From Fusobacterium varium (lineage in GTDB: Bacteria > Fusobacteriota > Fusobacteriia > Fusobacteriales > Fusobacteriaceae): a stretch of 64,000 nt of DNA. Below, piece after piece: positions 1-64,000 of the stretch. The notes beneath the pieces are model-generated. The model was not told where the DNA came from. It was given only the letters and a program-made list of their open reading frames with translations, and did no database searches. Where the stretch lies: the NCBI GenBank assembly GCA_900637705.1, contig LR134390.1, forward strand, positions 2,728,001-2,792,000, in the 5' to 3' direction. A program made the translations under genes and the position numbers. How positions within the stretch are numbered: position 1 is the first letter of the stretch; the number at the start of each line of letters is the position of its first letter.

Positions 1-3000
1 AACCATTTTGGATTTAAAATTCTTGATCTCATTATCCTTGCTGTTTCTTCATTTAAACTTTTTATTTTTACATTATTAGGATCACTGGTATTTCCACTAT
101 ATGATTTCGCTTCTTTTCCACTGGCATATTTTACTGCTGCTGTTAACCCACCATGATAAGCATAATAATCATCACTCTCCAGCATATCTAATTCCACTGA
201 TGCTTCATTTTTTACTGTAATATCTACATTTTGCAGTCTTTTTACAAACATATTTTCTAGTTTTGTTCCATGATAATTGCTGCTGTAGGCATGACTGCTC
301 CAATTTATATATGCTCGACCTAAATCATCCCTTGTTTCCCATTGCTGTGATTCTATTAATACTCTTACTCCTGTTCCATATGTTCCTGGAGGGCATCCAA
401 ATATTCTAACTTTAGATAAATTTTCAGCATCACTAAAACTGTATCCATCTTTCAATAGTTTTTCTATATCATCTTTTAGGTTCTTTTTTATATAGTTTAT
501 TTCATCGCTCTCGTCTAATTGAGAAACTATGTTTACAGCATCCTCTAAAAGTTTAATCAAAGTAGGAAATGTATCTCTAAACAATCCAGATATTCTCAAA
601 GTTACATCTATACGAGGTCTTTTTAATTCTTCATAAGGAATAACTTCTAATCCTATTACTCTATCTCCATTATTCAGCCATATTGGTCTTACCCCCATGA
701 GATATAATGCTTCAGCTATATCATCTCCATTGGTTTTTATTGTATCTCCACTATATAAAATCATAGCAATACTCTTTGGAAGTTCTCCCTCGTCCTGAAT
801 ATATCTTTTCATAAGTTCATCTGCCAGTTTTATTCCTACTTTCCAAGAGGCTCTTGATGGAATTTTATATGGATCAATGGAATAAAAATTTGTTCCTGTA
901 GGAAGAATATTTATATTACCTCTTGTAGGATATCCTGACTGTCCTGGAATAATAAACTTTCCATTAGCACCATTTACTATACTTTTCTTTTCTCTTTTTG
1001 TTTCTATAATTTTAGGGAGAATAACTTCTAAAATATTTTTTTCTAAAGTAACAATATAACTTTCATCTATTATTTTATACTCTGTATTTTTTTCAACTAC
1101 ATATTTATATTTCTTTTCTCCCAGTATCTCTTTTATTATATTCTCTGTTATATTTCTAATTTCAGCTATTACCATTAAATTGGTTTTTCCTTTATGATGA
1201 TACTTATAAGGATTTTCTTTCAAAACTTCTATATCATATCCCAAGCTCTTCCCCACTGCTTCATCTGCTGCCATCATTCCACAATTTTCAATTCTTAATA
1301 AAGCATATATCAATGATGCAAGTCTTTCTCCCTCTGGAGCTTCTCCTAATATATGAAGTCCATCTTTTATTATTGAACTTTTTAGTTCTTCTATATATGA
1401 ATGAAGTTTATTTATAAAAAGAGAATAATTTTTTCTTATATCTTCTTCAGTAATATTCATATCTAAATTATAATTATATTCAAGTACTCTTTTTATTATG
1501 GCTTCTTTCAACTCTATTACCTTAGAATCTTTTCCTAACTCAGCTAAATAATATTGCTTAATTAAATCGTCCATTTCTTCTATATCTTCATATTCTCCAG
1601 AAAGTGTAAGAACAGGAATCATGTATGAAATCAATACTGCATTGCTCCTTCTTTTAGCTTGCAGTCCTTCTCCAGAAATATTTATTGAATAAGGATATAG
1701 GTGTGGAATATCATCTATATTAAAATCTGGACAGCATTTATTACTTAAACCTACTTCTTTTCCTGGAAGCCACTCCAAAGTTCCATGAGTTCCCACATGA
1801 TAAATTACATCTGCTTTAAAAACTTCTTTTATCCATTTATAAAAAGAATAATATTGATGAGGAATAATAAAATCTGTACTATGATATATCTCTTCTGCTT
1901 TTTCTTCCATTCCTCTTGAAGGCTGTAATCCTATAAACACATTTCCATTAAGAATTCCTGGTACTGGGAATACATTTTCATAAATCATAAATTCTCCAGG
2001 AGCTTTTCCCCATTGTTCTTCTATTTTTTCTTGTACCTCTTTATCTAATTTAGAGAACCATTCCAGATACTTTTCTTCAGTAATTTTATCAATACTTCTC
2101 TCCAAAACTTTTTCACTGGTTAACCATTTTTTATCATTAGATACTCCTTTAATGATAGTATTTATTATTTCGTTTCCATCTTTAAATTCATACTCTGTCT
2201 TTATTCCCATATTTGAAAATAATTTCATCATATTATTTACTGAATTAGGAGTATCTAACCCAAAAGCTCTTCCTATCATATCATTTCTTGGAGGCATATT
2301 ATGGAAAATTACAGCTATTTTTTTGTCTTCATTTTTTTTCATTCCTAATTTTGCCCAATTTACAGCCATTCTAGATATTTTATTTACTCTCTCATCTATA
2401 GGAATAAATATTTTTTTCTCTCCATATTCATCTCTTATACTTTCATATGTACAACATGTTACAGAAATAATCTGTCCATCAAACTCTGGATAATAAACTC
2501 CTGTAGTCAAAGCTTCAGAATCGAGCCCCCTTATATCTTTTTCCCATGTTTCTCTGTTCTGATAAGTACTCATAGCCTGTATCACAGGTATTTCCAATTC
2601 TTCAAAAATACTTTTTTCTACTATAGAAGTTCCATCACCAGGATCGCTAAATATAGTTTGAGAATATGCCATTAGGTTAATTATTACCTTTGGAATTACT
2701 TTTCCTTTATATTTCAAATAATTTTCTATTACCCATTTTATCCCTTTAGATTTTATTTCTGGTTTTAAAATAGAATTTGTAAATATAGGGTATGGAACTA
2801 CTCCTAATTTTTTCAATTCTTCTATAAACTTATCTACTACTTTTATTCGTTTGCTGTTCCATTCTTTTCCATGAAATAAAACAGCAATTACCATGGGTTC
2901 TTTTGCTATTTTTTTTATAAAATTTTCCTCATCTTCTACTGCATTTCCATCATTATATATTCCTTCCCATCTCATATAAGTATATTTTTCATAAGGATAT

Positions 3001-3428
3001 TTTTTATCTCCCAGCTCTGAAGCTGTATAAAGAATCATGTTCTTACAATTCTCTTCTCCTCCCAATGTATAATACTTCGCCATATTATATGCTGTTGTTA
3101 CTGGAACTCCTCCATGTTCAACAAACTCTCTATTTTCATCAGAAATTGTGGTATTTATAAAAAATGGTATTTTTCCCCAAAATATATTTTTCAAATTCAT
3201 AAATTTTTTAAAACTTGAAACTCCTCCATGAAGAAGGATATAAACTATATTACTTGTTTTTATTTCTTCTTCAAGTTTTCTATATTCCTCATCTGATTTA
3301 TCTATTATATTAGATTTAAAGAAACTAAACTCAAAATCATCACAATATTCTTCTATTAGATTTTTACATATTTTGTTAAATGTGTAACTATTATCATAGT
3401 TTGATGTAATAAAAGTAATTTTAAACAT
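1..3428 (-). CDS. cobN: CobN/BchH-family chelatase large subunit (3' end outside window)
   Basis: CobN-type large subunit of metal chelatases, which in aerobic B12 synthesis inserts cobalt into hydrogenobyrinate a,c-diamide. I translated about 1142 residues in one open frame; the C-terminus lies beyond base 1. Family hallmarks are the HVGTHGTLEWLPGKE segment near residue 550 and the ISGEGLQAKRR segment near residue 585. The ATG at 3428 follows an AAAGAAG-type ribosome site; a better GGAGGGG sits 30 bases further up but has no ATG. It is the third gene after two BtuF-like binding proteins behind a cobalamin riboswitch. No CobS or CobT partner is visible here. HmuS of Bacteroidota haem loci is a CobN homologue reported to remove metal, so dechelation is an alternative to insertion (inference). 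Confidence 0.9.
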   Translation of the reverse strand, partial: MFKITFITSNYDNSYTFNKICKNLIEEYCDDFEFSFFKSNIIDKSDEEYRKLEEEIKTSNIVYILLHGGVSSFKKFMNLKNIFWGKIPFFINTTISDENREFVEHGGVPVTTAYNMAKYYTLGGEENCKNMILYTASELGDKKYPYEKYTYMRWEGIYNDGNAVEDEENFIKKIAKEPMVIAVLFHGKEWNSKRIKVVDKFIEELKKLGVVPYPIFTNSILKPEIKSKGIKWVIENYLKYKGKVIPKVIINLMAYSQTIFSDPGDGTSIVEKSIFEELEIPVIQAMSTYQNRETWEKDIRGLDSEALTTGVYYPEFDGQIISVTCCTYESIRDEYGEKKIFIPIDERVNKISRMAVNWAKLGMKKNEDKKIAVIFHNMPPRNDMIGRAFGLDTPNSVNNMMKLFSNMGIKTEYEFKDGNEIINTIIKGVSNDKKWLTSEKVLERSIDKITEEKYLEWFSKLDKEVQEKIEEQWGKAPGEFMIYENVFPVPGILNGNVFIGLQPSRGMEEKAEEIYHSTDFIIPHQYYSFYKWIKEVFKADVIYHVGTHGTLEWLPGKEVGLSNKCCPDFNIDDIPHLYPYSINISGEGLQAKRRSNAVLISYMIPVLTLSGEYEDIEEMDDLIKQYYLAELGKDSKVIELKEAIIKRVLEYNYNLDMNITEEDIRKNYSLFINKLHSYIEELKSSIIKDGLHILGEAPEGERLASLIYALLRIENCGMMAADEAVGKSLGYDIEVLKENPYKYHHKGKTNLMVIAEIRNITENIIKEILGEKKYKYVVEKNTEYKIIDESYIVTLEKNILEVILPKIIETKREKKSIVNGANGKFIIPGQSGYPTRGNINILPTGTNFYSIDPYKIPSRASWKVGIKLADELMKRYIQDEGELPKSIAMILYSGDTIKTNGDDIAEALYLMGVRPIWLNNGDRVIGLEVIPYEELKRPRIDVTLRISGLFRDTFPTLIKLLEDAVNIVSQLDESDEINYIKKNLKDDIEKLLKDGYSFSDAENLSKVRIFGCPPGTYGTGVRVLIESQQWETRDDLGRAYINWSSHAYSSNYHGTKLENMFVKRLQNVDITVKNEASVELDMLESDDYYAYHGGLTAAVKYASGKEAKSYSGNTSDPNNVKIKSLNEETARIMRSRILNPKW

Positions 3429-3480
3429 ATCTTCTTTTAAGATAAATATATAAATATTTATCTCTTCCCCTCCTATAAGT

Positions 3481-4368
3481 TTATTTTTCTTCATCTTTAA
3501 ATTGATACACAGTTTGTGCCAAATCTTCTATTCCTTCAATTACATATTGGGAATAAATATACACATATTTTCCAGGTATTACATATATTTGATTATTTTT
3601 TACAGCTTTTAAATCCTTATAGCTATTATCTTTTTTTATAAAATCAAGAATTTTATTGTCATTTTCTTTGATATCTGAAAAATTCTCCCATGTAGGAACC
3701 AGAATTATATCAGGGTCAATTTCTATAACTTTTTCTTTTGATAGCTTTGCAAAACGTCCTATTCCAATTTCTGCTGCTAAATTTATTCCATAAATTTTTT
3801 GAATCATATCATCAAAAATACTTCCTTTTCCATTTGTTCCTTCAGTATGTGAATACTCCAAAATTCTTGGTGCTGATTTTCCACTTCTTTTTATCTTTTC
3901 CTGTACAACAGCAAGTCTGTCATCCATATTTTTCACTATCTCTTTTCCCTTTTCTTCTGCATCTAATAATATAGCCAACTCCATTATTAACTCTTTCTGC
4001 TCTTCAAATGTTGTAGAAGTTTTATATGTATATACATTAATATCAGCATCTTCTAATTGGTCTGCTATTTCTTTTTTTAGCCAGTTAGCTGCAATTACTA
4101 AATCAGGTTCCATATCAATTATTTTTTCTATATTATTATCAATTTTTTCATATCTATCTAATTTTTTATTTAATACTGATGCCATTTCATTGACACTGGA
4201 ATGCCCACTAAATGCTATTATTCTTTCTCTATCTATTAAATCAAAAAGAATTTCATCTCCTGCCATAGACATAGAAACTATCCTATTGTATTTTTTATTT
4301 TCTATTTCTTTTGCATTTAAATTTCCTATTATAAATACCATAAAAAATAGGTATATTAATTTTTTCAT
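3481..4368 (-). CDS. BtuF/FepB-like periplasmic corrinoid-type binding protein (copy 1)
   Basis: Periplasmic substrate-binding protein of the helical-backbone (Peripla_BP_2) class used for B12, haem and siderophores. It has 295 residues, a normal length. An N-terminal signal peptide of about 19 residues ends near LNAKE. Typical landmarks are the N-terminal lobe (NRIVSMSMAGDEILFDL), the MEPDLVIA strand and a C-terminal lobe with IDPDIILVPTW. It is a paralogue of the adjacent upstream gene, with 18 bases between them, and precedes cobN by 52 bases. Its position behind a cobalamin riboswitch suggests a corrinoid or a related tetrapyrrole ligand. No permease or ATPase lies in this transcription unit, so it must use another transporter in the region (inference). 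Confidence 0.85.
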   Translation of the reverse strand: MKKLIYLFFMVFIIGNLNAKEIENKKYNRIVSMSMAGDEILFDLIDRERIIAFSGHSSVNEMASVLNKKLDRYEKIDNNIEKIIDMEPDLVIAANWLKKEIADQLEDADINVYTYKTSTTFEEQKELIMELAILLDAEEKGKEIVKNMDDRLAVVQEKIKRSGKSAPRILEYSHTEGTNGKGSIFDDMIQKIYGINLAAEIGIGRFAKLSKEKVIEIDPDIILVPTWENFSDIKENDNKILDFIKKDNSYKDLKAVKNNQIYVIPGKYVYIYSQYVIEGIEDLAQTVYQFKDEEK

Positions 4369-4386
4369 TCTCTCCTCCGAATTTTT

Positions 4387-5280
4387 TTAATCTTCTAATT
4401 GATACACTTCTTTCCCCAGCATTTCTATTGCATCTATTAAATATTGCGAAGTTATTGTTTGGTATTTATGTGCCACTATATATACTTTTTTCTCTTTCAC
4501 AGCTTTCACTTCCTCAAAACTTTTATCTTTTAGCAATATATCCAACAATTTATCTGTTCCTTTTTTTTCATGCATTCCCCATACCGGAATAAGTATTATT
4601 TCAGGATTTATATCTATAACCTTTTCTTTGGAAATTTTTCCTGTTCCCTTTAGCCCAAGCTCTGCTGCCAAATTTTGTCCATATATTAGTTTTATCATAT
4701 CATCATATAGTGTTCCTATTCCTTCTGTTTCCTCTATAGAAGAATAAAGAAGTATTCTTGGACTTGCTTTATCTTTTAATTTTTCTTTTATTTGTTTTTG
4801 AAGTTTCTCCAATCTTTTATCCATATCTTTTAAAATTTTTTTCCCTTGTTCTTGTTCATCTACAAGTTCTGCAAGTTCTCTAAAAAGTTTATGTTGTTCC
4901 TCATATGTCCTTGAAGTTTTGTACACAAAGGTATCTATTCCTGCATCCTCCAGTTGTGATATTTTATCTTTTCCCATCCAATCCATTATAAGTACTAAAT
5001 CAGGTTCTAAATCTATTACTAATTCTACATTATTTTCAACTTTTTCAAATTCCAATGTTTTGTTATATAACTCATCTGGACACTTTCCTTTTTTTATTTT
5101 TCCACTAAGAGCAGCTAGCCTACTTTTGTCTGTAATAAGGCTTAACAACATTTCATCACCATTCAATGTCAATGGAATTATTTTATTATATTTTTTCATT
5201 TTTTCTTGTGAAAATATATTTATTTGCACTATATTCCAGAATATTATCAGTATTAAAATTAATCTAAATATTTTTTTCAT
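4387..5280 (-). CDS. BtuF/FepB-like periplasmic corrinoid-type binding protein (copy 2)
   Basis: Second Peripla_BP_2 binding protein, 297 residues, first gene of the minus-strand unit that continues into cobN. It shows a hydrophobic signal peptide over roughly residues 5-24, the LTLNGDEMLLSLI N-lobe motif, LEPDLVLIMDW and INPEIILIPVWG. It shares the overall layout and several segments with the next gene (for example the DAGIDTFVYKTSRTYEEQ region), so the two arose by tandem duplication and then diverged. A terminator and a cobalamin riboswitch lie directly upstream, so synthesis should fall when cellular cobalamin is high. Ligand identity cannot be read from the sequence. Confidence 0.85.
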   Translation of the reverse strand: MKKIFRLILILIIFWNIVQINIFSQEKMKKYNKIIPLTLNGDEMLLSLITDKSRLAALSGKIKKGKCPDELYNKTLEFEKVENNVELVIDLEPDLVLIMDWMGKDKISQLEDAGIDTFVYKTSRTYEEQHKLFRELAELVDEQEQGKKILKDMDKRLEKLQKQIKEKLKDKASPRILLYSSIEETEGIGTLYDDMIKLIYGQNLAAELGLKGTGKISKEKVIDINPEIILIPVWGMHEKKGTDKLLDILLKDKSFEEVKAVKEKKVYIVAHKYQTITSQYLIDAIEMLGKEVYQLED

Positions 5281-5300
5281 CTCGCTCCTTTTTATAAAAT

Positions 5301-5343
5301 AAAAAAACTCTGCTTAAGATAATAATTTTAACTTAATCAGAGT
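5301..5343 (-). terminator. Riboswitch-controlled intrinsic terminator
   Basis: On the minus strand the arms ACTCTG and CAGAGT, extended by TTAAG/CTTAA with one mismatch, enclose an AT-rich loop. They are followed by a run of seven T. It sits between the cobalamin aptamer and the first binding-protein gene, the expected place for ligand-dependent premature termination. Confidence 0.8.
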
Positions 5344-5384
5344 GTCGTAAGTATAGAAATAGAATATTTCAATATATGACAAAT

Positions 5385-5535
5385 TGGTAAGTCTTCTGAC
5401 TCAGCTTCATCCTACTTTCACGCCTTCCCAGTTTCCCAGTGACATTTCTGTGATTTCGTCCACCATACAGCAGCTTTCGCTATGAGGGATTCTCACCCTA
5501 CTTCCTCTATTAAGCTATCGCACCTATTTTTGTTT
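5385..5535 (-). ncRNA. Cobalamin riboswitch (leader of the binding protein-cobN unit)
   Basis: The minus strand reads AATAGGTGCGATAGC, then AGGGTGAGAATCCCTC, then GCTGCTGTATGGTGGACGA, then CCACTGG-like and GGGAAGGCG segments, closing with GCTGAGTCAGAAGACTTACC. These are the B12-box and conserved core of the RF00174 cobalamin riboswitch. It lies downstream of a strong promoter and upstream of a terminator. It forms a divergent pair with the plus-strand riboswitch about 250 bases away. Confidence 0.93.
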
Positions 5536-5548
5536 TATTTACACCTAT

Positions 5549-5577
5549 ATCTTATATTTTTAAAACACTTATGTCAA
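5549..5577 (-). promoter_or_regulatory. Sigma70-type promoter for riboswitch unit (a)
   Basis: TTGACA at 5577-5572, a 17-base spacer and TAAGAT at 5554-5549 on the minus strand. The start point would fall just before the aptamer. The same spacing recurs at the other five cobalamin leaders of the window. Confidence 0.7.
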
Positions 5578-5726
5578 CTTTTTTATTCTTCATATTTTAT
5601 AGAAGTATTTTTATATTTTGTAATAAAATTAAATTTAATGGATATGTATTTTTTTTAAGCCATCATATATTTAGACATATATTTTGTTCCTATATAAATA
5701 TTTATGTAGTATTATAAGAAAAAATA

Positions 5727-5755
5727 TTGACTTTCTATGCATGATATTGTAATAT
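5727..5755 (+). promoter_or_regulatory. Sigma70-type promoter for riboswitch unit (b)
   Basis: TTGACT at 5727-5732, exactly 17 bases, then TAATAT at 5750-5755. It lies about 30 bases before the plus-strand cobalamin aptamer and diverges from the promoter at 5549-5577. Confidence 0.7.
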
Positions 5756-5786
5756 TAAAGAGCTATGTTCAATTAAATATTTATTT

Positions 5787-5935
5787 TTGGTTTTAGTATA
5801 TACTGAATTAAAAGGGAAACAGGTTAAAGTCCTGTACGGTCCCGCCACTGTAAGGAGGATGAAAGTAAATTTCCACTAGGATAAAATTCTGGGAAGGATT
5901 ACAAGTAAAGCGATTCTGAGTCAGGAGACCTGCCA
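5787..5935 (+). ncRNA. Cobalamin riboswitch (leader of first TonB receptor operon)
   Basis: Contains AAAGGGAAACAGGTTAAAGT, CCTGTACGGTCCCGCCACTG, GGGAAGG and GAGTCAGGAGACCTGCC in order, the classic adenosylcobalamin (RF00174) core. It is almost base-for-base repeated at 11096-11245. Control is by the terminator 35 bases downstream. Confidence 0.95.
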
Positions 5936-5969
5936 TAAAATAATTAATCATATACTGCTTGCGAGGACG

Positions 5970-6026
5970 AGAAGTATAAAAGATATTTGTCTTTTATACT
6001 TCTCAATTTTTTTGAGAAGTTTTTTA
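5970..6026 (+). terminator. Overlapping antiterminator/terminator hairpins after the riboswitch
   Basis: A long hairpin AGAAGTATAAAAGA/TCTTTTATACTTCT (5970-6003) shares the ACTTCT stretch with a second hairpin ACTTCTCAA/TTGAGAAGT (5998-6020) that is followed by T7. The two cannot form together, so the second acts as the terminator and the first as its competitor (inference). The same design follows the riboswitches at 11.1 and 19.4 kb. Confidence 0.75.
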
Positions 6027-6086
6027 TTACTTTAGTTTATTTTAAAATTAAAATATCATAAACAATTAAAAATCTGGGAGGAAGAA

Positions 6087-8081
6087 ATGAAAAAAATTAG
6101 TTTAATGCTTTTTGCTATTTTAGCAACGGCAGGAATGGCAGCTGAGGAAAACAGTATTGCAAGTACAAGGCTTAATGAAACAGTTGTATCAACAGAAAAC
6201 TTTGGAATAAGTGTGCTGGAAACACCTAAAAATGTTACTGTTATTACAGCTGAAGATATTGAAAAATATGGGGCTCAAAGTGTTGAGGAGGCTGTAAGAT
6301 CAGTTCCTGGAATGTACTTCAGTAATACTGGAGCACAAGATTTTATGTCTGATATTATTTTCAGGGGACAAACACCAGGAAAGTCTGCTCAAAATATTCT
6401 TGTTTTAGTTGATGGAAGCCCTATAAATAGTACCACCGATTCTGGTGCATTTAATCTAAGTTTGGTTCCTATTGATACTGTTGAAAGAATCGAAGTAGTT
6501 CCCAATGGAGGAAATGTTCTTTATGGCGAAGGAGCTGTAGCAGGAGTAATAAACATTATTACTAAAGAAGCTCAAAACAAGAAATTTTACGGACAAGTTG
6601 GAACAGATAGAGGTAACTACACTAGAAACTATAAAGTTAATGTAGGTTCGCAAATTACTGATAGATTTGCTATTGAAGCAACATATCTTGATAAATTATC
6701 TGATGGATATAGACACCATTCAGAAAGAGAAACTAAATATGCAGAAGTTAAATCAAAATATAGATTTGATAAAGGAAATTTAGTTTTAAGCTATAGTACT
6801 GGTGAAATAAATTCTAAATTTTCTGGATATGTTACTAAAGATGATAAAAGAAAAAGTAATTCAACTACTGAAGCTAAAGAAACACTAGATATTTTTAGAG
6901 TGAAATATGATACTCAACTCGCTGATAATTTGACATTCATGATTAATGGAGACTACAAACACAGAGAATATTCTTCTACTAGTGAAAAAACAATAAATAA
7001 AATTACAAAAAGAATGCCAAGTACTGACAGAGATACCAAAACTTATTATATCAATCCTCAACTTAAATATAATTACTGGAATAAATCATATTTAGTTTTA
7101 GGAGGAGATTTTTCTAAGGGAGAATCAGATTATCAATCACAAAGTCATAAAAGTACTGGTTCATCTATAACAAATACATATACAGAAAGAGAATCTATTG
7201 GTGGATTCATCATAAATAATATAAAATATAAGGATTTTCAATTTACACAAGGATTTAGACACCAAATAATAGAATATAATCTTGAGAATAGAGAAACTCC
7301 ATCAAAAAGTTTTAACCATTCATTTAATGAAGAAGCTTATGAATTGACAGGCACATATTTTATTAACGATACAGCCTCTGCTTTCTTGTCATATAATAGG
7401 GCTTTCAGAGCTCCTACTGCTGGTGAAGCTGGAAGTTGGCAAAGTGAAAATATAGATATTCAAACATCTGATACTTTTGAATTAGGTGGAAAAGCTCTTT
7501 GGAATAATATTTATTTTACTAGTTCAATTTTTCACAGTAAGACAAATAAAGAAATATTTTATCTTAGTGAGACAAGTGGAGAAATAGCAGGTAACTATAA
7601 TTTCTCTGATCCTATTATCAGAAATGGAGTTGAGCTTGCTTCAGAACAATATTTTAATAAATTAACTTTAAAAGAAAGTTTCAGTTATACACATCATAAA
7701 ATTGATGGGGGAAAATATGATGGAAAAAAAGTTCCTGGATTACCTAATATGGTGGCGAGTTTAGGATTTAATTATGAATTAGTTGAAAATTTAAACTTTA
7801 ATACAACTTTACTTTATTATGGAAAAACTTATATTCAATATGATTATGCTAACAGATATCCTAAACAAGGTGGATATAGTGAAGTTAATGTAAATATTAA
7901 CTATACTATGACAAATGGACTTACTTTATATGCTGGAATAAATAACCTCTTTGATAAAGAATATTATCATGCAAAAGCAGGAGTCACAAAAAATACATCA
8001 GGTAATGTAACTGGTGATAAAATTAACTACTATGCAGGAACAAAAAGAAATTACTTTGTTGGATTCAAATATAATTTCTAA
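6087..8081 (+). CDS. TonB-dependent receptor, BtuB-like (copy 1)
   Basis: Outer-membrane receptor of 664 residues. There is a signal peptide (residues 1-19, ATAGMAAEE cleavage region), a TonB-box-like ETVVST at 31-36, a plug domain at about 45-160 (SVPGMYFSNTG, DIIFRGQ, NVLYGEGAVAGVINIITK), and a 22-strand-type barrel ending in the aromatic NYFVGFKYNF. Length fits BtuB-type receptors. GGGAGG lies before the ATG. It heads an operon with a FecCD permease, ATPase and binding lipoprotein and follows a cobalamin riboswitch, so a corrinoid or related tetrapyrrole is the probable cargo. It is a recent duplicate of the receptor at 11436-13427. Energy would come from TonB-ExbBD, not encoded here. Confidence 0.92.
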   Translation: MKKISLMLFAILATAGMAAEENSIASTRLNETVVSTENFGISVLETPKNVTVITAEDIEKYGAQSVEEAVRSVPGMYFSNTGAQDFMSDIIFRGQTPGKSAQNILVLVDGSPINSTTDSGAFNLSLVPIDTVERIEVVPNGGNVLYGEGAVAGVINIITKEAQNKKFYGQVGTDRGNYTRNYKVNVGSQITDRFAIEATYLDKLSDGYRHHSERETKYAEVKSKYRFDKGNLVLSYSTGEINSKFSGYVTKDDKRKSNSTTEAKETLDIFRVKYDTQLADNLTFMINGDYKHREYSSTSEKTINKITKRMPSTDRDTKTYYINPQLKYNYWNKSYLVLGGDFSKGESDYQSQSHKSTGSSITNTYTERESIGGFIINNIKYKDFQFTQGFRHQIIEYNLENRETPSKSFNHSFNEEAYELTGTYFINDTASAFLSYNRAFRAPTAGEAGSWQSENIDIQTSDTFELGGKALWNNIYFTSSIFHSKTNKEIFYLSETSGEIAGNYNFSDPIIRNGVELASEQYFNKLTLKESFSYTHHKIDGGKYDGKKVPGLPNMVASLGFNYELVENLNFNTTLLYYGKTYIQYDYANRYPKQGGYSEVNVNINYTMTNGLTLYAGINNLFDKEYYHAKAGVTKNTSGNVTGDKINYYAGTKRNYFVGFKYNF

Positions 8082-8207
8082 TATTGCAAATTTTTATATA
8101 GGGTGACTAAATATTTTGGTTCACCCTTATATTTATGTATTGCATTTTCTATTTTTGTTCCTTACAATAGAATATATAAATTTAAAATTTATTTAAAAGG
8201 AGCGATT

Positions 8208-9179
8208 ATGACTAAAATAAAATTCCTGCTGCTCTTTTCAGTGCTTATATTATCTTCAATTGCAGCTTTAAACTTCGGAAGTTCCAGCTACAATATTTTT
8301 GATATACTTAATGCTTTTATTTCAAGTGCTGATTCAGGATTAAAAAATATAATTATCAATGTAAGAATTCCAAGACTGCTGCTCTCTATATTAGTAGGAG
8401 CAAATCTTGCTGTATCTGGTGTTCTGCTTCAAAGTGTAATGCAAAATCCTTTAGCTGATCCTGGACTAACTGGAGTATCTACTGGTGCTAGTTTAGTAGC
8501 CCTTGTTATTATGCTGCTTTTCCCAGATCATCTTTTCTGGATAAGTTTTATAGCTTTTATAGGTGGAACTATATCTTGTATGGCAGTTATAGTAATTTCA
8601 GTTAAAAACGGTAAAATAAAACCAATTAGAATTATATTAGGAGGAGTAGCAGTCAATGCTTTCCTTTCTAGTTTTATAAGTTTGTTATTTATTATTTTCA
8701 GTGACCAGCTGCAAGGTGCTCTATTGTGGCTCAATGGAAGTTTCAGTGGGAGAGGATGGCATCATATAAAAATTCTTTTCCCTATTACTATAATAGGTCT
8801 TTCCCTTTCTATTTTTTCATATAAAGATGCAAATCTTTTACAATTAGGAGATAAGGTTGCATCAAATCTTGGAATAAATCCTTCAGTAAAAAGAATTAAA
8901 CTGGTACTCATAGCCTGCTTTTTAACTGGAATATCTGTTGCCAATGTAGGACTTATCTCTTTTGTTGGACTAGTTGTACCTCATATATCAAGACTTATAG
9001 TTGGGACAAATCACCTATTTTTAATTCCATTTTCTGCTGTTATGGGAAGTGTTCTTATGCTATTAGCTGACACTGCTGCACGTAATCTTTTTTCTCCTTT
9101 TGATATTCCAGTTGGGATAGTAACTTCTGCTATTGGTATTCCTTTTTTTCTATTCCTTTTAAGAACAAAGGAGAACTGA
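8208..9179 (+). CDS. FecCD-type ABC permease (BtuC-like)
   Basis: Inner-membrane permease of the BtuC/FecCD family, 323 residues and highly hydrophobic. Landmarks are NVRIPRLLLSILVGANLAVSG, VMQNPLADPGLTGVSTGAS and GLISFVGLVVPHISRL, the conserved cytoplasmic coupling segment. The start at 8208 is chosen because AAAAGGAG lies seven bases upstream; an earlier ATG at 8103 has no such site and would add a non-membrane leader. The stop is one base before the ATPase ATG. It serves with the following ATPase and lipoprotein as a complete importer downstream of the receptor. Confidence 0.9.
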   Translation: MTKIKFLLLFSVLILSSIAALNFGSSSYNIFDILNAFISSADSGLKNIIINVRIPRLLLSILVGANLAVSGVLLQSVMQNPLADPGLTGVSTGASLVALVIMLLFPDHLFWISFIAFIGGTISCMAVIVISVKNGKIKPIRIILGGVAVNAFLSSFISLLFIIFSDQLQGALLWLNGSFSGRGWHHIKILFPITIIGLSLSIFSYKDANLLQLGDKVASNLGINPSVKRIKLVLIACFLTGISVANVGLISFVGLVVPHISRLIVGTNHLFLIPFSAVMGSVLMLLADTAARNLFSPFDIPVGIVTSAIGIPFFLFLLRTKEN

Positions 9180-9180
9180 T

Positions 9181-9978
9181 ATGAATGTATTAAGTAGTAA
9201 AAAATTAAATCTTGCTTATGGAAATAAAATTATTTTAAAAGACTTTGATATAGAAATAAAAAAAGGAGAGATAATATCTCTTATTGGTCCTAATGGTTCT
9301 GGTAAATCTACATTTCTTGCAGGAATTGCTAAATTGATAAAAGCTGACAACGAATGTCTTTTTGTATCAGGAAAAGATATCAATGTCTTTTCTTTTAAAG
9401 AAATGTCAAAAACTATTGCTTTTGTCCATCAAGGGAATCCTACTATTGAAGATATGAAAGTAGAAGAATTGGTAGAGTGTGGAAGAGCTCCTTACAAAAG
9501 TTGGTATAATCTTTTTAACCAAGAAGATGAAGATATTGTAATGTGGGCTCTCAAAGAGACAAAAATGTATTCTTTCAAAGATAGAAAGCTCTCTACTTTG
9601 TCAGGAGGTGAACGTCAAAAAGTTTGGATAGCTACAGCTCTAGCACAAAAAACTGATTTTCTTATCTTAGATGAGCCTACAACCTATCTAGATATATGCC
9701 ATCAATTGGAAATACTTGAGCTTATCAAATATTTGAATAAAAAATTAGGAATCACAGTACTTATGGTTCTTCATGATATAAATCAAGCTTCCCAATATAG
9801 TGATAAAATACTAGTGCTAAAAAATGGAGAAAAACAATGTTTTGGCTCTCCTTCAAAAGTACTTAATGAAACTCTTATACAAGATGTATATGGAGTTGTT
9901 ACAGAAAAAGAAGTTAAAAGAGGTTATCCTTTCTTTAAGATACTTGGCCTTTATACTAAAAATACTGATAATATTTAA
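9181..9978 (+). CDS. ABC transporter ATPase, FecE/BtuD-like
   Basis: 265-residue ATP-binding subunit. It has Walker A GPNGSGKST, the Q-loop region VHQGNP, the signature LSGGERQ, Walker B FLILDEPT and the switch histidine in VLHDINQ. It starts directly after the permease, which indicates translational coupling. Together with the genes on either side it forms a BtuCDF-type importer regulated from the riboswitch at 5787. The C-terminal end overlaps nothing; the binding lipoprotein follows after 10 bases. Confidence 0.92.
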   Translation: MNVLSSKKLNLAYGNKIILKDFDIEIKKGEIISLIGPNGSGKSTFLAGIAKLIKADNECLFVSGKDINVFSFKEMSKTIAFVHQGNPTIEDMKVEELVECGRAPYKSWYNLFNQEDEDIVMWALKETKMYSFKDRKLSTLSGGERQKVWIATALAQKTDFLILDEPTTYLDICHQLEILELIKYLNKKLGITVLMVLHDINQASQYSDKILVLKNGEKQCFGSPSKVLNETLIQDVYGVVTEKEVKRGYPFFKILGLYTKNTDNI

Positions 9979-9988
9979 GGAGATTCCT

Positions 9989-10876
9989 ATGAAACTTATA
10001 ATATATATTTTTTCATGCTTTTTTCTCTTCTCTGCTTGCATTAAAGAAGAAAATAAAAGTTCTATATCAACTGACAATAAAATTTTAAAAATAGCTACTG
10101 ATTCAGCAGTAACTGCTAAACTGTGCTATGAACTCGAAATACCTTTAGTAGCTGTTCCTATTTCACAGCATCCTATTCCAAAAGAATTGGAACATCTTCC
10201 AAAAATTGGGAGAGCTGCTGCCCCTGATTATGAAAAAATTATTGAATTAGGAATAAACCAAATTGTATCCACAACTTTTATTAAGCCTTCAACTCAATTA
10301 AAATACAAGGAACTGGGAATTTCAGTTCTTTATTTAAATTTTCACAGTTATGAAGATACTAAAGATACAATCAAACTACTTGGTAAAACATTTGACAGAG
10401 AGAAACAAGCTGAAAGAATATTAAGTGATATTGAAAAACGAGAAGATGTAATAAGAAAAAAAGTTAAAGATAAACCTAGAAAAAAAGTCGCTATGATTTA
10501 TGGTTTTGATAACAGATATTCTTTAGCTGGAAAAAATCATTATGTTCATAGTTTATTAAAAATATTAAATTGTGATAATGCTGCCTCCTCTATTCAAAAT
10601 AAACTCTTTACAAAAGGACTCATTCCTATTGATTTAGAAGCTCTTATTGAATTAAATCCTGATATAGTACTGAGATTATACATTGGAAAGAATTCTATGA
10701 GCAAAGAAAATTTTGATAGAGAATTTAATAATAATTCTCCATTAAAAGAAACTACAGCTTTTAAAACAAATATGATTATTGAAGCTGATCCAAATCTTCT
10801 ACGAATGTCACCAGGGGTTAATTGCATTGATTCATTAGAAAAATTATATAAATATATTTACGAACCTAATATGTAA
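9989..10876 (+). CDS. Periplasmic binding lipoprotein, BtuF/FepB-like
   Basis: 295-residue binding component of the preceding importer. The start at 9989 follows AAGGAGATTCCT; an ATG at 9824 would read through the ATPase and is rejected. Residues 1-17 form a lipoprotein-type signal with Cys17 in FLFSAC, a slightly atypical lipobox. The mature part has the Peripla_BP_2 layout (KIATDSAVTAKLCYELEIPLV, KIIELGINQIVST, ELNPDIVLRLY). Lipid anchoring on the inner membrane facing the permease is expected. A strong terminator follows, ending the operon. Confidence 0.85.
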   Translation: MKLIIYIFSCFFLFSACIKEENKSSISTDNKILKIATDSAVTAKLCYELEIPLVAVPISQHPIPKELEHLPKIGRAAAPDYEKIIELGINQIVSTTFIKPSTQLKYKELGISVLYLNFHSYEDTKDTIKLLGKTFDREKQAERILSDIEKREDVIRKKVKDKPRKKVAMIYGFDNRYSLAGKNHYVHSLLKILNCDNAASSIQNKLFTKGLIPIDLEALIELNPDIVLRLYIGKNSMSKENFDREFNNNSPLKETTAFKTNMIIEADPNLLRMSPGVNCIDSLEKLYKYIYEPNM

Positions 10877-10878
10877 CC

Positions 10879-10918
10879 AAAAAAGAAACAGTATTAAAAA
10901 ATAACTGTTTCTTTTTTT
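10879..10918 (+). terminator. Intrinsic terminator of the receptor-ABC operon
   Basis: AAAAAGAAACAGT and ACTGTTTCTTTTT pair perfectly around an AT-rich loop, followed by T-rich sequence. It separates the operon from the next promoter at 11038. Confidence 0.85.
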
Positions 10919-11037
10919 AAAAATTTATTTTTTACCATTCATTCCTTCATTTCTAACAATTTTATTTTTTTACTTTTTTCAAAAAAATCTGTATTTGTTT
11001 TATTATAGTTTATTATATTCTATTTTAAATTATTTTG

Positions 11038-11066
11038 TTGACTTTTAAGTTTTATTATTGTATTAT
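11038..11066 (+). promoter_or_regulatory. Sigma70-type promoter for riboswitch unit (c)
   Basis: TTGACT at 11038-11043, 17 bases, TATTAT at 11061-11066, followed after about 30 bases by the cobalamin aptamer. Confidence 0.7.
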
Positions 11067-11095
11067 CATAAATATATTTCAATTAAATATTTATT

Positions 11096-11245
11096 TTTGG
11101 TTTTAGTATATACTGAATTAAAAGGGAAACAGGTTAAAGTCCTGTACGGTCCCGCCACTGTAAGGAGGATGAAAGTAAATTTCCACTAGAACAAAATTCT
11201 GGGAAGGGTTACAAGTAAAGCGATTCCAAGTCAGGAGACCTGCCA
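11096..11245 (+). ncRNA. Cobalamin riboswitch (leader of second TonB receptor)
   Basis: Same RF00174 core as at 5787 (CCTGTACGGTCCCGCCACTG, TCAGGAGACCTGCC). Only a handful of differences separate the two leaders from about 11079 to the terminator. Duplication of leader plus receptor is the simplest explanation. Confidence 0.95.
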
Positions 11246-11279
11246 TAAAATAATTAATCATATACTGCTTGCGAGGACG

Positions 11280-11337
11280 AGAAGTATAAAAGATATTTGT
11301 CTTTTATACTTCTCTAATTTTTTAGAGAAGTTTTTTA
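11280..11337 (+). terminator. Overlapping antiterminator/terminator hairpins
   Basis: First hairpin AGAAGTATAAAAGA/TCTTTTATACTTCT at 11280-11313; second ACTTCTCTAA/TTAGAGAAGT at 11308-11331 plus T6. They overlap in ACTTCT as in the other plus-strand leaders. Confidence 0.75.
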
Positions 11338-11435
11338 TTTGTCTATATTTCATTTCAAACATCAAGGTATTCATCGTATCAGTTCATCAGAGAATGACAG
11401 ACAGTCATCTTTATACATAAACACGGGAGGAAGAA

Positions 11436-13427
11436 ATGAAAAAAATTAGTTTAATACTTTTGGCTATTTTAGCAACAGAGGGAATGGCAGCTGAGAAAAA
11501 CAGTATTGCAAGTACAAGGCTTAATGAAACAGTTGTATCAACAGAAAACTTTGGTACAAGCGTCTTGGAAACACCAAAAAATGTTACTGTAATCACAGCA
11601 GCAGATATTGAAAAATATGGTGCTCAAAGTGTTGAGGAAGCCGTAAAATCAGTTCCAGGAATGTATATCAGCTCAACTGGTGGTCAAGATTTTATGGCCG
11701 ATATTATTTTCAGAGGACAAATACCTGGAAAATCTGCTCAAAATATTCTAGTGCTAGTAGATGGAAGTTCTATTAATAGCACCACAGATACAGGAGCATT
11801 CAATCTTAATCTTGTTCCTATAGATACTGTTGAAAGAATAGAAGTTGTTCCTAATGGAGGAAATGTTCTTTATGGAGAAGGTGCTGTTGGAGGGGTAATC
11901 AATATTATTACAAAAGAAGCACAGAATAAAAAATATTATGGACAGGCTGGAATAGAGAGAGGAAATTGGAATACAAGAAATTATAAAGTAAATGTTGGTT
12001 CACAAGTAACTGATAGATTCTCTTTAGAAGCAACATATTTAGATAAATCTATTGATGGTTACAGACATCATTCTGAAAGAGAAACTAAATATGCAGAAAT
12101 TAAATCAAAATATAGATTTGATAATGGAAATCTATATTTAAGCTATAGTAATGCTGAAGTAGATTCTAAATTTTCTGGTACTGTAGATAAAAAAGATAAA
12201 AGAAAAAGTAATTCAACTACTGAAGCAGAAGAAACTTTAGATATTTTCAGAATGAAATATGATACTCAATTCTCTGATAATCTAACATTTATGATTAACG
12301 GAGACTATAAACATAGAGAATATTCCTCTACAAGTATAAAAGATAAAATAGTTGGTGGAGTAAAAGTTCCTAAAAGAGTTCCAAGTACTGACAGAGATAC
12401 AAAAACTTATTATATCAATCCTCAAATAAAATATACTTATTGGGATAAATCATATTTAATATTAGGTGGAGATTTTTCCAAAGGAAAATCTGATTATCAG
12501 TCACAAAGTCATACAAGTACCGGTTCATCTACAACAGATACATACACAGAAAGAAAATCTATTGGTGGTTTCATCATAAATAATATGAAATACAATAATT
12601 TTCAATTTACACAAGGATTTAGACATCAAAAAATAGAGTATGACCTTGAAAATAGAAATGCTCCTTCTAAAAGTTTTGACCATTCATTTAATGAACAAGC
12701 TTATGAATTAACAGGTACATATTTTGCAAATGATTCATCTGCAATCTTTTTAACATATAATAGAGCTTTCAGAGCTCCTACTGCTGGAGAAGCTGGAAGT
12801 TGGAATACTCTTTATACTGATTTAGATGTTCAGACTTCTGATACTATAGAACTGGGTGCAAAAACTCTTTGGAATAGCTTATACTTTACAGGATCAATAT
12901 TCCATAGTAAAACTAAAAAAGAGATTTTTTATTTGACAAAAGCTAGTGGAGAACAGTCAAGTAATTATAATTTCCCAGATCCAATTTTGAGAACAGGTAT
13001 TGAACTTGCTTCTGAACAATATATAGATAAACTAACTTTAAGACAGAGTTTAAGCTATATTCACCATGAAATAGATGGTGGAAAATATGATGGGAAAAAA
13101 GTTCCTGGTTTACCTAATTATACAGCTAGTATAGGTTTCAATTATGAACTTATTGATAATCTTAACATTAATGCAACTCTATTCTATTATGGAAGTTCAT
13201 ATGCCCAATATGATTATCATAATAGACTTGGAAAACAAGGAGGACATAGTGAAACAAATCTAAATATTAACTATACTCTTAACAATGGACTGACTATTTA
13301 TGGTGGTGTAAACAATTTATTTGATAAAGAATACTACTATGCTAAAGCTTCTACTTCAACAGATACTCTTTCTTATTATGCTGGTAATAAAAGAAGCTAT
13401 TTTGTCGGATTTAAGTATAGTTTTTAA
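11436..13427 (+). CDS. TonB-dependent receptor, BtuB-like (copy 2)
   Basis: 663-residue outer-membrane receptor, closely similar over its whole length to the 6087-8081 product. It has the same signal peptide, the ETVVST TonB-box-like motif, the plug segment NVLYGEGAVGGVINIITK and a C-terminal YFVGFKYSF. Differences concentrate in barrel loops, for example DKIVGGVKVPKRVP replaces a shorter loop and the second-last loop is shortened. That would suit a shifted ligand preference (inference). It is monocistronic: riboswitch and terminator upstream, shared terminator with the convergent operon downstream. GGGAGG precedes the ATG. Confidence 0.92.
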   Translation: MKKISLILLAILATEGMAAEKNSIASTRLNETVVSTENFGTSVLETPKNVTVITAADIEKYGAQSVEEAVKSVPGMYISSTGGQDFMADIIFRGQIPGKSAQNILVLVDGSSINSTTDTGAFNLNLVPIDTVERIEVVPNGGNVLYGEGAVGGVINIITKEAQNKKYYGQAGIERGNWNTRNYKVNVGSQVTDRFSLEATYLDKSIDGYRHHSERETKYAEIKSKYRFDNGNLYLSYSNAEVDSKFSGTVDKKDKRKSNSTTEAEETLDIFRMKYDTQFSDNLTFMINGDYKHREYSSTSIKDKIVGGVKVPKRVPSTDRDTKTYYINPQIKYTYWDKSYLILGGDFSKGKSDYQSQSHTSTGSSTTDTYTERKSIGGFIINNMKYNNFQFTQGFRHQKIEYDLENRNAPSKSFDHSFNEQAYELTGTYFANDSSAIFLTYNRAFRAPTAGEAGSWNTLYTDLDVQTSDTIELGAKTLWNSLYFTGSIFHSKTKKEIFYLTKASGEQSSNYNFPDPILRTGIELASEQYIDKLTLRQSLSYIHHEIDGGKYDGKKVPGLPNYTASIGFNYELIDNLNINATLFYYGSSYAQYDYHNRLGKQGGHSETNLNINYTLNNGLTIYGGVNNLFDKEYYYAKASTSTDTLSYYAGNKRSYFVGFKYSF

Positions 13428-13442
13428 TATATACAATATTAT

Positions 13443-13472
13443 AATGAAGGGAGGCTTCTACCTCCCTTCATT
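13443..13472. terminator. Bidirectional terminator between convergent units
   Basis: AATGAAGGGAGG and CCTCCCTTCATT form a perfect 12-bp stem with loop CTTCTA, placed between the end of the second receptor and the end of the convergent ATPase gene. Confidence 0.85.
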
Positions 13473-14253
13473 ATTTATCAAAATCATCTGTAATAATTAC
13501 ACTTTTTAAGATTTTATCTTCTATTTTAGTATCAAGAATTTTTGTCTCTATCCCAAAATATTTTCTTAAATTATCCTCATTTATTATATCAGCAGTTTTT
13601 CCTATAATGTAATCATTCTTTCCCATTATCATAGATCTATCTGATATTCTCAAAGCATATTCTGGATAATGAGTATTAAAAATACAGGTTATTCCTCTCT
13701 CATTTACCAATTTTACTATTAATTTTAAAATGACAGCCTGGTTTTTAAAATCTAAATGAGATTCAGGTTCATCTAATATTAATATTTTAGGAGTTCCGAC
13801 TAAAGCTCTTGCCACAAATACCATTTGTAGCTGCCCTCCACTCAATTCAGAGCATTTTTTATCTATCAAATGAAGAATTCCTATTTCATCTAATACCTCT
13901 TCCACCAACTTTTGATCTTTTTTAGAAGGAGTAGAAAACATTCCAAGATATCTAGCTCTTCCCATTATAGTTAACTCTCTCACTGAATATGGAAATGAAA
14001 GATTATGTGCCTGAGGCACATATCCTATACTTTTTAATTCTTTTGGTGAACTTACTCTTTTGCCTCCTATATACATTTCTCCAGAACTCCATTTCAATAC
14101 ACCATTAAAACACTTTAAAAGAGTAGTTTTTCCTATTCCGTTCTGCCCTAGTATTGTAAAAATCTCTCCATCATTTATTTTTAAATTTATATCTTTTAAA
14201 ATCAAGTTATCTTTTAAATATCCAAAGTTTCCATTCTTTATTTCTAAGTTCAT
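13471..14253 (-). CDS. ABC transporter ATPase, FecE/BtuD-like
   Basis: 260-residue ATPase, last gene of the NifH-like operon. It has Walker A GQNGIGKTT, the Q-loop in YVPQAHN, the signature LSGGQLQ, Walker B ILILDEPESHLD and the switch histidine in NTHYPEY. It starts four bases after the permease stop. With the preceding permease and binding protein it makes a second complete BtuCDF-type importer, transcribed together with the nitrogenase-like genes and under the riboswitch at 18955. The C-terminal tail after residue 215 is charged and not recognisable. Confidence 0.92.
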   Translation of the reverse strand: MNLEIKNGNFGYLKDNLILKDINLKINDGEIFTILGQNGIGKTTLLKCFNGVLKWSSGEMYIGGKRVSSPKELKSIGYVPQAHNLSFPYSVRELTIMGRARYLGMFSTPSKKDQKLVEEVLDEIGILHLIDKKCSELSGGQLQMVFVARALVGTPKILILDEPESHLDFKNQAVILKLIVKLVNERGITCIFNTHYPEYALRISDRSMIMGKNDYIIGKTADIINEDNLRKYFGIETKILDTKIEDKILKSVIITDDFDK

Positions 14254-14257
14254 TTTA

Positions 14258-15259
14258 TCACCAGCTCTTGTATCTTTTAAATATAATAATAAAAAATGGT
14301 GCTCCTACCAAAGAAGTTAATATCCCTATTGGTATATCTGCTGCTGTCGCTGTTCTTGCTATTCCATCTATTAGCAGCATAAATATAGCTCCCACTACAC
14401 AAGAACTTGGTATTAATTTTGTATTATCCACTCCTATAAACATACGGCAGATATGAGGAATCAAAAGCCCTACCCATCCTATTATTCCTGTTATAGTTAC
14501 ACATGTGGCTGTAATCAAAGTAACCAATATTATTATAAAAGCTCTGATAGTACTGGGATTAACTCCCAATGAACGAACTTCATCATCTCCTAGGGAAAGA
14601 ATATTTATTCTCCATCTTAAAAGGTATAGAATTGTTATTCCTAAGCCAATAGGAATTACTGCTATCTTCAATCCAGAATATGAAACATTTGAAAAACTTC
14701 CCATAAGCCAATAAGTTATTGCTGGAAGTTTATCATAAGGATCAGCAGTATATTTAATCAAGGAAATAAGAGAAGCAAAAAGCGATGTCATCACCATTCC
14801 TGAAAGGACAAGAGAAAGAGTAGAACTCTCTCCTCTAACTCTTGATAAAATATATGTCACTCCTACACTTAATATTCCAAAAAACATAGCTAATATTACA
14901 ACATAGCCACTCATTCCAAAAAATAATATCCCAAGCACTGCACCAAAAGCTGATCCTGAGCTTACACTAATTACATCTGGACTTACAAGAGGATTTTGAA
15001 ATATCCCTTGAAGTGCTGTTCCTGATACAGCAAGTCCTGCTCCTACCACTACATTCATCAACACTCTTGGAATCCTAAGTTGATATATTATAGAACTTTC
15101 AATAGAAGTATTTTCTATGCCTTTTAGTCCTTCAACTATAATTGATACAAATATTGATGGAGATATATAAAATCTTCCTAAAAATATTCCTCCAAATATG
15201 CAAAAAATTAATATTCCTATAAGAAGCAGAAATTTCTGCCTATAATTATCCTTATACAT
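14258..15259 (-). CDS. FecCD-type ABC permease (BtuC-like)
   Basis: 333-residue inner-membrane permease. Family landmarks are YQLRIPRVLMNVVVGAGLAVSG, IFQNPLVSPDVISVSSGSAFG, DEVRSLGVN and IIGWVGLLIPHICRM. Hydrophobic throughout with about nine or ten membrane segments. It sits between the binding protein (12 bases upstream) and the ATPase (4 bases downstream) in one operon. Substrate is probably a corrinoid or another tetrapyrrole handled by the upstream NifH/NifD-like pair (inference). Confidence 0.9.
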   Translation of the reverse strand: MYKDNYRQKFLLLIGILIFCIFGGIFLGRFYISPSIFVSIIVEGLKGIENTSIESSIIYQLRIPRVLMNVVVGAGLAVSGTALQGIFQNPLVSPDVISVSSGSAFGAVLGILFFGMSGYVVILAMFFGILSVGVTYILSRVRGESSTLSLVLSGMVMTSLFASLISLIKYTADPYDKLPAITYWLMGSFSNVSYSGLKIAVIPIGLGITILYLLRWRINILSLGDDEVRSLGVNPSTIRAFIIILVTLITATCVTITGIIGWVGLLIPHICRMFIGVDNTKLIPSSCVVGAIFMLLIDGIARTATAADIPIGILTSLVGAPFFIIIFKRYKSW

Positions 15260-15270
15260 TTTATCCTCTC

Positions 15271-16328
15271 TTAAATATCAATTCCTTGATTTATTTTTAC
15301 ATTTAAAATAGTTTCTAATTGTTCCTCTGAAAGTTCATAATTAAAAAATTTAGAGTAAAAATCTTTGATGTCTTTTTTTATATTATATTCTTTAAAAATT
15401 TCAGGTTCAGCAATTTTAGCTATCCACTTAATCATAAGTGGTGTCTCTGCACAAGGCGCGTCCCATCTATAAATTCCTATTGGAGCTTTATATACTTTTT
15501 TATTTTTATAGCTTCAATATTTGCCCAATTTTGTCCACTGATTTTATTATTATAGAGATCATCTGGTTGTATATTATCAAAATTGCTCAAAATAATTATA
15601 TCTGGATTCCATACCATTACTTGTTCCATAGTCACTTTAGTCCAGTTTCCTGTTTTAATATCCTTAGTTACATTTTCTCCACCAGCCATATTTATCATAA
15701 TATCATTAACTGAATTTCCTGTTGCTACTGTTAATTGCGAATCTCTTATGTAAAGAATCTTTTTTCTTTTTATATTTTTTAATTCATTCTCTTTTGCTGC
15801 AAGATAGTTGTTTGTATCTTTATGATACGCTATAAGTTCACTTGCTTTTTCCTCTTTGTTGAAAATATCTCCCAATAATTTAATTCCTGCCTGTACATCT
15901 TCCAATGTTCCATATTTTATAGCCACTGAAGGAATTTTTATTTTATCAAGTTTTTCCTTTACCTCTCCTTGATAATCCCATATTACTACTAATTCAGGTT
16001 TTAAAAGAGCCAGTTCTTCATAATTCATATTAAAATTATTATCCACAAAAGTTGAATTTATTTTTTCCATCTCTGGAGCCATTTCCTTCAAGATACTTAT
16101 TTTATATGCTCCTATTGCTGATGGATGCATTCCTACAATCTTTGAAGCACTCCCATCTACTGCATAAGCAAGTGATGCCCATGGTATTGGAACTATAGCC
16201 ACCTTTTGAATATTATCTGATATTTCTACTTTCTTTCCTGTCAAATCAGTTACTATCTTTCCTTCAGCAGTTATACTTCCCAAAATAAATAATGAACACA
16301 TAAGTGCATAACTTAAAAACTTTTTCAT
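15271..16328 (-). CDS. BtuF-like periplasmic binding protein (frame break at 15496-15501)
   Basis: Peripla_BP_2 binding protein of about 352 residues after repair. The start at 16328 (MKKFLSYALM) follows AAAGGAG; an in-frame GTG nine bases earlier is possible. It has a signal peptide to about residue 22, VTDLTGKKVEISDNIQKVAI, and ALLKPELVVIWDY. As written, the frame ends at 15477 after KIKKYIKLQ. The coding signal continues in the -1 frame with VYKAPIGIYRWDAPCAETP and ends at 15271. The break lies in a T6 run (A AAA AAG on the coding strand); one extra A restores a normal protein. This is either a sequencing undercall (favoured) or -1 frameshifting. The GIYRWDAP segment suits the FeoB/haem-type binding-protein subgroup. 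Confidence 0.85.
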
Positions 16329-16352
16329 CCTTCCCACTCTCCTTTAATTATT

Positions 16353-18011
16353 TTATAGAAATTTTTTTAAATAATTATAACCATTTTCTCCACAATACTC
16401 ATATTCATAATCCATATATAATTTTGTACTATATCCAGGATGAATCATAGGAATAAAAATTTTATTTCCTTCAAATATTCTCTGATAAATTAAATCTCCT
16501 ACTATTATATCTGGATTATATTTTTCTTCCAATAATTTTAATTTTCCTTCATCTTCTATCATTTCTATTTCTTTGATATACTTATGTTGATAAGCTTTTT
16601 TCATTTTTCCAGATTTTCTTATAAAAGAAACAGCTTTAATCTCTGTCAATCCAAAATCTAATTTTAATATCTGCCTAATATTTTCTGCCATCACAGGTGA
16701 TGAAATAATCAATACTTTTCTTTCATCTATTTCTTTATATTTTATATCTTGTTTGTATTCCAGATTAAAATATTTCCCAAGTTCTTCTTTCATTTTTTCC
16801 ATGCTATATCTTCCCACAACATTTACTATTATATATGGAATATCATACTCTTTTTTCATGAATTCTGCCAGTTCTATCCCTTCATGACTTAATACTAAAT
16901 TTAATTCTGCACAAGTACTTTTTTCTATTGCCTCCAATGAAAGTCTATGAGAAAAAATACTTTGTATCTCTAATTTTAGATTTTTAATTGTTAAAAAGAA
17001 AGGTTTTAATTTTTCTATTTTTCCAAATGTTAAAGGAGTATATCCTAAAATATTCACACTATTTTTCTTTTTTTTATTTTCTTTCATAAATTTTTTTCCA
17101 AGATTTTTTAAAGCAAGAGATACTCCTGAATAATAATTAGAAAATCCACTTGTATTTAAAGATATTACAGGAAGATTTGTTTCTTTTTCTACTTTTTCAG
17201 CAATACTTTCAATATCCATGCCTATTATAGCTGGAACAACTGTTTTTATAATAACAATAAAGTCTATTTTCTTATTTTTTATCAGTACATTTTTTATCTT
17301 TTCATTCAGTTCCTTTATATCTCCAAGAAGAATTTCTATTTCTCCCATAGTACTGCAATATACAATACTTTCATTTATATTTCTTATCTCATCATAAATA
17401 ATTGGAGTTTTACATCCTCCAGGAGAAATAACAACTTTCAATATTTTAGAAGAATATAATGCTGAACAAACTCCAGAATAATCAGAAACTATTGGAGGGA
17501 TATAATGTTGTATTTTCCCTTTTGATTTTGCTTTTTTTATATTTATAATTTTCTCATTTTGATTCAATTCTTCTTTTAATTCTGTTAATAAATTTTTTAA
17601 TCTTTCTTTTGGAAATATTTTTCTCTTAGAAATTGGTCCTCTTTCTAAAACTTTTACTATTATTCCATACTCTTTTTTTATTCTTTTTATCAACAAATTA
17701 AAATCGCTACACATAAGTATATCTCCACAAGTCTTATAAATAATGATTGAATCAATCTCTTTATATTTTTCATTAATTATCTCTATTAATGATTTTTCTA
17801 AATTATTTATATGCTCTCCTGACAGCATCTCTATTTCATTTACTGGAAATGTATAAAGTTTCTCATTTTTATTTTCTCTTACTGACTCATTATATAAAAC
17901 ATTTAAACATCCTACAGGTCCTATAGAAACAATTATATTTCTTGGGATTTGTAACAATTCCTTCAGCATTTTATTTATTTCTCTATCTAAAAGGCATCTT
18001 TCTAGTTCCAT
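16353..18011 (-). CDS. Nitrogenase component 1-like oxidoreductase subunit
   Basis: 552-residue member of the NifD/NifK/BchN/BchB/CfbD superfamily, by motif reading. The core from about residue 170 carries SGVC (Cys182), PGGC (Cys200) and IVYC (Cys219). It also has KTVVPAIIGMDIE, where nitrogenases have TCPxxIIGDDI, then LPVISLNTSGFS, so the usual third cluster cysteine is Val258. Unusually, residues 25-125 look like an extra copy of the first subdomain, with IGPVGC (Cys35) and IYKTCGDILMC (Cys95, Cys101). It is downstream of the NifH-like gene (4-base gap), with no second component-1 gene, so a homo-oligomer as in CfbD is likely (inference). Expected role: ATP-dependent reduction of a small molecule, plausibly a tetrapyrrole given the B12 control. 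It is not a true nitrogenase: no nif assembly genes are present. Confidence 0.8.
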   Translation of the reverse strand: MELERCLLDREINKMLKELLQIPRNIIVSIGPVGCLNVLYNESVRENKNEKLYTFPVNEIEMLSGEHINNLEKSLIEIINEKYKEIDSIIIYKTCGDILMCSDFNLLIKRIKKEYGIIVKVLERGPISKRKIFPKERLKNLLTELKEELNQNEKIINIKKAKSKGKIQHYIPPIVSDYSGVCSALYSSKILKVVISPGGCKTPIIYDEIRNINESIVYCSTMGEIEILLGDIKELNEKIKNVLIKNKKIDFIVIIKTVVPAIIGMDIESIAEKVEKETNLPVISLNTSGFSNYYSGVSLALKNLGKKFMKENKKKKNSVNILGYTPLTFGKIEKLKPFFLTIKNLKLEIQSIFSHRLSLEAIEKSTCAELNLVLSHEGIELAEFMKKEYDIPYIIVNVVGRYSMEKMKEELGKYFNLEYKQDIKYKEIDERKVLIISSPVMAENIRQILKLDFGLTEIKAVSFIRKSGKMKKAYQHKYIKEIEMIEDEGKLKLLEEKYNPDIIVGDLIYQRIFEGNKIFIPMIHPGYSTKLYMDYEYEYCGENGYNYLKKFL

Positions 18012-18015
18012 TCCT

Positions 18016-18905
<890 letters not shown>

Positions 18906-18954
18906 GTCAAATATTAAAAAACTATTTAAAAAATAGCATATTTTTATATGACCA

Positions 18955-19105
18955 TTGGTAAGTCTTCTGACTCAGCTTCATCCTACTCTCACGCCTTCCC
19001 AGTTTCCCAGTGACATAATATGATTTCGTCCACTATACAGCAGCTTGCGCTGTGGGAGATTCTCACTCCTCTTCCTCTATTAAGCTTATATGCACCTAAT
19101 CATCT
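18955..19105 (-). ncRNA. Cobalamin riboswitch (leader of the NifH/NifD-like operon)
   Basis: Minus strand shows TTAGGTGCATATAAGC, AGGAGTGAGAATCTCCC, GCTGCTGTATAGTGGACGA, CACTGGGAAACTGGGAAGG and GAAGCTGAGTCAGAAGACTT, the RF00174 core. It closely resembles the leader at 5385-5535. Confidence 0.93.
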
Positions 19106-19127
19106 TTTTTATTTAAATAACATTTTT

Positions 19128-19156
19128 ATATTACAACTTTTAAACATAATTGTCAA
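19128..19156 (-). promoter_or_regulatory. Sigma70-type promoter for riboswitch unit (d)
   Basis: TTGACA at 19156-19151, 17 bases, TAATAT at 19133-19128 on the minus strand, about 25 bases before the aptamer. It is divergent to the promoter at 19349. Confidence 0.75.
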
Positions 19157-19348
19157 TATATTACTTTTACCATCTATTTTCAAACATAGACTATATAAAA
19201 TCAATTCTTGTTTTTTATAAAAAATATACAATCTGAATCAATAAAACTTATAATTTTTATTTTTATTTTCACTTTTATATAAAATACCAAAATTATTTTT
19301 TTATTCCTTATTAAAATTACTATCTTTCTAAGGTTGATATGTTTTCCA

Positions 19349-19377
19349 TTGACTTTCAAATAAAATTAATATATCAT
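19349..19377 (+). promoter_or_regulatory. Sigma70-type promoter for riboswitch unit (e)
   Basis: TTGACT at 19349-19354, 17 bases, TATCAT at 19372-19377, followed by the plus-strand aptamer. The 190 bases between it and the divergent promoter contain no gene. Confidence 0.6.
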
Positions 19378-19408
19378 TTGATTAAAGATATTACAATAAA
19401 ATATTTAT

Positions 19409-19560
19409 TTTTGGTTCTAGTATTACTAGATTAAAAGGGAAACAGGTTTAAATCCTGTACGGTCCCGCCACTGTAATGAGGATGAAAGCAAATTACCACT
19501 GAATATAATATTTGGGAAGGTATGTGAGTAAAATGATTCTAAGTCAGGAAACCTGCCATA
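19409..19560 (+). ncRNA. Cobalamin riboswitch (leader of the 139-residue ORF)
   Basis: AAAGGGAAACAGGTTTAAAT, CCTGTACGGTCCCGCCACTG, GGGAAGG and AAGTCAGGAAACCTGCC in order. It is related to, but more diverged than, the two receptor leaders. Confidence 0.94.
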
Positions 19561-19592
19561 AATAATATTGATTATACAGCTCACGAGGATTG

Positions 19593-19650
19593 GGAAGTAT
19601 AAAAGAATAAAAACTTTTATACTTCTCTTATTATTAAGAGAAGTTTTTTA
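19593..19650 (+). terminator. Overlapping antiterminator/terminator hairpins
   Basis: GAAGTATAAAAG/CTTTTATACTTC at 19593-19624 overlaps ACTTCTCTTA/TAAGAGAAGT at 19621-19644, which is followed by T6. Same mutually exclusive design as the two receptor leaders. Confidence 0.75.
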
Positions 19651-19680
19651 TTTTGGCTTGCTCTAGTATTAGGGAGGATA

Positions 19681-20100
19681 ATGATGGTCTTAAAAGAATT
19701 AAAAGAAATATTTGAAGAAATGCTTACAAAAGGAGAATGGGAAAATAATGTTCTTCTTAATATGGAACTATCTCAATATTCAAAATATCATATTCCTATT
19801 GAAATTATTATAAGAGGAAAAGACAGCAAAGGAAATAATTTATACATAATGGGAAATAAAAATGAATTTGGATTTCCTAACTTTTTTCCTGAAGAAACTA
19901 TTAAAGTGTATGACCATATACCTACTCTTTTAGAACTATATTATGATCTTTTTATTAATAAAAATTCATCTTTAAAATTAGAAACTCTATTATTCTTATC
20001 TATTGATTACAATAAATATTTTAACTTAGGAAATGCAACTTCTATTGAAAGCATAAAAAAAGTTTTTTCTTTTGATGATACTATTCTAATTTGTAATTAA
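19681..20100 (+). CDS. Hypothetical cytoplasmic protein under a cobalamin riboswitch
   Basis: 139-residue protein that I do not recognise. GGGAGG precedes two adjacent ATG codons (19681 and 19684); either may be used. No signal peptide, membrane segment or cysteine cluster is visible; the only Cys is the penultimate residue. The sequence is mixed alpha/beta with an amphipathic start (LKELKEIFEEMLTK), a central IIIRGKDSKGNNLYIMG and acidic Asp/Glu patches. It is the only gene of its transcription unit, with its own promoter, riboswitch and terminator. A role in cobalamin or cobalt homeostasis is implied by regulation alone; no function is assigned. Confidence 0.75.
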   Translation: MMVLKELKEIFEEMLTKGEWENNVLLNMELSQYSKYHIPIEIIIRGKDSKGNNLYIMGNKNEFGFPNFFPEETIKVYDHIPTLLELYYDLFINKNSSLKLETLLFLSIDYNKYFNLGNATSIESIKKVFSFDDTILICN

Positions 20101-20216
20101 TGCTCTTCATACTATCAACACTTTATTTTTAGATATATTTAATATAATAATATAAAATAATATTCATTTCTAAAGTTATCTTTATACTTATGATGAAAAA
20201 TATTATTAATTTAAAA

Positions 20217-20234
20217 TAGCCCTATTAAGGGCTA
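20217..20234 (+). terminator. Possible weak terminator of the 139-residue ORF
   Basis: TAGCCC/GGGCTA stem with TATTAA loop, followed by CTTTAAGTTT. The T tract is poor, so it may be only a hairpin. Confidence 0.4.
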
Positions 20235-20341
20235 CTTTAAGTTTAAACTACACAGAATTAAATATTATATATTTACCAGAAGAAAAGTCTATCTAAAAAG
20301 AAAATCAACAAAATTCTATATAAGTTCTATTAAATATTTAG

Positions 20342-20393
20342 TTTCCCACCAATAATATCTTAATTGGCGAATAAGAAAATTATTAGTGGGAAA
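20342..20393. repeat. Imperfect inverted repeat
   Basis: TTTCCCACCAATAAT pairs with ATTATTAGTGGGAAA (one mismatch) across a 22-base loop. It is not followed by a T run. It lies 15 bases before the isolated GC-rich stretch and has no gene nearby. Confidence 0.5.
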
Positions 20394-20891
20394 ATTTGGC
20401 ATATATCGCACTACCGGGGGGCAATGCAATTAAGAATCTCTTCTTGATATAATTATATAATATAAATATTTTTTATGCAATAATATATCAAATAAATAAT
20501 TATATAAGTTTTAGACTTTAAAAATTAACTTAATAAATATAATTTTATAAAAATATACAAAAAAATAAGATTTAAAATAAAATAACTAAATGTATTATAT
20601 TTATAAAAGTCACTATATTAGTGTAAAAAATGAAAAAATAGATTTAAAAAAGAAATTTTAAACCTTTAAAACATATATAATAATAAACTATATATATTCT
20701 TGCATTTATTTTATTTATGTTATATACTTATAGTAAGAAAAGAAAAGCCCTAGTAGTAACTACAAATTTTTAATACGAGCAAGGTTTAAAACCTTACTTG
20801 CAAAGATTATAATTGGTATATCTGCCTTAAAATATTGTATCTATCTAAATTAATAAAAGGCAACAATGGAGTTGATTTTTATTATAACCAT

Positions 20892-20923
20892 AAAAAAGAA
20901 CAGCAACGAGGCTGTTCTTTTTT
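20892..20923. terminator. Bidirectional terminator
   Basis: AAAAAAGAACAG and CTGTTCTTTTTT form a 12-bp stem with loop CAACGAGG just past the MATE gene stop. Confidence 0.85.
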
Positions 20924-20946
20924 ATATATTTCTATTTATTATTTTA

Positions 20947-22272
20947 TTAAATTCTATCATCTTCCACAGAATTCTCTTTCACCAATGTTTTTTTCAACTG
21001 AGGAATAAGAAATATTCCTCTACAAAAATAAAATATAATTAATGAAAGCCAAACTCCATTATTTCCAATTTCTGGTATTATAAATTTCCATGAAATTGAA
21101 AAAAATAAAAATGCTAAAAAAGTTGATTGTGCTATTGGTGAAGTTATATTAGAGCCTGTAAAAACACCATAATATGTCAAACCTAAAAATGCTGTTATTG
21201 GGTACAAAGCTATCCAATAAGAATATTTTTCTGATAAGCTTACTATTTTTTCTATATCTGTAAAAATTAAAATTATATTCTTTGATATCAAAATATATAT
21301 AGTAGTTAGTAAAAAAACCAGAATTATCCCCCATTGTAAATTCTTTTTCCATACCTGTATCATCAGGTTATTATCTTTTAATCCCCTTGCTCTTCCTGCA
21401 AAAACACTAGATGTATTTGCTATTCCATCAAAAGCATATGACAGCAATGAAAGTATTTGTAAAAGAATACTATTCACTGCTAATATGTCTGCTCCCAGTC
21501 CAGAACTAGCTGCCATGATCATATTATTGTGCATAAGAAGAAAAAAAGTTCTTATCATTAAATTTTTATTTAACGAAATTATATTTACAAATTCCTCTCT
21601 ATTCAAAATATTTTTTATTTCAATATGTTTAAAATAACCATAGGGTACTATAAAATAAAGTCCCACAATTGTTGAAAAGATTTGAGATATCAATGTAGCA
21701 TAAGCTACTCCTTCCACACCAAAATTCATTATTAAAACAAACACTATATCTAATATTATATTTAAAATATTTCCACCTATTTGCATTATTAACGATCCTT
21801 TTATGTCCCCTTTTCCCATTAACCAACCTAAAACTACATAATTAAAAAGTACAAAAGGTGCTCCATTTATTAATATTTTAAAATAAACATATGATATATC
21901 TTTAATTTCATCTAAAGGAGCTATAAATTTCATGGAAGTATTAAATATAATTTTCTGAAAAATTAAAAAAATTATACTAATAACAATTGCTATAAAAACT
22001 GGTCTTAAAAATATATCTGAATTTTCTTTTAAAGTCTTATATGTAGACTGAGCACTGTATCCTGTACTGCTGACTCTTAAAAATCCAAACATCCAGTACA
22101 AAGTATTAAATATCAATGCTCCTATTGCTATTCCTGATATATAATTTTCATTTGCTAATCTGCCTATTACTGCAATATCGACAGCACCTAATAGAGGCTG
22201 TGTAATTGTAGAAAATATAAAAGGAAACATAAGAGAAAGATACATTTTATCAGTTAATATTTTTGTTTTCAT
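20947..22272 (-). CDS. MATE-family efflux transporter
   Basis: 441-residue polytopic membrane protein with about twelve membrane segments. The two MATE halves are visible (FSTITQPLLGAVDIAVIGRL near the start; an AVNSILLQILSLLSYAFDGIANTSS-type segment at mid-length). Members export cationic drugs or metabolites using Na+ or H+ gradients. Here it is the last gene of a cobalamin-riboswitch operon with a Nik/Opp-type importer (2-base gap to the ATPase). That suggests export of, or tolerance to, a corrinoid- or cobalt-related compound rather than general drug efflux (inference). The terminator at 20892 ends the unit. Confidence 0.88.
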   Translation of the reverse strand: MKTKILTDKMYLSLMFPFIFSTITQPLLGAVDIAVIGRLANENYISGIAIGALIFNTLYWMFGFLRVSSTGYSAQSTYKTLKENSDIFLRPVFIAIVISIIFLIFQKIIFNTSMKFIAPLDEIKDISYVYFKILINGAPFVLFNYVVLGWLMGKGDIKGSLIMQIGGNILNIILDIVFVLIMNFGVEGVAYATLISQIFSTIVGLYFIVPYGYFKHIEIKNILNREEFVNIISLNKNLMIRTFFLLMHNNMIMAASSGLGADILAVNSILLQILSLLSYAFDGIANTSSVFAGRARGLKDNNLMIQVWKKNLQWGIILVFLLTTIYILISKNIILIFTDIEKIVSLSEKYSYWIALYPITAFLGLTYYGVFTGSNITSPIAQSTFLAFLFFSISWKFIIPEIGNNGVWLSLIIFYFCRGIFLIPQLKKTLVKENSVEDDRI

Positions 22273-22274
22273 CT

Positions 22275-23249
22275 TTACTCAACTTCTCCTTCATTTAAAT
22301 GACAAGCTATTTTATGTTCATTATTAATTTCTTTTAATACTGGCTTTTCTTTTTTACATATTTCTATTGCACACTTACATCTATTTACAAAAGGACAACC
22401 TTCTGGAAGATTTACTGGGCTTGGTACTTCTCCTTCCAACAATTCCAAATTATCTTTAGAATTCATGTCAAGAGTAAAGACTGCATTTACTAAAGCTTTT
22501 GTATATGGATGAAGTGCTTCTTTCTTTACTTTTTGCCCTGGTAAAATTTCCATTATATTTCCTAAGTACATTACAACAACTTCATGAGAAAAAGATTGAA
22601 CTAAAGCTAAATCATGGCATACAAAAACTATACTTAAATTTTTTTCTTTTTGGAGTTTTTTTAATAATTTTATAATACTATCCTGTATAGAAACATCTAA
22701 AGCTGAAGTAGCTTCATCACATATTAATATTTTAGGACTTAATGAAAGAGCTCTTGCTATCCCCACCCTTTGAAGTTGTCCTCCACTTACATTATGAGGA
22801 TATGAATACAAATATTCTTTAGAAAGCTCTACCATTTCTAATAATTCTTCTGCTCTCTGTTTTTTATTTTTATTTGACAACAATCCATAATTCATCAGAG
22901 GTTCTGTTATAATATCTATAATCTTCATTTTTGGATTAAACGCTGCCATTGAATCTTGAAAAATCATCTGCATATTTTTTCTATGCTCCCATATTTCTTT
23001 CTTTGAAAAGTGAGCTATATCTCTATTTTCATAAATTATACTGCCTAAACTTACCTCTTCCAATTGCATCAGCATTCTTACAAATGTAGATTTTCCACAA
23101 CCACTTTCTCCTACTATCCCTAGTGTCCTTCCTCTATAAACATTTAAATTTATATCATTACATGCTATTAAAAACTGATTTTTTGCTGTAGTAAATATTT
23201 TAGAAACACCTCTAGTCCTTAAAATTAAATCCGATTCTTTAGACAGCAT
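22275..23249 (-). CDS. Peptide/nickel-type ABC ATPase, second subunit (OppF/NikE-like)
   Basis: 324-residue ATPase. It has Walker A GESGCGKST, the Q-loop in MIFQDSMAAFNP, the signature VSGGQLQRVGIARAL, Walker B ILICDEATSALD and the switch His in VCHDLAL. The C-terminal oligopeptide-transporter extension carries the cysteine cluster CPFVNRCKCAIEICKKEKP, which can hold an Fe-S cluster in relatives. It overlaps the start of the ATPase gene upstream by 11 bases. It works with that ATPase as the heteromeric motor of the importer encoded at 22.3-27.4 kb. Confidence 0.9.
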   Translation of the reverse strand: MLSKESDLILRTRGVSKIFTTAKNQFLIACNDINLNVYRGRTLGIVGESGCGKSTFVRMLMQLEEVSLGSIIYENRDIAHFSKKEIWEHRKNMQMIFQDSMAAFNPKMKIIDIITEPLMNYGLLSNKNKKQRAEELLEMVELSKEYLYSYPHNVSGGQLQRVGIARALSLSPKILICDEATSALDVSIQDSIIKLLKKLQKEKNLSIVFVCHDLALVQSFSHEVVVMYLGNIMEILPGQKVKKEALHPYTKALVNAVFTLDMNSKDNLELLEGEVPSPVNLPEGCPFVNRCKCAIEICKKEKPVLKEINNEHKIACHLNEGEVE

Positions 23250-24024
23250 GTCTTTCCTCCAATCTTGGAACAGAATCCAATAATAATTTTGTATATTCGC
23301 TTTGAGGGAAATTTAGTATTTCTTTAGGGATACCTTCTTCTACTACATCTCCATCTTTCATTACTATAATTCTATCTGACATATAAGCTGCTACTCCTAA
23401 ATTATGAGTTACAATAATGATACTTGTTTCATATACATCTCTTAAATTTATAAGCTCTTGTACAATCTGTGCTTGTGTTGTCACATCTAATGCACTTGTA
23501 GGTTCATCAGCTAATAATATTTTAGGATTAAATGTCATTGCCATAGCAATTCCTATTCTTTGACACATTCCTCCACTTAACTGATGAGGATAACTCATCA
23601 TCACATTTTGAGGATCAGGAAGTTTCATTTTTCTAAGCATTGATTCAGCTTTTCTTCTAGCTTCCTCTTTTGAACAGTTTAGATGATACTGAATATATTC
23701 AATATACTGACTGCCTATTTTTCTAATTGGATTTAGTGTATTTCTACAATCTTGAAAAATCATAGCTATATTTTTCCCTCTATTTTTTTTCAATGTTTCT
23801 CCAGTATATTCAAGTAATTCTTCACCATCTAGTGTAATGCTTCCAGATAATATTTTACTATTATATGATAAAGCACCTATAATACTTTTTATTATAGTAG
23901 TTTTTCCACTCCCACTTTCTCCTACAATTCCTATAATTTCACTTTTTTTTACTGAAAGATTAAAATTTTTTACTACTGGTTTTTTATCTCCATATTGTAC
24001 AGTCAAGTTTCTTACCTTTAGCAT
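23239..24024 (-). CDS. Peptide/nickel-type ABC ATPase, first subunit (OppD/NikD-like)
   Basis: 261-residue ATPase. It has Walker A GESGSGKTT, the Q-loop in IFQDCRNTLNP, the signature LSGGMCQRIGIAMAM, Walker B ILLADEPTSALD and the switch His in VTHNLGV. The C-terminal oligopeptide extension is short, like NikD. GGAGAAAAAT precedes the ATG, 10 bases after the repaired end of the binding-protein gene. Confidence 0.9.
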   Translation of the reverse strand: MLKVRNLTVQYGDKKPVVKNFNLSVKKSEIIGIVGESGSGKTTIIKSIIGALSYNSKILSGSITLDGEELLEYTGETLKKNRGKNIAMIFQDCRNTLNPIRKIGSQYIEYIQYHLNCSKEEARRKAESMLRKMKLPDPQNVMMSYPHQLSGGMCQRIGIAMAMTFNPKILLADEPTSALDVTTQAQIVQELINLRDVYETSIIIVTHNLGVAAYMSDRIIVMKDGDVVEEGIPKEILNFPQSEYTKLLLDSVPRLEERHAV

Positions 24025-24033
24025 ATTTTTCTC

Positions 24034-25589
24034 CTATTTCAGCGCTGTTTTACTTGTTATCCAATAATAATCTGTTGGATATAATACTATATTTTCTACA
24101 TTTTTTGAAGTAATTAAATATGTTGTTTCATATCCAAAGAAAATTGTAGAAATGTCATTCATTATTAATTGTTGAATTTCAATAATAATTTTTTTCTTTC
24201 TTCAGAATCAAATTCAGATGATAGTTTATCTAATAGTTCATCTACCTTAATGTTTTTATATCCTGATTGATTAGATGGAGATTTACTATACCAATTCTCA
24301 CGAAGATAGTTTTCTGGATCTCCAGTATTGGCTACTAATACATTCCAAATCAACATATCAAACTTTCCTGCATCTCTTAAATCTAATAAAGTTTCATAAC
24401 TTACTGTATTTATTTTTACATTAATTCCAACTTCTTTAAGGCTTATCTGAGCAGCTTGAGCATATATTTTTAACTCTTCTCTGCTTGTATAAATAACAAA
24501 ATTAAGTTGAATCTTTTTTCCATCTGGAGTTTCTACATATCCATCTCCATCAATATCTTTATACCCTGCCTCTTTCAATAATTGCTTTGCACTTTCTGGA
24601 TTGTAGCTGTTCTCATCTATCAATTCATCAAATCCAAAATCTAGTGTAGGAGGTATTGGTGCTTTTCCTGGTGTTGCTCCTCCCTCTAACAATACTTTAC
24701 AATATACTTCTCTATTTAAAGCTCTTGATACTGCTTGACGTAAAACTTTATCTCCAAGAACACCTTTTTCATTCATAAAAGCAAAAGTTGTTCTTAGTGA
24801 TTTTAAACTTTGTATTTTATATTTTTCTTGATTCTCAAAATCCTGTAAATTTTCTGTTTTAAGGTTATATGCAACTTGAATTTCCCCTGATTGTAATGCC
24901 ATTGAACGTGTAGCCTGATCATTTATACATTTAAAAGTTACTTTATCAAGAGGAACTTCTCCATTCCAATAATGTTTATTTTTTATAACAATACATACTT
25001 CTGTAGGATTAAATGATTCCACAATATAAGGTCCTGTACAAATTGGTCCTTTCATTGCAAAAGTTGAAGTATCTGCATCTGTATTAACAATTATAAATAA
25101 AGGATCTGCCAAACATTCAGGAAGAATAGTAACAGGCTTATCAGTACTAATTACCAAATACTGTCCATCTACTTTAATGGAACTTGGCATAAAGAATGTT
25201 GAAGCTCTTTTACTTAATTTAAATGTACGTTCAAGAGAACTTTTTACTCTTTCAGGTGTCATTTCTGTTCCATCAGAAAACTTTACTCCTTCTCTTATTT
25301 TAAATTTCCATACTTTTCCACTCTCACTATTTTCCCAGCTTTCTGCCAACAAAGGTGCTTTTTCTCCCTGCTCATTAAATCTTACTAAAGTTTCCCCAAC
25401 TCCATATCTCGAAACCACCCAACTAAAATATTGTTCTGTTGTTTCAAGAGTATCTGCAAAACTTGTTACCCCTACTGTTATTTCTTTTTGAGCTGCTGTT
25501 ATTGATGTTGACATACCAGCAAAAAGAGCCAAAATCATTATCCCTGTTAAAATGATTTTTTTAGCATAATTTTTTTCTTTTACTCTCAT
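24034..25589 (-). CDS. Nik/Opp-type solute-binding protein (frame break at 24189-24195)
   Basis: Family-5 extracellular binding protein, about 517 residues once one A is added to an A7 run. As written, the frame ends at 24165 after LLLKFNN. The other frame supplies IIIEIQQLIMNDISTIFFGYE to a TAG at 24034. The signal peptide covers residues 1-32 (TSITAAQKE). Family landmarks are VGVTSFADTLETTEQYFSW, LAESWENSESGKVWKFKIRE and GVKFSDGTEMTPERVKSSLE. It resembles nickel-type NikA proteins more than peptide binders. Cobalamin-riboswitch control of the operon suggests cobalt or a cobalt complex as cargo (inference). Confidence 0.85.
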
Positions 25590-25612
25590 CTTTTATTCCC
25601 CCTCTATATTTT

Positions 25613-26436
25613 TTAGTTTTCTTTAGGATCTAAAATATCACGAATACTATCCCCCAACATATTAAATATTACTACTACTGTTATTATAGCAATTCCAGGA
25701 TACATTATTAACCATGAAGCTTTTGTTATATAGGTTCTCCCTTCATTCAGCATCAATCCCCATTCTGGAGTTGGAGCCTGTGCTCCAAACCCTAAAAAAG
25801 ACAATGAAGCCAATTCCAACATCATTGTTCCTATATCTGTAGTAGCTGTTACAATCATTGTTGGTATCATATTAGGAATAAGATATCTTCCTATTATTTT
25901 CCTTGTTCTCGCTCCTCCTACAATAGCTGCTTCTATATATGTATTATTTTTAATTTTTAAAACTAGACTCCTTGCCAACCTTGCATATTTTGGCCAACTT
26001 ACCAATGCTATAGCAAGTACTGCATTAGTCATACTTGGTCCTAATAACCCTGCAACTGCTATTGCCAAAACCAATCCTGGAAATGATATCATCATGTCTG
26101 CAAACCTCATAATGACTATATCTATACTTCCTCCAAAATAACCTGCCAGTATTCCAAATCCTGTTCCTGTTAAAAATACAACGGATACTAAAGTAAATGT
26201 CATTATTAATGATGGTCTTGTTCCATAAACTATTCTTGAAAATATATCCCTTCCCAATCTATCTGTTCCCCACATATATTTTTCCCCTGGTGGAATTAGT
26301 GAGTCAGTCATTATTGCATCATAAGGATTTTTAACAGCAATCCATGGAGCAAAAATAGCTATTAATACAACTATTAATGCCAGTATAGAAAAAATACAAA
26401 TTGCTTATTTTTCATTAATTTTTTCACTAAATCCAT
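25613..26436 (-). CDS. ABC permease, NikC/OppC-like (frame break at 26389-26394)
   Basis: Inner-membrane permease of about 274 residues after repair. The intact frame starts at MTDSLIPPGEKYMWGTDRLG, but the family needs an N-terminal membrane segment. That is found just upstream in another frame (ATG 26436: MDLVKKLMKNKQFVF, then SILALIVVLIAIFAPWIAVK). One missing base in an A6/T6 run separates them. Conserved features include GTDRLGRDIFSRIVYG and the coupling motif EAAIVGGARTRKIIGRYLIP. It follows the NikB-like stop by one base. Confidence 0.85.
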
Positions 26437-26437
26437 T

Positions 26438-27378
26438 TTAATGTTTCTCCCCCAATCTAGGATCCAAATATTTGTATGAACTGTCGACTATTAAATTTAT
26501 AATCATATAAAATAATGCTACAAATAAAACATATCCCTGTACTAATGGGTAATCATGACTAGAGATAGCTTTTACAGCCATACTTCCCATTCCAGGCCAG
26601 TTATATACTATTTCTATAACTGCCGTTCCGCTTAATAAACTTCCTAAAGACAATCCCAAAAGAGTTACTAATGGAAGTAATACATTTGGAAGAACATGTT
26701 TTATCATGATTATCCTCTCACTCATTCCTCTTATCCTTGCTCCAATTACATAGTCCTGCCTTAATTCATCTAAAATTGTTGTTCTAACCTGCCTTGTATA
26801 TTTTGCTGACATTGCCAAAGCCAATGTTACTGCTGGAAGAATTAAAGCTTTTAAATTAGCTGTTCCTCCTGCTATTGGTACTAATTTCAATTTTACTCCA
26901 AATATACTTAAAAATATTAATCCTAACCAGAAGCTTGGAACTGATATTCCTATAAAAGTAAAAGCTCTTACAAAATAATCTATTTTTTTATTTCTGTTTA
27001 CTGCAGCTAATACTCCCAAAGGTATTGATATTACAACCATTAAAACTAATGAGGCTATTGCTAGTTTAAGGGTTATAAAAAAATTAGAAACAAGTTTTCC
27101 CCACACTGGCACCTTTAACGAATAAGAGTATCCCATATCTCCCTTACATATTTTAATAACCACTCTCCATATTGAGTTAAAAATGGCTTGTCTAATCCTA
27201 ACTCTATTCTTGTTTGAGTTAAAAGTTCTGGTGTTGGAATATTCCCACATGCTGTTAACATAATTTCTGCTGGATCTCCTGGTGACAAATATATCAATGC
27301 AAATGTTAAAAAACTTATTCCAAATAAAACAATTCCTATTTGAAATATTTTTTCAAATATTTTTTTCAATTCCATCAT
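26438..27378 (-). CDS. ABC permease, NikB/OppB-like (frame break at 27151-27154)
   Basis: Inner-membrane permease of about 313 residues after repair. The start at 27378 (MMELKKIFEK) follows GGGAGAGAT. The N-terminal frame covers LFGISFLTFALIYLSPGDPA and ELGLDKPFLTQYGEWLLK, then runs out of frame at a four-T run. The second frame continues ICKGDMGYSYSLKVPVWGKL through DYVIGARIRGMSERIIMIKH. It is the first gene after the cobalamin riboswitch at 27618. Confidence 0.85.
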
Positions 27379-27441
27379 ATCTCTCCCACTAATTTTTATA
27401 AAATCAAATCGCATTTCTATACTTTATCAATACAGATTTAA

Positions 27442-27525
27442 AATAAAAAAATCAACTCCTTCCAACTAAAATTTTAAAATAGAAATTCCCCTAAATTTTA
27501 AAATTTTAGTCTTAAAGAATTGATT
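27442..27525 (-). terminator. Riboswitch-controlled long terminator hairpin
   Basis: On the minus strand ACTAAAATTTTAAAAT pairs with ATTTTAAAATTTTAGT, extended by ATCAA/TTGAT after a bulged segment. It ends in seven T. It lies between the aptamer and the NikB-like gene. Confidence 0.75.
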
Positions 27526-27617
27526 ATTTTCAATAGGTATAAATATTATTTTTAATAAATATATCATTATTGTATAATAATTCATCACTCTTATCTCCCC
27601 GATAAAAGCTAAAACTA

Positions 27618-27772
27618 AAATTAGATAAGTCTCCTGGCTTGATTTCACTTTACTCCTATCCCTTCCCAGAATTTTCCAGTGGTTTTGATAGTTTCATCCA
27701 TCTTACAGTAGCGGGGGCTGCGTAGGAATTTAACCTACTTCCTCTTTTAAGCTATAAGCACCTAATTTTTAT
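27618..27772 (-). ncRNA. Cobalamin riboswitch (leader of the Nik/Opp-MATE operon)
   Basis: Minus strand reads TTAGGTGCTTATAGCTTAAA, GAGGAAGTAGG, GCAGCCCCCGCTACTGTAA, CCACTGG, CTGGGAAGGG and AAGCCAGGAGACTTATC, the RF00174 core with a variant B12 box (GCCAGGAGAC). It is the most diverged of the six in the window. Confidence 0.92.
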
Positions 27773-27787
27773 ATATTTCTAATAAAA

Positions 27788-27816
27788 ATTAAATCATGTA
27801 TATTATTTTTTGTCAA
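27788..27816 (-). promoter_or_regulatory. Sigma70-type promoter for riboswitch unit (f)
   Basis: TTGACA at 27816-27811, 17 bases, TTTAAT at 27793-27788 on the minus strand, about 15 bases before the aptamer. Confidence 0.6.
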
Positions 27817-27890
27817 TCTTTTACTTTTAAAAAAGTACATATTTCAATTAATTTTTCAACATTTTTCATTTATATTTATTTTAATTATTT

Positions 27891-28373
27891 TCATTTTAAT
27901 TCATTTACTAATTTTTCTAGTATTTTTTTTGTTTCTTCTGAATCTACATCTTGTTTTTTTATTGCTGTTCCATCTAGAATATTTGCATCAGTACATACTT
28001 TTTTCAAATCCTTTACTGTATTAGTAAGTCCTCCTCCTCCATGCATACATATAGGAAGTATTATTTTTTCTTTAAAATCATATTTTTCTAGAAAACTAAA
28101 CACAGGCATTGGTAATGTTCCCCACCAGTTAGGAAATACTAACACTATTTTTTTATATTCTGAAATATTTTCTAATTCTCTTTTCAACTGAGGTCTTTCT
28201 TTTTTTAACTTCTCCATACCTGCTTGAGCCACACATGTAATATATTTATTTGGATATTTTTTTACTGCTTCTATTTGGAATATATCAGCATTTAATTCAT
28301 TTTTTATTCTTTCAGCTATTATTTTTGAAGTTCCACTCCAAGTAAAGTAAACAACTAACATTTTATTTTCCAT
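27891..28373 (-). CDS. Flavodoxin family protein
   Basis: 160-residue FMN-binding flavodoxin-like protein. The start at 28373 (MENKMLVVYFTWSG) follows GGAGGGGATAACC; a longer in-frame start lacks a ribosome site. FMN phosphate-loop residues are TWSGTSK, the 50s-loop region is AGMEKLKKERPQLK, and the NWWGTLPMPV and ICMHGGGGL loops would bracket the isoalloxazine. It is a standalone gene with its own upstream region and no visible partner. It could donate electrons to the NifH-like protein 9 kb away, but nothing in the sequence links them. Confidence 0.85.
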   Translation of the reverse strand: MENKMLVVYFTWSGTSKIIAERIKNELNADIFQIEAVKKYPNKYITCVAQAGMEKLKKERPQLKRELENISEYKKIVLVFPNWWGTLPMPVFSFLEKYDFKEKIILPICMHGGGGLTNTVKDLKKVCTDANILDGTAIKKQDVDSEETKKILEKLVNELK

Positions 28374-28473
28374 GGTTATCCCCTCCATTTCAAAATACAA
28401 AATCAACTAATACACATTCTATCTTAAGCTTATATTATAATATATAAAAAATATTGTCAAATTATATAAAATA

Positions 28474-28527
28474 AAACAGAACTTAAAATAATTATAAGAG
28501 TTTTTCTCTCTATTTTAAGTTCTGTTT
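28474..28527. terminator. Terminator downstream of the HAD-like unit boundary
   Basis: AAACAGAACTTAAAATA and TATTTTAAGTTCTGTTT form a 17-bp stem. It lies between the flavodoxin promoter region and the HAD gene stop and ends minus-strand transcription from the HAD gene. Confidence 0.75.
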
Positions 28528-28597
28528 ATTTCTCATTACATATTTTTATTATTTTTATACTATTGTCATATATTAAACTACTATTTTATTGTTATTC

Positions 28598-29749
28598 TTA
28601 TATTTCAGGAACAAATAATCCAGTCTGAGAATTTCTATATTGTATAACAGCTCTTGAATCTTTTGCTAAATCATCAAGTTTCCCTTCTCTTTTCATTAAT
28701 AGAAGAATTTGAATATCCTTAAATTCTGTCATCATATTGTAATCTCCTGAACTATCTCCTGCTACTAATATAGGATCCTTTCCTTTATGCTTAGGTTTTA
28801 TGAATTTATTTATTGCTTCTACTTTTCCTTTAGTCTGAGTTTGCGGATAATCTTTCTTATATTCTGTAATAAATTTTCCATTTTTCATTTCCAATCTCAT
28901 TCCAAAAACATTTTCTATAGGCAGATTATATCCATATGATGGATCAGCAGCAAAAACTTCTACCACTTCTTCTAATGATGCTGATACTACATATACTTCT
29001 ATTCCATTATCTCTCAAAGTATGAAATAAATTTGCTGTTTCAGGTTGTGTTCTTAATCCACTTTTATACATATTACTTACTTTTCCAGCTTTTCCTTTAA
29101 GAATATCACTTGATTCTAAAACATATTTATCAAGTTTGTTTCCAATTCCAAAATCATTTGCCTCTTTTGCTAATTCTTTCACTTCTACTGGAGTCATTCC
29201 AGTAAACAGATAAAGAACCCATGGATAAGCTATATCATGAGAAAAAGTTCCTCCAATAGCTTCATAAAGAAATGCTAATTTACCTCTAAAATCTTTGAAC
29301 TCCTCTGTTTTATGAATCTCTTCAAGAGTCATTTTTTTATTTTTTATATAATTTTCATAAAGAAAAGTATAATCTTTATCTAAGTCTTCTCCTATTTTTT
29401 CTATATTTATATTTTGTCCATCAACATTCTTAAATTCATCTGCAAAATTATCCATAGGAATATCTTTTCTTATAGCTTTTTTAAATTCTGCTGGAGTCAT
29501 TTTAAATTTTAAATTATCTATTTGATATCTAAATAGATTTTCTTGGGTATCTTGATATATAGATGTATAATCCCAGTCAAAAACTACATAATTTCCTTTA
29601 CCTCTATTATTTTCTATTAACTTTTCTAATTTTTCTCTATTTACAGGATTCCATCTTCCATTTTCTAACAGCCCTCCTGCAAAAATTGTAGTAACTAAAA
29701 ATTGAAATATCATTATTCCTTTGATTATTTTCTTTATAGTTTTATTCAT
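28598..29749 (-). CDS. Exported HAD-superfamily phosphatase-like protein
   Basis: 383-residue protein with an N-terminal signal (residues 1-24). It has HAD motif I FDWDYTS (Asp58, Asp60, Thr62), motif II in VYVVSASLEE, and motif IV GDSSGDYNM near the C-terminus. The large cap insert (residues about 75-210) and end-to-end layout match bacterial phosphoserine-phosphatase-like exported HAD proteins. Substrate unknown. It stands alone between the eut operon's last gene and a terminator. Periplasmic location is inferred from the signal peptide; a retained N-terminal anchor is possible because no clear cleavage site is seen beyond FAGG. Confidence 0.8.
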   Translation of the reverse strand: MNKTIKKIIKGIMIFQFLVTTIFAGGLLENGRWNPVNREKLEKLIENNRGKGNYVVFDWDYTSIYQDTQENLFRYQIDNLKFKMTPAEFKKAIRKDIPMDNFADEFKNVDGQNINIEKIGEDLDKDYTFLYENYIKNKKMTLEEIHKTEEFKDFRGKLAFLYEAIGGTFSHDIAYPWVLYLFTGMTPVEVKELAKEANDFGIGNKLDKYVLESSDILKGKAGKVSNMYKSGLRTQPETANLFHTLRDNGIEVYVVSASLEEVVEVFAADPSYGYNLPIENVFGMRLEMKNGKFITEYKKDYPQTQTKGKVEAINKFIKPKHKGKDPILVAGDSSGDYNMMTEFKDIQILLLMKREGKLDDLAKDSRAVIQYRNSQTGLFVPEI

Positions 29750-29814
29750 AGAATTCTCCTTATTTTAAAAGTAAAATATTCATGATGGAGTAATTTTAAT
29801 ATACCTTGTCCATT

Positions 29815-30929
29815 CTATTTTCCATAGTAAATTTTCAACAATAACTTTATATAATCTTCATCAGTTAAACTATTAGGATTATATGTAGTACATATATCTT
29901 TTTTATATCTGCTAATATTTCTGGTATTAATTTTTTATACTCTTCAAAATTTATTCCAAATTCCTCAAGGGATTTCTCTATTTTCATTTTTTCTTTTAAA
30001 ATTTCAATAAATATTTTGAGGGATTTTTTTCCTTCTTCTTTGTTAGAAGCAGGAAATCCTAAATTTTTAGCAATTGAAGCATATCTTCCATCAGCATTAC
30101 TATTTACTTCTATTATATAAGGAAGAAGAATAGCATTTGCTCTTCCATGAGGTATATGAAATTTAGCTCCTATACTATGAGCAATACTATGATTTATTCC
30201 CAATGATGAATTATTAAATGCTATCCCTGCCATGCAAGAGGCATATTGTACCTTTTCTCTAGGTTCTATAACCTCTCTGTCATTGTAGTGTTCCAGTAGA
30301 TTCTCAAATATAATTTTTATAGCTTCCAATGCCATAGAATCTGTAAATGAATTAGAAATTTTTGATACATATGCTTCCAGTGCATGTGTTAATACATCCA
30401 TACCTGTATCAGCTACTACTTTTTTAGGCAGAGTTTTCATAAACTCTGGGTTTAATATAGCTATATCAGGAAGCATTTTATCATTTGCCAGTGCTATTTT
30501 ACTGTTATTATCAGTTATAACACTATAAGAAGTTACTTCTGAACCTGTCCCACTTGTAGTTGGTACAGCAATAAATATCCTATCCTTTTTCTTTCCTAAA
30601 AGGTTAAATATTTTATCACCAAAATATAGTATCGCTTTACAAGCATCTATTGGAGAACCTCCACCTAAAGCTATTACACACTCTGGTTCAAAAGTTACTA
30701 AATCTGCTATTCCTTTTTGAACTATATCTACAGTTGGATTTGGAAGCACCTTGCTGAATATTTTTATTTTACAGTCGGAATTTAAATTATCTATAATTTT
30801 ATCAGTGAGTTTCAGCTGTACCATCATCTCATCTGTTACTATAAAATATTTTTTATAAGGAAGATTTTTTAAAAAAGAAAGAGAATCTTCTCCAAATTTA
30901 ATTTCTGGTTTTATTCCAAAAGCTTTCAT
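29815..30929 (-). CDS. eutG: Iron-containing alcohol dehydrogenase, EutG-like (frame break at 29899-29904)
   Basis: NAD-dependent group III alcohol dehydrogenase, about 371 residues after repair. It would reduce acetaldehyde to ethanol and recycle NADH in the ethanolamine microcompartment. Visible: the nucleotide loop ALGGGSPIDA, TTSGTGSEVT, DTGMDVLTHALEAYVS, HSIAHSIGAKFHIPHG (metal histidines). As written, the frame ends at 29865 after KIYVLHIILIV; one A added to A6 gives DICTTYNPNSLTDEDYIKLL to a TAG at 29815. It is the last gene of the eut operon, 9 bases after eutQ. Confidence 0.88.
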
Positions 30930-30938
30930 TTTCCCCTC

Positions 30939-31391
30939 CTATTTTCCTTCCTGCCAGTTTGCTGGATAAACTACATATAAAAATTTTGCATATTCAGGAG
31001 CACTAAACTGTATTTTTGAGTTTTTAGGTATCAATATTACATCACCCTTTTCTCCTGATATTGTTCGTCCATCTATTACTATATCCAATTTCCCATCTAT
31101 TATATAATCTATCTCATCATAAGTAAGAGTCCAGTCAAATGTAGTTTTTATCATTTCCATCAGTCCAGCACCTATTCTTGGTCCTTCTTCTAAAGTGAAC
31201 AGATCAGTAGTATATACTTCATCCTTTGGATTCCCTGTATCCATTCTATCTCTTTTTGTCATCTTATTTAATTTAATTACACCAACACCACTCTTATCCA
31301 TAAATTTATATTCTGAAGTATTTTTATTTCCCATTTCAGCTTCTATGACTTTTTTTATTAGTTCTTCTAATAAAGTTTGATTTATTTCCAT
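30939..31391 (-). CDS. eutQ: Ethanolamine utilization protein EutQ
   Basis: 150-residue cupin-fold protein, shorter than enteric EutQ but with the whole cupin barrel: YTTDLFTLEEGPRIGAGLMEM, DWTLTYDEIDYIIDG, GDVILIPKNSKIQFSAP. Enteric EutQ has acetate kinase activity; whether this short form has it is unknown. It sits between eutH and the alcohol dehydrogenase, its usual clostridial position. Confidence 0.88.
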   Translation of the reverse strand: MEINQTLLEELIKKVIEAEMGNKNTSEYKFMDKSGVGVIKLNKMTKRDRMDTGNPKDEVYTTDLFTLEEGPRIGAGLMEMIKTTFDWTLTYDEIDYIIDGKLDIVIDGRTISGEKGDVILIPKNSKIQFSAPEYAKFLYVVYPANWQEGK

Positions 31392-31408
31392 ATTTTCACC
31401 TGCTTATC

Positions 31409-32497
31409 TTATTTTTTCTCTTCAGAAACCTTTCCAAACATTATCATTGCCAATATTACAGCAGATATACCTCCAACAAGTTTTCCCACTACCATTGGAA
31501 ATATCATTGTTTTATCTACACCAGCTATAAATCCTAAATGATCTCCAAATACAAATGCTCCACTTACTGCAAATGCCACATTTAAAATTTTTCCTCTATT
31601 ATCCATTTCTTTCAATAACCCAAACATAGGAATATTATTAGCAAGAGTAGCTATCATTCCTGCTGCTGCTTTATCATTCATTCCAAGCAATCCACCTAGT
31701 TTTAAAAGAGGCTTACTAAATACTTTTGTAATAAAGTAAACTAATGGAAATGCTCCTGCTAAAGTTATTGCAATAGCTCCTATTGTAGCTATTCCTTCTG
31801 ATATAGGGGCCATTCCTGGAATAACTACTATCCCTGTCAGTGTTTCAATTATTATTGCTGCCAGTCCAATAGTTATAACAATAACAACTCCCTGTCCAAA
31901 TATAGTAAATCCTTTTGTCATTTTCTCTGGTATTTTCCACAGACCTAAAGAAATAAGAACAGCAACAATAATTATAGGCACAAGATTAGCAAGTACCATA
32001 GAAAGACTATATCCTGCTGCAAGTCCTCCAGCCAAACATCCAAGAGGTATTGTTATAATTCCTGCCAAAACTCCCTTAGCTAAAAATTCTCTATCTTTTT
32101 CTTCTATAATTCCTAAAGCTACAGGAATGGTAAACACTATTGTTGCTCCCATCATTGACCCAAGAATAAGTCCTGCAAATTTTCCAGCTGCCTCTGTTTC
32201 TGCCAGCTGCATAGCCAGAGGATATCCCCCCATATCACAAGCAAGAAGAGTAGTTGCAAACATTGCTGGGTCAGCTCCAAGCATTTTATATACTGGTGAA
32301 ACTATTGGTCTTAAAATATTTGCCAGTACTGGGGCAAGAGAAACTACCCCTACCATTGCAAGAGCCAATGAACCCATAGCCATAAATCCTTCTTCAAACT
32401 GTTTTCCATATCCAAATTTATTTCCCAGACATCTGTCTATTGCCCCAATTACCATAAATAAAACCATTATATAGATGATTATTTCATTGATCCCCAT
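31409..32497 (-). CDS. eutH: Ethanolamine permease EutH
   Basis: 362-residue polytopic membrane protein of the EutH family, which carries ethanolamine across the inner membrane when the neutral amine does not diffuse enough. About ten hydrophobic segments; typical stretches are ACDMGGYPLAMQLAETEAAG and GLLGMNDKAAAGMIATLAN. The start codon overlaps the stop of the preceding small gene (TAATG). Confidence 0.92.
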   Translation of the reverse strand: MGINEIIIYIMVLFMVIGAIDRCLGNKFGYGKQFEEGFMAMGSLALAMVGVVSLAPVLANILRPIVSPVYKMLGADPAMFATTLLACDMGGYPLAMQLAETEAAGKFAGLILGSMMGATIVFTIPVALGIIEEKDREFLAKGVLAGIITIPLGCLAGGLAAGYSLSMVLANLVPIIIVAVLISLGLWKIPEKMTKGFTIFGQGVVIVITIGLAAIIIETLTGIVVIPGMAPISEGIATIGAIAITLAGAFPLVYFITKVFSKPLLKLGGLLGMNDKAAAGMIATLANNIPMFGLLKEMDNRGKILNVAFAVSGAFVFGDHLGFIAGVDKTMIFPMVVGKLVGGISAVILAMIMFGKVSEEKK

Positions 32498-32790
32498 TAT
32501 TTAATCACTCCTTCAATTTTTTTTAAAATCAGCTCTGCTAATTTTTTATCATATATATTGAAATCTTTCTCTAAAACTCTTATTATCATATCTTTTAAAT
32601 TCTCTGCTGATTGTTTTTCACAACACTTTTTTTCTTCACACAATTCTGTTTCTCCATAGATTAATGTAATCATCTTTTCCTTGAAATAATCCTTCACTCC
32701 TGGAGATAAGATCATATCCTTATCAACATACAGTTTATTTCCATTTAAATATTGTGTTACATTATTAGGAGTTATTAATTTTTTTGCCAT
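32497..32790 (-). CDS. Small eut-operon protein resembling the N-terminal domain of EutT
   Basis: 97-residue protein. Residues 5-45 (ITPNNVTQYLNGNKLYVDKD, then MILSPGVKDYFKEKMI) follow the same pattern as the EutT N-terminus encoded 2 kb upstream (LKNLYRKKEFKKYIVENGTI, then MTPSARQFLADKGI). Residues 50-60 hold a CEEKKCC cluster, and the C-terminus is an amphipathic helix. No enzymatic domain. It could be a microcompartment assembly or adaptor protein. It lies between eutN and eutH, coupled to the latter. Confidence 0.7.
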   Translation of the reverse strand: MAKKLITPNNVTQYLNGNKLYVDKDMILSPGVKDYFKEKMITLIYGETELCEEKKCCEKQSAENLKDMIIRVLEKDFNIYDKKLAELILKKIEGVIK

Positions 32791-32793
32791 CTC

Positions 32794-33042
32794 CTATTCA
32801 CCTTCTCCTTCATCTATTATTCCAATTATTGCAGCATCAATAGGAGCTTCTTCAAAAGTCATAATTTTTCTTGCTGAACTTCCTTTTGTTATAAGAACTT
32901 TATCTCCTATTCCAGCTCCTACTCCATCACAAGCTACTATAGATATCCCTGTCTGAAGTTCTACTATCATAAATTTCAGTCCACTCAAATTATCTGCTTT
33001 TCTTGTAGCCCATACATTTCCAATAACTTTTCCTATTATCAT
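32794..33042 (-). CDS. eutN: Microcompartment vertex protein EutN/CcmL
   Basis: 82-residue BMC-P (pentamer) shell protein that closes the vertices of the polyhedral shell. Hallmarks: MIIGKVIGNVWATRKADNL, VACDGVGAGIGDKVLITKGS, PIDAAIIGIID. Length is typical. It is immediately followed by the small EutT-N-like gene. Confidence 0.93.
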   Translation of the reverse strand: MIIGKVIGNVWATRKADNLSGLKFMIVELQTGISIVACDGVGAGIGDKVLITKGSSARKIMTFEEAPIDAAIIGIIDEGEGE

Positions 33043-33046
33043 ATTT

Positions 33047-33637
33047 TCACCTTTTTGTTATTTTGATATTGTTCATAGCTGCATATTCTTTTGCCAACTC
33101 TGTAACCACAGTAGATGTTGATACCTCTATATACTCCTCATTTCTGCTGATACTATTTTTCAAAGCTCTCAGATCAAGTACTTTTCCATTGTAACACTCT
33201 TTCTTTCCTATAAGATATTCTCTGATTTCTATTCTTTTCAAAATTTTTATTCCATATGTTTCTATTATTTTTTCATATTCTTCATATTTTTCTTGAAGTT
33301 TAGATGGAACAAGAGAAAAATTTCTCCATTCTATTCCCTCTTTTACTAGTATTATTTTTTTACCATCCAATATATTATACAAAAGTTTTTTGCCAATAGC
33401 AGTTGAATATGTTCCCTGACTTATTTCAGTCAGTTCCTTTATACTTAATTCAGATATCACTATTTCATCTGCTGTTTCTTCTATTCTAAATATTTCTTCA
33501 AGATTATTTTTTAATATGATATCTTTTCCTAAAAATCCAATAGTTTTTTTCAAATTTACTTCATTTTTTATTCCTGATTTCAAATAATATTTTTCTATCT
33601 CTCTTTTGATTATCTCTATTAATTCATGTTCATTCAT
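33047..33637 (-). CDS. PduM-like microcompartment protein
   Basis: 196-residue protein. The start at 33637 (MNEHELIEIIKREIEK) is preferred because GGAG lies six bases upstream; a Met four codons earlier overlaps the pduL end without a site. The N-terminal amphipathic helix resembles encapsulation peptides. The C-terminal third (GKVLDLRALKNSISRNEEYI, then EVSTSTVVTELAKEYA) has the PduM pattern of a turn followed by a conserved helix. PduM is needed for normal Pdu shell formation. Assignment is by pattern only. Confidence 0.6.
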   Translation of the reverse strand: MNEHELIEIIKREIEKYYLKSGIKNEVNLKKTIGFLGKDIILKNNLEEIFRIEETADEIVISELSIKELTEISQGTYSTAIGKKLLYNILDGKKIILVKEGIEWRNFSLVPSKLQEKYEEYEKIIETYGIKILKRIEIREYLIGKKECYNGKVLDLRALKNSISRNEEYIEVSTSTVVTELAKEYAAMNNIKITKR

Positions 33638-34259
33638 AAATAACTCCATATGAATCTTTTTCTAAAAGACAAGCATTGGCTTCATCATAATCTATATGCA
33701 TACTGAATTTCGATTTATTTGTGACTCTTATTACAACATCTTCAAATATTAAAGGTCTTTTAGAAAACACTTTCACTTTTACTAACTGCTTATCTTTCAC
33801 ATTCATTCTCTCAGCATCTTCTGGTGTCATATGAATATGATTTTTAGCTACTATTACTCCTTCTATTAGATTTAATATTTTCTCTTGGTTAGTTACCAAG
33901 ATTCCTGGAGTTTCATTAGTATCTCCAGATAATCTTAACATTCCTTTTATCCCCAAAATTTTTGCATCTGTCATAGATATCTCTACTTGAGTTTTTTCTC
34001 TTACAGGTCCTAAAATAACTACCCCTTCTATCATTCCTTTAGGTCCTATCAATCTTACTCTTTCTTTACAAGCAAATTGTCCTGGTTGAGAAAGTTCCTT
34101 TACTGCTGTAAAATTATAATCCTTTCCAAAAAGAAATTCTGCATCTTTTTCTGATAAATGAATGTGTCTTCCAGAAGCTTCTATGGGGATTCTTTTTTTC
34201 TCATAATTTTCCAGCTGCTTTTTTACAAGTTCAACTATTCTATCTATCTCCATATTCAC
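33630..34259 (-). CDS. Phosphotransacylase PduL/EutD type
   Basis: 209-residue PduL-family phosphate acetyltransferase that converts acetyl-CoA to acetyl-phosphate inside the compartment. Both halves of the duplicated barrel are visible with zinc histidines: IEASGRHIHLSEKDAEFLFG and VAKNHIHMTPEDAERM. The GTG at 34259 is six bases from AGGAG; an ATG at 34253 (MEIDRIVEL) is an alternative. The N-terminal helix could serve for encapsulation. It overlaps the eutT end. Confidence 0.9.
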   Translation of the reverse strand: MNMEIDRIVELVKKQLENYEKKRIPIEASGRHIHLSEKDAEFLFGKDYNFTAVKELSQPGQFACKERVRLIGPKGMIEGVVILGPVREKTQVEISMTDAKILGIKGMLRLSGDTNETPGILVTNQEKILNLIEGVIVAKNHIHMTPEDAERMNVKDKQLVKVKVFSKRPLIFEDVVIRVTNKSKFSMHIDYDEANACLLEKDSYGVIYE

Positions 34260-35004
34260 CCTTTTCTCCTTTTAACATCATTACATATATTATGCTACTG
34301 AATCTATTCAATGCTTTTAAAATTTCTTTTTTTGTAACTATTCCCTTTTCATTCAAAAAAGCAGTAACTCCTGCTATTTCAATCTCTCTTGAACTACTTC
34401 TCATCTCATTCAGTTTTAAAACCAACATACTGTTTTTCACTGAAATATCAAACATATGTCCAATTTCAAAGAATTTTTTAGGATTATGAGATATCTCCTT
34501 TATTTTGTCTAAAGTTTCTCCTAATACTTTTATTTCTTCTAATTCTGTATCCAAAACTTCTGACAATACTATTTTTTTTATAAAAATACTTACGCTCTCC
34601 ATATCTTTATTAAGTTTTTCATTTCCATAGCTTTCAAACTCTTTTTGCAGTACTAGCCATTTAGCTTGCAGACTATCAAGCTTTCCTCTGAATATTATTC
34701 TTTCATCATTCTTTTTTACAAGTATATTTCCAGATATTTGAGTCATATGTTCTGGTTTTTCAAAATAACTTTCTCCAGCAAGTCCGATATATTTAGGAGT
34801 TATTGCTTTTTCTATAACTCTTTCCACTACTTTTTCCTGCATTGCAGTTTTTTCTTCAGTAGTTCCTTCCTTCACTAACTCTATTCCTTTGTCTGCAAGA
34901 AATTGTCTGGCAGATGGAGTCATTATAGTTCCATTTTCAACTATATACTTTTTAAACTCTTTTTTTCTATATAGATTTTTTAGTTTATCTTCAGTCAAAA
35001 CCAT
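34240..35004 (-). CDS. eutT: Ethanolamine-operon cobalamin adenosyltransferase EutT
   Basis: 254-residue enzyme that makes adenosylcobalamin from ATP and cob(I)alamin for EutBC. The N-terminal domain is EutT-specific (TIMTPSARQFLADKGIELVK), followed by the helical transferase core (FEKPEHMTQISGNILVKKN, FRGKLDSLQAKWLVLQ, SREIEIAGVTAFLNEKG). The translation contains no cysteine at all, so the Cys-rich metal site described for enteric EutT is absent. It sits between eutE and pduL. Confidence 0.88.
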   Translation of the reverse strand: MVLTEDKLKNLYRKKEFKKYIVENGTIMTPSARQFLADKGIELVKEGTTEEKTAMQEKVVERVIEKAITPKYIGLAGESYFEKPEHMTQISGNILVKKNDERIIFRGKLDSLQAKWLVLQKEFESYGNEKLNKDMESVSIFIKKIVLSEVLDTELEEIKVLGETLDKIKEISHNPKKFFEIGHMFDISVKNSMLVLKLNEMRSSSREIEIAGVTAFLNEKGIVTKKEILKALNRFSSIIYVMMLKGEKGEYGDR

Positions 35005-35016
35005 AATTACACCTCT

Positions 35017-36462
35017 CTATCCTTTAGCAATTTCAGAAAGAACTTTTTTCACTAACTCCTCTATATTCATTTCTTCTAAAGAATCACATGAGCTGCAGTT
35101 CTCTTTTTCTCTAAAATCTTCAATTTCTTTTACTCCCCAGCCTACTTTTCTTATATTCAAAAGATTCATAGGAGTCACATTATCAGAAGTTGAACTTCCT
35201 CCTATAGCTCCACAACCCAAAGTCAGAGCAGGAGCTAGATTTGTACTTCCACCTATTCCTCCCAATGATCCTGGAGTATTAATCAGAAGTCTTGATACTG
35301 GTTTTTTCAATGCAAATTCTTTTACAAGCTCTTTATTTTCTGTGTGAATAATCATTGTATGACCTTTCCCTTCATTCATTAGAAGTTCTATAGCTCTTTC
35401 GCAAGCTTTCTCCCAATTCTCAGCTGTATAAAATGCAAGTATTGTAGTTAATTTTTCTCTTGAATATGGATTATTCTTTGATACAGTTGATTGTTCAGAA
35501 AGTAATACTCTTGTTTCTGCTGGTATTTCAATATCTGCCATTTTTGCAAGTGTCTGAGCATCTTTTCCTACTATCTGAGGATTCATTGTCCCATTTGCTC
35601 TCAATATAAATTTACCAAGTTTTTCTGACTGTTCTTCTGTTAGAAAATACCCCCCTTGTTTTTTAAATTCATTTATTACTTCCTGTTTATTTGAAGGTTC
35701 TACTATAATAGATTGTTCAGAAGCACATATAACTCCATTATCAAAAGTTTTACTATCCATTATCCTTTTCACTGCTTTTTTTGCATCAGCAGTTTTTTCT
35801 ATATATGCTGGTCCATTTCCTGGTCCCACTCCTATAGCTGGAGTTCCGGAACTATATGCTGCTCTTACCATTGCTTCTCCACCAGTAGCTAGAATCAATG
35901 CTGTATCTTTGTGTTTCATAAGTTCGGCTGTTGCCTCCATTGTAGGAATCTCTATTACTCCTATCAGTCCTTCTGGGGCTCCTGCTCCATAAGCTGCTCT
36001 TTTTAAAATTTCAACTGTTTCAATAATACATTTTTTTGCATTAGGATGTGGACTTATAATTATTCCATTTCCTGCTTTTAAAGATATCAATGTTTTATAT
36101 ATTACTGTAGATGTTGGATTAGTTGAGGGAATAAGTCCAGCTACTACTCCCACTGGAACAGCTACATCCATAACAGAATCTTTTTCACCAAGTATTCCAA
36201 TAGTTTTCATTCCCTTTATAGATTCATAAACAATTTCAGCAGCAAATTTATTCTTGATTACTTTATCCTGCCATTTTCCAAAACCAGTTTCTTCATTAGC
36301 CATTTTAGCAAGTTTTTCAGCATATTTTCTCACTTCCATAGACATAGCTTCTACTACTTTGTCTACCTGTTCCTGAGTAAATTCTGCATATATAGCCTGA
36401 GCAGTTTTTGCTGCCTTTAACAAATCTCTTACCTGTTGAATTGATAATAAATCTTTATCCAT
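35017..36462 (-). CDS. eutE: CoA-acylating acetaldehyde dehydrogenase EutE
   Basis: 481-residue aldehyde dehydrogenase oxidising acetaldehyde to acetyl-CoA. Catalytic cysteine in DNGVICASEQS; NAD-binding region GVVAGLIPSTNPTSTVIYK; GVGPGNGPAYIE. The C-terminal tail after residue 455 (CSSCDSLEEMNIEELVKKVL) is an amphipathic helix typical of a C-terminal cargo-encapsulation peptide. Twelve bases separate it from eutT. Confidence 0.93.
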   Translation of the reverse strand: MDKDLLSIQQVRDLLKAAKTAQAIYAEFTQEQVDKVVEAMSMEVRKYAEKLAKMANEETGFGKWQDKVIKNKFAAEIVYESIKGMKTIGILGEKDSVMDVAVPVGVVAGLIPSTNPTSTVIYKTLISLKAGNGIIISPHPNAKKCIIETVEILKRAAYGAGAPEGLIGVIEIPTMEATAELMKHKDTALILATGGEAMVRAAYSSGTPAIGVGPGNGPAYIEKTADAKKAVKRIMDSKTFDNGVICASEQSIIVEPSNKQEVINEFKKQGGYFLTEEQSEKLGKFILRANGTMNPQIVGKDAQTLAKMADIEIPAETRVLLSEQSTVSKNNPYSREKLTTILAFYTAENWEKACERAIELLMNEGKGHTMIIHTENKELVKEFALKKPVSRLLINTPGSLGGIGGSTNLAPALTLGCGAIGGSSTSDNVTPMNLLNIRKVGWGVKEIEDFREKENCSSCDSLEEMNIEELVKKVLSEIAKG

Positions 36463-36479
36463 ATGTATCTCCTTCTATA

Positions 36480-36995
36480 TCAAATAAACTTAATTATATT
36501 CTTGTCTGGATTATTAATTAGAGATTTCTCTCTATATCTTATTTTTTTATCAATGGAATTTACTGCTTCTGTTACAGAGCTGGTATCTCCTGTGATAACA
36601 AAATAGCTCTTCCCTGCTATTCCACTTCCTAGTATAAGTTTCAAAGTTTCTACTGTATTGCCTTTTAAAATCATGTCTAGTGCTTTTACACTTTCTGATA
36701 TTGTAAAAAATTCTATTATTCCAATAGAACTTCCTAATTCTTTTTTATTCCTTTTTTCTAATATTTCTATTACTTTATTAGAAACACCAGAAATAATCTC
36801 AAATTTTGCCTCTCCAGTAACTTCTTGAAAAGCACTCTTTACATCTTCATTATCACCATAAATAATAAAATAATATTTACCTGGGCATGTTACTCCAGCT
36901 TTATATACAACTACATCTGCCTTTTTTAAAACTATATCCAGATTTTTTAATCCTTCTGGTATATTATTAAATTCTGCTATCCCTATTGTTTTCAT
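36480..36995 (-). CDS. Tandem-BMC shell protein (BMC-T type)
   Basis: 171-residue protein with two BMC-like repeats. The first spans about residues 1-85 (TIGIAEFNNIPEGLKNLDIV, PGKYYFIIYGD) and the second about 90-160 (SIGIIEFFTISESVKALDMI, AGKSYFVITGD). Tandem-BMC proteins form trimeric tiles such as PduT. Cys37 lies in the first repeat's AGVTCPGKYY loop, where PduT-type tiles may hold a cluster; here it is a single Cys per chain, giving three per trimer pore. It is separated from eutM by a strong hairpin. Confidence 0.8.
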   Translation of the reverse strand: MKTIGIAEFNNIPEGLKNLDIVLKKADVVVYKAGVTCPGKYYFIIYGDNEDVKSAFQEVTGEAKFEIISGVSNKVIEILEKRNKKELGSSIGIIEFFTISESVKALDMILKGNTVETLKLILGSGIAGKSYFVITGDTSSVTEAVNSIDKKIRYREKSLINNPDKNIIKFI

Positions 36996-37015
36996 AGAAC
37001 CTCTTTTTAATACAA

Positions 37016-37040
37016 GAGGCTGACTGTTTCAGCCAGCCTC
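37016..37040 (-). promoter_or_regulatory. Intra-operon hairpin between eutM and the BMC-T gene
   Basis: Minus strand GAGGCTGGCTG/CAGTCAGCCTC forms an 11-bp stem (one G-U) with AAA loop. No long T run follows, so it may stabilise the upstream eutM message or partially attenuate downstream genes. Confidence 0.6.
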
Positions 37041-37049
37041 CTATTAGAA

Positions 37050-37334
37050 TTATTTAGAAGACTTTGGTAAAATAATTTCAACTTCTGAGTGAGGTCTTGG
37101 TATTACATGAACAGAAATTAATTCTCCAATTCTGTCAGCTGCTGCTGCTCCTGCATCAGTAGCTGCCTTTACTGCTCCTACATCTCCTCTTACAAGGACA
37201 CTCACAAGTCCTCCTCCTACCATTTCTTTTCCTACTAGTGTTACATTTGCTGCTTTCACCATTGCATCTGCTGCTTCAATTGCTGCTACTAAACCTCTAG
37301 TTTCTATCATTCCTAATGCATTTAATGTTGCCAT
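37050..37334 (-). CDS. eutM: Hexameric shell protein EutM/PduA
   Basis: 94-residue canonical BMC-H protein that tiles the facets of the shell. Sequence features: [57 protein letters not shown]. Pore-loop residues VGGGL are visible. Followed by the hairpin at 37016. Confidence 0.95.
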
Positions 37335-37347
37335 TTAAATCAACTCC

Positions 37348-37800
37348 TTATTTTCTTTTAGATTTATTTTCTTTTATAATTGGTTTTTCTGTTAAAGTAT
37401 CAACTGATTTTTCAATTATTTCTGTTTCTTCAGTTCCTATTTCCTCTTTTATTTCCATCATTTCTTTTTCTAACTCTTTTTCTTCTATAACTTCTGTTAT
37501 TTCTTCAGTAATATTTTCAGCAACAATTATGCTGTTTTCTTCTATCATTTTAGAAACCATTTCATCTGGTCTTGCTATTACATGGCTGCTGACAAAAACT
37601 CCTAATCTTTTAGCTGCTTCTGCTCCTGCTTCTACTGCAACTTTTATAGCTCCAACATCTCCACTTAGTTCAACAGTAACAATCCCACCTTTTACAATAT
37701 GTCTATTTACTATTTCCACTTCAGCTGTTTTCAAAGCTGTATCTGCTGCTTCAATAGCTCCTACCAGTCCAATAGTTTCTATCATTCCTAAAGCCTTCAT
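37348..37800 (-). CDS. BMC-H shell protein with long acidic C-terminal tail
   Basis: 150-residue protein. Residues 1-90 are a BMC-H domain (LGMIETIGLVGAIEAADTAL, VTVELSGDVGAIKVAVEAGA, SHVIARPDEM). Residues 91-150 are a Glu-rich, Lys-ending tail without BMC similarity and probably disordered or helical. EutK in enterics also has a BMC domain plus extension, but that extension is a basic helix-turn-helix-like domain, which this is not. It lies 13 bases upstream of eutM. Confidence 0.85.
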   Translation of the reverse strand: MKALGMIETIGLVGAIEAADTALKTAEVEIVNRHIVKGGIVTVELSGDVGAIKVAVEAGAEAAKRLGVFVSSHVIARPDEMVSKMIEENSIIVAENITEEITEVIEEKELEKEMMEIKEEIGTEETEIIEKSVDTLTEKPIIKENKSKRK

Positions 37801-37810
37801 ATTTTACTCC

Positions 37811-38464
37811 TTAGTATTTTGTAGGATTTTGAGCCACAAATTTTACTGCATCAGCAAAAGCTTCACAAGCTGCCTTACAAGCTGACTGACTTCCAGTAAG
37901 AAGTCCTCCACCAAAGTTTGTTTCAGAAGGTGGTCCAAAGAAAGCTGTAAGTGTAACATCTGCTGCTTTTAATGCTGCATCTAGTGCATACATGGCTTCA
38001 ATGGGTGGAGCTATTAAATAGGCCAGCGCTTCTCCTTCCTCCACACCAGCTGTTTTAGAAAGATAACTTCCTGTTCTTGATACACAGTGGGCATAATATG
38101 CAATTGAATCATCTTCATTTGCACTATAGAAACATGCTTCATTTTCTATAAAATCCACTATTGCATTCAAACCACTTCTTACTTCTGCTGGTGTAGGTCC
38201 AGCTATTATTCCAATTACTTCTCCAGCTAATTTTGTATTAGCATTTGCTGCTCCACCATAAAAAGATTTTCCATATACCACAGTTACTTCAGCCATTTTT
38301 GTAGCCTGATCCAGTGCTGTATATGTAACATCATCACAATCTGCTGTTACTATCCCAATACTTTTGTATCCTGCTGGTAAATTTAATTCTTCTGCCATTT
38401 TGTCATCTACATTAGGAATAAGTTTTACTCCTAATACATTTGGTTTTAAAGGATCATTAATCAT
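37811..38464 (-). CDS. eutL: Tandem-BMC shell protein EutL
   Basis: 217-residue EutL, a trimeric tile with a gated central pore. The start at 38464 (MINDPLKPNVLGVKL) follows GGAGGGAAAA; an in-frame GTG four codons upstream overlaps that site and is rejected. Features: NLPAGYKSIGIVTADCDDVT, GEVIGIIAGPTPAEVRSGLN, FFGPPSETNFGGGLLTG. Sixteen bases from eutC. Confidence 0.93.
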   Translation of the reverse strand: MINDPLKPNVLGVKLIPNVDDKMAEELNLPAGYKSIGIVTADCDDVTYTALDQATKMAEVTVVYGKSFYGGAANANTKLAGEVIGIIAGPTPAEVRSGLNAIVDFIENEACFYSANEDDSIAYYAHCVSRTGSYLSKTAGVEEGEALAYLIAPPIEAMYALDAALKAADVTLTAFFGPPSETNFGGGLLTGSQSACKAACEAFADAVKFVAQNPTKY

Positions 38465-38479
38465 TTTTCCCTCCACAAA

Positions 38480-39340
38480 TTAAAGTTTTAAGTCTTGTCC
38501 ACTTGCTTTAGCATCTAATATTTTTTTGATTATATGAGCTATATGCGCCCCAGCTTCAGAAGCTGGAGTTCCATTTTTATGAATATTTGAAACTACTGTT
38601 CTTTTAGATTCTGGAATACCTACATATCCTTTATATGTAATATAGGCACTCATACTTTCTGAAGTTGCCAATCCAGGTCTTTCCCCAATGAGTACACAAG
38701 TTACTTCTGCATCTAATATCTCTGATACTTCGTCAGCAGCCCCTACTCTTCCATATTTTAGAAAGAATGGTGTCCCTGCTTCTATTCCATAAGATTTTAA
38801 TCCATTGATTATAGCTGGAAGTGTATCTTCTACATTTGCTTCAATAGCTGTAGAACTAAGTCCATCAGATACAAATATTTCTACTTTTGGAGATTTTTTA
38901 GCCTTCTCTTTAAGAATAGCTATTGATTCTTCACTCAATCTTCTTCCCAAGTCTGGTCTTGTCATATATTCATCTTTTGAATGACATTTAGTTTGTATTG
39001 TAAAAAGATTATTTGCATTCAGAAATTCTTCTGAAACATCTGTATATACAGCATCTACTGCTGAAGCATGGTCTGCTCTAAATCTCAGCATAGTATTTGT
39101 TGTATATCTAGTTCCTGCCCTTGATATTCCTATTCTAGCTGGAGTTTTCTTTTTATATTTCATCAATTCAGCTTTATTTGCAGGATTTTTTAGCTCAATT
39201 ACATCTCTAAGATCTATTTTAGTAATATCTTGAAGATCACTTTCTGTTTGTTCTGCTTCTTTTTCTCTAACTTTATTCTCAGTTCCCATCTCTTTCAGAA
39301 CCTGTGAAATTATTTCCTTTAAATCTTTTTCAGAAACCAT
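38480..39340 (-). CDS. eutC: Ethanolamine ammonia-lyase small subunit EutC
   Basis: 286-residue small subunit of adenosylcobalamin-dependent ethanolamine ammonia-lyase, which converts ethanolamine to acetaldehyde and ammonia. The N-terminal helix (SEKDLKEIISQVLKEMG) resembles an encapsulation peptide. Conserved: ARIGISRAGTRYTTNTMLRF, FVSDGLSSTAIEANVEDTLP, VCVLIGERPGL-type segment (TCVLIGERPGLATSESMSAY). Ten bases after eutB. Confidence 0.95.
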   Translation of the reverse strand: MVSEKDLKEIISQVLKEMGTENKVREKEAEQTESDLQDITKIDLRDVIELKNPANKAELMKYKKKTPARIGISRAGTRYTTNTMLRFRADHASAVDAVYTDVSEEFLNANNLFTIQTKCHSKDEYMTRPDLGRRLSEESIAILKEKAKKSPKVEIFVSDGLSSTAIEANVEDTLPAIINGLKSYGIEAGTPFFLKYGRVGAADEVSEILDAEVTCVLIGERPGLATSESMSAYITYKGYVGIPESKRTVVSNIHKNGTPASEAGAHIAHIIKKILDAKASGQDLKL

Positions 39341-39349
39341 TTTATCCTC

Positions 39350-40714
39350 CTACTTTAAAAATATTGATGCATCTCCTGCTATTTCTGTAAGTTTTCCATT
39401 TTTTCTTATTCCCATTTTTTCCAACCATTCATCAAACTCTTTTATTGGTTTTACTCCCAATGTTTCTCTTAAAGTTTGAATGTCATGATATCCTGTACAT
39501 TGGTAATTAAGCATAATATCATCTCCTGCTGGAACTCCAATGAAATAGTTACATCCTGCTGCTGTCAATAAAACTGACAAGCATTCAATATCATTTTGAT
39601 CTGCTTTCATGTGATTTGTATAGCAAACATCAACTCCCATTGGTATTCCATGCAGTTTTCCCATGAAGTGATCTTCAAGTCCTGCTCTTATTACCTGCTT
39701 ACTATCATACAGATATTCTGGACCTATGAATCCAACAACTGTATTTACCATGAATGGAGAAAACTTTTTAGCAAATCCATAACATCTTGCTTCCATAGTT
39801 ACTTGGTCTACACCATGATGTCCATTTGAAGAAAGTTCAGAACCTTGCCCTGTTTCAAAATACATAACATTTGGTCCTGCTCCTGTTCCTTCTCTTAATG
39901 CAAGTAATCTAGCTTCTTCAATCATATCTCCTGTAATTCCAAATGCTTCATTTGATTTTTGTGATCCTGCTATACTTTGGAAAATTAAATCAGTTGGTGC
40001 TCCTCTTCTGATAGCCTCCATCTGTGTAGTTACATGAGCCAAAACGCAAGTTTGTGTTGGTATCTGATATTTTTCTTTAATTTCATGAAACCTTTCCAAA
40101 ACTCTTATTACACTGTCAACAGTGTCATCAACTGGATTAAGACCTATAACAGCATCTCCTACACCATAAGTAAGCCCTTCCAAAAGAGAAATCATTATTC
40201 CATCTGGATCGTCAGTAGTATGATTTGGCTGTAATCTTGCAGCTAATATTCCCTCTCCTCCAATTGTTGTATTACAATGAGCTGTAACTACCATTTTTCT
40301 TGCAGCCTTAATCAGATCAAGGTTTGACATAAGCTTTGCTACTGCTGCAATCATCTCAGAAGTAAGACCTCTTCTAATCCACTTGATTTCAGTATCTCCT
40401 ACTTCGTCACTCAAAAGCCATTCTCTTAACTCACCAACAGTCCACTCTTTAATTTCATCATAGATTTTTAAATTTAAACCATCAATAATTATTCTTGTTA
40501 CCTCATCTTCATCATAAGGTACTGCTGGATTTTCCTTTAAATCCTTCAGCTGAATGTTTGAAAGAACTTCTTTTGCTGCTACTCTTTCCTTCATTGACCT
40601 TGCTGCTATTCCAGCCAGTTCATCTCCAGACTTTTGTTCATTTGCTTTGGCCATTACATCCATCAAAGAACTGAATTTGTAATCTTGACCAAAAAGTCTT
40701 GCTTCTAATCTCAT
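39350..40714 (-). CDS. eutB: Ethanolamine ammonia-lyase large subunit EutB
   Basis: 454-residue catalytic subunit with the TIM-barrel that holds substrate and AdoCbl. Conserved stretches: AHCNTTIGGEGILAARLQPN, DAVIGLNPVDDTVDSVIRVL, FETGQGSELSSNGHHGVDQV, VCYTNHMKADQND. Full length and intact. Follows eutA by 16 bases. Confidence 0.96.
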   Translation of the reverse strand: MRLEARLFGQDYKFSSLMDVMAKANEQKSGDELAGIAARSMKERVAAKEVLSNIQLKDLKENPAVPYDEDEVTRIIIDGLNLKIYDEIKEWTVGELREWLLSDEVGDTEIKWIRRGLTSEMIAAVAKLMSNLDLIKAARKMVVTAHCNTTIGGEGILAARLQPNHTTDDPDGIMISLLEGLTYGVGDAVIGLNPVDDTVDSVIRVLERFHEIKEKYQIPTQTCVLAHVTTQMEAIRRGAPTDLIFQSIAGSQKSNEAFGITGDMIEEARLLALREGTGAGPNVMYFETGQGSELSSNGHHGVDQVTMEARCYGFAKKFSPFMVNTVVGFIGPEYLYDSKQVIRAGLEDHFMGKLHGIPMGVDVCYTNHMKADQNDIECLSVLLTAAGCNYFIGVPAGDDIMLNYQCTGYHDIQTLRETLGVKPIKEFDEWLEKMGIRKNGKLTEIAGDASIFLK

Positions 40715-40729
40715 TAATATTCACCCCGC

Positions 40730-42160
40730 CTATTGATAACTACTTAATACTAAAGTTTTTACTATAACAGGAAGCACACTTCCGCTTCCTAATGGTCTGC
40801 CTATATCAATAAAATCTCCATCTGCTACTTTGATGCTATCTATGCAAATAATTGGAACTTTATTGCCATATTTTAGTGAAAGTGCCTGTCCAAGAGCCTT
40901 TCCTACATCATTTTCTATTACCAGTATCAATCTGTCCACATTTGTGAAAACATCATAAATTCCATCTGACAGTTCTAATATTTCTTTATATTTCATATTA
41001 GCCCTCCCTGTAAGCCCTATGGCTACTTCTTGAATTCCGTCTTCTACTTTGAACCATTCTATTTTTTTTCTTAAACTCATTTTAAAACTTTCTATTTCTC
41101 TTTCATCATTTTGATTAATTTTCAATACTGGAATATTTTTAAGTGGAAAAATATCATTTGTATATGTTATTGTACTTCCACTGATTTCTGTCGTATGAGA
41201 TCCTGCTCCTACTACTGTTGCTCCTATTGTTTCTCCACTTTTTATAATATTGATACTTTTTTCTTTAAAGATCTTAAGTATTTCTTTCCCTAAAATGATA
41301 CCTATATCTCCATACTTAAATTCATCTCCAGAATATTGATTATATATAAAATCTGCCACACCACCTGAAAAATTAACAAATTTTAATTCTCCTTCTCCTC
41401 TAAAATCCTTATCAGTAATAAGATATTTATAACTATCGTCCTTAGGTAGTGCTCCTATAGAACTCAAAAGTATTTCTCCCAACTTTCTGCATAGTTTTTT
41501 TATCTCTTCTTTATCAGCTCTTTTCCCTACTTTCAACGTCTGGAGCTTCATATCATCAATCAATTTTTCAAATTTTTTGAAAATATATGTTATTTCCAGT
41601 GAACTGTCCTTGAACTTTATAAGTCTTCCACCTATATCCATACAAGTAGTATCTATCACTTCTCCATTTTTGAATAAAGCTATATTAGTTGTTCCTCCAC
41701 CTATATCCAAATTATAGACTGCAGTATTATTCTTCTCAGAATAATCCATAGCTCCTGCTCCTTTTCCAGCTATTACACTTTCTAAATCAGGACCTGCTGT
41801 TGCTACTACAAAATCTCCTGCCATTCCACTTAAAGCATTAAGAACCTCTTTAGCATTAGACTTTCTCGCTGTTTCACCAGTTATTATCACTGCTCCTGTT
41901 GAAACATCTTTAATAAATACTCCCGCCTTTCTGTATTCATCTTGTATTATCTGCTTAACTTTTTCAGCATCTATCTCACTCTGACTTAAAAGAGGCGTGA
42001 AATATATTTCACTTCTGTAAAATACATCTTTAGATATAATTTTTATTTGTGGAACTCTCGCTCCAGAAGCTATATTTTCCAATGTAATTCTGGTAAATAC
42101 TAGCTGGGTAGTTGAAGTTCCGATATCTATTCCTACACTAACGATTTCCTCTTTCATCAA
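40730..42160 (-). CDS. eutA: EutBC-reactivating ATPase EutA
   Basis: 476-residue actin-fold ATPase that exchanges inactivated cobalamin out of ethanolamine ammonia-lyase. Phosphate-binding motifs: [14 protein letters not shown] (N-terminal) and [42 protein letters not shown] precedes the ATG. It is the first gene after the EutV-controlled terminator, so eutA onward is expressed only on antitermination (inference supported by the leader structure). Confidence 0.93.
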
Positions 42161-42182
42161 CTTCCTCCTAAAAAATAAAAAT

Positions 42183-42256
42183 AAAAAAAGCCAAAGAAAA
42201 TAGGATAACCTATCTCTTTGGCCTCATTGCCTTTTTTAATACACAGCCTTGTGTAT
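42183..42256 (-). promoter_or_regulatory. EutV (ANTAR) dual-hairpin target with overlapping terminator
   Basis: On the minus strand: hairpin P1 ATACAC-AAGGCT-GTGTAT (42256-42239), then P2 GGC-AATGAG-GCC (42231-42220). Both loops are six bases with A at position 1 and G at position 4, the ANTAR recognition pattern. P2 overlaps the 5' arm of a terminator GCCAAAGA...TCTTTGGC plus seven T (42222-42183). P2 and the terminator are mutually exclusive, so EutV binding should let transcription reach eutA. Confidence 0.85.
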
Positions 42257-43648
42257 CAACTATTTTTTATTTCAAATTCTATGGTAGTTCCTTCATTAAT
42301 CTTGCTTTTTAGTTCAAAATTTCCTTCCAGTTTATCAGTAACAAGCTTTTCCACTATCATTAGACCCAAACTGTTTTCTCTATATTTTTTGCATCCATTC
42401 CAACGCCATTGTCAGAAATTGTTATTTTAGAAAAAAAAGTTTTCTTTTCTATAATGACATCAATTTTTCCTTCTACTCTATTATGAAAAGCATAGTGTAT
42501 TGCATTCTGAATAAGTTCATTTATTACTAAAGCTACAGATGTTGCTTTATCTGAACTAATGATAAAGTCATCTCCTATCATATTAAACTCTATTTTTTTT
42601 GTTTTGTCAATAGTATTTTCAAAAGAATTTTTATATAATAACTGTAATATTGTTTTTATATTAAGACTATCCATTCCATTTTCAGATAGTACTTCATGTG
42701 TTACAGCTATACTTAATATCCTGCTTATTGTTTCATCTAATATTTTTTTGTTTCATCATTTTCCACACGTCTTTTCTGTATTCTTAAAAGACTTGCAATT
42801 GTTTGAAGATTATTTTTTACTCTGTGATGAATCTCTTTTATCACCACTGATTTTAATAAAATCTCCTGTTCATTGTTCTTTTCTTTTGTTATATCTCTAA
42901 TTACCATTACTATACTGTAATTATCTTCTTCCAAAGATGTAATAAAATAAGCTATTGCTAAGATTATATTTGAAATAGTGACTTCTATAGTTTTATCTGT
43001 TTTTTGATTTAAGATTTCTTGAATACTAGTTTTTGTAAGAGCTATATTCTCAAACTGTTCTCCCACAATTGATTTTGAAAATCCTAAAGAAGCATATATT
43101 TTTTCAGCTATTTTATTGATATATGTCACTATACCATCTTGATTAAATACTACTATACCATCTTTTACAAATTCTGGTATTCTACTTCTTGAAATATCTA
43201 TATCTCTAATAAGCTTTGTAGCTGTAAAATTAAAAAGATCAGAATTAAACTCATGTTCTTGACTCTCTCTATATTCTACAATTATAACTCCTATAACTTC
43301 TTTAAGTTCATTGAAAACAGGCATTATATTTTGAAATACATGCTGTTCCTCCTGAGTAATAGCTTTATAGTTTTTAGAAGGTAGTCCTGTTAAAAAAGTT
43401 CGAAAAACTGCTGGTTCCTTTGATGAATGTGCCATTTCCCCATCTATATTTTTTGAGTAAAGACTGTTTGTTTCAGGTCTTGCATGATATACAACAACAG
43501 CATTATCCTTATCTTTTGTAGGACAATCTAAAAATACATCCATATTAAGTATATTACTAAGTATAGACACAGTTTCAGATACTCTTTCTATTTTTTCAAT
43601 ATCTGAAGCTGTCAATGTTGAACACATTTTACAATAATTTTTTATCAT
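42256..43648 (-). CDS. eutW: Ethanolamine sensor histidine kinase EutW (two frame breaks)
   Basis: Sensor kinase of about 464 residues after repair. The N-terminal sensor region includes a PAS-like part (FVKDGIVVFNQDGIVTYINK), then the HisKA_2 phosphoacceptor helix EIHHRVKNNLQTIASLLRIQ, then the ATPase domain NELIQNAIHYAFHNRVEG and ISDNGVGMD. The written frame ends at 42737 after ENDETKKY, at an A7 run (42743-42749); one A restores ILDETISRILSIAVTHE. A second break at 42374-42377 needs another A (NIEKNSLGLMIVEKLVTDKL). The stop TGA is at 42256, inside hairpin P1. It pairs with EutV, overlapping by ATGA. Confidence 0.88.
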
Positions 43649-44226
43649 ATCAGTATTCCACCTGTCAATATTATTATTTCAGCCAAATCAATTAAAGCTA
43701 TTCTTTTCTTCATACTTATATTTCTCATTTCTTGGTAAGCCTCACTCTCAGAAATATTCTTATTTTTCATTAATATCCCTTTAGCCTTTTCTATTTTTTT
43801 TCGTTCTTCTAATTTTTGTCTTGCTCCTTCTGCTTCATCTTTAAATCTCAAAAGCCTCATATGAGTACTATAAATCATTTCCAATCTTGAAAGAAATATT
43901 TCTTCATCTATAGGTTTTATTAAATATCCCATCACAGAACTTTCTGTTGCTTCATGAATATATTCTTTGATATTATATGCTGTTAACATAATGATACAAC
44001 CAGAAAAACCTTCCTCATGAAGAACTTTTGCAGTTTGAAGTCCATCCATCAAAGGCATCTTTACATCCAACAACAAAATATCCGGCTTTTTTTCACGACA
44101 TATTTTCAAAGCTTCCAACCCATCTGAAGCCTCTCCTACTACTTCATACCCATTTTCATTAAGCATCTCTGCAATATCCATTCTTGTCAATGTTTCATCT
44201 TCAGCTATTACTATTCTTACTTTCAT
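43645..44226 (-). CDS. eutV: ANTAR antitermination response regulator EutV
   Basis: 193-residue response regulator. Receiver domain: acidic pair in IVIAEDE, phosphoacceptor Asp in ILLLDVKMPLMDG, Thr in MLTAYN, Lys in YLIKPI. The C-terminal ANTAR RNA-binding domain reads IEKAKGILMKNKNISESEAY and then QEMRNISMKKRIALIDLAE. Phosphorylated by EutW, it binds paired hairpins in mRNA and prevents termination; a matching target lies before eutA. Overlaps eutP by 26 bases and eutW by 4. Confidence 0.94.
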   Translation of the reverse strand: MKVRIVIAEDETLTRMDIAEMLNENGYEVVGEASDGLEALKICREKKPDILLLDVKMPLMDGLQTAKVLHEEGFSGCIIMLTAYNIKEYIHEATESSVMGYLIKPIDEEIFLSRLEMIYSTHMRLLRFKDEAEGARQKLEERKKIEKAKGILMKNKNISESEAYQEMRNISMKKRIALIDLAEIIILTGGILI

Positions 44227-44650
44227 CCCCTATACCCAACCTTTCTTTAAGCCTTATAATCTCATTTTTATCATTTAGCCCTATATAATATATTTCCTCT
44301 GCTCCTGCACATTTTAAAAAATTTTCTGCATTGCTACTCTCAAGCTGGAGGTCTTTTTTAGTTATTATCCCTATTATTCTTTTTCCTGTAAACATAGTAG
44401 AAAATTTAGGTGGAAAGAGTGTATCTTCATCTAAGGCTGATTGGACAAATGCTATTATGTCAGCATTACTTGCTGTTACTGTTAAGGCTTTATAGTAAAA
44501 TTTATTTTCAATATATTCTCCTGGAGTATCAATAATATTATCTTCAAATAATATCATTTGCGTCTTTTTATAATTAATATCCATTCCATTAATTCTTTGG
44601 GCAAGAGTGGTTTTTCCACTTCCTGTTTTTCCTACCAGCATCAGCTTCAT
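44201..44650 (-). CDS. eutP: Ethanolamine utilization protein EutP
   Basis: 149-residue small P-loop protein. Walker A GKTGSGKTT; DxxG-like IIDTPGEYIEN; TKKD in IIGIITKKDLQLE fits a GTPase-type NKxD. EutP of enterics has been linked to acetate kinase activity. Second gene of the operon, 6 bases after eutS. Confidence 0.9.
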   Translation of the reverse strand: MKLMLVGKTGSGKTTLAQRINGMDINYKKTQMILFEDNIIDTPGEYIENKFYYKALTVTASNADIIAFVQSALDEDTLFPPKFSTMFTGKRIIGIITKKDLQLESSNAENFLKCAGAEEIYYIGLNDKNEIIRLKERLGIGDESKNSNS

Positions 44651-44656
44651 AAAATA

Positions 44657-44998
44657 TCACGACCTTGTAAGTTCAGATATAGAAAATTTTAATGTTGTTG
44701 CAAGAAAATCAATGACACTCTTTAATGAACTTTCTACACTTGACACATCTCCATTTATTACTAAAGTTCCACTAAATCTATCTAAAAATCCTATCTCTAT
44801 ATTTCCTGACTTTGTGGCTATGTCTGCTGCTATTATAGCTGCCTCCCCTGGAGTAATTGTAAGTATTCCTATTGCTTGTGTAGTTTCTGTATTTAATCCT
44901 ATTTTTTTACAAATATCTTTATTTGGATGAGCTATCAAATGTGCTAAAGTCACTTGTTTTCCTGGAACATATTCCTGTATTACTCTATTTTTTTCCAT
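44657..44998 (-). CDS. eutS: Shell protein EutS
   Basis: 113-residue circularly permuted BMC-H protein of the EutS/PduU family, first gene of the operon. Hallmarks: [64 protein letters not shown] precedes the ATG. Confidence 0.94.
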
Positions 44999-45048
44999 CT
45001 TTATCTCCTTTTAATATAAAACGATTTTATTTTACACAATTTTATTAT

Positions 45049-45077
45049 ATATAAGCACATTTTTTATTTTTTATCAA
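45049..45077 (-). promoter_or_regulatory. Candidate eut operon promoter
   Basis: TTGATA at 45077-45072, 17 bases, TTATAT at 45054-45049 on the minus strand. It would give a short leader of about 40 bases to eutS, too short for an ANTAR target or a riboswitch. Confidence 0.4.
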
Positions 45078-45202
45078 ATGATTTTATTCTATAAAGATTT
45101 TTATCCACTTTCAAATACTGAAATTGATTGAATTTCTTTATCAAAAAATTTTATTTAAAAATTTCTTTTGTGATATCAATTTTTTATTTTTAAATTTAAA
45201 AT

Positions 45203-45235
45203 AAAAAAATAGAGAAAAATTATTCTCTATTTTTT
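45203..45235. terminator. Terminator after the Cys-rich small gene
   Basis: AATAGAGAA and TTCTCTATT form a stem flanked by A- and T-runs, so it can act on either strand. It separates the 72-residue gene from the eut promoter region. Confidence 0.7.
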
Positions 45236-45304
45236 CAGCTAGTTATTTATACTATATTTTTAATATTTTCAATTAATTTATATTAAAAATATATTTATAT
45301 TTTT

Positions 45305-45523
45305 TTAATTTTTGTTCCAATGCTTTACTGTAAAATCTGCAAATCCTTTAAATGTATAATCTTCATTTTCTGGTCTTTCTGTTGATATTTTCTTGAAAAA
45401 GCATGATGGTATCTCATTTAGTTTTAAACATTTTGATATACATAAATCACACCCTTTATCATGATTGATTGGATTAAACGGACATTTATGATCTGTACAG
45501 CTACAAAATTCTTTAGCATTCAT
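45305..45523 (-). CDS. Cysteine-rich small protein (DUF6485-like)
   Basis: 72-residue protein with eight Cys in the pattern FCSCTDHKCPFNPINHDKGC, then DLCISKCLKLNEIPSCFFKK. The cysteines are all in the first 45 residues, suggesting a metal- or cluster-binding knuckle; the C-terminal part is aromatic (GFADFTVKHWNKN). The pattern agrees with what I recall of DUF6485. It is monocistronic, upstream of the eut promoter, with its own terminator. Function unknown. Confidence 0.7.
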   Translation of the reverse strand: MNAKEFCSCTDHKCPFNPINHDKGCDLCISKCLKLNEIPSCFFKKISTERPENEDYTFKGFADFTVKHWNKN

Positions 45524-45666
45524 ATACTTTCTCCCCCTTATTAAATTACATTTTTTAATTTAACTATCTCTTATTTTTATTATACTACATAATTTTATCA
45601 ACTGTAAATTTAAAAACAGTATTACTTGCAATATAATATAATTAAATTACAAATAAATAAAAAAGT

Positions 45667-45825
45667 ATGGCTCACAAGCATCTCTATCTATTTAACATTT
45701 CCATAAGAATTGATTCCTGTGTACAGGAAGCAATTAATCAATATTTAAAAACAATATCCAAGAAAATAAGTCCATTACCAATCATCAGTGAACTTAATTA
45801 CATCTTAATAAATTTATTTAAATAA
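45667..45825 (+). CDS. Possible 52-residue ORF (doubtful)
   Basis: Open frame MAHKHLYLFNISIRIDSCVQ... ending at TAA 45825, directly before a terminator stem. Codon choice is more mixed than expected for random AT-rich sequence, but there is no ribosome-binding site. It may be a fragment of a decayed gene. I do not recognise it. Confidence 0.2.
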   Translation: MAHKHLYLFNISIRIDSCVQEAINQYLKTISKKISPLPIISELNYILINLFK

Positions 45826-45852
45826 AAAAAGAGCCTTAAACAAAGGCTCTTT
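45825..45852. terminator. Ferredoxin gene terminator
   Basis: AAAGAGCC and GGCTCTTT stem with AT-rich loop; on the minus strand seven T follow. It lies 10 bases past the ferredoxin stop. Confidence 0.8.
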
Positions 45853-45861
45853 CTAAACTAA

Positions 45862-46032
45862 TTACTCAGCTGATATAGCTGAAACAGGACATCCACCTGC
45901 ACAAGCTCCACAGTCAACACAAGCATCTGATATTCCGTATTTTCCATCATCAGTTGCAGCGATTGCTCCTACTGGACAAGTTCCTTCACAAGCTCCACAT
46001 CCTATACAAGCATCTTTATCTATTACGTGCAT
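45862..46032 (-). CDS. 2[4Fe-4S] ferredoxin
   Basis: 56-residue clostridial-type ferredoxin, too short for many gene callers. It carries two CxxCxxCxxxC cluster motifs, ACIGCGACEGTCPVGAI and ACVDCGACAGGCPVSAI, each in an internal repeat. GGAGGGAT precedes the ATG. It could be a low-potential electron donor to cellular reductases. Monocistronic. Confidence 0.95.
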   Translation of the reverse strand: MHVIDKDACIGCGACEGTCPVGAIAATDDGKYGISDACVDCGACAGGCPVSAISAE

Positions 46033-46187
46033 TAAAAATCCCTCCTAATATTCATTTAATTTTTTAACTAATTAAATTCTATATCATTTTCTAAATCTTG
46101 TCAAGTGTAATTTAAAAAAAATGTTGTATTTTCAAACACTTATATTTTGAATGCCAAATAATTTAATGCACATTCACCCTATTTAGT

Positions 46188-46898
46188 TCAAGCATCATGC
46201 TCTAATAAATCATTAGCTTTTATTATAGTTGTTAATTTCCTTCCATACTCTTCTCTTATTTCAGAATAATTATTCAAATGTTTTACTAATTTTAATGAGT
46301 TTTCTCCATTAACTATAGCAGCTCTAAGTTGTTTATATGCCCCATGTCTTGCTAATGTCATTATGTAATCTTTCACTGAGTCATCTATAGTATCATATTT
46401 TTTATAATAAGTTCCTTTTCCTACTTTAATACTTCTATTCTGATCCTTTGAGAAAGATTTCATTCCAAAAAGATTATTTGCTTTTTTAGCTACATTTGAA
46501 GTCCCCCAGCCACTTTCCAATGAAGCTTGAGCTATTATCAGTGAAGTAGGTGGTACTATCATTTTATTTAAAAGTTCATCAGTATTCATATTTTTTACTT
46601 TATATTTTGTAAAAGCATTATTCAAAATATCTTTTTCTTCTTGAGTTCTTACACCTTTTTCTATTATTTTCTTTACCTGCTCTTTTTCAGTCTTTATCTC
46701 TGTTTCAATATTTTCAATTATTGGTACAAGTGTTTGTATAAATAATTTTTTTCTTTCATTACCTTGTATTGCACTAAAATCAATTCTTTTATTTAGATAA
46801 AACTGTTTATTTTTTAGTTCACTTTCATTTATTGTAGTTCCTGAAAAAGCAGTAAAAGAAAAAAGAAAAATTAATAATATAAATATTTTTTTCCTCAT
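46188..46898 (-). CDS. Exported Bax-like glucosaminidase
   Basis: 236-residue secreted peptidoglycan hydrolase of the Bax/FlgJ-type glucosaminidase family. The start at 46898 (MRKKIFILLIFLFSFTAFSG) follows CGGAGGAAAAA and gives a clean signal peptide; a longer frame start is rejected. The catalytic Glu lies in IIAQASLESGWGTSNVAKKA; NLFGMKSF and YKKYDTIDDSVKDYIMTLAR are family-typical. Residues 40-110 are a charged helical spacer. No partner genes. Confidence 0.85.
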   Translation of the reverse strand: MRKKIFILLIFLFSFTAFSGTTINESELKNKQFYLNKRIDFSAIQGNERKKLFIQTLVPIIENIETEIKTEKEQVKKIIEKGVRTQEEKDILNNAFTKYKVKNMNTDELLNKMIVPPTSLIIAQASLESGWGTSNVAKKANNLFGMKSFSKDQNRSIKVGKGTYYKKYDTIDDSVKDYIMTLARHGAYKQLRAAIVNGENSLKLVKHLNNYSEIREEYGRKLTTIIKANDLLEHDA

Positions 46899-47141
46899 TT
46901 TTTCCTCCGAGTTAATAAAGTTAGCAGAAAATCCAATTGATTTTCTTAATATTGTTATATTGACCACTATCTCTGGTGATCAAATTTTCTGCTTATCCCC
47001 ATATCAGCGTCAGAATACATCTTTCAGAACATTAATTTATGAATCTTCAAAAAAGATATATTTTTTAATTAAATAACAATATATTATACCATACTAATCG
47101 AAAAAAAGATAACTTTTTTTGCTCATTTTTAGTAAAAAAAT

Positions 47142-47170
47142 AAAAAGCTCTCTAAAGAAAGAGAGCTTTA
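47142..47170. terminator. Terminator of the ABC-transporter operon
   Basis: AAAGCTCTC/GAGAGCTTT 9-bp stem with loop TAAAGAA; minus-strand T run follows. It lies 20 bases past the last gene (47190). Confidence 0.8.
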
Positions 47171-47189
47171 ATATTATATTTAGATTTAT

Positions 47190-47549
47190 TTAATTGTCGC
47201 TTTTTATCCAGTTCTCTTCTCCATTTATTAATAGAGGAAGAGAAATAGTTGCATCTTCAGTTGGTGTAAGTTTAAATTCATTTTCCAATATAACATTTTT
47301 ACCTGTATTATCTTTAAATTCTATAATTAATTTATGCTTTGGTCCTTTTACATATACCATAGCTTTTTTATTCACTCTAATCTTCTTAGCTTTTTCTCCA
47401 TTTATAGAATATGAAACATCTATAGCTGTGTATTCTCCAACTTTTTTATTATCAATAAATACTCTGTGTTGCTTTCCACTAATAAATAATGCAGCTGCAA
47501 TCCCTAAAAGGACCACTATTAATATTATCCAATTTCTTGCTATTTTCAT
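47190..47549 (-). CDS. Membrane-anchored hypothetical protein (DUF6672-like)
   Basis: 119-residue protein with one N-terminal membrane segment (residues 5-23, WIILIVVLLGIAAALFI). The rest is a beta-rich periplasmic domain (HRVFIDNKKVGEYTAIDVSY, HKLIIEFKDNTGKNVILENE). It is the last gene of the BMP/ribose-type ABC operon, sharing one base with the permease stop. A role as an accessory to this transporter is suggested by position only. Family name recalled, not checked. Confidence 0.65.
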   Translation of the reverse strand: MKIARNWIILIVVLLGIAAALFISGKQHRVFIDNKKVGEYTAIDVSYSINGEKAKKIRVNKKAMVYVKGPKHKLIIEFKDNTGKNVILENEFKLTPTEDATISLPLLINGEENWIKSDN

Positions 47550-48664
47550 TAGTTACCACCTGCCTGATTAGAGTTCATCTCAAGTATTCTTTTTCTCTCT
47601 GCTTCTTTTTCTTTCTCTCTTCTCCACTGATGTAGGATAAGAACTAAAGCAATTATTCCATAAGACACAAACACTCTAAAATACTCTCCTATCTGGGCTG
47701 AACCTATAAGTTCTTTCCCTGCTCTTGGAGCTAATACGAACATAGTATGAAAAAGAATTACTCCACTAAGTGCATTTGGAATACTAGCTTTAGATACAGT
47801 TGCTCCTCCTATTAAAAGAGCTGCAATAGCAAACATTCCTATCTGTTCATGACTGTTATATGTATTCATAGTTCCAATATTTTGAAGAAATATGAGTTGA
47901 CCTATTCCAGCAAGAATAGTGGAAATAACAATTGCTAATATTCTTGTTCTGTCAACTGCAATACCTGATGATTTAGAAACTTCTATATCCTGACCAATTG
48001 CTCTCATATCTTGACCTAGCTTAGTTTTTCTAAACCAAACTATAAAAAAACATAAAAGCACTATAGCTAAAATAGTCAAAACAGGAATAGAGTACTGTCC
48101 TATGTTAAAAACTATTCCATCATCTAAAGCCCTTCTTATATTTTTAAGATCTATTGCATTTCTTATTCCATGTCCTCTTGAAAGAAGTATAGCTTCATTT
48201 TTTATAGGTATTACTTTTCCCATTCCATATAAAACTAAAAGCTGATATACACCATTGATAAAAAATCCAAGTATCATAGATGTAATCATTTCCCTTCCTT
48301 TTGCTCTATTTAAAACAATTCCACCTACATATCCCATAAGGGCTGCTATTGGAAGAGTTATAATAACAGCAAGAAAAAATCCCTGCAGTCCAACTATATT
48401 CCAGTCAGTGATAAATATTAAAGCTATCTGTCCTGCCATTGCTCCTAACACTATACCAAAATTTAATCCCATTCCTGCTATTATAGGTATTAAAAGAGAT
48501 AATACCAAGAATAAATTACGAGATAATCTTAAAATTATTTCCTGAATAAGATACTCTATACTTAACCCTGATATAGGTATAGATAAAAGTATTATTATTA
48601 CCATAAATATAGGAACTATATTATTCACTAAAAATTTTTTAATTTTATTTTCCACTTCCAGCAC
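47549..48664 (-). CDS. ABC permease, RbsC/BPD_transp_2 type (second)
   Basis: 371-residue inner-membrane permease of the ribose/nucleoside (BPD_transp_2) class with about ten membrane segments. Landmarks: GMGLNFGIVLGAMAGQIALI, GKEMITSMILGFFINGVYQL-like region (GREMITSMILGFFINGVYQL), MRAIGQDIEVSKSSGIAVDR (coupling), FAIAALLIGGATVSKASIPN. The C-terminus is a charged tail (RREKEKEAERKR). Overlaps the first permease by 20 bases. Confidence 0.88.
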   Translation of the reverse strand: MLEVENKIKKFLVNNIVPIFMVIIILLSIPISGLSIEYLIQEIILRLSRNLFLVLSLLIPIIAGMGLNFGIVLGAMAGQIALIFITDWNIVGLQGFFLAVIITLPIAALMGYVGGIVLNRAKGREMITSMILGFFINGVYQLLVLYGMGKVIPIKNEAILLSRGHGIRNAIDLKNIRRALDDGIVFNIGQYSIPVLTILAIVLLCFFIVWFRKTKLGQDMRAIGQDIEVSKSSGIAVDRTRILAIVISTILAGIGQLIFLQNIGTMNTYNSHEQIGMFAIAALLIGGATVSKASIPNALSGVILFHTMFVLAPRAGKELIGSAQIGEYFRVFVSYGIIALVLILHQWRREKEKEAERKRILEMNSNQAGGN

Positions 48665-49685
48665 CTTCCTTTCTTGTCAAAGCATATAGTATCATTCCAT
48701 TAGATACTATAATTCTTATTGTTTCTGACATATCTGTCTGAATTATATTATTAACAACTGAAGGAGTCATTGTCAGTATTCCTTGAAATAAAAATGTTCC
48801 AACTATAACATTGACAATAGTTACTTTATTTACAGATGCTCCTCCTATAAGGATTGCTGCTATTGCTGGAAATGCCATATAAAACGGAGCAAGATATAAT
48901 TGTACAAATCCAAAACTTTGCTGATATACTACTATTCCAACTGCTGCCAGAACTGTAGACATAACAACAGATTCTACTCTTATTTTATTTATGTTAATTC
49001 CTGTAGCTTTTGCAAATTTATCATTAGTTCCAACTGCTTTCATTGCATACCCAGTTCTTGATCTAAAAAATATCCACATTCCAAAAGCCAATATAGCAAA
49101 AAATACTACTTCTCCCAATGGAAGCATATCTCCTGGCATATGAAGTACTTTATCAAGAATTTTATGCCAGTGACTTTCAACACTTATAGTTGTACGAAGT
49201 CCCTCTCCCCCATATGCCCAAATCATATCCTGGCTTTTAAAAGGAAGAATAAGCCACATTATACACATTACAGCAACAGATGAAAAACCTATATAAGTTG
49301 CAATCATCATTTCTCCACCTTTTACTTTATTAAGGATATGTCCATATAACCAACCAAATAAAATTGCAAAAGGTATCGATATTATTATAGCTCCTGCAAA
49401 ACCTGCAAATCCACTGAGCCCCATTTCTATACTTATTACAGCTCCCAGAAGTCCTGCTTCTACTCCTAAAGGCATACCAAAATTAAGCCCTGTTCCTGAT
49501 TGTATCATTGGTACAAGAGATAAAACTAATATAGCATTCATTCCAAATCTTACTAAGGTATCTCCTAAAGCTGATTTTAAATTTATTCCTATAAAGGGAG
49601 AAACTATATACATAGATAAAAGAAAGAGAGTTATTATTATTCTAGGCCACCCTGCATTCTTCAGCATAGTCTTTATATTATTCAT
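48645..49685 (-). CDS. ABC permease, RbsC/BPD_transp_2 type (first)
   Basis: 346-residue permease paralogous to the one downstream: GTGLNFGMPLGVEAGLLGAV, GGEMMIATYIGFSSVAVMCI, MKAVGTNDKFAKATGININK, AFPAIAAILIGGASVNKVTI. Two different permeases imply a heterodimeric channel. Overlaps the ATPase end by 8 bases. Confidence 0.88.
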   Translation of the reverse strand: MNNIKTMLKNAGWPRIIITLFLLSMYIVSPFIGINLKSALGDTLVRFGMNAILVLSLVPMIQSGTGLNFGMPLGVEAGLLGAVISIEMGLSGFAGFAGAIIISIPFAILFGWLYGHILNKVKGGEMMIATYIGFSSVAVMCIMWLILPFKSQDMIWAYGGEGLRTTISVESHWHKILDKVLHMPGDMLPLGEVVFFAILAFGMWIFFRSRTGYAMKAVGTNDKFAKATGININKIRVESVVMSTVLAAVGIVVYQQSFGFVQLYLAPFYMAFPAIAAILIGGASVNKVTIVNVIVGTFLFQGILTMTPSVVNNIIQTDMSETIRIIVSNGMILYALTRKEGAGSGK

Positions 49686-51272
49686 TATTTCCCTCCTTTA
49701 ATACTCCTACCATCATTTTTCCAAATTCTAATATATCTGCTGTAGGTGGTAGTATTCCAGCCACTTTTCCTTCATTTATTATTGCAATTCTATCACATAC
49801 ACTTCTCAATTCTTCTATTTCAGAAGAAGTTATTATTATAGTTGTTCCTTTAGTTGAATTATATTCTTTTAAAGTATCTAAAACCAATTTTTTAGCTCCT
49901 ACATCTATTCCTCTTGTAGGTTCTGAAACAAACAAAACTTCTGGATCCATAGTAAAAGCTTTAGCAAGGCATACTTTCTGCTGATTTCCTCCACTTAATT
50001 CCTGAACTTTCTGCTTCTCACTCATACATCTTATTTCTAATTTTTTATATAGTCCTGAGCATTTTCCTTCATTGCTTCTTCATCAACAAGATTAAATAAA
50101 CCTCCAAATCTTTTTTTGAAGAACTTTCTTTGTATCTGCATAGCTGGATAGGCTATATTTTCTTCAATAGAACTTTCAAGAAGTAACCCTACTCCTTTTC
50201 TGTCTTCTGAAACAAAAAATATTCCTTTTTCCAATGGATTATTAGGATCATTTAATTTGATAATTTCTCCTTTAAAAGTAACTTTTCCACTTGAATCATA
50301 TAATCCCATTATTCCATTTGCAATTCCTATTTTACCCTGACCAGCCATACCTCCCAGTCCTAAAATCTCGCCTTTTTTTATATCAAGATTCAATCCTTTT
50401 GCCATTTCTCCAGGCATATCCACCCAAAAATTTTTCACAGAAAGAATAGTTTCCTTGTTGTCATCTAAAGTTTCTATTTTTTCTTCAGATTCTCCCATTT
50501 TTCTTCCTATCATCCATTCTGTTATCTGATTTACATTAGTATCCTTTGTACTGACAGTATTAATCAAAAGTCCATCTCTCAAAACAACTACTGTATCACA
50601 TATGTCCATTATTTCATCTAGTCTATGAGTAATAAATATTATAGATATTCCCTTTTCAGATAATCTTCTCATAGTTTCAAGCAATACCTTTGCCTCTTCT
50701 TCAGTCAAAACAGCTGTAGGTTCATCTAAAACCAAAAGCTTTGTTTTTTCTCTCTCAATCTCACGAGCTATTTCTGTAAACTGCTTATGAGCTACTGGCA
50801 TTTCATTAATAACAGTATCAGGATCTATCTCTATACCTAGCTGAGAAATAGCATTATTTGCTCTTTTCTCTATATTTTTTGAATCTATTCTCCTTATTCT
50901 TTCTCCAAAAAGACTTTCTAAAAAACTATTAGCAGTAGATTCTCTATTTAAAACTATATTTTCATTAGCTTTAAAACCAGGTATTAAAGAAAATTCCTGA
51001 TGAACCATTCCTATTCCTACAGCAAGAGCATCAAATGGAGATTTAAAATTTGTTTCTTCTCCATTAAAAATTATTTTTCCTCCATACCCTCCTGTTTCAG
51101 AAATAACTGGCATACCAAAAATAGCCTTCATCAAAGTTGATTTTCCGGCTCCATTCTCTCCTACCAGTCCTACTATTTCACCAGGTTTAACCTCCAAATT
51201 TATATCTTTTAATACTACATTTTCTCCAAAAGACTTTGAAAGCCCCTCTATTTTCAATAATACTTTATCCAC
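49678..51272 (-). CDS. Double-domain ABC ATPase, RbsA/MglA type (frame break at 50041-50046)
   Basis: Fused ATPase of about 531 residues after repair. N-terminal domain: Walker A GENGAGKST, Walker B LLVLDEPTAVLTEEE, ITHRLDE. The second domain begins near residue 275 (ILSVKNFWVDMPGEMAKGLN), includes VSEDRKGVGLLLESSIEENI, then breaks at a T6 run after ENAQDYIKN. One extra A joins it to KLEIRCMSEKQKVQELSGGN, whose signature LSGGNQQK and VLFVSEPTRGIDVGAK complete the domain. Motor for the two permeases encoded downstream. Confidence 0.88.
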
Positions 51273-51293
51273 ATTTTCACCCCTTGAAAATTA

Positions 51294-51317
51294 AAGGAGG
51301 GGGATTACCCCTCCCTT
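51294..51317 (-). promoter_or_regulatory. Intercistronic hairpin after the binding-protein gene
   Basis: AAGGGAGGGG and CCCCCTCCTT (minus strand) form a GC-rich stem with loop TAAT, followed by TAATTTTC. Such stems commonly protect the binding-protein message or partially terminate, giving excess binding protein over membrane subunits. Confidence 0.6.
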
Positions 51318-51318
51318 A

Positions 51319-52500
51319 TTATTTTATTTTAAAATATTTTTCAGGAACAGTTTCATTAGTCATGTTCATGTAACCTTTTCCTAAAACATAAGTGTCTTGA
51401 TATAATAAGTAGAAGTTATCTTTTTCCACTCCATTGACGTCTGTGTAGTTACTTCCATTCCAACCAGCACCAGGAGTAAATTTCTTCAATGAATTCATAA
51501 TAGAATCAAAGTCAGTAGCATCTACACCTTTTTCTATAACTGCTCTTGCATGTTCTCCTAAAGCAATAACAGAAATAAAGTTATATGAGTAAGCCCATGT
51601 TCCCATTCTTCCAGCTCCACCTTTTGCTACTACTGTATCTTCAACTTTCTTTAATATTTTTGGCCAGTTCCCTTTTTCATCTTCAGAGAATTTTATTCCT
51701 AAAGCTCCAGGATATCCCATTGTAGGAGATGGTAAATCTGCTTCTACAAAGTATCCACCTACTTCAGCTACTCTTTTTAATAATGGTTCAGTGTGAGCAT
51801 CATTTGTTGCAAAGAATGCTGTATCTTTACCATATTTTTCCAACCAGTTAGGTACTTGTTCCAATATATACTGTTGAGCTCCTGCCACTCCAACATCACT
51901 TACTGGATCTGGAGCAGACATATCAATAAATTCCATTCCAAGATCTTTTGCAGTTTCTGCCATTATATTTCTTCTTCTTGACAATAATTCATAACTCAAA
52001 TGTCTTGGGAAAGATATATGCATAAATTTTGTAGCTCCCATCTCTTTTGCAGCTTTTACAATTAAATATCCTCTTGCCACATTGTCTGGGTTAGTAACTA
52101 AATCAGCTGCATCACTTATGATCTCTGGATCTTCATGTGGAGCATTAGCTATCAATAATATATCAGGTCTTTTTTCTCTTATTCTTCTAAATGCTTCAAC
52201 TGTTCCAGGAACAGCTTCTGCTACTAATATAACTTTCATTTTAGGGTCATCTGCTAATCCTACCATTTGAGAAATAGTAGTTTCCATCTCCTGCATAAAA
52301 TTATCAGGATAAGTAACATGTGTAACCATTCCACCTTTATCACTTGCTCCATACATTTTCACTAACTCTTCAGCACCACGAAGACTATCTTCTGATTGAG
52401 ATACAGTTCCACTTACAACTCCAATATGGTAATCTGCTTCAGCAGCAAAACTGAACAATGAAAACAAAAACATAAATAATCCAACAAAATACTTTTTCAT
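51319..52500 (-). CDS. ABC substrate-binding protein (DUF3798-like)
   Basis: 393-residue periplasmic binding protein with signal peptide (residues 1-19, FSFAAEADY). The fold resembles type-I sugar/nucleoside binders: HIGVVSGTVSQSEDSLRGAE, KVILVAEAVPGTVEAFRRIR, FFATNDAHTEPLLKRVAEVG. I recall this protein family as DUF3798. First gene of the operon, expressed from a near-consensus promoter; GGGGG precedes the ATG. Substrate unknown. Confidence 0.82.
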   Translation of the reverse strand: MKKYFVGLFMFLFSLFSFAAEADYHIGVVSGTVSQSEDSLRGAEELVKMYGASDKGGMVTHVTYPDNFMQEMETTISQMVGLADDPKMKVILVAEAVPGTVEAFRRIREKRPDILLIANAPHEDPEIISDAADLVTNPDNVARGYLIVKAAKEMGATKFMHISFPRHLSYELLSRRRNIMAETAKDLGMEFIDMSAPDPVSDVGVAGAQQYILEQVPNWLEKYGKDTAFFATNDAHTEPLLKRVAEVGGYFVEADLPSPTMGYPGALGIKFSEDEKGNWPKILKKVEDTVVAKGGAGRMGTWAYSYNFISVIALGEHARAVIEKGVDATDFDSIMNSLKKFTPGAGWNGSNYTDVNGVEKDNFYLLYQDTYVLGKGYMNMTNETVPEKYFKIK

Positions 52501-52619
52501 AAGTTCCCCCTTACAATTTTATTATCTTCTTTATAATTCTATACTTAACTATATACCTACAATAAAAAAAGTACCATTATTTAAGTACAGAGGTTATAAA
52601 ACTTTTTGATATTGTTAGG

Positions 52620-52648
52620 ATTATACTCCTTTAAATAATGTATGTCAA
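52620..52648 (-). promoter_or_regulatory. Near-consensus sigma70 promoter of the ABC operon
   Basis: TTGACA at 52648-52643, 17 bases, TATAAT at 52625-52620 on the minus strand, a full consensus match. The leader of about 110 bases contains GTACTTAAATAATGGTAC followed by seven T, a possible weak attenuator. The remaining sequence up to 52840 is AT-rich without features. Confidence 0.8.
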
Positions 52649-52846
52649 CCATTATTTTCTTTAATTAAAAAAAATATTTCATTTATTTGTTTTTTAAAAA
52701 ATACCAATCAAGATTTTAAGGTATATTTTTATATATTTATATTTGAATTAATATTTCATATTTTTTAATTTTTTTAATTTATAAATTTTTATTTTTAGAT
52801 TTTTTTGTTAATTTTATATTTATTTCATTTTTACAAAAAATAAAAA

Positions 52847-52875
52847 AGATCTGGTACTTTATAAATATCAGATCT
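52847..52875 (-). terminator. Terminator of the 76-residue gene
   Basis: AGATCTG/CAGATCT stem; minus strand continues with a T run (52847-52842). Confidence 0.65.
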
Positions 52876-52886
52876 GATTTATAAGA

Positions 52887-53117
52887 TTATTTACTTGTTC
52901 CTAATCTTCCATTAAAAAAAGAACTCTTCATCTCATCAGATTTATTCTTTTCTAGCTTCTTCATCATTTCAGTTTTTTCTTCAATTTTTTTAGATATATA
53001 AAATATAATATCAAAATTAGTTATTTCATGATAACTACTTTTTTCCTCTTCTTCTTTTTTTATATATGGTTTTTCATACATTTCAAATATAATATCTAAA
53101 TTAGTTATTTCTTTCAT
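52887..53117 (-). CDS. Hypothetical protein with internal repeat
   Basis: 76-residue charged protein with two copies of a short unit: EITNLDIIFEMYEKPYIKKE (residues 3-22) and EITNFDIIFYISKKIEEK (31-48). The remainder is Lys/Glu-rich and probably helical. GGAGGGAG precedes the ATG, so it is likely expressed. No signal peptide or known domain. Function unknown; no operon partner. Confidence 0.6.
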   Translation of the reverse strand: MKEITNLDIIFEMYEKPYIKKEEEEKSSYHEITNFDIIFYISKKIEEKTEMMKKLEKNKSDEMKSSFFNGRLGTSK

Positions 53118-53317
53118 TTTTCTCCCTCCAAGGTCAACCCAAAATTAAAAATATCCTTAGAATCATACCACTAATTAAAACTATAGTTTCAAACTTCAAT
53201 CTATCTTCCTTATAGCTATATAGTATTAAAAATCATCAAAAATGTAAAACCATATTTCAGACACATCTTAACAAGTATAAGCTTGTATCTCTTCTCATCT
53301 ATAGTTTTTTATAAAAT

Positions 53318-53352
53318 AAAAAAGGGCTCAATTTTTTATTGAACCCCTTTCA
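53318..53352 (-). terminator. nrd operon terminator
   Basis: GGGGTTCAAT/ATTGAGCCC stem (one mismatch) around AAAAA, then a T run on the minus strand. Confidence 0.8.
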
Positions 53353-53368
53353 TTTAAAAACTATTTTC

Positions 53369-54430
53369 TTATATTTCATCCCAGCCATCAATAGATGAAC
53401 TCATATTATAACTTGTCACTGTCCCTTCAAAGAAATTTGCTTTTACATTTCCTTCTCCCTCTGTATCTGCAAATTTTGTAAGATGTTTATATGGATTTTT
53501 ATTAAATCCATCATATATTGGCTTCAAACCAATACTTCTCAATCTCTCATTTGCCAGCCACTTTGTATATTGTTCTGTTGTTTCCTCTGTTATTCCAAGA
53601 ATTTGATTTCCTATTATATGGTTAGTCCAATTTATTTCTTGTTCTACTGCTTTCCTAAACATATCATAGATTTCTTCATCATTGAAAAAATCTGGATTTT
53701 CATTTCTTATCTCTTTTAATAGATGCTGAAAAATAACAACATGAGATAGTTCATCTCTATTTATAAGTCTTATTATATCAGATGTTCCCATCATTCTATT
53801 TCTGCTTGCCAAAAGATAGAAAAAATTAAATCCATTATAGAAATATATTGCCTCTAAAAGATAGTCAGCTACAATAACCTTAGAAAAATTTTCATCATTT
53901 GGATTTTCTAAAAATCTTTGATACATTTCAGCAATATATTTATTTCTTTCAAAAAGTATCTTATCTTCTCTCCATTTATCATATATAGAGTTTCTTATTT
54001 CTTTTGGAAGAATAGATTCTATTATATATTGATAAGATTGTGAATGTATTGCTTCTTGAAATGTCTGAATGGAAAGTATCAGATTTATTTCTGGAGCAGT
54101 TATATAATCACACACATTTGGAATATTATTAGTTTGAATACTATCAAGAAAAATTAAAAATGATAAAATTCCATCATAGGCTTCTTTCTCCTGATCTGTC
54201 AGATTTTTATAGTCATTTTTATCTTGTGTTAAATCTATTTTTTCTGGTATCCAAAAGTTTCCCATCATTGTTCTATAAAGTTGATTAGCCCATTGATACT
54301 TAACATTATTTAAATTAAATATATTTGTGCTATCTCCTTTTATTATTCTTCTTTTAGATAAAGAATCATCTCCTAGAGGATTAAAAAGTTTTTTCCTATC
54401 CACTGCAGCTTTCACACTCCTCTTTTTCAT
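53369..54430 (-). CDS. nrdB: Class Ia ribonucleotide reductase small subunit
   Basis: 353-residue beta subunit housing the di-iron tyrosyl radical. Metal ligands are visible in FLIFLDSIQ (Asp), FQEAIHSQSY (Glu, His, and the candidate radical Tyr), DYLLEAIYFYN (Glu) and NRDELSHVVIFQ (Glu, His). The C-terminal tail for docking to NrdA ends SSSIDGWDEI. It overlaps the nrdA end by 35 bases, indicating coupling. It makes dNTPs and needs oxygen or an activator for the radical, notable for an anaerobe. Confidence 0.93.
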   Translation of the reverse strand: MKKRSVKAAVDRKKLFNPLGDDSLSKRRIIKGDSTNIFNLNNVKYQWANQLYRTMMGNFWIPEKIDLTQDKNDYKNLTDQEKEAYDGILSFLIFLDSIQTNNIPNVCDYITAPEINLILSIQTFQEAIHSQSYQYIIESILPKEIRNSIYDKWREDKILFERNKYIAEMYQRFLENPNDENFSKVIVADYLLEAIYFYNGFNFFYLLASRNRMMGTSDIIRLINRDELSHVVIFQHLLKEIRNENPDFFNDEEIYDMFRKAVEQEINWTNHIIGNQILGITEETTEQYTKWLANERLRSIGLKPIYDGFNKNPYKHLTKFADTEGEGNVKANFFEGTVTSYNMSSSIDGWDEI

Positions 54431-56642
54431 TCATTATATTAGTATTTTTTTGAATCGTTCTTATATAATATATTGATTTACAACCATTTTTCCACGCAGA
54501 CATAAGAGTATTATAAATATCTTTTGCTCTTATATTTTTATTTAAATCAAAAATTAGCTCCATTGAAACTCCTTGAGTAGTCCACTTTCCTATCCTACTC
54601 ATTATTTCTACATAAATTTGTGGATTCACATTTTTAAATTCTGGATAAAACCAAGCTCTATCTTTCAAATATTTCACTACTCTTGGTACTGCTCCTTTTT
54701 GATTTTTTTCTATATAGAATCTTGAAAATGTAGGATTTACTGATGCTGTTGCTCCCATAAGAAGTGATGTAGAAGTGTTAGGAGCTATGGCAGTAAGTTC
54801 TCCATTACGCATTCCATATTTTGCTACCAGTTCAAATACTTCATTCCATTTAGTTGCATATTTAGAATTTTTTATATACCAATCTTTATTTTTCTGAAAA
54901 AATACCCCTCTATCCCACATTGATCCTTTAAACATTGGATATTGACCTCTATTTTTAGCTAATAATGCTGATGATTTTATACTATATAAAGCAATTTCTT
55001 CAAATAGTTCATCTATATCATTTAGTGATTCATCATAAATCATAAATTCTCTTGCTAAATAATCTGCTAGTCCCATAGTTCCAACTCCAATAGTTCTGTA
55101 TGCAATGTTATGTTTATCTGATTCCATTATAGGTGTTTTTGTTAAATCTATTGTATTATCAAGCATTCTTACAGCTGTATCAACTATATTTTCAAGTTCT
55201 TCTCTTGCTATCTCTGCCAGATTTAATGAAACTAAATTACATGTATGAACCTCTCCAAGTTTAGCGCTTCTTACTCCCTTTTCTTCAACAACTTTCTCTG
55301 TAAAATCCTTACTTGGGAAAAAATTAGAAAAACTTTCCATACATAAATTTCCATTTCCTATCATTCCCTTATGATTGTTATGATTCATTAAGTTTGCCCT
55401 GTCTTTAAAAAAGATATATGGCATTCCCGTTTCAATCTGTACTTTCATTATTTCTTTGAATAATTCTCTTGCTTTTATTACTTTTTTTAATTTCAGAGAA
55501 GTGTCTTTTTCTAAAGCTTTATAAATTTCTTCAAATTTTTCTCCATAAAGTTCACACAGTTCAACCCCATATTTTATACGCACTTCATAAGGATCTACCA
55601 ATGTCCATTCCAGATTATTTTCTACCCTTTTCATAAATAAATCAGACAATACAACTTGAGGGTATATATCATAAGCCTTACCCCTTTGATCTCCATTCTC
55701 TGTCTGAAGCTCTAAAAATAATTCTATATCTAAATGCCAAGAATCTAATGCTACTGTTACAGCTCCTGCTCTTCTTCCTTGTTGATTTACAGCTACAGCT
55801 GTATCATTTACTATTTTTATCCATGGAACTACCCCACCACTTGCATTATAATATCCATTTACCATAGAGTCCTTAGCTCTTATTCTTGAAACATTTAATC
55901 CTACTCCTCCTCCACTTTTGCTTATTTTAGCAATTGTATCTATATTATAAAAAATAGATTCTATATTATCGTCCATTGCAGTAATGAAACATGACGATAA
56001 ATTTCCCTTTGGTATTCTCAAATTCGCTAGAATAGGAGTAGCTAAAGATATTTTTTTCAATGACAGAGCATTGTAAAATCTCTTGGCTACTAAAACTCTA
56101 TTTTCTTCATTTATAGCTAATAACATAGCTATACACATAAATACTTCTTGTGGTAGTTCATAAATATTTCCCTTATATTTTAAAAGATACCTATTTACAA
56201 ACATATTAGCACCAGCATAGTCATACATCATATCTCTTGATATATCAATAGCTTTTTCTAATTCTTTAATTTCATCTTCTGTATATTCCTGAAGTCTATT
56301 ATCATATATCCCATTCTCTGTAAGAGTCTTTATTGTTTTATAAAATTCTCCATATGAAAATCCTCTTTTATGAAAAACTTCTCTTTCTGTTTCCATCATA
56401 AGAAGTCTTCCTGCTACATATGTCCAATCACTTTCTTCAAAACTGGTCATAGCAACTGCTTGATTTATAAGGGACTCTTGTATTTTTTTTGTTGTTATAT
56501 TTTCTTGGTATATTGAATCTATATAACTTTCTAATTCAACCATATTGACTTCAAGTCCTTCACAAGCTCGTATAAGTTTCTCTCTTATTTTTATTATGTC
56601 CAAGTTTTCTTTTATTCCTGCTCTATTTATAACTTCTCTCAT
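54396..56642 (-). CDS. nrdA: Class Ia ribonucleotide reductase large subunit
   Basis: 748-residue alpha subunit that reduces ribonucleotides. An ATP-cone-like N-terminus (residues about 1-90) precedes the barrel. Active-site features: GNLSSCFITAMDDN (Cys of the redox pair), GNGNLCMESFSNF and HTCNLVSLNLAEIA, and NTSTSLLMGATASVNPTFS. The C-terminus ends CESCSG, the thiol pair rereduced by thioredoxin- or glutaredoxin-type partners. It shares a base with the nrdH stop. Confidence 0.94.
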   Translation of the reverse strand: MREVINRAGIKENLDIIKIREKLIRACEGLEVNMVELESYIDSIYQENITTKKIQESLINQAVAMTSFEESDWTYVAGRLLMMETEREVFHKRGFSYGEFYKTIKTLTENGIYDNRLQEYTEDEIKELEKAIDISRDMMYDYAGANMFVNRYLLKYKGNIYELPQEVFMCIAMLLAINEENRVLVAKRFYNALSLKKISLATPILANLRIPKGNLSSCFITAMDDNIESIFYNIDTIAKISKSGGGVGLNVSRIRAKDSMVNGYYNASGGVVPWIKIVNDTAVAVNQQGRRAGAVTVALDSWHLDIELFLELQTENGDQRGKAYDIYPQVVLSDLFMKRVENNLEWTLVDPYEVRIKYGVELCELYGEKFEEIYKALEKDTSLKLKKVIKARELFKEIMKVQIETGMPYIFFKDRANLMNHNNHKGMIGNGNLCMESFSNFFPSKDFTEKVVEEKGVRSAKLGEVHTCNLVSLNLAEIAREELENIVDTAVRMLDNTIDLTKTPIMESDKHNIAYRTIGVGTMGLADYLAREFMIYDESLNDIDELFEEIALYSIKSSALLAKNRGQYPMFKGSMWDRGVFFQKNKDWYIKNSKYATKWNEVFELVAKYGMRNGELTAIAPNTSTSLLMGATASVNPTFSRFYIEKNQKGAVPRVVKYLKDRAWFYPEFKNVNPQIYVEIMSRIGKWTTQGVSMELIFDLNKNIRAKDIYNTLMSAWKNGCKSIYYIRTIQKNTNIMNEKEECESCSG

Positions 56643-56845
56643 TATATAACCTCTAAAAATCTTTCCATTGGATAATATTCTCCATCTTTCTCAACAACTG
56701 GTGCACTCATAATTCTATTTTTGCTAGCTACAGTCATTAAAGTTTTTAAATCTTGAATATATTCATATTTAATTCCTTTATTATCTAATGTTTTTTTTAA
56801 TGATTCGCATTTACTGCAACCTTCTTTTCCAAATATCTTTATCAT
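56642..56845 (-). CDS. nrdH: Glutaredoxin-like NrdH electron donor
   Basis: 67-residue redoxin. The start at 56845 (MIKIFGKEGCSKCESLKK) follows AGGAGGAAAAAG; six upstream codons are not needed. Redox motif CSKC at residues 10-13; cis-Pro region in MSAPVVEKDG. It reduces the C-terminal thiols of NrdA. First recognised gene of the nrd operon; its ATG overlaps the stop of a tiny Cys-rich frame. Confidence 0.9.
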   Translation of the reverse strand: MIKIFGKEGCSKCESLKKTLDNKGIKYEYIQDLKTLMTVASKNRIMSAPVVEKDGEYYPMERFLEVI

Positions 56846-56964
56846 CTTTTTCCTCCTAAGCATAATATATCATTTTTACAATATATTGTGTTTTTTTCAT
56901 TACAAACACAACATACAGTAATATTATTACATATATCTTCTATTTTTTCAATTACTTTATTCAT
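56842..56964 (-). CDS. Possible 40-residue Cys-rich leader ORF of nrdH
   Basis: Open frame of 40 codons starting MNKVIEKIEDICNNITVCCV and ending at a TGA that overlaps the nrdH ATG (ATGA). It has six cysteines (ICNN, VCCVC, YCKN, LCLG), a spacing that resembles a metal knuckle. No good ribosome site is seen before it, and the nrdH ribosome site encodes its last residues. It could be a coupled small protein or chance. Confidence 0.35.
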   Translation of the reverse strand: MNKVIEKIEDICNNITVCCVCNEKNTIYCKNDILCLGGKR

Positions 56965-57182
56965 TTTCCATGATGAATTATTCAATAATAATAACAAAAA
57001 TCCTGTAATTCAAAGAAAACTTTATAAAAAAATTTTAGTATTAATATCAATTTAGTCATCTATTGTATCACTTATTTTTATATATTAGAAAAATTTCCCC
57101 TTCATTAATTTTTAGAAAATAAAATTTATTAATAAAAAGTAATACATATTAAAAACCTTATAATATAAAACTTAAATATATG

Positions 57183-57218
57183 AAAAACGCTAAAGAATAT
57201 AGACTCTTTAGCGTTTTT
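57183..57218. terminator. Bidirectional terminator after the alcohol dehydrogenase
   Basis: AAAAACGCTAAAGA and TCTTTAGCGTTTTT form a 14-bp stem with loop ATATAGAC. The 220 bases between here and the nrd operon (56965-57182) show no gene. Confidence 0.85.
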
Positions 57219-57229
57219 GATTTATCTCT

Positions 57230-58392
57230 TTATTTGGTGGAAAGATTTTTATTAAGATATTTTTTAAATAATTCTATAAGTTTTTCTTTATCAAAATATA
57301 CTGGATTTGCTCCAGCACAAGCATCTTTCATAGCATTTTCTGCTAATAGTTCAAAGTCTGGATTATCTACTCCTACATCTTTTAATGATTTTGGTATTCC
57401 TACTTCCTCAGAAAGTGCTTTTATTCTTCCAATTACATAATCCACACATTCTTTATCAGTTTTTCCATTTACGTCATAACCAATAGTTTGAGCTATTACT
57501 CTGAATTTTTCAGGAGCATTCTTTGCATTCTCTTCTTCTACTATTGGAAGAAGCATAGCATTACATACACCATGAGGAAGATCATACAATCCACCTAGCT
57601 GATGTGCCATTGCATGTACATTCCCAAGTCCAGCATTACTAAAAGCTATTCCATTCAAGAAACATGAATAACACATTTGTTCTCTGGCTTCTATATCATT
57701 TCCATCTTTTACAGCTCTTGGAAGATAATCAAAAATTTCTTTTATAGCATATAGTGCTGTACAATCAGTAACATCCATAGCTCCTTTAGCCACTACTGCT
57801 TCTATCGCATGTGTTAGTGCGTCCATTCCTGTTGCTGCTGTAAGAGGAGCAGGCTTGCTCAACATAAGCTCAGGATCATTAACTGTTACTGCTGCCAAAG
57901 AATTTGTATCTACCATAATCATTTTTACATGTCTTTCTTCATCAGTTATTACATAGTTAATAGTTACTTCAGCAGATGTTCCAGCTGTAGTAGTTATAGC
58001 TATTATAGGAAGTGATTTATTTTTTGTTTTATTCACTCCTTCATAATCTTTTATATTTCCTCCGTTAGTTGCAAGTACAGCAATAGCTTTTCCACAATCT
58101 TGAGGTGACCCTCCTCCAATACTTACAACAATGTCACATTTTTCATCTTTTAATATTTTGTATCCATCTTCAACATTTTTTACTGTAGGATTTGGCTTTG
58201 GTTCATCATAGACAACAAAATCTACTCCAGCTTCTTTTAATATATCAGTAACTTTTTTATTGTTCCATTTCCCATAAGAAATTTATCACTTACAACTAAA
58301 GCTTTTTTACACCCCATTGTTGATAATGGTTGCTTAAGCTCTGCAAGACACCCTCTTCCTAACAAATTAATTGGTGGTATGTAGTAAATCAT
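57230..58392 (-). CDS. Iron-containing alcohol dehydrogenase (frame break at 58253-58258)
   Basis: Group III NAD(P)-dependent alcohol dehydrogenase, about 387 residues after repair, nearest in feel to 1,3-propanediol/methanol-type dehydrogenases. From ATG 58392 the frame reads IYYIPPINLLGRGCLAELKQ to NGTIKK and then stops. One A added to A6 gives VTDILKEAGVDFVVYDEPKP and SIGGGSPQDCGKAIAVLA. Downstream are AITTTAGTSAEVT, TGMDALTHAIEA and HAMAHQLGGLYDLPHG (metal His). Substrate not determinable; unrelated by operon to the EutG-like enzyme. Confidence 0.88.
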
Positions 58393-58417
58393 TTAATCCC
58401 CCTTTTTATATTTTATT

Positions 58418-58446
58418 CGTATATTCGTACATAATTCTTATATACG
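58418..58446. promoter_or_regulatory. Imperfect palindrome upstream of the alcohol dehydrogenase
   Basis: CGTATATTCGTAC and TATATACG form an interrupted dyad around 58418-58446, about 30 bases upstream of the start, in an otherwise featureless AT stretch. It could be an operator; no regulator family can be named. Confidence 0.3.
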
Positions 58447-58582
58447 TATTTATATTTTTATATTAACATAAAAAATATAAATTGTCAAATATTTTCTAAA
58501 ATTTATGAGTTGAATATTTTTTCAAAAAATAAAAAAAAGAGAGCATTAAAATACTCCCTTACACTCTTATAATTCCATTTAA

Positions 58583-58933
58583 TTATAGAGCAGCTTTTGC
58601 AGTTTCAGCTAATTTAGCAAATTCAGCTGCATTGTTTAGAGCGATATCTGCTAAAACTTTTCTATCTAATACAATTCCAGCTCTTTTTAATCCATTGATT
58701 AAAGTTGAATAAGTTAATCCATTGATTCTAGCTGCTGAGTTTATTCTGATAATCCAAAGTGATCTCATTCTTCTTTTATTAACTTTTCTATCTCTAGTTG
58801 AGTAAGCTGCTGCTTTCATTGTAGCCTGTTTAGCTTGTTTTATAACGTCACCAGATGCTCCTCTAAATCCTTTTGCTGCTTGTAATATTTTTTTATGCTT
58901 TCTTCTTCTAACTATTCCAGTCTTAACTCTCAT
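58583..58933 (-). CDS. rplT: 50S ribosomal protein L20
   Basis: 116-residue L20, full length: [47 protein letters not shown]-type end ([20 protein letters not shown]). Essential for 50S assembly and, in many bacteria, repressor of its own operon through the infC leader. Last gene of infC-rpmI-rplT. Confidence 0.97.
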
Positions 58934-58978
58934 TGTTTTTTCCTCCTAAATATAAATCTCAAAAATTTGAATTATTTA

Positions 58979-59185
58979 TTATCTTCCTACTCCATATGGT
59001 AGTAACCCTTGCATATGTTTCTTTAAAGTGTCAGTAACTACTAAATCTTTCTTTAGGCTATTTTTTCTTTTTCTATCTTTTTTAGTTAAGATATGGCTTT
59101 TTCCAGAATGTTTAACAATAAATTTCCCAGTCCCTGTTACTTTAATTCTCTTTTTTGCTCCTCTGTGAGTCTTCATTTTTGGCAT
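58979..59185 (-). CDS. rpmI: 50S ribosomal protein L35
   Basis: 68-residue L35: MPKMKTHRGAKKRIKVTGTG, HILTKKDRKRKNSLKKDLVV, LLPYGVGR. Strongly basic. Between infC and rplT as in most bacteria. AGGAGGG-type site precedes the ATG. Confidence 0.97.
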   Translation of the reverse strand: MPKMKTHRGAKKRIKVTGTGKFIVKHSGKSHILTKKDRKRKNSLKKDLVVTDTLKKHMQGLLPYGVGR

Positions 59186-59228
59186 AATAATACCCTCCTC
59201 TCGAATATATAAATATTAAATATAGTTA

Positions 59229-59738
59229 TTAACTCTTTTTAGGTGTTAATATAATGTGTTTTTGTTTTTCATTATATTTTTTATCTGCATCTGCAACTTC
59301 AGCAAATTTTTCTGCTATCTCATTTAAAGTATCTATTCCAAGAGTAGCATGCATTCTTTCTCTTCCAAATAAAACTAAAGTTACTTTTACTTTATTTTCT
59401 TTAGATAAGAATTTTTCAATTTGCCCCATTTTTGTTTCTAAATCATGAGTATCTATTCTTGCAGTAACCTTTACTTCTTTAATTACTACCTGCTTTTGAT
59501 TTTTTTTAGCTTCTTTAGCTTTTCTTGTTTGCTCATATCTGTATTTTCCGAAGTCCATTATTTTACATACTGGTGGCTTCGCTGTAGGTGAAATCTCTAC
59601 TAGATCTAAATCTTCCTGTCTTGCTAACTCTAAAGCTTCATTAGCTGACATAACTCCTAATTGTTCACCTGTTGAAGAGATAATTCTAAATTCTCTTCCT
59701 TTAATTTTTTCGTTGATTCTAATTTTTTCAGAAATAAT
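59229..59738 (-). CDS. infC: Translation initiation factor IF-3 (AUU start)
   Basis: About 169 residues. The first ATG in frame (59651) would cut off a conserved N-terminus. Reading upstream gives ISEKIRINEKIKGREFRIIS from ATT at 59738, six bases after GGAGGTG. AUU starts are typical for infC and allow autoregulation by IF-3 itself. Conserved regions: PTAKPPVCKIMDFGKYRYEQ, KVTLVLFGRERMH. First gene of the infC-rpmI-rplT operon; leader with attenuator upstream. Confidence 0.93.
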   Translation of the reverse strand: MISEKIRINEKIKGREFRIISSTGEQLGVMSANEALELARQEDLDLVEISPTAKPPVCKIMDFGKYRYEQTRKAKEAKKNQKQVVIKEVKVTARIDTHDLETKMGQIEKFLSKENKVKVTLVLFGRERMHATLGIDTLNEIAEKFAEVADADKKYNEKQKHIILTPKKS

Positions 59739-59754
59739 TCAACACCTCCATCTA

Positions 59755-59945
59755 GTTACACAATAAAAAAACAGGACAACACTACGCCCTGTTATTACTC
59801 CTAAAATTGAAATATAGAGGATTAAAATCTCGTACTCTATTAAATCTTTTTTTATACCTAATGCAAGCCTTAAAGCCCAAAAGGTGAGAAACAGGCGTTT
59901 CTTCTTTATCCAACTTTTATTTAGTTCCTTTATTATTATATCAGA
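59755..59945 (-). ncRNA. infC-rpmI-rplT leader with attenuator (L20-leader-like)
   Basis: The minus strand begins near GAAGAAACGCCTGTTTCTCA, passes GGGCTTTAAGGCTTGCATTA, and ends in AACAGG/CCTGTT (59793-59770) followed by T7, a terminator just before the infC ribosome site. Its position and terminator match L20-controlled leaders (RF00558-type); I cannot confirm the family fold by eye. Confidence 0.55.
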
Positions 59946-59975
59946 AACATAAATAAAGTCAAGCTTTTTTTATAC

Positions 59976-60671
59976 TTATCCTATTTCACATACAGAAATA
60001 TTTTTATCTATTATAGCTGATTTGCATTGACCTCCCAATTCTTGAAGTACAAGTTCTTCCAAGTCTTTGACTATTTTTCTAAATTCTTCCTTTCTGTTTT
60101 CATCTATTAATTCCATATAAAGAAGAGCATTTTTAGTATTCTCTGTTATTTTTGTTCTGTCTGCTTCTCGCCAAAGCCAGCCTCTCACTACTGCTCCCTT
60201 ATCATCTCTATATATAAGTTCACCTTCTTTAGGTGGTTTATTTTCCTCTTCTCCTAAAGGTATAAATTCCTCATCTCCTTTAGCAAAACACAGTACCATA
60301 TCTCCTTCTATCTTATCTATATCTTCTCCCCCACATGTAACAAGGTTTTTTAAGCATATTACATTATATATATCTACAAGAGGATTTATTGAACCTAATA
60401 TATGTCCTTTCAGGATTCTTGAAGCCATTGCCTCTATTGAAGCTTTAGCTCCTTTTTTAGTTTTAAATTTTTTCATAGCAAGACTGTATTCTTTTATATA
60501 TCTCTCTGCTTCATCTCCAGAAGCCAATCTTTCATAAAGTGATTTACAAACATTTTCTAACATCTGTGTTTTTCCAGTTCCTATATTATCAATATTTTTA
60601 AAAGATAATACTCCTATTTCTAAATGAGGAAACATTTCAAATACTTTATCTTCAATAATAAATCTTTTCAT
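59976..60671 (-). CDS. B3/B4 domain protein (PheT-like tRNA-binding fold)
   Basis: 231-residue protein with the B3/B4 domain that in phenylalanyl-tRNA synthetase beta chains performs editing. Visible: FPHLEIGVLSFKNIDNIGTG, SINPLVDIYNVICLKNLVTC (the hallmark NxxVDxxNxxxL-type segment) and GGEDIDKIEGDMVLCFAKGD. Stand-alone members may edit mischarged tRNA or hydrolyse D-aminoacyl or related compounds; unproven. Monocistronic. Confidence 0.8.
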   Translation of the reverse strand: MKRFIIEDKVFEMFPHLEIGVLSFKNIDNIGTGKTQMLENVCKSLYERLASGDEAERYIKEYSLAMKKFKTKKGAKASIEAMASRILKGHILGSINPLVDIYNVICLKNLVTCGGEDIDKIEGDMVLCFAKGDEEFIPLGEEENKPPKEGELIYRDDKGAVVRGWLWREADRTKITENTKNALLYMELIDENRKEEFRKIVKDLEELVLQELGGQCKSAIIDKNISVCEIG

Positions 60672-60763
60672 TTCTCCCTCCCATTTTCTATACTAATTAA
60701 ACTATACCATAAAAAAATTAAAAAAACTATTTTCCCACAAAACTTATGGACTTTAAAATTATT

Positions 60764-60791
60764 TTGCGTTAAAATATCATAAAAATATTAT
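60764..60791 (+). promoter_or_regulatory. Candidate promoter of the acetyltransferase
   Basis: TTGCGT at 60764-60769, 16 bases, TATTAT at 60786-60791. The transcript would start close to the GGGGG ribosome site. Confidence 0.4.
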
Positions 60792-60804
60792 ACAAGGGGG
60801 AAAA

Positions 60805-61266
60805 ATGGAAATAGATATCAAAGCTGCTTATAATGATTTAGAAAATATAAAACTCCTTTTTAATGAATACACTACTATGCTTGGTGTTAATCTTACTTTT
60901 CAAGGATATGATGAAGAAATAAAAAACCTTCCTGGAAAGTATGCTCTCCCCTATGGAAGACTGTACATTGCATATTATAACAACAAAGCTGCTGGCTGTA
61001 TAGCTTTAAGGAAATTTGAAAATGATGGTTGTGAAATGAAAAGACTATTTGTCAGACCTGAATATAGACATTTAAAAATAGGAAAGAAATTAGTAGATAA
61101 AATTATAGAAGATGCTCGAGAATTAAAATATAAATATATGGTGCTAGATACTCTTTCCAAGTTACATGAAGCCGTTTCTCTTTATAGAAAATCTGGCTTT
61201 CAAGAAGTTGAGGCTTATTATGAAAATCCTTTAGACAATGTATTATATTTTAAATTAGAGCTTTAA
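60805..61266 (+). CDS. GNAT-family N-acetyltransferase
   Basis: 153-residue acetyl-CoA-dependent acetyltransferase. Motif A is clear: MKRLFVRPEYRHLKIGKKLV with the R/Q-x-x-G-x-G/A pocket (RHLKIGK). Motif B: MVLDTLSKLHEAVSLYRKSG. GGGGG precedes the ATG. Acceptor unknown. Ends at a shared terminator. Confidence 0.88.
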   Translation: MEIDIKAAYNDLENIKLLFNEYTTMLGVNLTFQGYDEEIKNLPGKYALPYGRLYIAYYNNKAAGCIALRKFENDGCEMKRLFVRPEYRHLKIGKKLVDKIIEDARELKYKYMVLDTLSKLHEAVSLYRKSGFQEVEAYYENPLDNVLYFKLEL

Positions 61267-61272
61267 TAAGAA

Positions 61273-61320
61273 AGAGAGGGTTAATTCTAAAATTTAGAAT
61301 CCTCCCTCTCATATTTTTTT
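61273..61320. terminator. Bidirectional terminator between convergent genes
   Basis: GAGAGGG and CCCTCTC outer stem with ATTCTAAA/TTTAGAAT inner stem, followed by T7 on the plus strand. Confidence 0.8.
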
Positions 61321-61969
61321 ATTCTTCATCATTAAATTTTATATGTTTATGTGTTCCATCACAAAAAGGTTTATGTTTAGAGTGTCCACATCTACATAAT
61401 GAATAATGCTCTTTACTATCCAATATTTCTTCAGAATTATTGTCATCTATTACTTTGACCCCACCAGTAATATTGATAGAACCATTTTTTTCAATAGTTA
61501 TTTTTTCTATATCATGATAAACAGTTTCCCTTTCTCCCCCTTCTAATTGATATGAAAGAGCTCCTGATGGACAGTTTTTTATCACTTTTATTAATTTTTC
61601 TATGTCTGTTGCATTTTTCATTTCTATCCAAGGAATTTTCTCAGTATTAAATACTTCTGGATATCCTTTTACACATTTAGCAGCATGCTTACATATATAC
61701 TTATCAAAATAAACTATTATTTTATCACCAGTATAACCTTTTGCTCCCCTAGTTTTTTCCTCTTCTCTCTCATTATTAAATTCCACTCCTCTAGCATGAG
61801 TTCCGTCACAAAAAGGCTTATTTTTAGAGTGCCCACATCTACATAATGAAACTGTCCTTGGTATCTCATATTTTTCCCCTTTGTAATTTTCTATTTTAGT
61901 ATCCACAACTGTATAAGGACTGAATTTTGTAAAAACTATCATTCCTTTTTTCTCTTTATCTCCTGCCAT
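61319..61969 (-). CDS. Double-CDGSH iron-sulfur protein with central ferredoxin-like domain
   Basis: 216-residue protein. The start at 61969 (MAGDKEKKGMIVFTKFSPYT) follows GGAGTATTT. It has two CDGSH-type [2Fe-2S] motifs, CRCGHSKNKPFCDGTH near residue 45 and CRCGHSKHKPFCDGTH near 195. Between them is a divergent 4Fe-4S mono-cluster domain (Fer4_19-like: YICKHAAKCVKGYPEVF, KNCPSGAL). Redox or cluster-transfer role is probable; no operon partner. Confidence 0.88.
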   Translation of the reverse strand: MAGDKEKKGMIVFTKFSPYTVVDTKIENYKGEKYEIPRTVSLCRCGHSKNKPFCDGTHARGVEFNNEREEEKTRGAKGYTGDKIIVYFDKYICKHAAKCVKGYPEVFNTEKIPWIEMKNATDIEKLIKVIKNCPSGALSYQLEGGERETVYHDIEKITIEKNGSINITGGVKVIDDNNSEEILDSKEHYSLCRCGHSKHKPFCDGTHKHIKFNDEE

Positions 61970-62059
61970 AAATACTCCTCCTAAATACATTTTATAAAGT
62001 TCCACTTTATGAAATATTCTATTATATTTAAACATATCCTTTTTCTATATTAATATTTT

Positions 62060-63064
62060 TTAGAGATCATACATAAATTCTACATCATTCATTACAGCTG
62101 ATTTTTCTATAATATTGCAAAGCTCATTATATTCCTCATAAACTATTTTATTTATTCCAGCAACTGCTCTTGCACCTAAATGTAATATTTTTTTATTTTT
62201 AGTTGTATAAATAATTATTTTTCTGAAGTTTTTCCCAATCAATCCTTCTTCATATGAAGCTGGAGTAGCAACTATTTTCTTTATCTCTTTCATACTATAA
62301 ACTTTTCCATCAATATTAATATTGTCTATATCCACATATATTCTCTCAGGAATTTCATTCCTCTTCTTTATATATTCATAAAATATAGCTATTCCAGGTA
62401 TTCCAAACATTAAAATATTAAATAAAATCATTATTCCTAGAAGTGGTGCCATCTCTCTTCCACCAGAATTTTTTTTAACGAGAAAATAAAGTCCACTACT
62501 CAAAATTATAGCTACTCCTGTTGCTAGTATTACATATTTTTTTAACAATCTCATATGTTCTTCCAAAATATCTTCTTTTGGGATATTAAATATTTCCTTT
62601 TTTAGAGAACTTTTTATTTCCTCTTTATCAAGTGTCTTTTTATTTAAAATAGCCAGTACTTTATCAAATGATTTTTTAGAAAAATTTGAAAGTTTTATTT
62701 CTTTTTCTTCATTCCCATCAAATATAATTAAAAATCTTTCTACCTGTGTTGGTATAAAATTTATAGAATGAGTACATATTCTTGATGAAAAAACATATTT
62801 ATCAAATTCTAATTTTCCTTTCTTTGATATTAGATTTTTTATAGTAACTTCTCTTTCTCCTATATTCACAATAACATATCCTGTCGTTATAGAATAAATG
62901 GCACAAACTATAAAAATTATTATTCCTATTGGGTATAAATAAGAAAATCTTATAACTATAAATTTTGAAAGTATATATGTCAAAAACAACATTATTCCTA
63001 TACCTCCAAGTATTGTCCAGATAAAATTATATAGCATTATAAAAAAACTGCTTCTGTACCTCAT
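62060..63064 (-). CDS. Polytopic membrane protein, unknown
   Basis: 334 residues with about four membrane segments: 10-30, 40-65, 175-195 and 205-230. The hydrophilic middle (70-170) and C-terminal part (235-334) look like PH-like beta domains (YVIVNIGEREVTIKNLISKK; IYVDIDNINIDGKVYSMKEI). No catalytic motif. Single gene; GGGGGAAG before the ATG. I do not recognise the family. Confidence 0.65.
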   Translation of the reverse strand: MRYRSSFFIMLYNFIWTILGGIGIMLFLTYILSKFIVIRFSYLYPIGIIIFIVCAIYSITTGYVIVNIGEREVTIKNLISKKGKLEFDKYVFSSRICTHSINFIPTQVERFLIIFDGNEEKEIKLSNFSKKSFDKVLAILNKKTLDKEEIKSSLKKEIFNIPKEDILEEHMRLLKKYVILATGVAIILSSGLYFLVKKNSGGREMAPLLGIMILFNILMFGIPGIAIFYEYIKKRNEIPERIYVDIDNINIDGKVYSMKEIKKIVATPASYEEGLIGKNFRKIIIYTTKNKKILHLGARAVAGINKIVYEEYNELCNIIEKSAVMNDVEFMYDL

Positions 63065-63201
63065 TCTTCCCCCTTATGCTGTTTTTTATTTATTCTAACA
63101 TAATTTTTTTCTTTCTTCTATGTACCAGAGGTTGCTTTTATCTTAAATTATGTCTAGCTAAAGTTGCTATTTTTCTCTTTTATTTCTTAAAAACAAAAAG
63201 A

Positions 63202-63218
63202 CAGGATATTATATCCTG
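63202..63218 (-). terminator. Rubredoxin terminator
   Basis: CAGGATAT/ATATCCTG stem with short loop; minus strand continues with TTTTTGTTTTT. Confidence 0.7.
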
Positions 63219-63238
63219 CCTATTCTTTAATTTTTTTA

Positions 63239-63397
63239 TTAGATTGCTTCAAAATCGTCTTTTCCTACTCCACATAAAGGACATACCCAATCATCAGGAA
63301 TGTCTTCAAATGCTGTTCCTGGAGCTATTCCACTATCTGGATCTCCTTCTACTGGATCATAAATATATCCACATACTTTGCACTCATATTTTTTCAT
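63239..63397 (-). CDS. Rubredoxin
   Basis: 52-residue rubredoxin: [20 protein letters not shown], then [18 protein letters not shown], with the two CxxCG iron knuckles. The start at 63397 follows AGGAGG; a longer frame from 63433 is rejected. One-electron carrier, probably in oxygen or peroxide detoxification. The 250 bases upstream to the tRNA gene are AT-rich without features. Confidence 0.96.
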
Positions 63398-63601
63398 ACC
63401 ATTTCCTCCTAATTGTTTTTTTATTTTAAACAAATAAATTATTTATATTATTATCATAATTTATTCTTATCTATTATATTATACTATAAAAACTATCTAT
63501 TTTCCTCTTTTATTTTTCAAATTTTTTTATTTGTTATTATCAAATACCTTCCATTTAAAACTTTTGCCTATATTTCACTTCTAAAAACTCTTTTAAATAA
63601 A

Positions 63602-63630
63602 AAAGGCTGCAGTCATTTAGATTACAGTCT
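63602..63630 (-). terminator. Terminator after tRNA-Arg
   Basis: Minus strand CTGTAATC/GACTGCAG (imperfect stem) with TAAAT loop, ending CCTTTT. Confidence 0.5.
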
Positions 63631-63647
63631 TATTATTTAAAATTAAA

Positions 63648-63724
<77 letters not shown>

Positions 63725-63740
63725 ACTGGGATTGTATAAA

Positions 63741-63759
63741 AAAAGGTAGTTGCCTACCT
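63741..63759 (-). terminator. Small terminator between tRNA genes
   Basis: AGGTAG/CTACCT stem with GCAA loop on the minus strand, followed by seven T. It would end transcription of the two tRNA-Ser genes before tRNA-Arg, or allow partial read-through. Confidence 0.55.
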
Positions 63760-63770
63760 GAACTTACAAA

Positions 63771-63861
63771 TGGCGGTGAAGGAGAGATTTGAACTCTCGG
63801 TACCGTTTATAGGTACTCTCCCTTAGCAGGGGAGTGCATTAGGCCACTCTGCCACTTCACC
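63771..63861 (-). tRNA. tRNA-Ser(GCU)
   Basis: 91 bases including CCA. Acceptor GGTGAAG/CTTCACC; anticodon loop CTCCCCTGCTAAGGGAG gives GCT; long variable arm GTACCTATAAACGGTAC; T-arm GAGTTCAAATCTC. Confidence 0.96.
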
Positions 63862-63869
63862 ATCATATC

Positions 63870-63953
63870 TGGCGGAAGATCAGAGATTCGAACTCTGAAG
63901 TCTTGCGACGCCGGTTTTCAAGACCGGTTCCTTACCAATTAGGATAACCTTCC
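63870..63953 (-). tRNA. tRNA-Ser(UGA)
   Basis: 84 bases including CCA. Acceptor GGAAGGT/ATCTTCC; anticodon stem-loop CCGGTCTTGAAAACCGG gives TGA; variable arm CGTCGCAAGACTT; T-arm CAGAGTTCGAATCTCTG. Confidence 0.94.
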
Positions 63954-64000
63954 ACGCATTAGTTATGATATCATATGATTTCTTATTTGTCAATAATATT

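Follow-up and report, generated by a model that had tools for sequence, protein, structure and literature searches.

A fused nitrogenase-like component-1 protein with a reduced D part in a cobalamin riboswitch operon of Fusobacterium varium

In the stretch of 64,000 nucleotides from Fusobacterium varium that was analysed here (the window), one minus-strand gene encodes a protein in which a D subunit, trimmed to its cluster-binding domain, is joined to a complete K subunit. This architecture is well supported. The fused DK protein is a member of the nitrogenase component-1 superfamily, and we class it as a new architectural variant there and not with nitrogenase, DPOR or CfbD. Its gene lies second in an operon with the order H, fused DK, binding protein, permease and ATPase, behind a cobalamin riboswitch. 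The features referred to in the following are:

18941..19114, minus strand: cobalamin riboswitch RF00174 at the operon head (67.6 bits, gathering cut-off 31.5, E 1.6e-14)
18016..18840, minus strand: NifH/CfbC-like reductase (PF00142), P-loop and both cluster cysteines present, its frame disrupted by a single base in the A7 run at 18690-18696
16353..18011, minus strand: fused D(domain I)-K component-1 protein, 552 aa, ATG start
17562..18011, minus strand: N-terminal part of this protein (residues 1-150), which is domain I from a subunit of the D type (NifD/NifE/BchN) and contains C35 and C95 (PF00148, D-HMM, VIA-align)
17622..17642, minus strand: RGPxxKR signature of the reduced-D clade, residues 124-130 (motif comparison)
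16356..17516, minus strand: K-type component-1 core, residues 166-552, with D177, C182, C200 and, at the third-Cys position, Val258 (K-HMM, VIA-align)
15271..16337, minus strand: periplasmic substrate-binding protein of the BtuF/FecB/IsdE type (PF01497, E 8.7e-17), frame broken near 15486-15513
14258..15259, minus strand: permease of a BtuC/FecCD-type importer (BLASTP 2.5e-90 to a Treponema permease)
13471..14253, minus strand: ATPase of the same importer (BLASTP 5.4e-82 to a Treponema ATPase)
11081..13427, plus strand: cobalamin riboswitch (11081-11261, RF00174, 125.8 bits) followed by a TonB-dependent receptor (11436-13427), both running towards the end of the operon

Domain architecture and the putative cluster site

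The whole protein matches PF00148 in two stretches with 150.2 bits (cut-off 28.6). Scanned separately with Pfam, residues 1-150 reach an E-value of 4.4e-6 over profile positions 11-110 and residues 151-552 one of 1.8e-37 over positions 42-376. The match of residues 1-150 alone bears out an earlier note on this DNA, which had placed a nitrogenase-type cluster-binding domain I at the N-terminus. The same note had remarked on the absence of a partner gene, and the fused gene is indeed the sole PF00148 gene of the 3.3 Mb genome, a second component-1 gene being absent. As had been supposed, one chain carries ligand positions which a pair of subunits would normally supply, and the genome has no partner gene.

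Structure models point in the same direction. AlphaFold2 modelled the N-domain alone with a pLDDT of 85 and the whole chain with a pLDDT of 80 and a pTM of 0.81, the order of alpha and beta elements being identical in both halves. Aligned to solved structures with VIA-align, the core fits best on BchB (Z 35.5, rmsd 3.0 A, 371 residues) and the N-domain best on BchN (Z 13.6, rmsd 5.0, 151 residues), with NifD and other D-type chains tying within 1 Z for the latter. As the N-domain is nearest to BchN and the core nearest to BchB, each half of the chain has its counterpart in a different subunit of a DPOR-like complex. An N-terminal fold unrelated to the nitrogenase subdomain, which the earlier note had considered, was not seen in a model that shares its alpha/beta order with the core and matches BchN best. 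On the NifE-NifN chain 9i0g only residues 169-552 could be matched, and no simultaneous fit of N-domain and core was obtained.

To assign the two halves, profiles were made for the D and K subunits that split (unfused) operons encode. Residues 1-150 of the window protein score 49 bits with the D profile versus 0.2 bits with the K profile, while its core reaches 237 bits with the K profile. The eight fused N-domains all behave alike (15-55 bits for D, at most 6.5 bits for K), as do the cores of the seven full-length proteins (105-238 bits for K, at most 51 bits for D). In profile-profile comparison the fused N-domain matches D with a probability of 98.3%, K with 53% and its own core with 37.7%. 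The earlier description of an extra copy of the first subdomain before a complete core is therefore correct in so far as a domain I precedes a complete K-type core, but the D/K profiles and the BchN/BchB folds identify this domain as the remnant of a partner D subunit and not as a subdomain copied from the core. A tandem duplication of domain I within the protein itself, to which two PF00148 matches within one chain might point, has next to no probability and was ruled out, as the N-domain resembles D much more than it does K or the core and an unfused D-prime/K pair exists in the genome G580 (see below).

All residues highlighted beforehand (C35, C95, C101, C182, C200, C219 and Val258) are found at their given positions of the 552-aa open reading frame on the minus strand. 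Of the proposed set of six cysteines, however, only C35, C95 and C200 are invariant across the fused proteins, whereas C101 and C219 are not conserved even among the nearest relatives; C182 is retained, among fused proteins, only in the window's relatives and in Lachnospiraceae bacterium TWA4. C35 and C95 are invariant in the N-domain and D rows of the alignment, and C200 together with D177 in the K rows. Alignment to AnfD and NifE assigns C35 to the cysteine of GPxxC and C95 to that of TC(x5)GDD, both being P-cluster positions, and C200 aligns with the first P-cluster position in the K half of solved chains. Val258 does occupy the third position, as had been pointed out, but this position is mostly Val or Pro and never Cys in split K subunits. 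As the trait also occurs there, it is neither specific to the fusion nor a consequence of it.

Judging from residue conservation, each chain would be expected to hold one [4Fe-4S] cluster between its two domain I units, with C35, C95 and C200 as ligands and D177 (favoured by conservation), C182 or C6 as the fourth; the type of cluster is presumed and the convergence of these residues in three dimensions predicted. The cluster of DPOR is held by three cysteines from BchN and one aspartate from BchB. With three cysteines plus one further ligand, as in DPOR, the ligand count is DPOR-like rather than P-cluster-like.

Relatives and stepwise reduction of the D subunit

Proteins of the same architecture, 550-560 aa in length, are encoded in two further genomes of the window's phylum, namely G029 (62% identity) and G017 (54%). 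Scanning genome contigs and searching 397 genomes from the family around TWA4 revealed five more genomes with a fused gene (TWA4, G156, G277, G337 and G231, the protein of the last being cut short). The fused architecture is thus present in eight genomes in all, and a ninth, G580, holds an unfused intermediate. There, at locus L180, a shortened D of 273 aa directly precedes a separate K of 405 aa. As this D covers PF00148 positions 10-244 of 399, it is without domain III, and it matches the N-domain of the window protein at 8.6e-31.

The motif RGPxxKR is present in all nine reduced-D proteins versus none of 21 full-length D subunits. In the K tree, the branch dividing reduced-D from full-D proteins has a support of 99/97 and occurs in all bootstrap trees, and the unfused G580 protein clusters with the three fused proteins that belong to the window's family (90/89). 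The AU test does not reject a grouping of all fused proteins in one clade (p 0.10), and one or two fusion events both fit. The sequences suggest a likely history in which a full D of 417 aa would first have lost domain III (273 aa) and later domain II, together with fusion to K.

The nearest split relatives are located on plasmid pTS1 of Treponema saccharophilum, in the order nifH, component 1 (417 aa), component 1 (390 aa), binding protein, permease and ATPase, and many genomes of Lachnospiraceae and Ruminococcus carry this split gene set as well. These HDK operons beside FecCD-type importers are closest to the window operon by sequence and share H, K, binding protein, permease and ATPase with it; unlike it, they encode D and K as separate, full-length proteins and lack RGPxxKR, and none of 20 loci with a full-length D has a cobalamin riboswitch.

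Operon partners and cobalamin context

The 3′ part of the nifH-like gene matches PF00142 with an E-value of 6.4e-68, while its P-loop lies in a neighbouring frame, giving a split match (1-52 and 49-274). Similarly, two frames of the binding-protein gene match the intact G029 protein at 74-79%. That two of five genes are frameshifted could suggest a decaying, non-functional operon in the window's strain, a reading to which we give only a slim chance and which was rejected. The DK gene is open, and both the nifH-like and the binding-protein gene are intact in G029 and G017. Moreover, in a sample of 20 stretches of 20 kb of the window's genome plus the window, four of 15 testable proteins of the related genome G028 were split in the window's assembly, whereas the reverse was seen for none of 18. 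Because of this imbalance, the two frameshifts are likely assembly errors.

The G017 orthologues of the partners were compared with characterised families. The NifH partner matches CfbC best (336 bits), under the model's cut-off of 402, and the permease matches BtuC best (203 bits), under the equivalog cut-off of 461. For the ATPase, heme and corrinoid ABC ATPases are the best matches, again under the equivalog cut-offs, and the binding protein matches heme, B12 and Fe-dicitrate types with none singled out. No NifH gene adjoins the fused DK gene of TWA4. The operon of G156 contains a stand-alone protein with a CdhD/CFeSP corrinoid-binding domain, which also weakly resembles HgcA (L107 11211-11912, minus strand).

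The riboswitch at 18941-19114 lies on the coding strand, about 100 nt upstream of the nifH-like start. Six of the nine reduced-D loci have a cobalamin riboswitch at the operon head (window, G029, G337, G277, G231 and G580), whereas none was found upstream at the reduced-D loci of G017, G156 and TWA4. It precedes nifH in G029 and G337, and the binding-protein gene in G277 and G231, which have a different gene order. The riboswitch indicates regulation by B12; it does not make B12 the substrate.

Five further cobalamin riboswitches were found within the same 25 kb of the window, at 5369-5542 (minus), 5771-5951 (plus), 11081-11261 (plus), 19395-19574 (plus) and 27607-27780 (minus). They head a binding-protein/CobN operon, two TonB receptors with near-identical N-termini, a 139-aa open reading frame and, behind 27607-27780, a Nik-type ABC operon. 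With its six cobalamin riboswitches this region is a B12-regulated island. TonB-siderophore and TonB-B12/BtuB models are among the best matches of the receptor at 11436-13427. The 139-aa frame follows a riboswitch of 114 bits (19395-20100, plus strand) and matches no Pfam or NCBIfam family above cut-off. At 1-5280 (minus strand), after two periplasmic binding proteins and a cobalamin riboswitch, lies a CobN/BchH-like chelatase (PF02514, 1066 bits), of which a second copy, split in two frames, is located about 10 kb outside the window. Locus L180 of G580 has a second cobalamin riboswitch (12844-13027, minus strand, 113.5 bits) upstream of an unrelated-looking 352-aa protein, and a c-di-GMP-I riboswitch (5357-5446, minus strand) just beyond the operon's end.

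De novo corrin genes are kept in all eight fused-gene genomes, which implies that these genomes use B12. A missing adenosyltransferase was tried as an explanation and gave no clear pattern across genomes, BtuR and PduO types being jointly missing only in TWA4, G156 and the non-holder G020.

Possible function and comparison with known systems

We propose that the fused DK protein serves as catalytic component in a DPOR-like, ATP-driven reductase of two components that would act on an imported corrinoid, with substrate and reaction inferred; to our judgement this proposal has an even chance of being correct. The operon would be switched on via the riboswitch when B12 is short, and the importer would bring in a corrinoid. 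The fused chains would probably form a homodimer held together by their K halves. A NifH-like dimer would hydrolyse ATP and pass low-potential electrons through the cluster to the corrinoid, which may be bound in the open cleft left by the absent D domains. The likely outcome would be reduction of the imported corrinoid from Co(III)/Co(II) to Co(I), or loss of its upper ligand, allowing adenosylation. Points in favour of a corrinoid are the riboswitch in two gene orders, BtuC as best match of the permease, the CfbC-like Fe protein (CfbC being the Fe protein of a tetrapyrrole reductase), the corrinoid-binding-domain protein in the G156 operon and the use of B12 implied by the corrin genes of all eight fused-gene genomes. 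Points against it are that the type of importer does not distinguish a corrinoid from heme or a siderophore, that no riboswitch was found upstream at three reduced-D loci (G017, G156 and TWA4) and that TWA4 has no NifH gene next to its fused gene. Since relatives with full-length D possess this importer but no B12 riboswitch, a different substrate may be handled in the wider family. The broader idea, that the protein represents a new branch of the nitrogenase superfamily in B12 metabolism, with D reduced stepwise (417 aa, 273 aa, domain I) and fused to K, and is the smallest known two-sided component 1, is put forward tentatively and seems to us just short of an even call.

Instead of a corrinoid, a chelate of cobalt or another metal might be the substrate of the same architecture, with a metallophore being imported and its metal freed by the reductase, under riboswitch control as B12 needs cobalt. 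The resemblance of permease and binding protein to the FecCD/Fhu type would fit this rather unlikely scenario, as would the split relatives, which have the same importer without a B12 riboswitch, and the Nik-type ABC operon behind one of the window's other cobalamin riboswitches (27607-27780). However, BtuC is the permease's best match, BtuB models rank among the best matches of the nearby TonB receptors that follow cobalamin riboswitches, and the operon of G156 includes a corrinoid-binding domain.

Cobalamin riboswitches commonly control genes for alternative corrin synthesis or B12-independent routes. That the reductase performs such an alternative step, or serves a B12-sparing route when B12 is short, would be in line with this general pattern and with the CfbC-like NifH partner, yet appears improbable in view of the near-constant linkage with an importer and not with cbi genes. 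Replacement of the corrin reductase CbiJ was rejected, since each of the 14 genomes tested, whether holder or non-holder, has both CbiJ and CbiD; the obvious reductase step is not missing, which argues against a gap in corrin synthesis.

We consider it very improbable that the enzyme is a heme or iron-tetrapyrrole reductase or a de-chelation partner, with B12 control as a side effect of the local island. The DPOR-like fold class, the IsdE and heme ABC matches and the CobN/BchH-like chelatase in the window could be cited for it, but the association with the riboswitch recurs in Bacillota with other neighbours. In addition, the CobN family is missing from six of the eight fused-gene genomes (G017 and the five Lachnospiraceae-group holders), by which the chelatase was also rejected as an obligatory partner.

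Among characterised enzymes, DPOR, the dark-operative protochlorophyllide reductase (BchL/BchN-BchB), is similar to the preferred corrinoid reductase in that core and N-domain fit best on BchB and BchN, the reductase is of the NifH type, and a [4Fe-4S] cluster instead of a P-cluster and no FeMo-cofactor would be expected. In contrast to DPOR, the D subunit is reduced to domain I and fused to K, so that a single gene stands in place of a heterotetramer of two full-length subunits, the ligand positions are divided 2 + 2 between the D and K parts and not 3 + 1, and the protein is linked with a BtuCD-type importer and a cobalamin riboswitch. The scores for the DPOR/COR equivalogs are far under their cut-offs (BchB 64.5 bits versus 490, BchN 30 versus 420). 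With CfbCD the window system shares the best match of its NifH partner (CfbC), a single type of catalytic chain and a possible tetrapyrrole substrate. CfbD is, however, a homodimer of one unfused subunit (PMC12176620, PMC11423573), whereas the window chain consists of two non-identical homologous domain I units of D and K type. Compared with the nitrogenases (NifDK/VnfDK/AnfDK), the six P-cluster cysteines, three per subunit, are absent, with only C35, C95 and C200 being invariant, and so is a complete D, whose domains II and III would carry FeMo-cofactor ligands, as only domain I of D is left.

In recent papers, all nitrogenase-like catalytic components are described as heterotetramers of two full subunits, with the exception of the homodimeric CfbD (PMC11423573, PMC12176620). 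With one subunit pared down to its cluster-binding domain, the window chain is a third architecture. It can be regarded as a natural deletion experiment on nitrogenase, separating what electron delivery needs from what the cofactor pocket alone needs, and the series of D reductions, if true, would reveal the indispensable part of D. In the searchable literature, with subscription papers lying outside it, no paper was found that links a nitrogenase-like enzyme to a cobalamin riboswitch or that deals with a fused-DK system. The combination of B12 riboswitch and B12-type importer suggests an undescribed role of this enzyme family in handling B12-like molecules, and the riboswitch leads to a concrete and cheap functional test for orphan nitrogenase-like enzymes of gut anaerobes.

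Two component-1 subunits per chain also occur in NifEN, as the fused NifE-NifN (PDB 9i0g chain), and in full-length D-K fusions (L112-L115). In contrast to the window protein, whose D is without domains II and III, these keep both subunits whole (812-919 aa). The full-length D-K fusions of this study, with 812-888 aa, are located at L112 7354-9792, L113 11692-14259, L114 7448-10012 and L115 1934-4600 and adjoin hydrogenase-maturation genes, of which HypF, HypD and HypE (L112) and HydF (L113) were confirmed by profiles and the others were assigned by eye. The same system is present in unfused form at L111, near LarB/LarC. Going by these neighbours, this nitrogenase-like system is linked to genes for hydrogenase maturation or for a nickel cofactor. 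TWA4 also carries a second HDK locus of the nitrogenase-like kind (L104 6491-9880), in which the nifH and K genes look frame-broken, the 3′ part of nifH being read into D. Other species of the window's genus, G026 and G028, encode different nitrogenase-like D/K pairs of about 400-440 aa per subunit (L006, L008 and L016), G028 having two such pairs.
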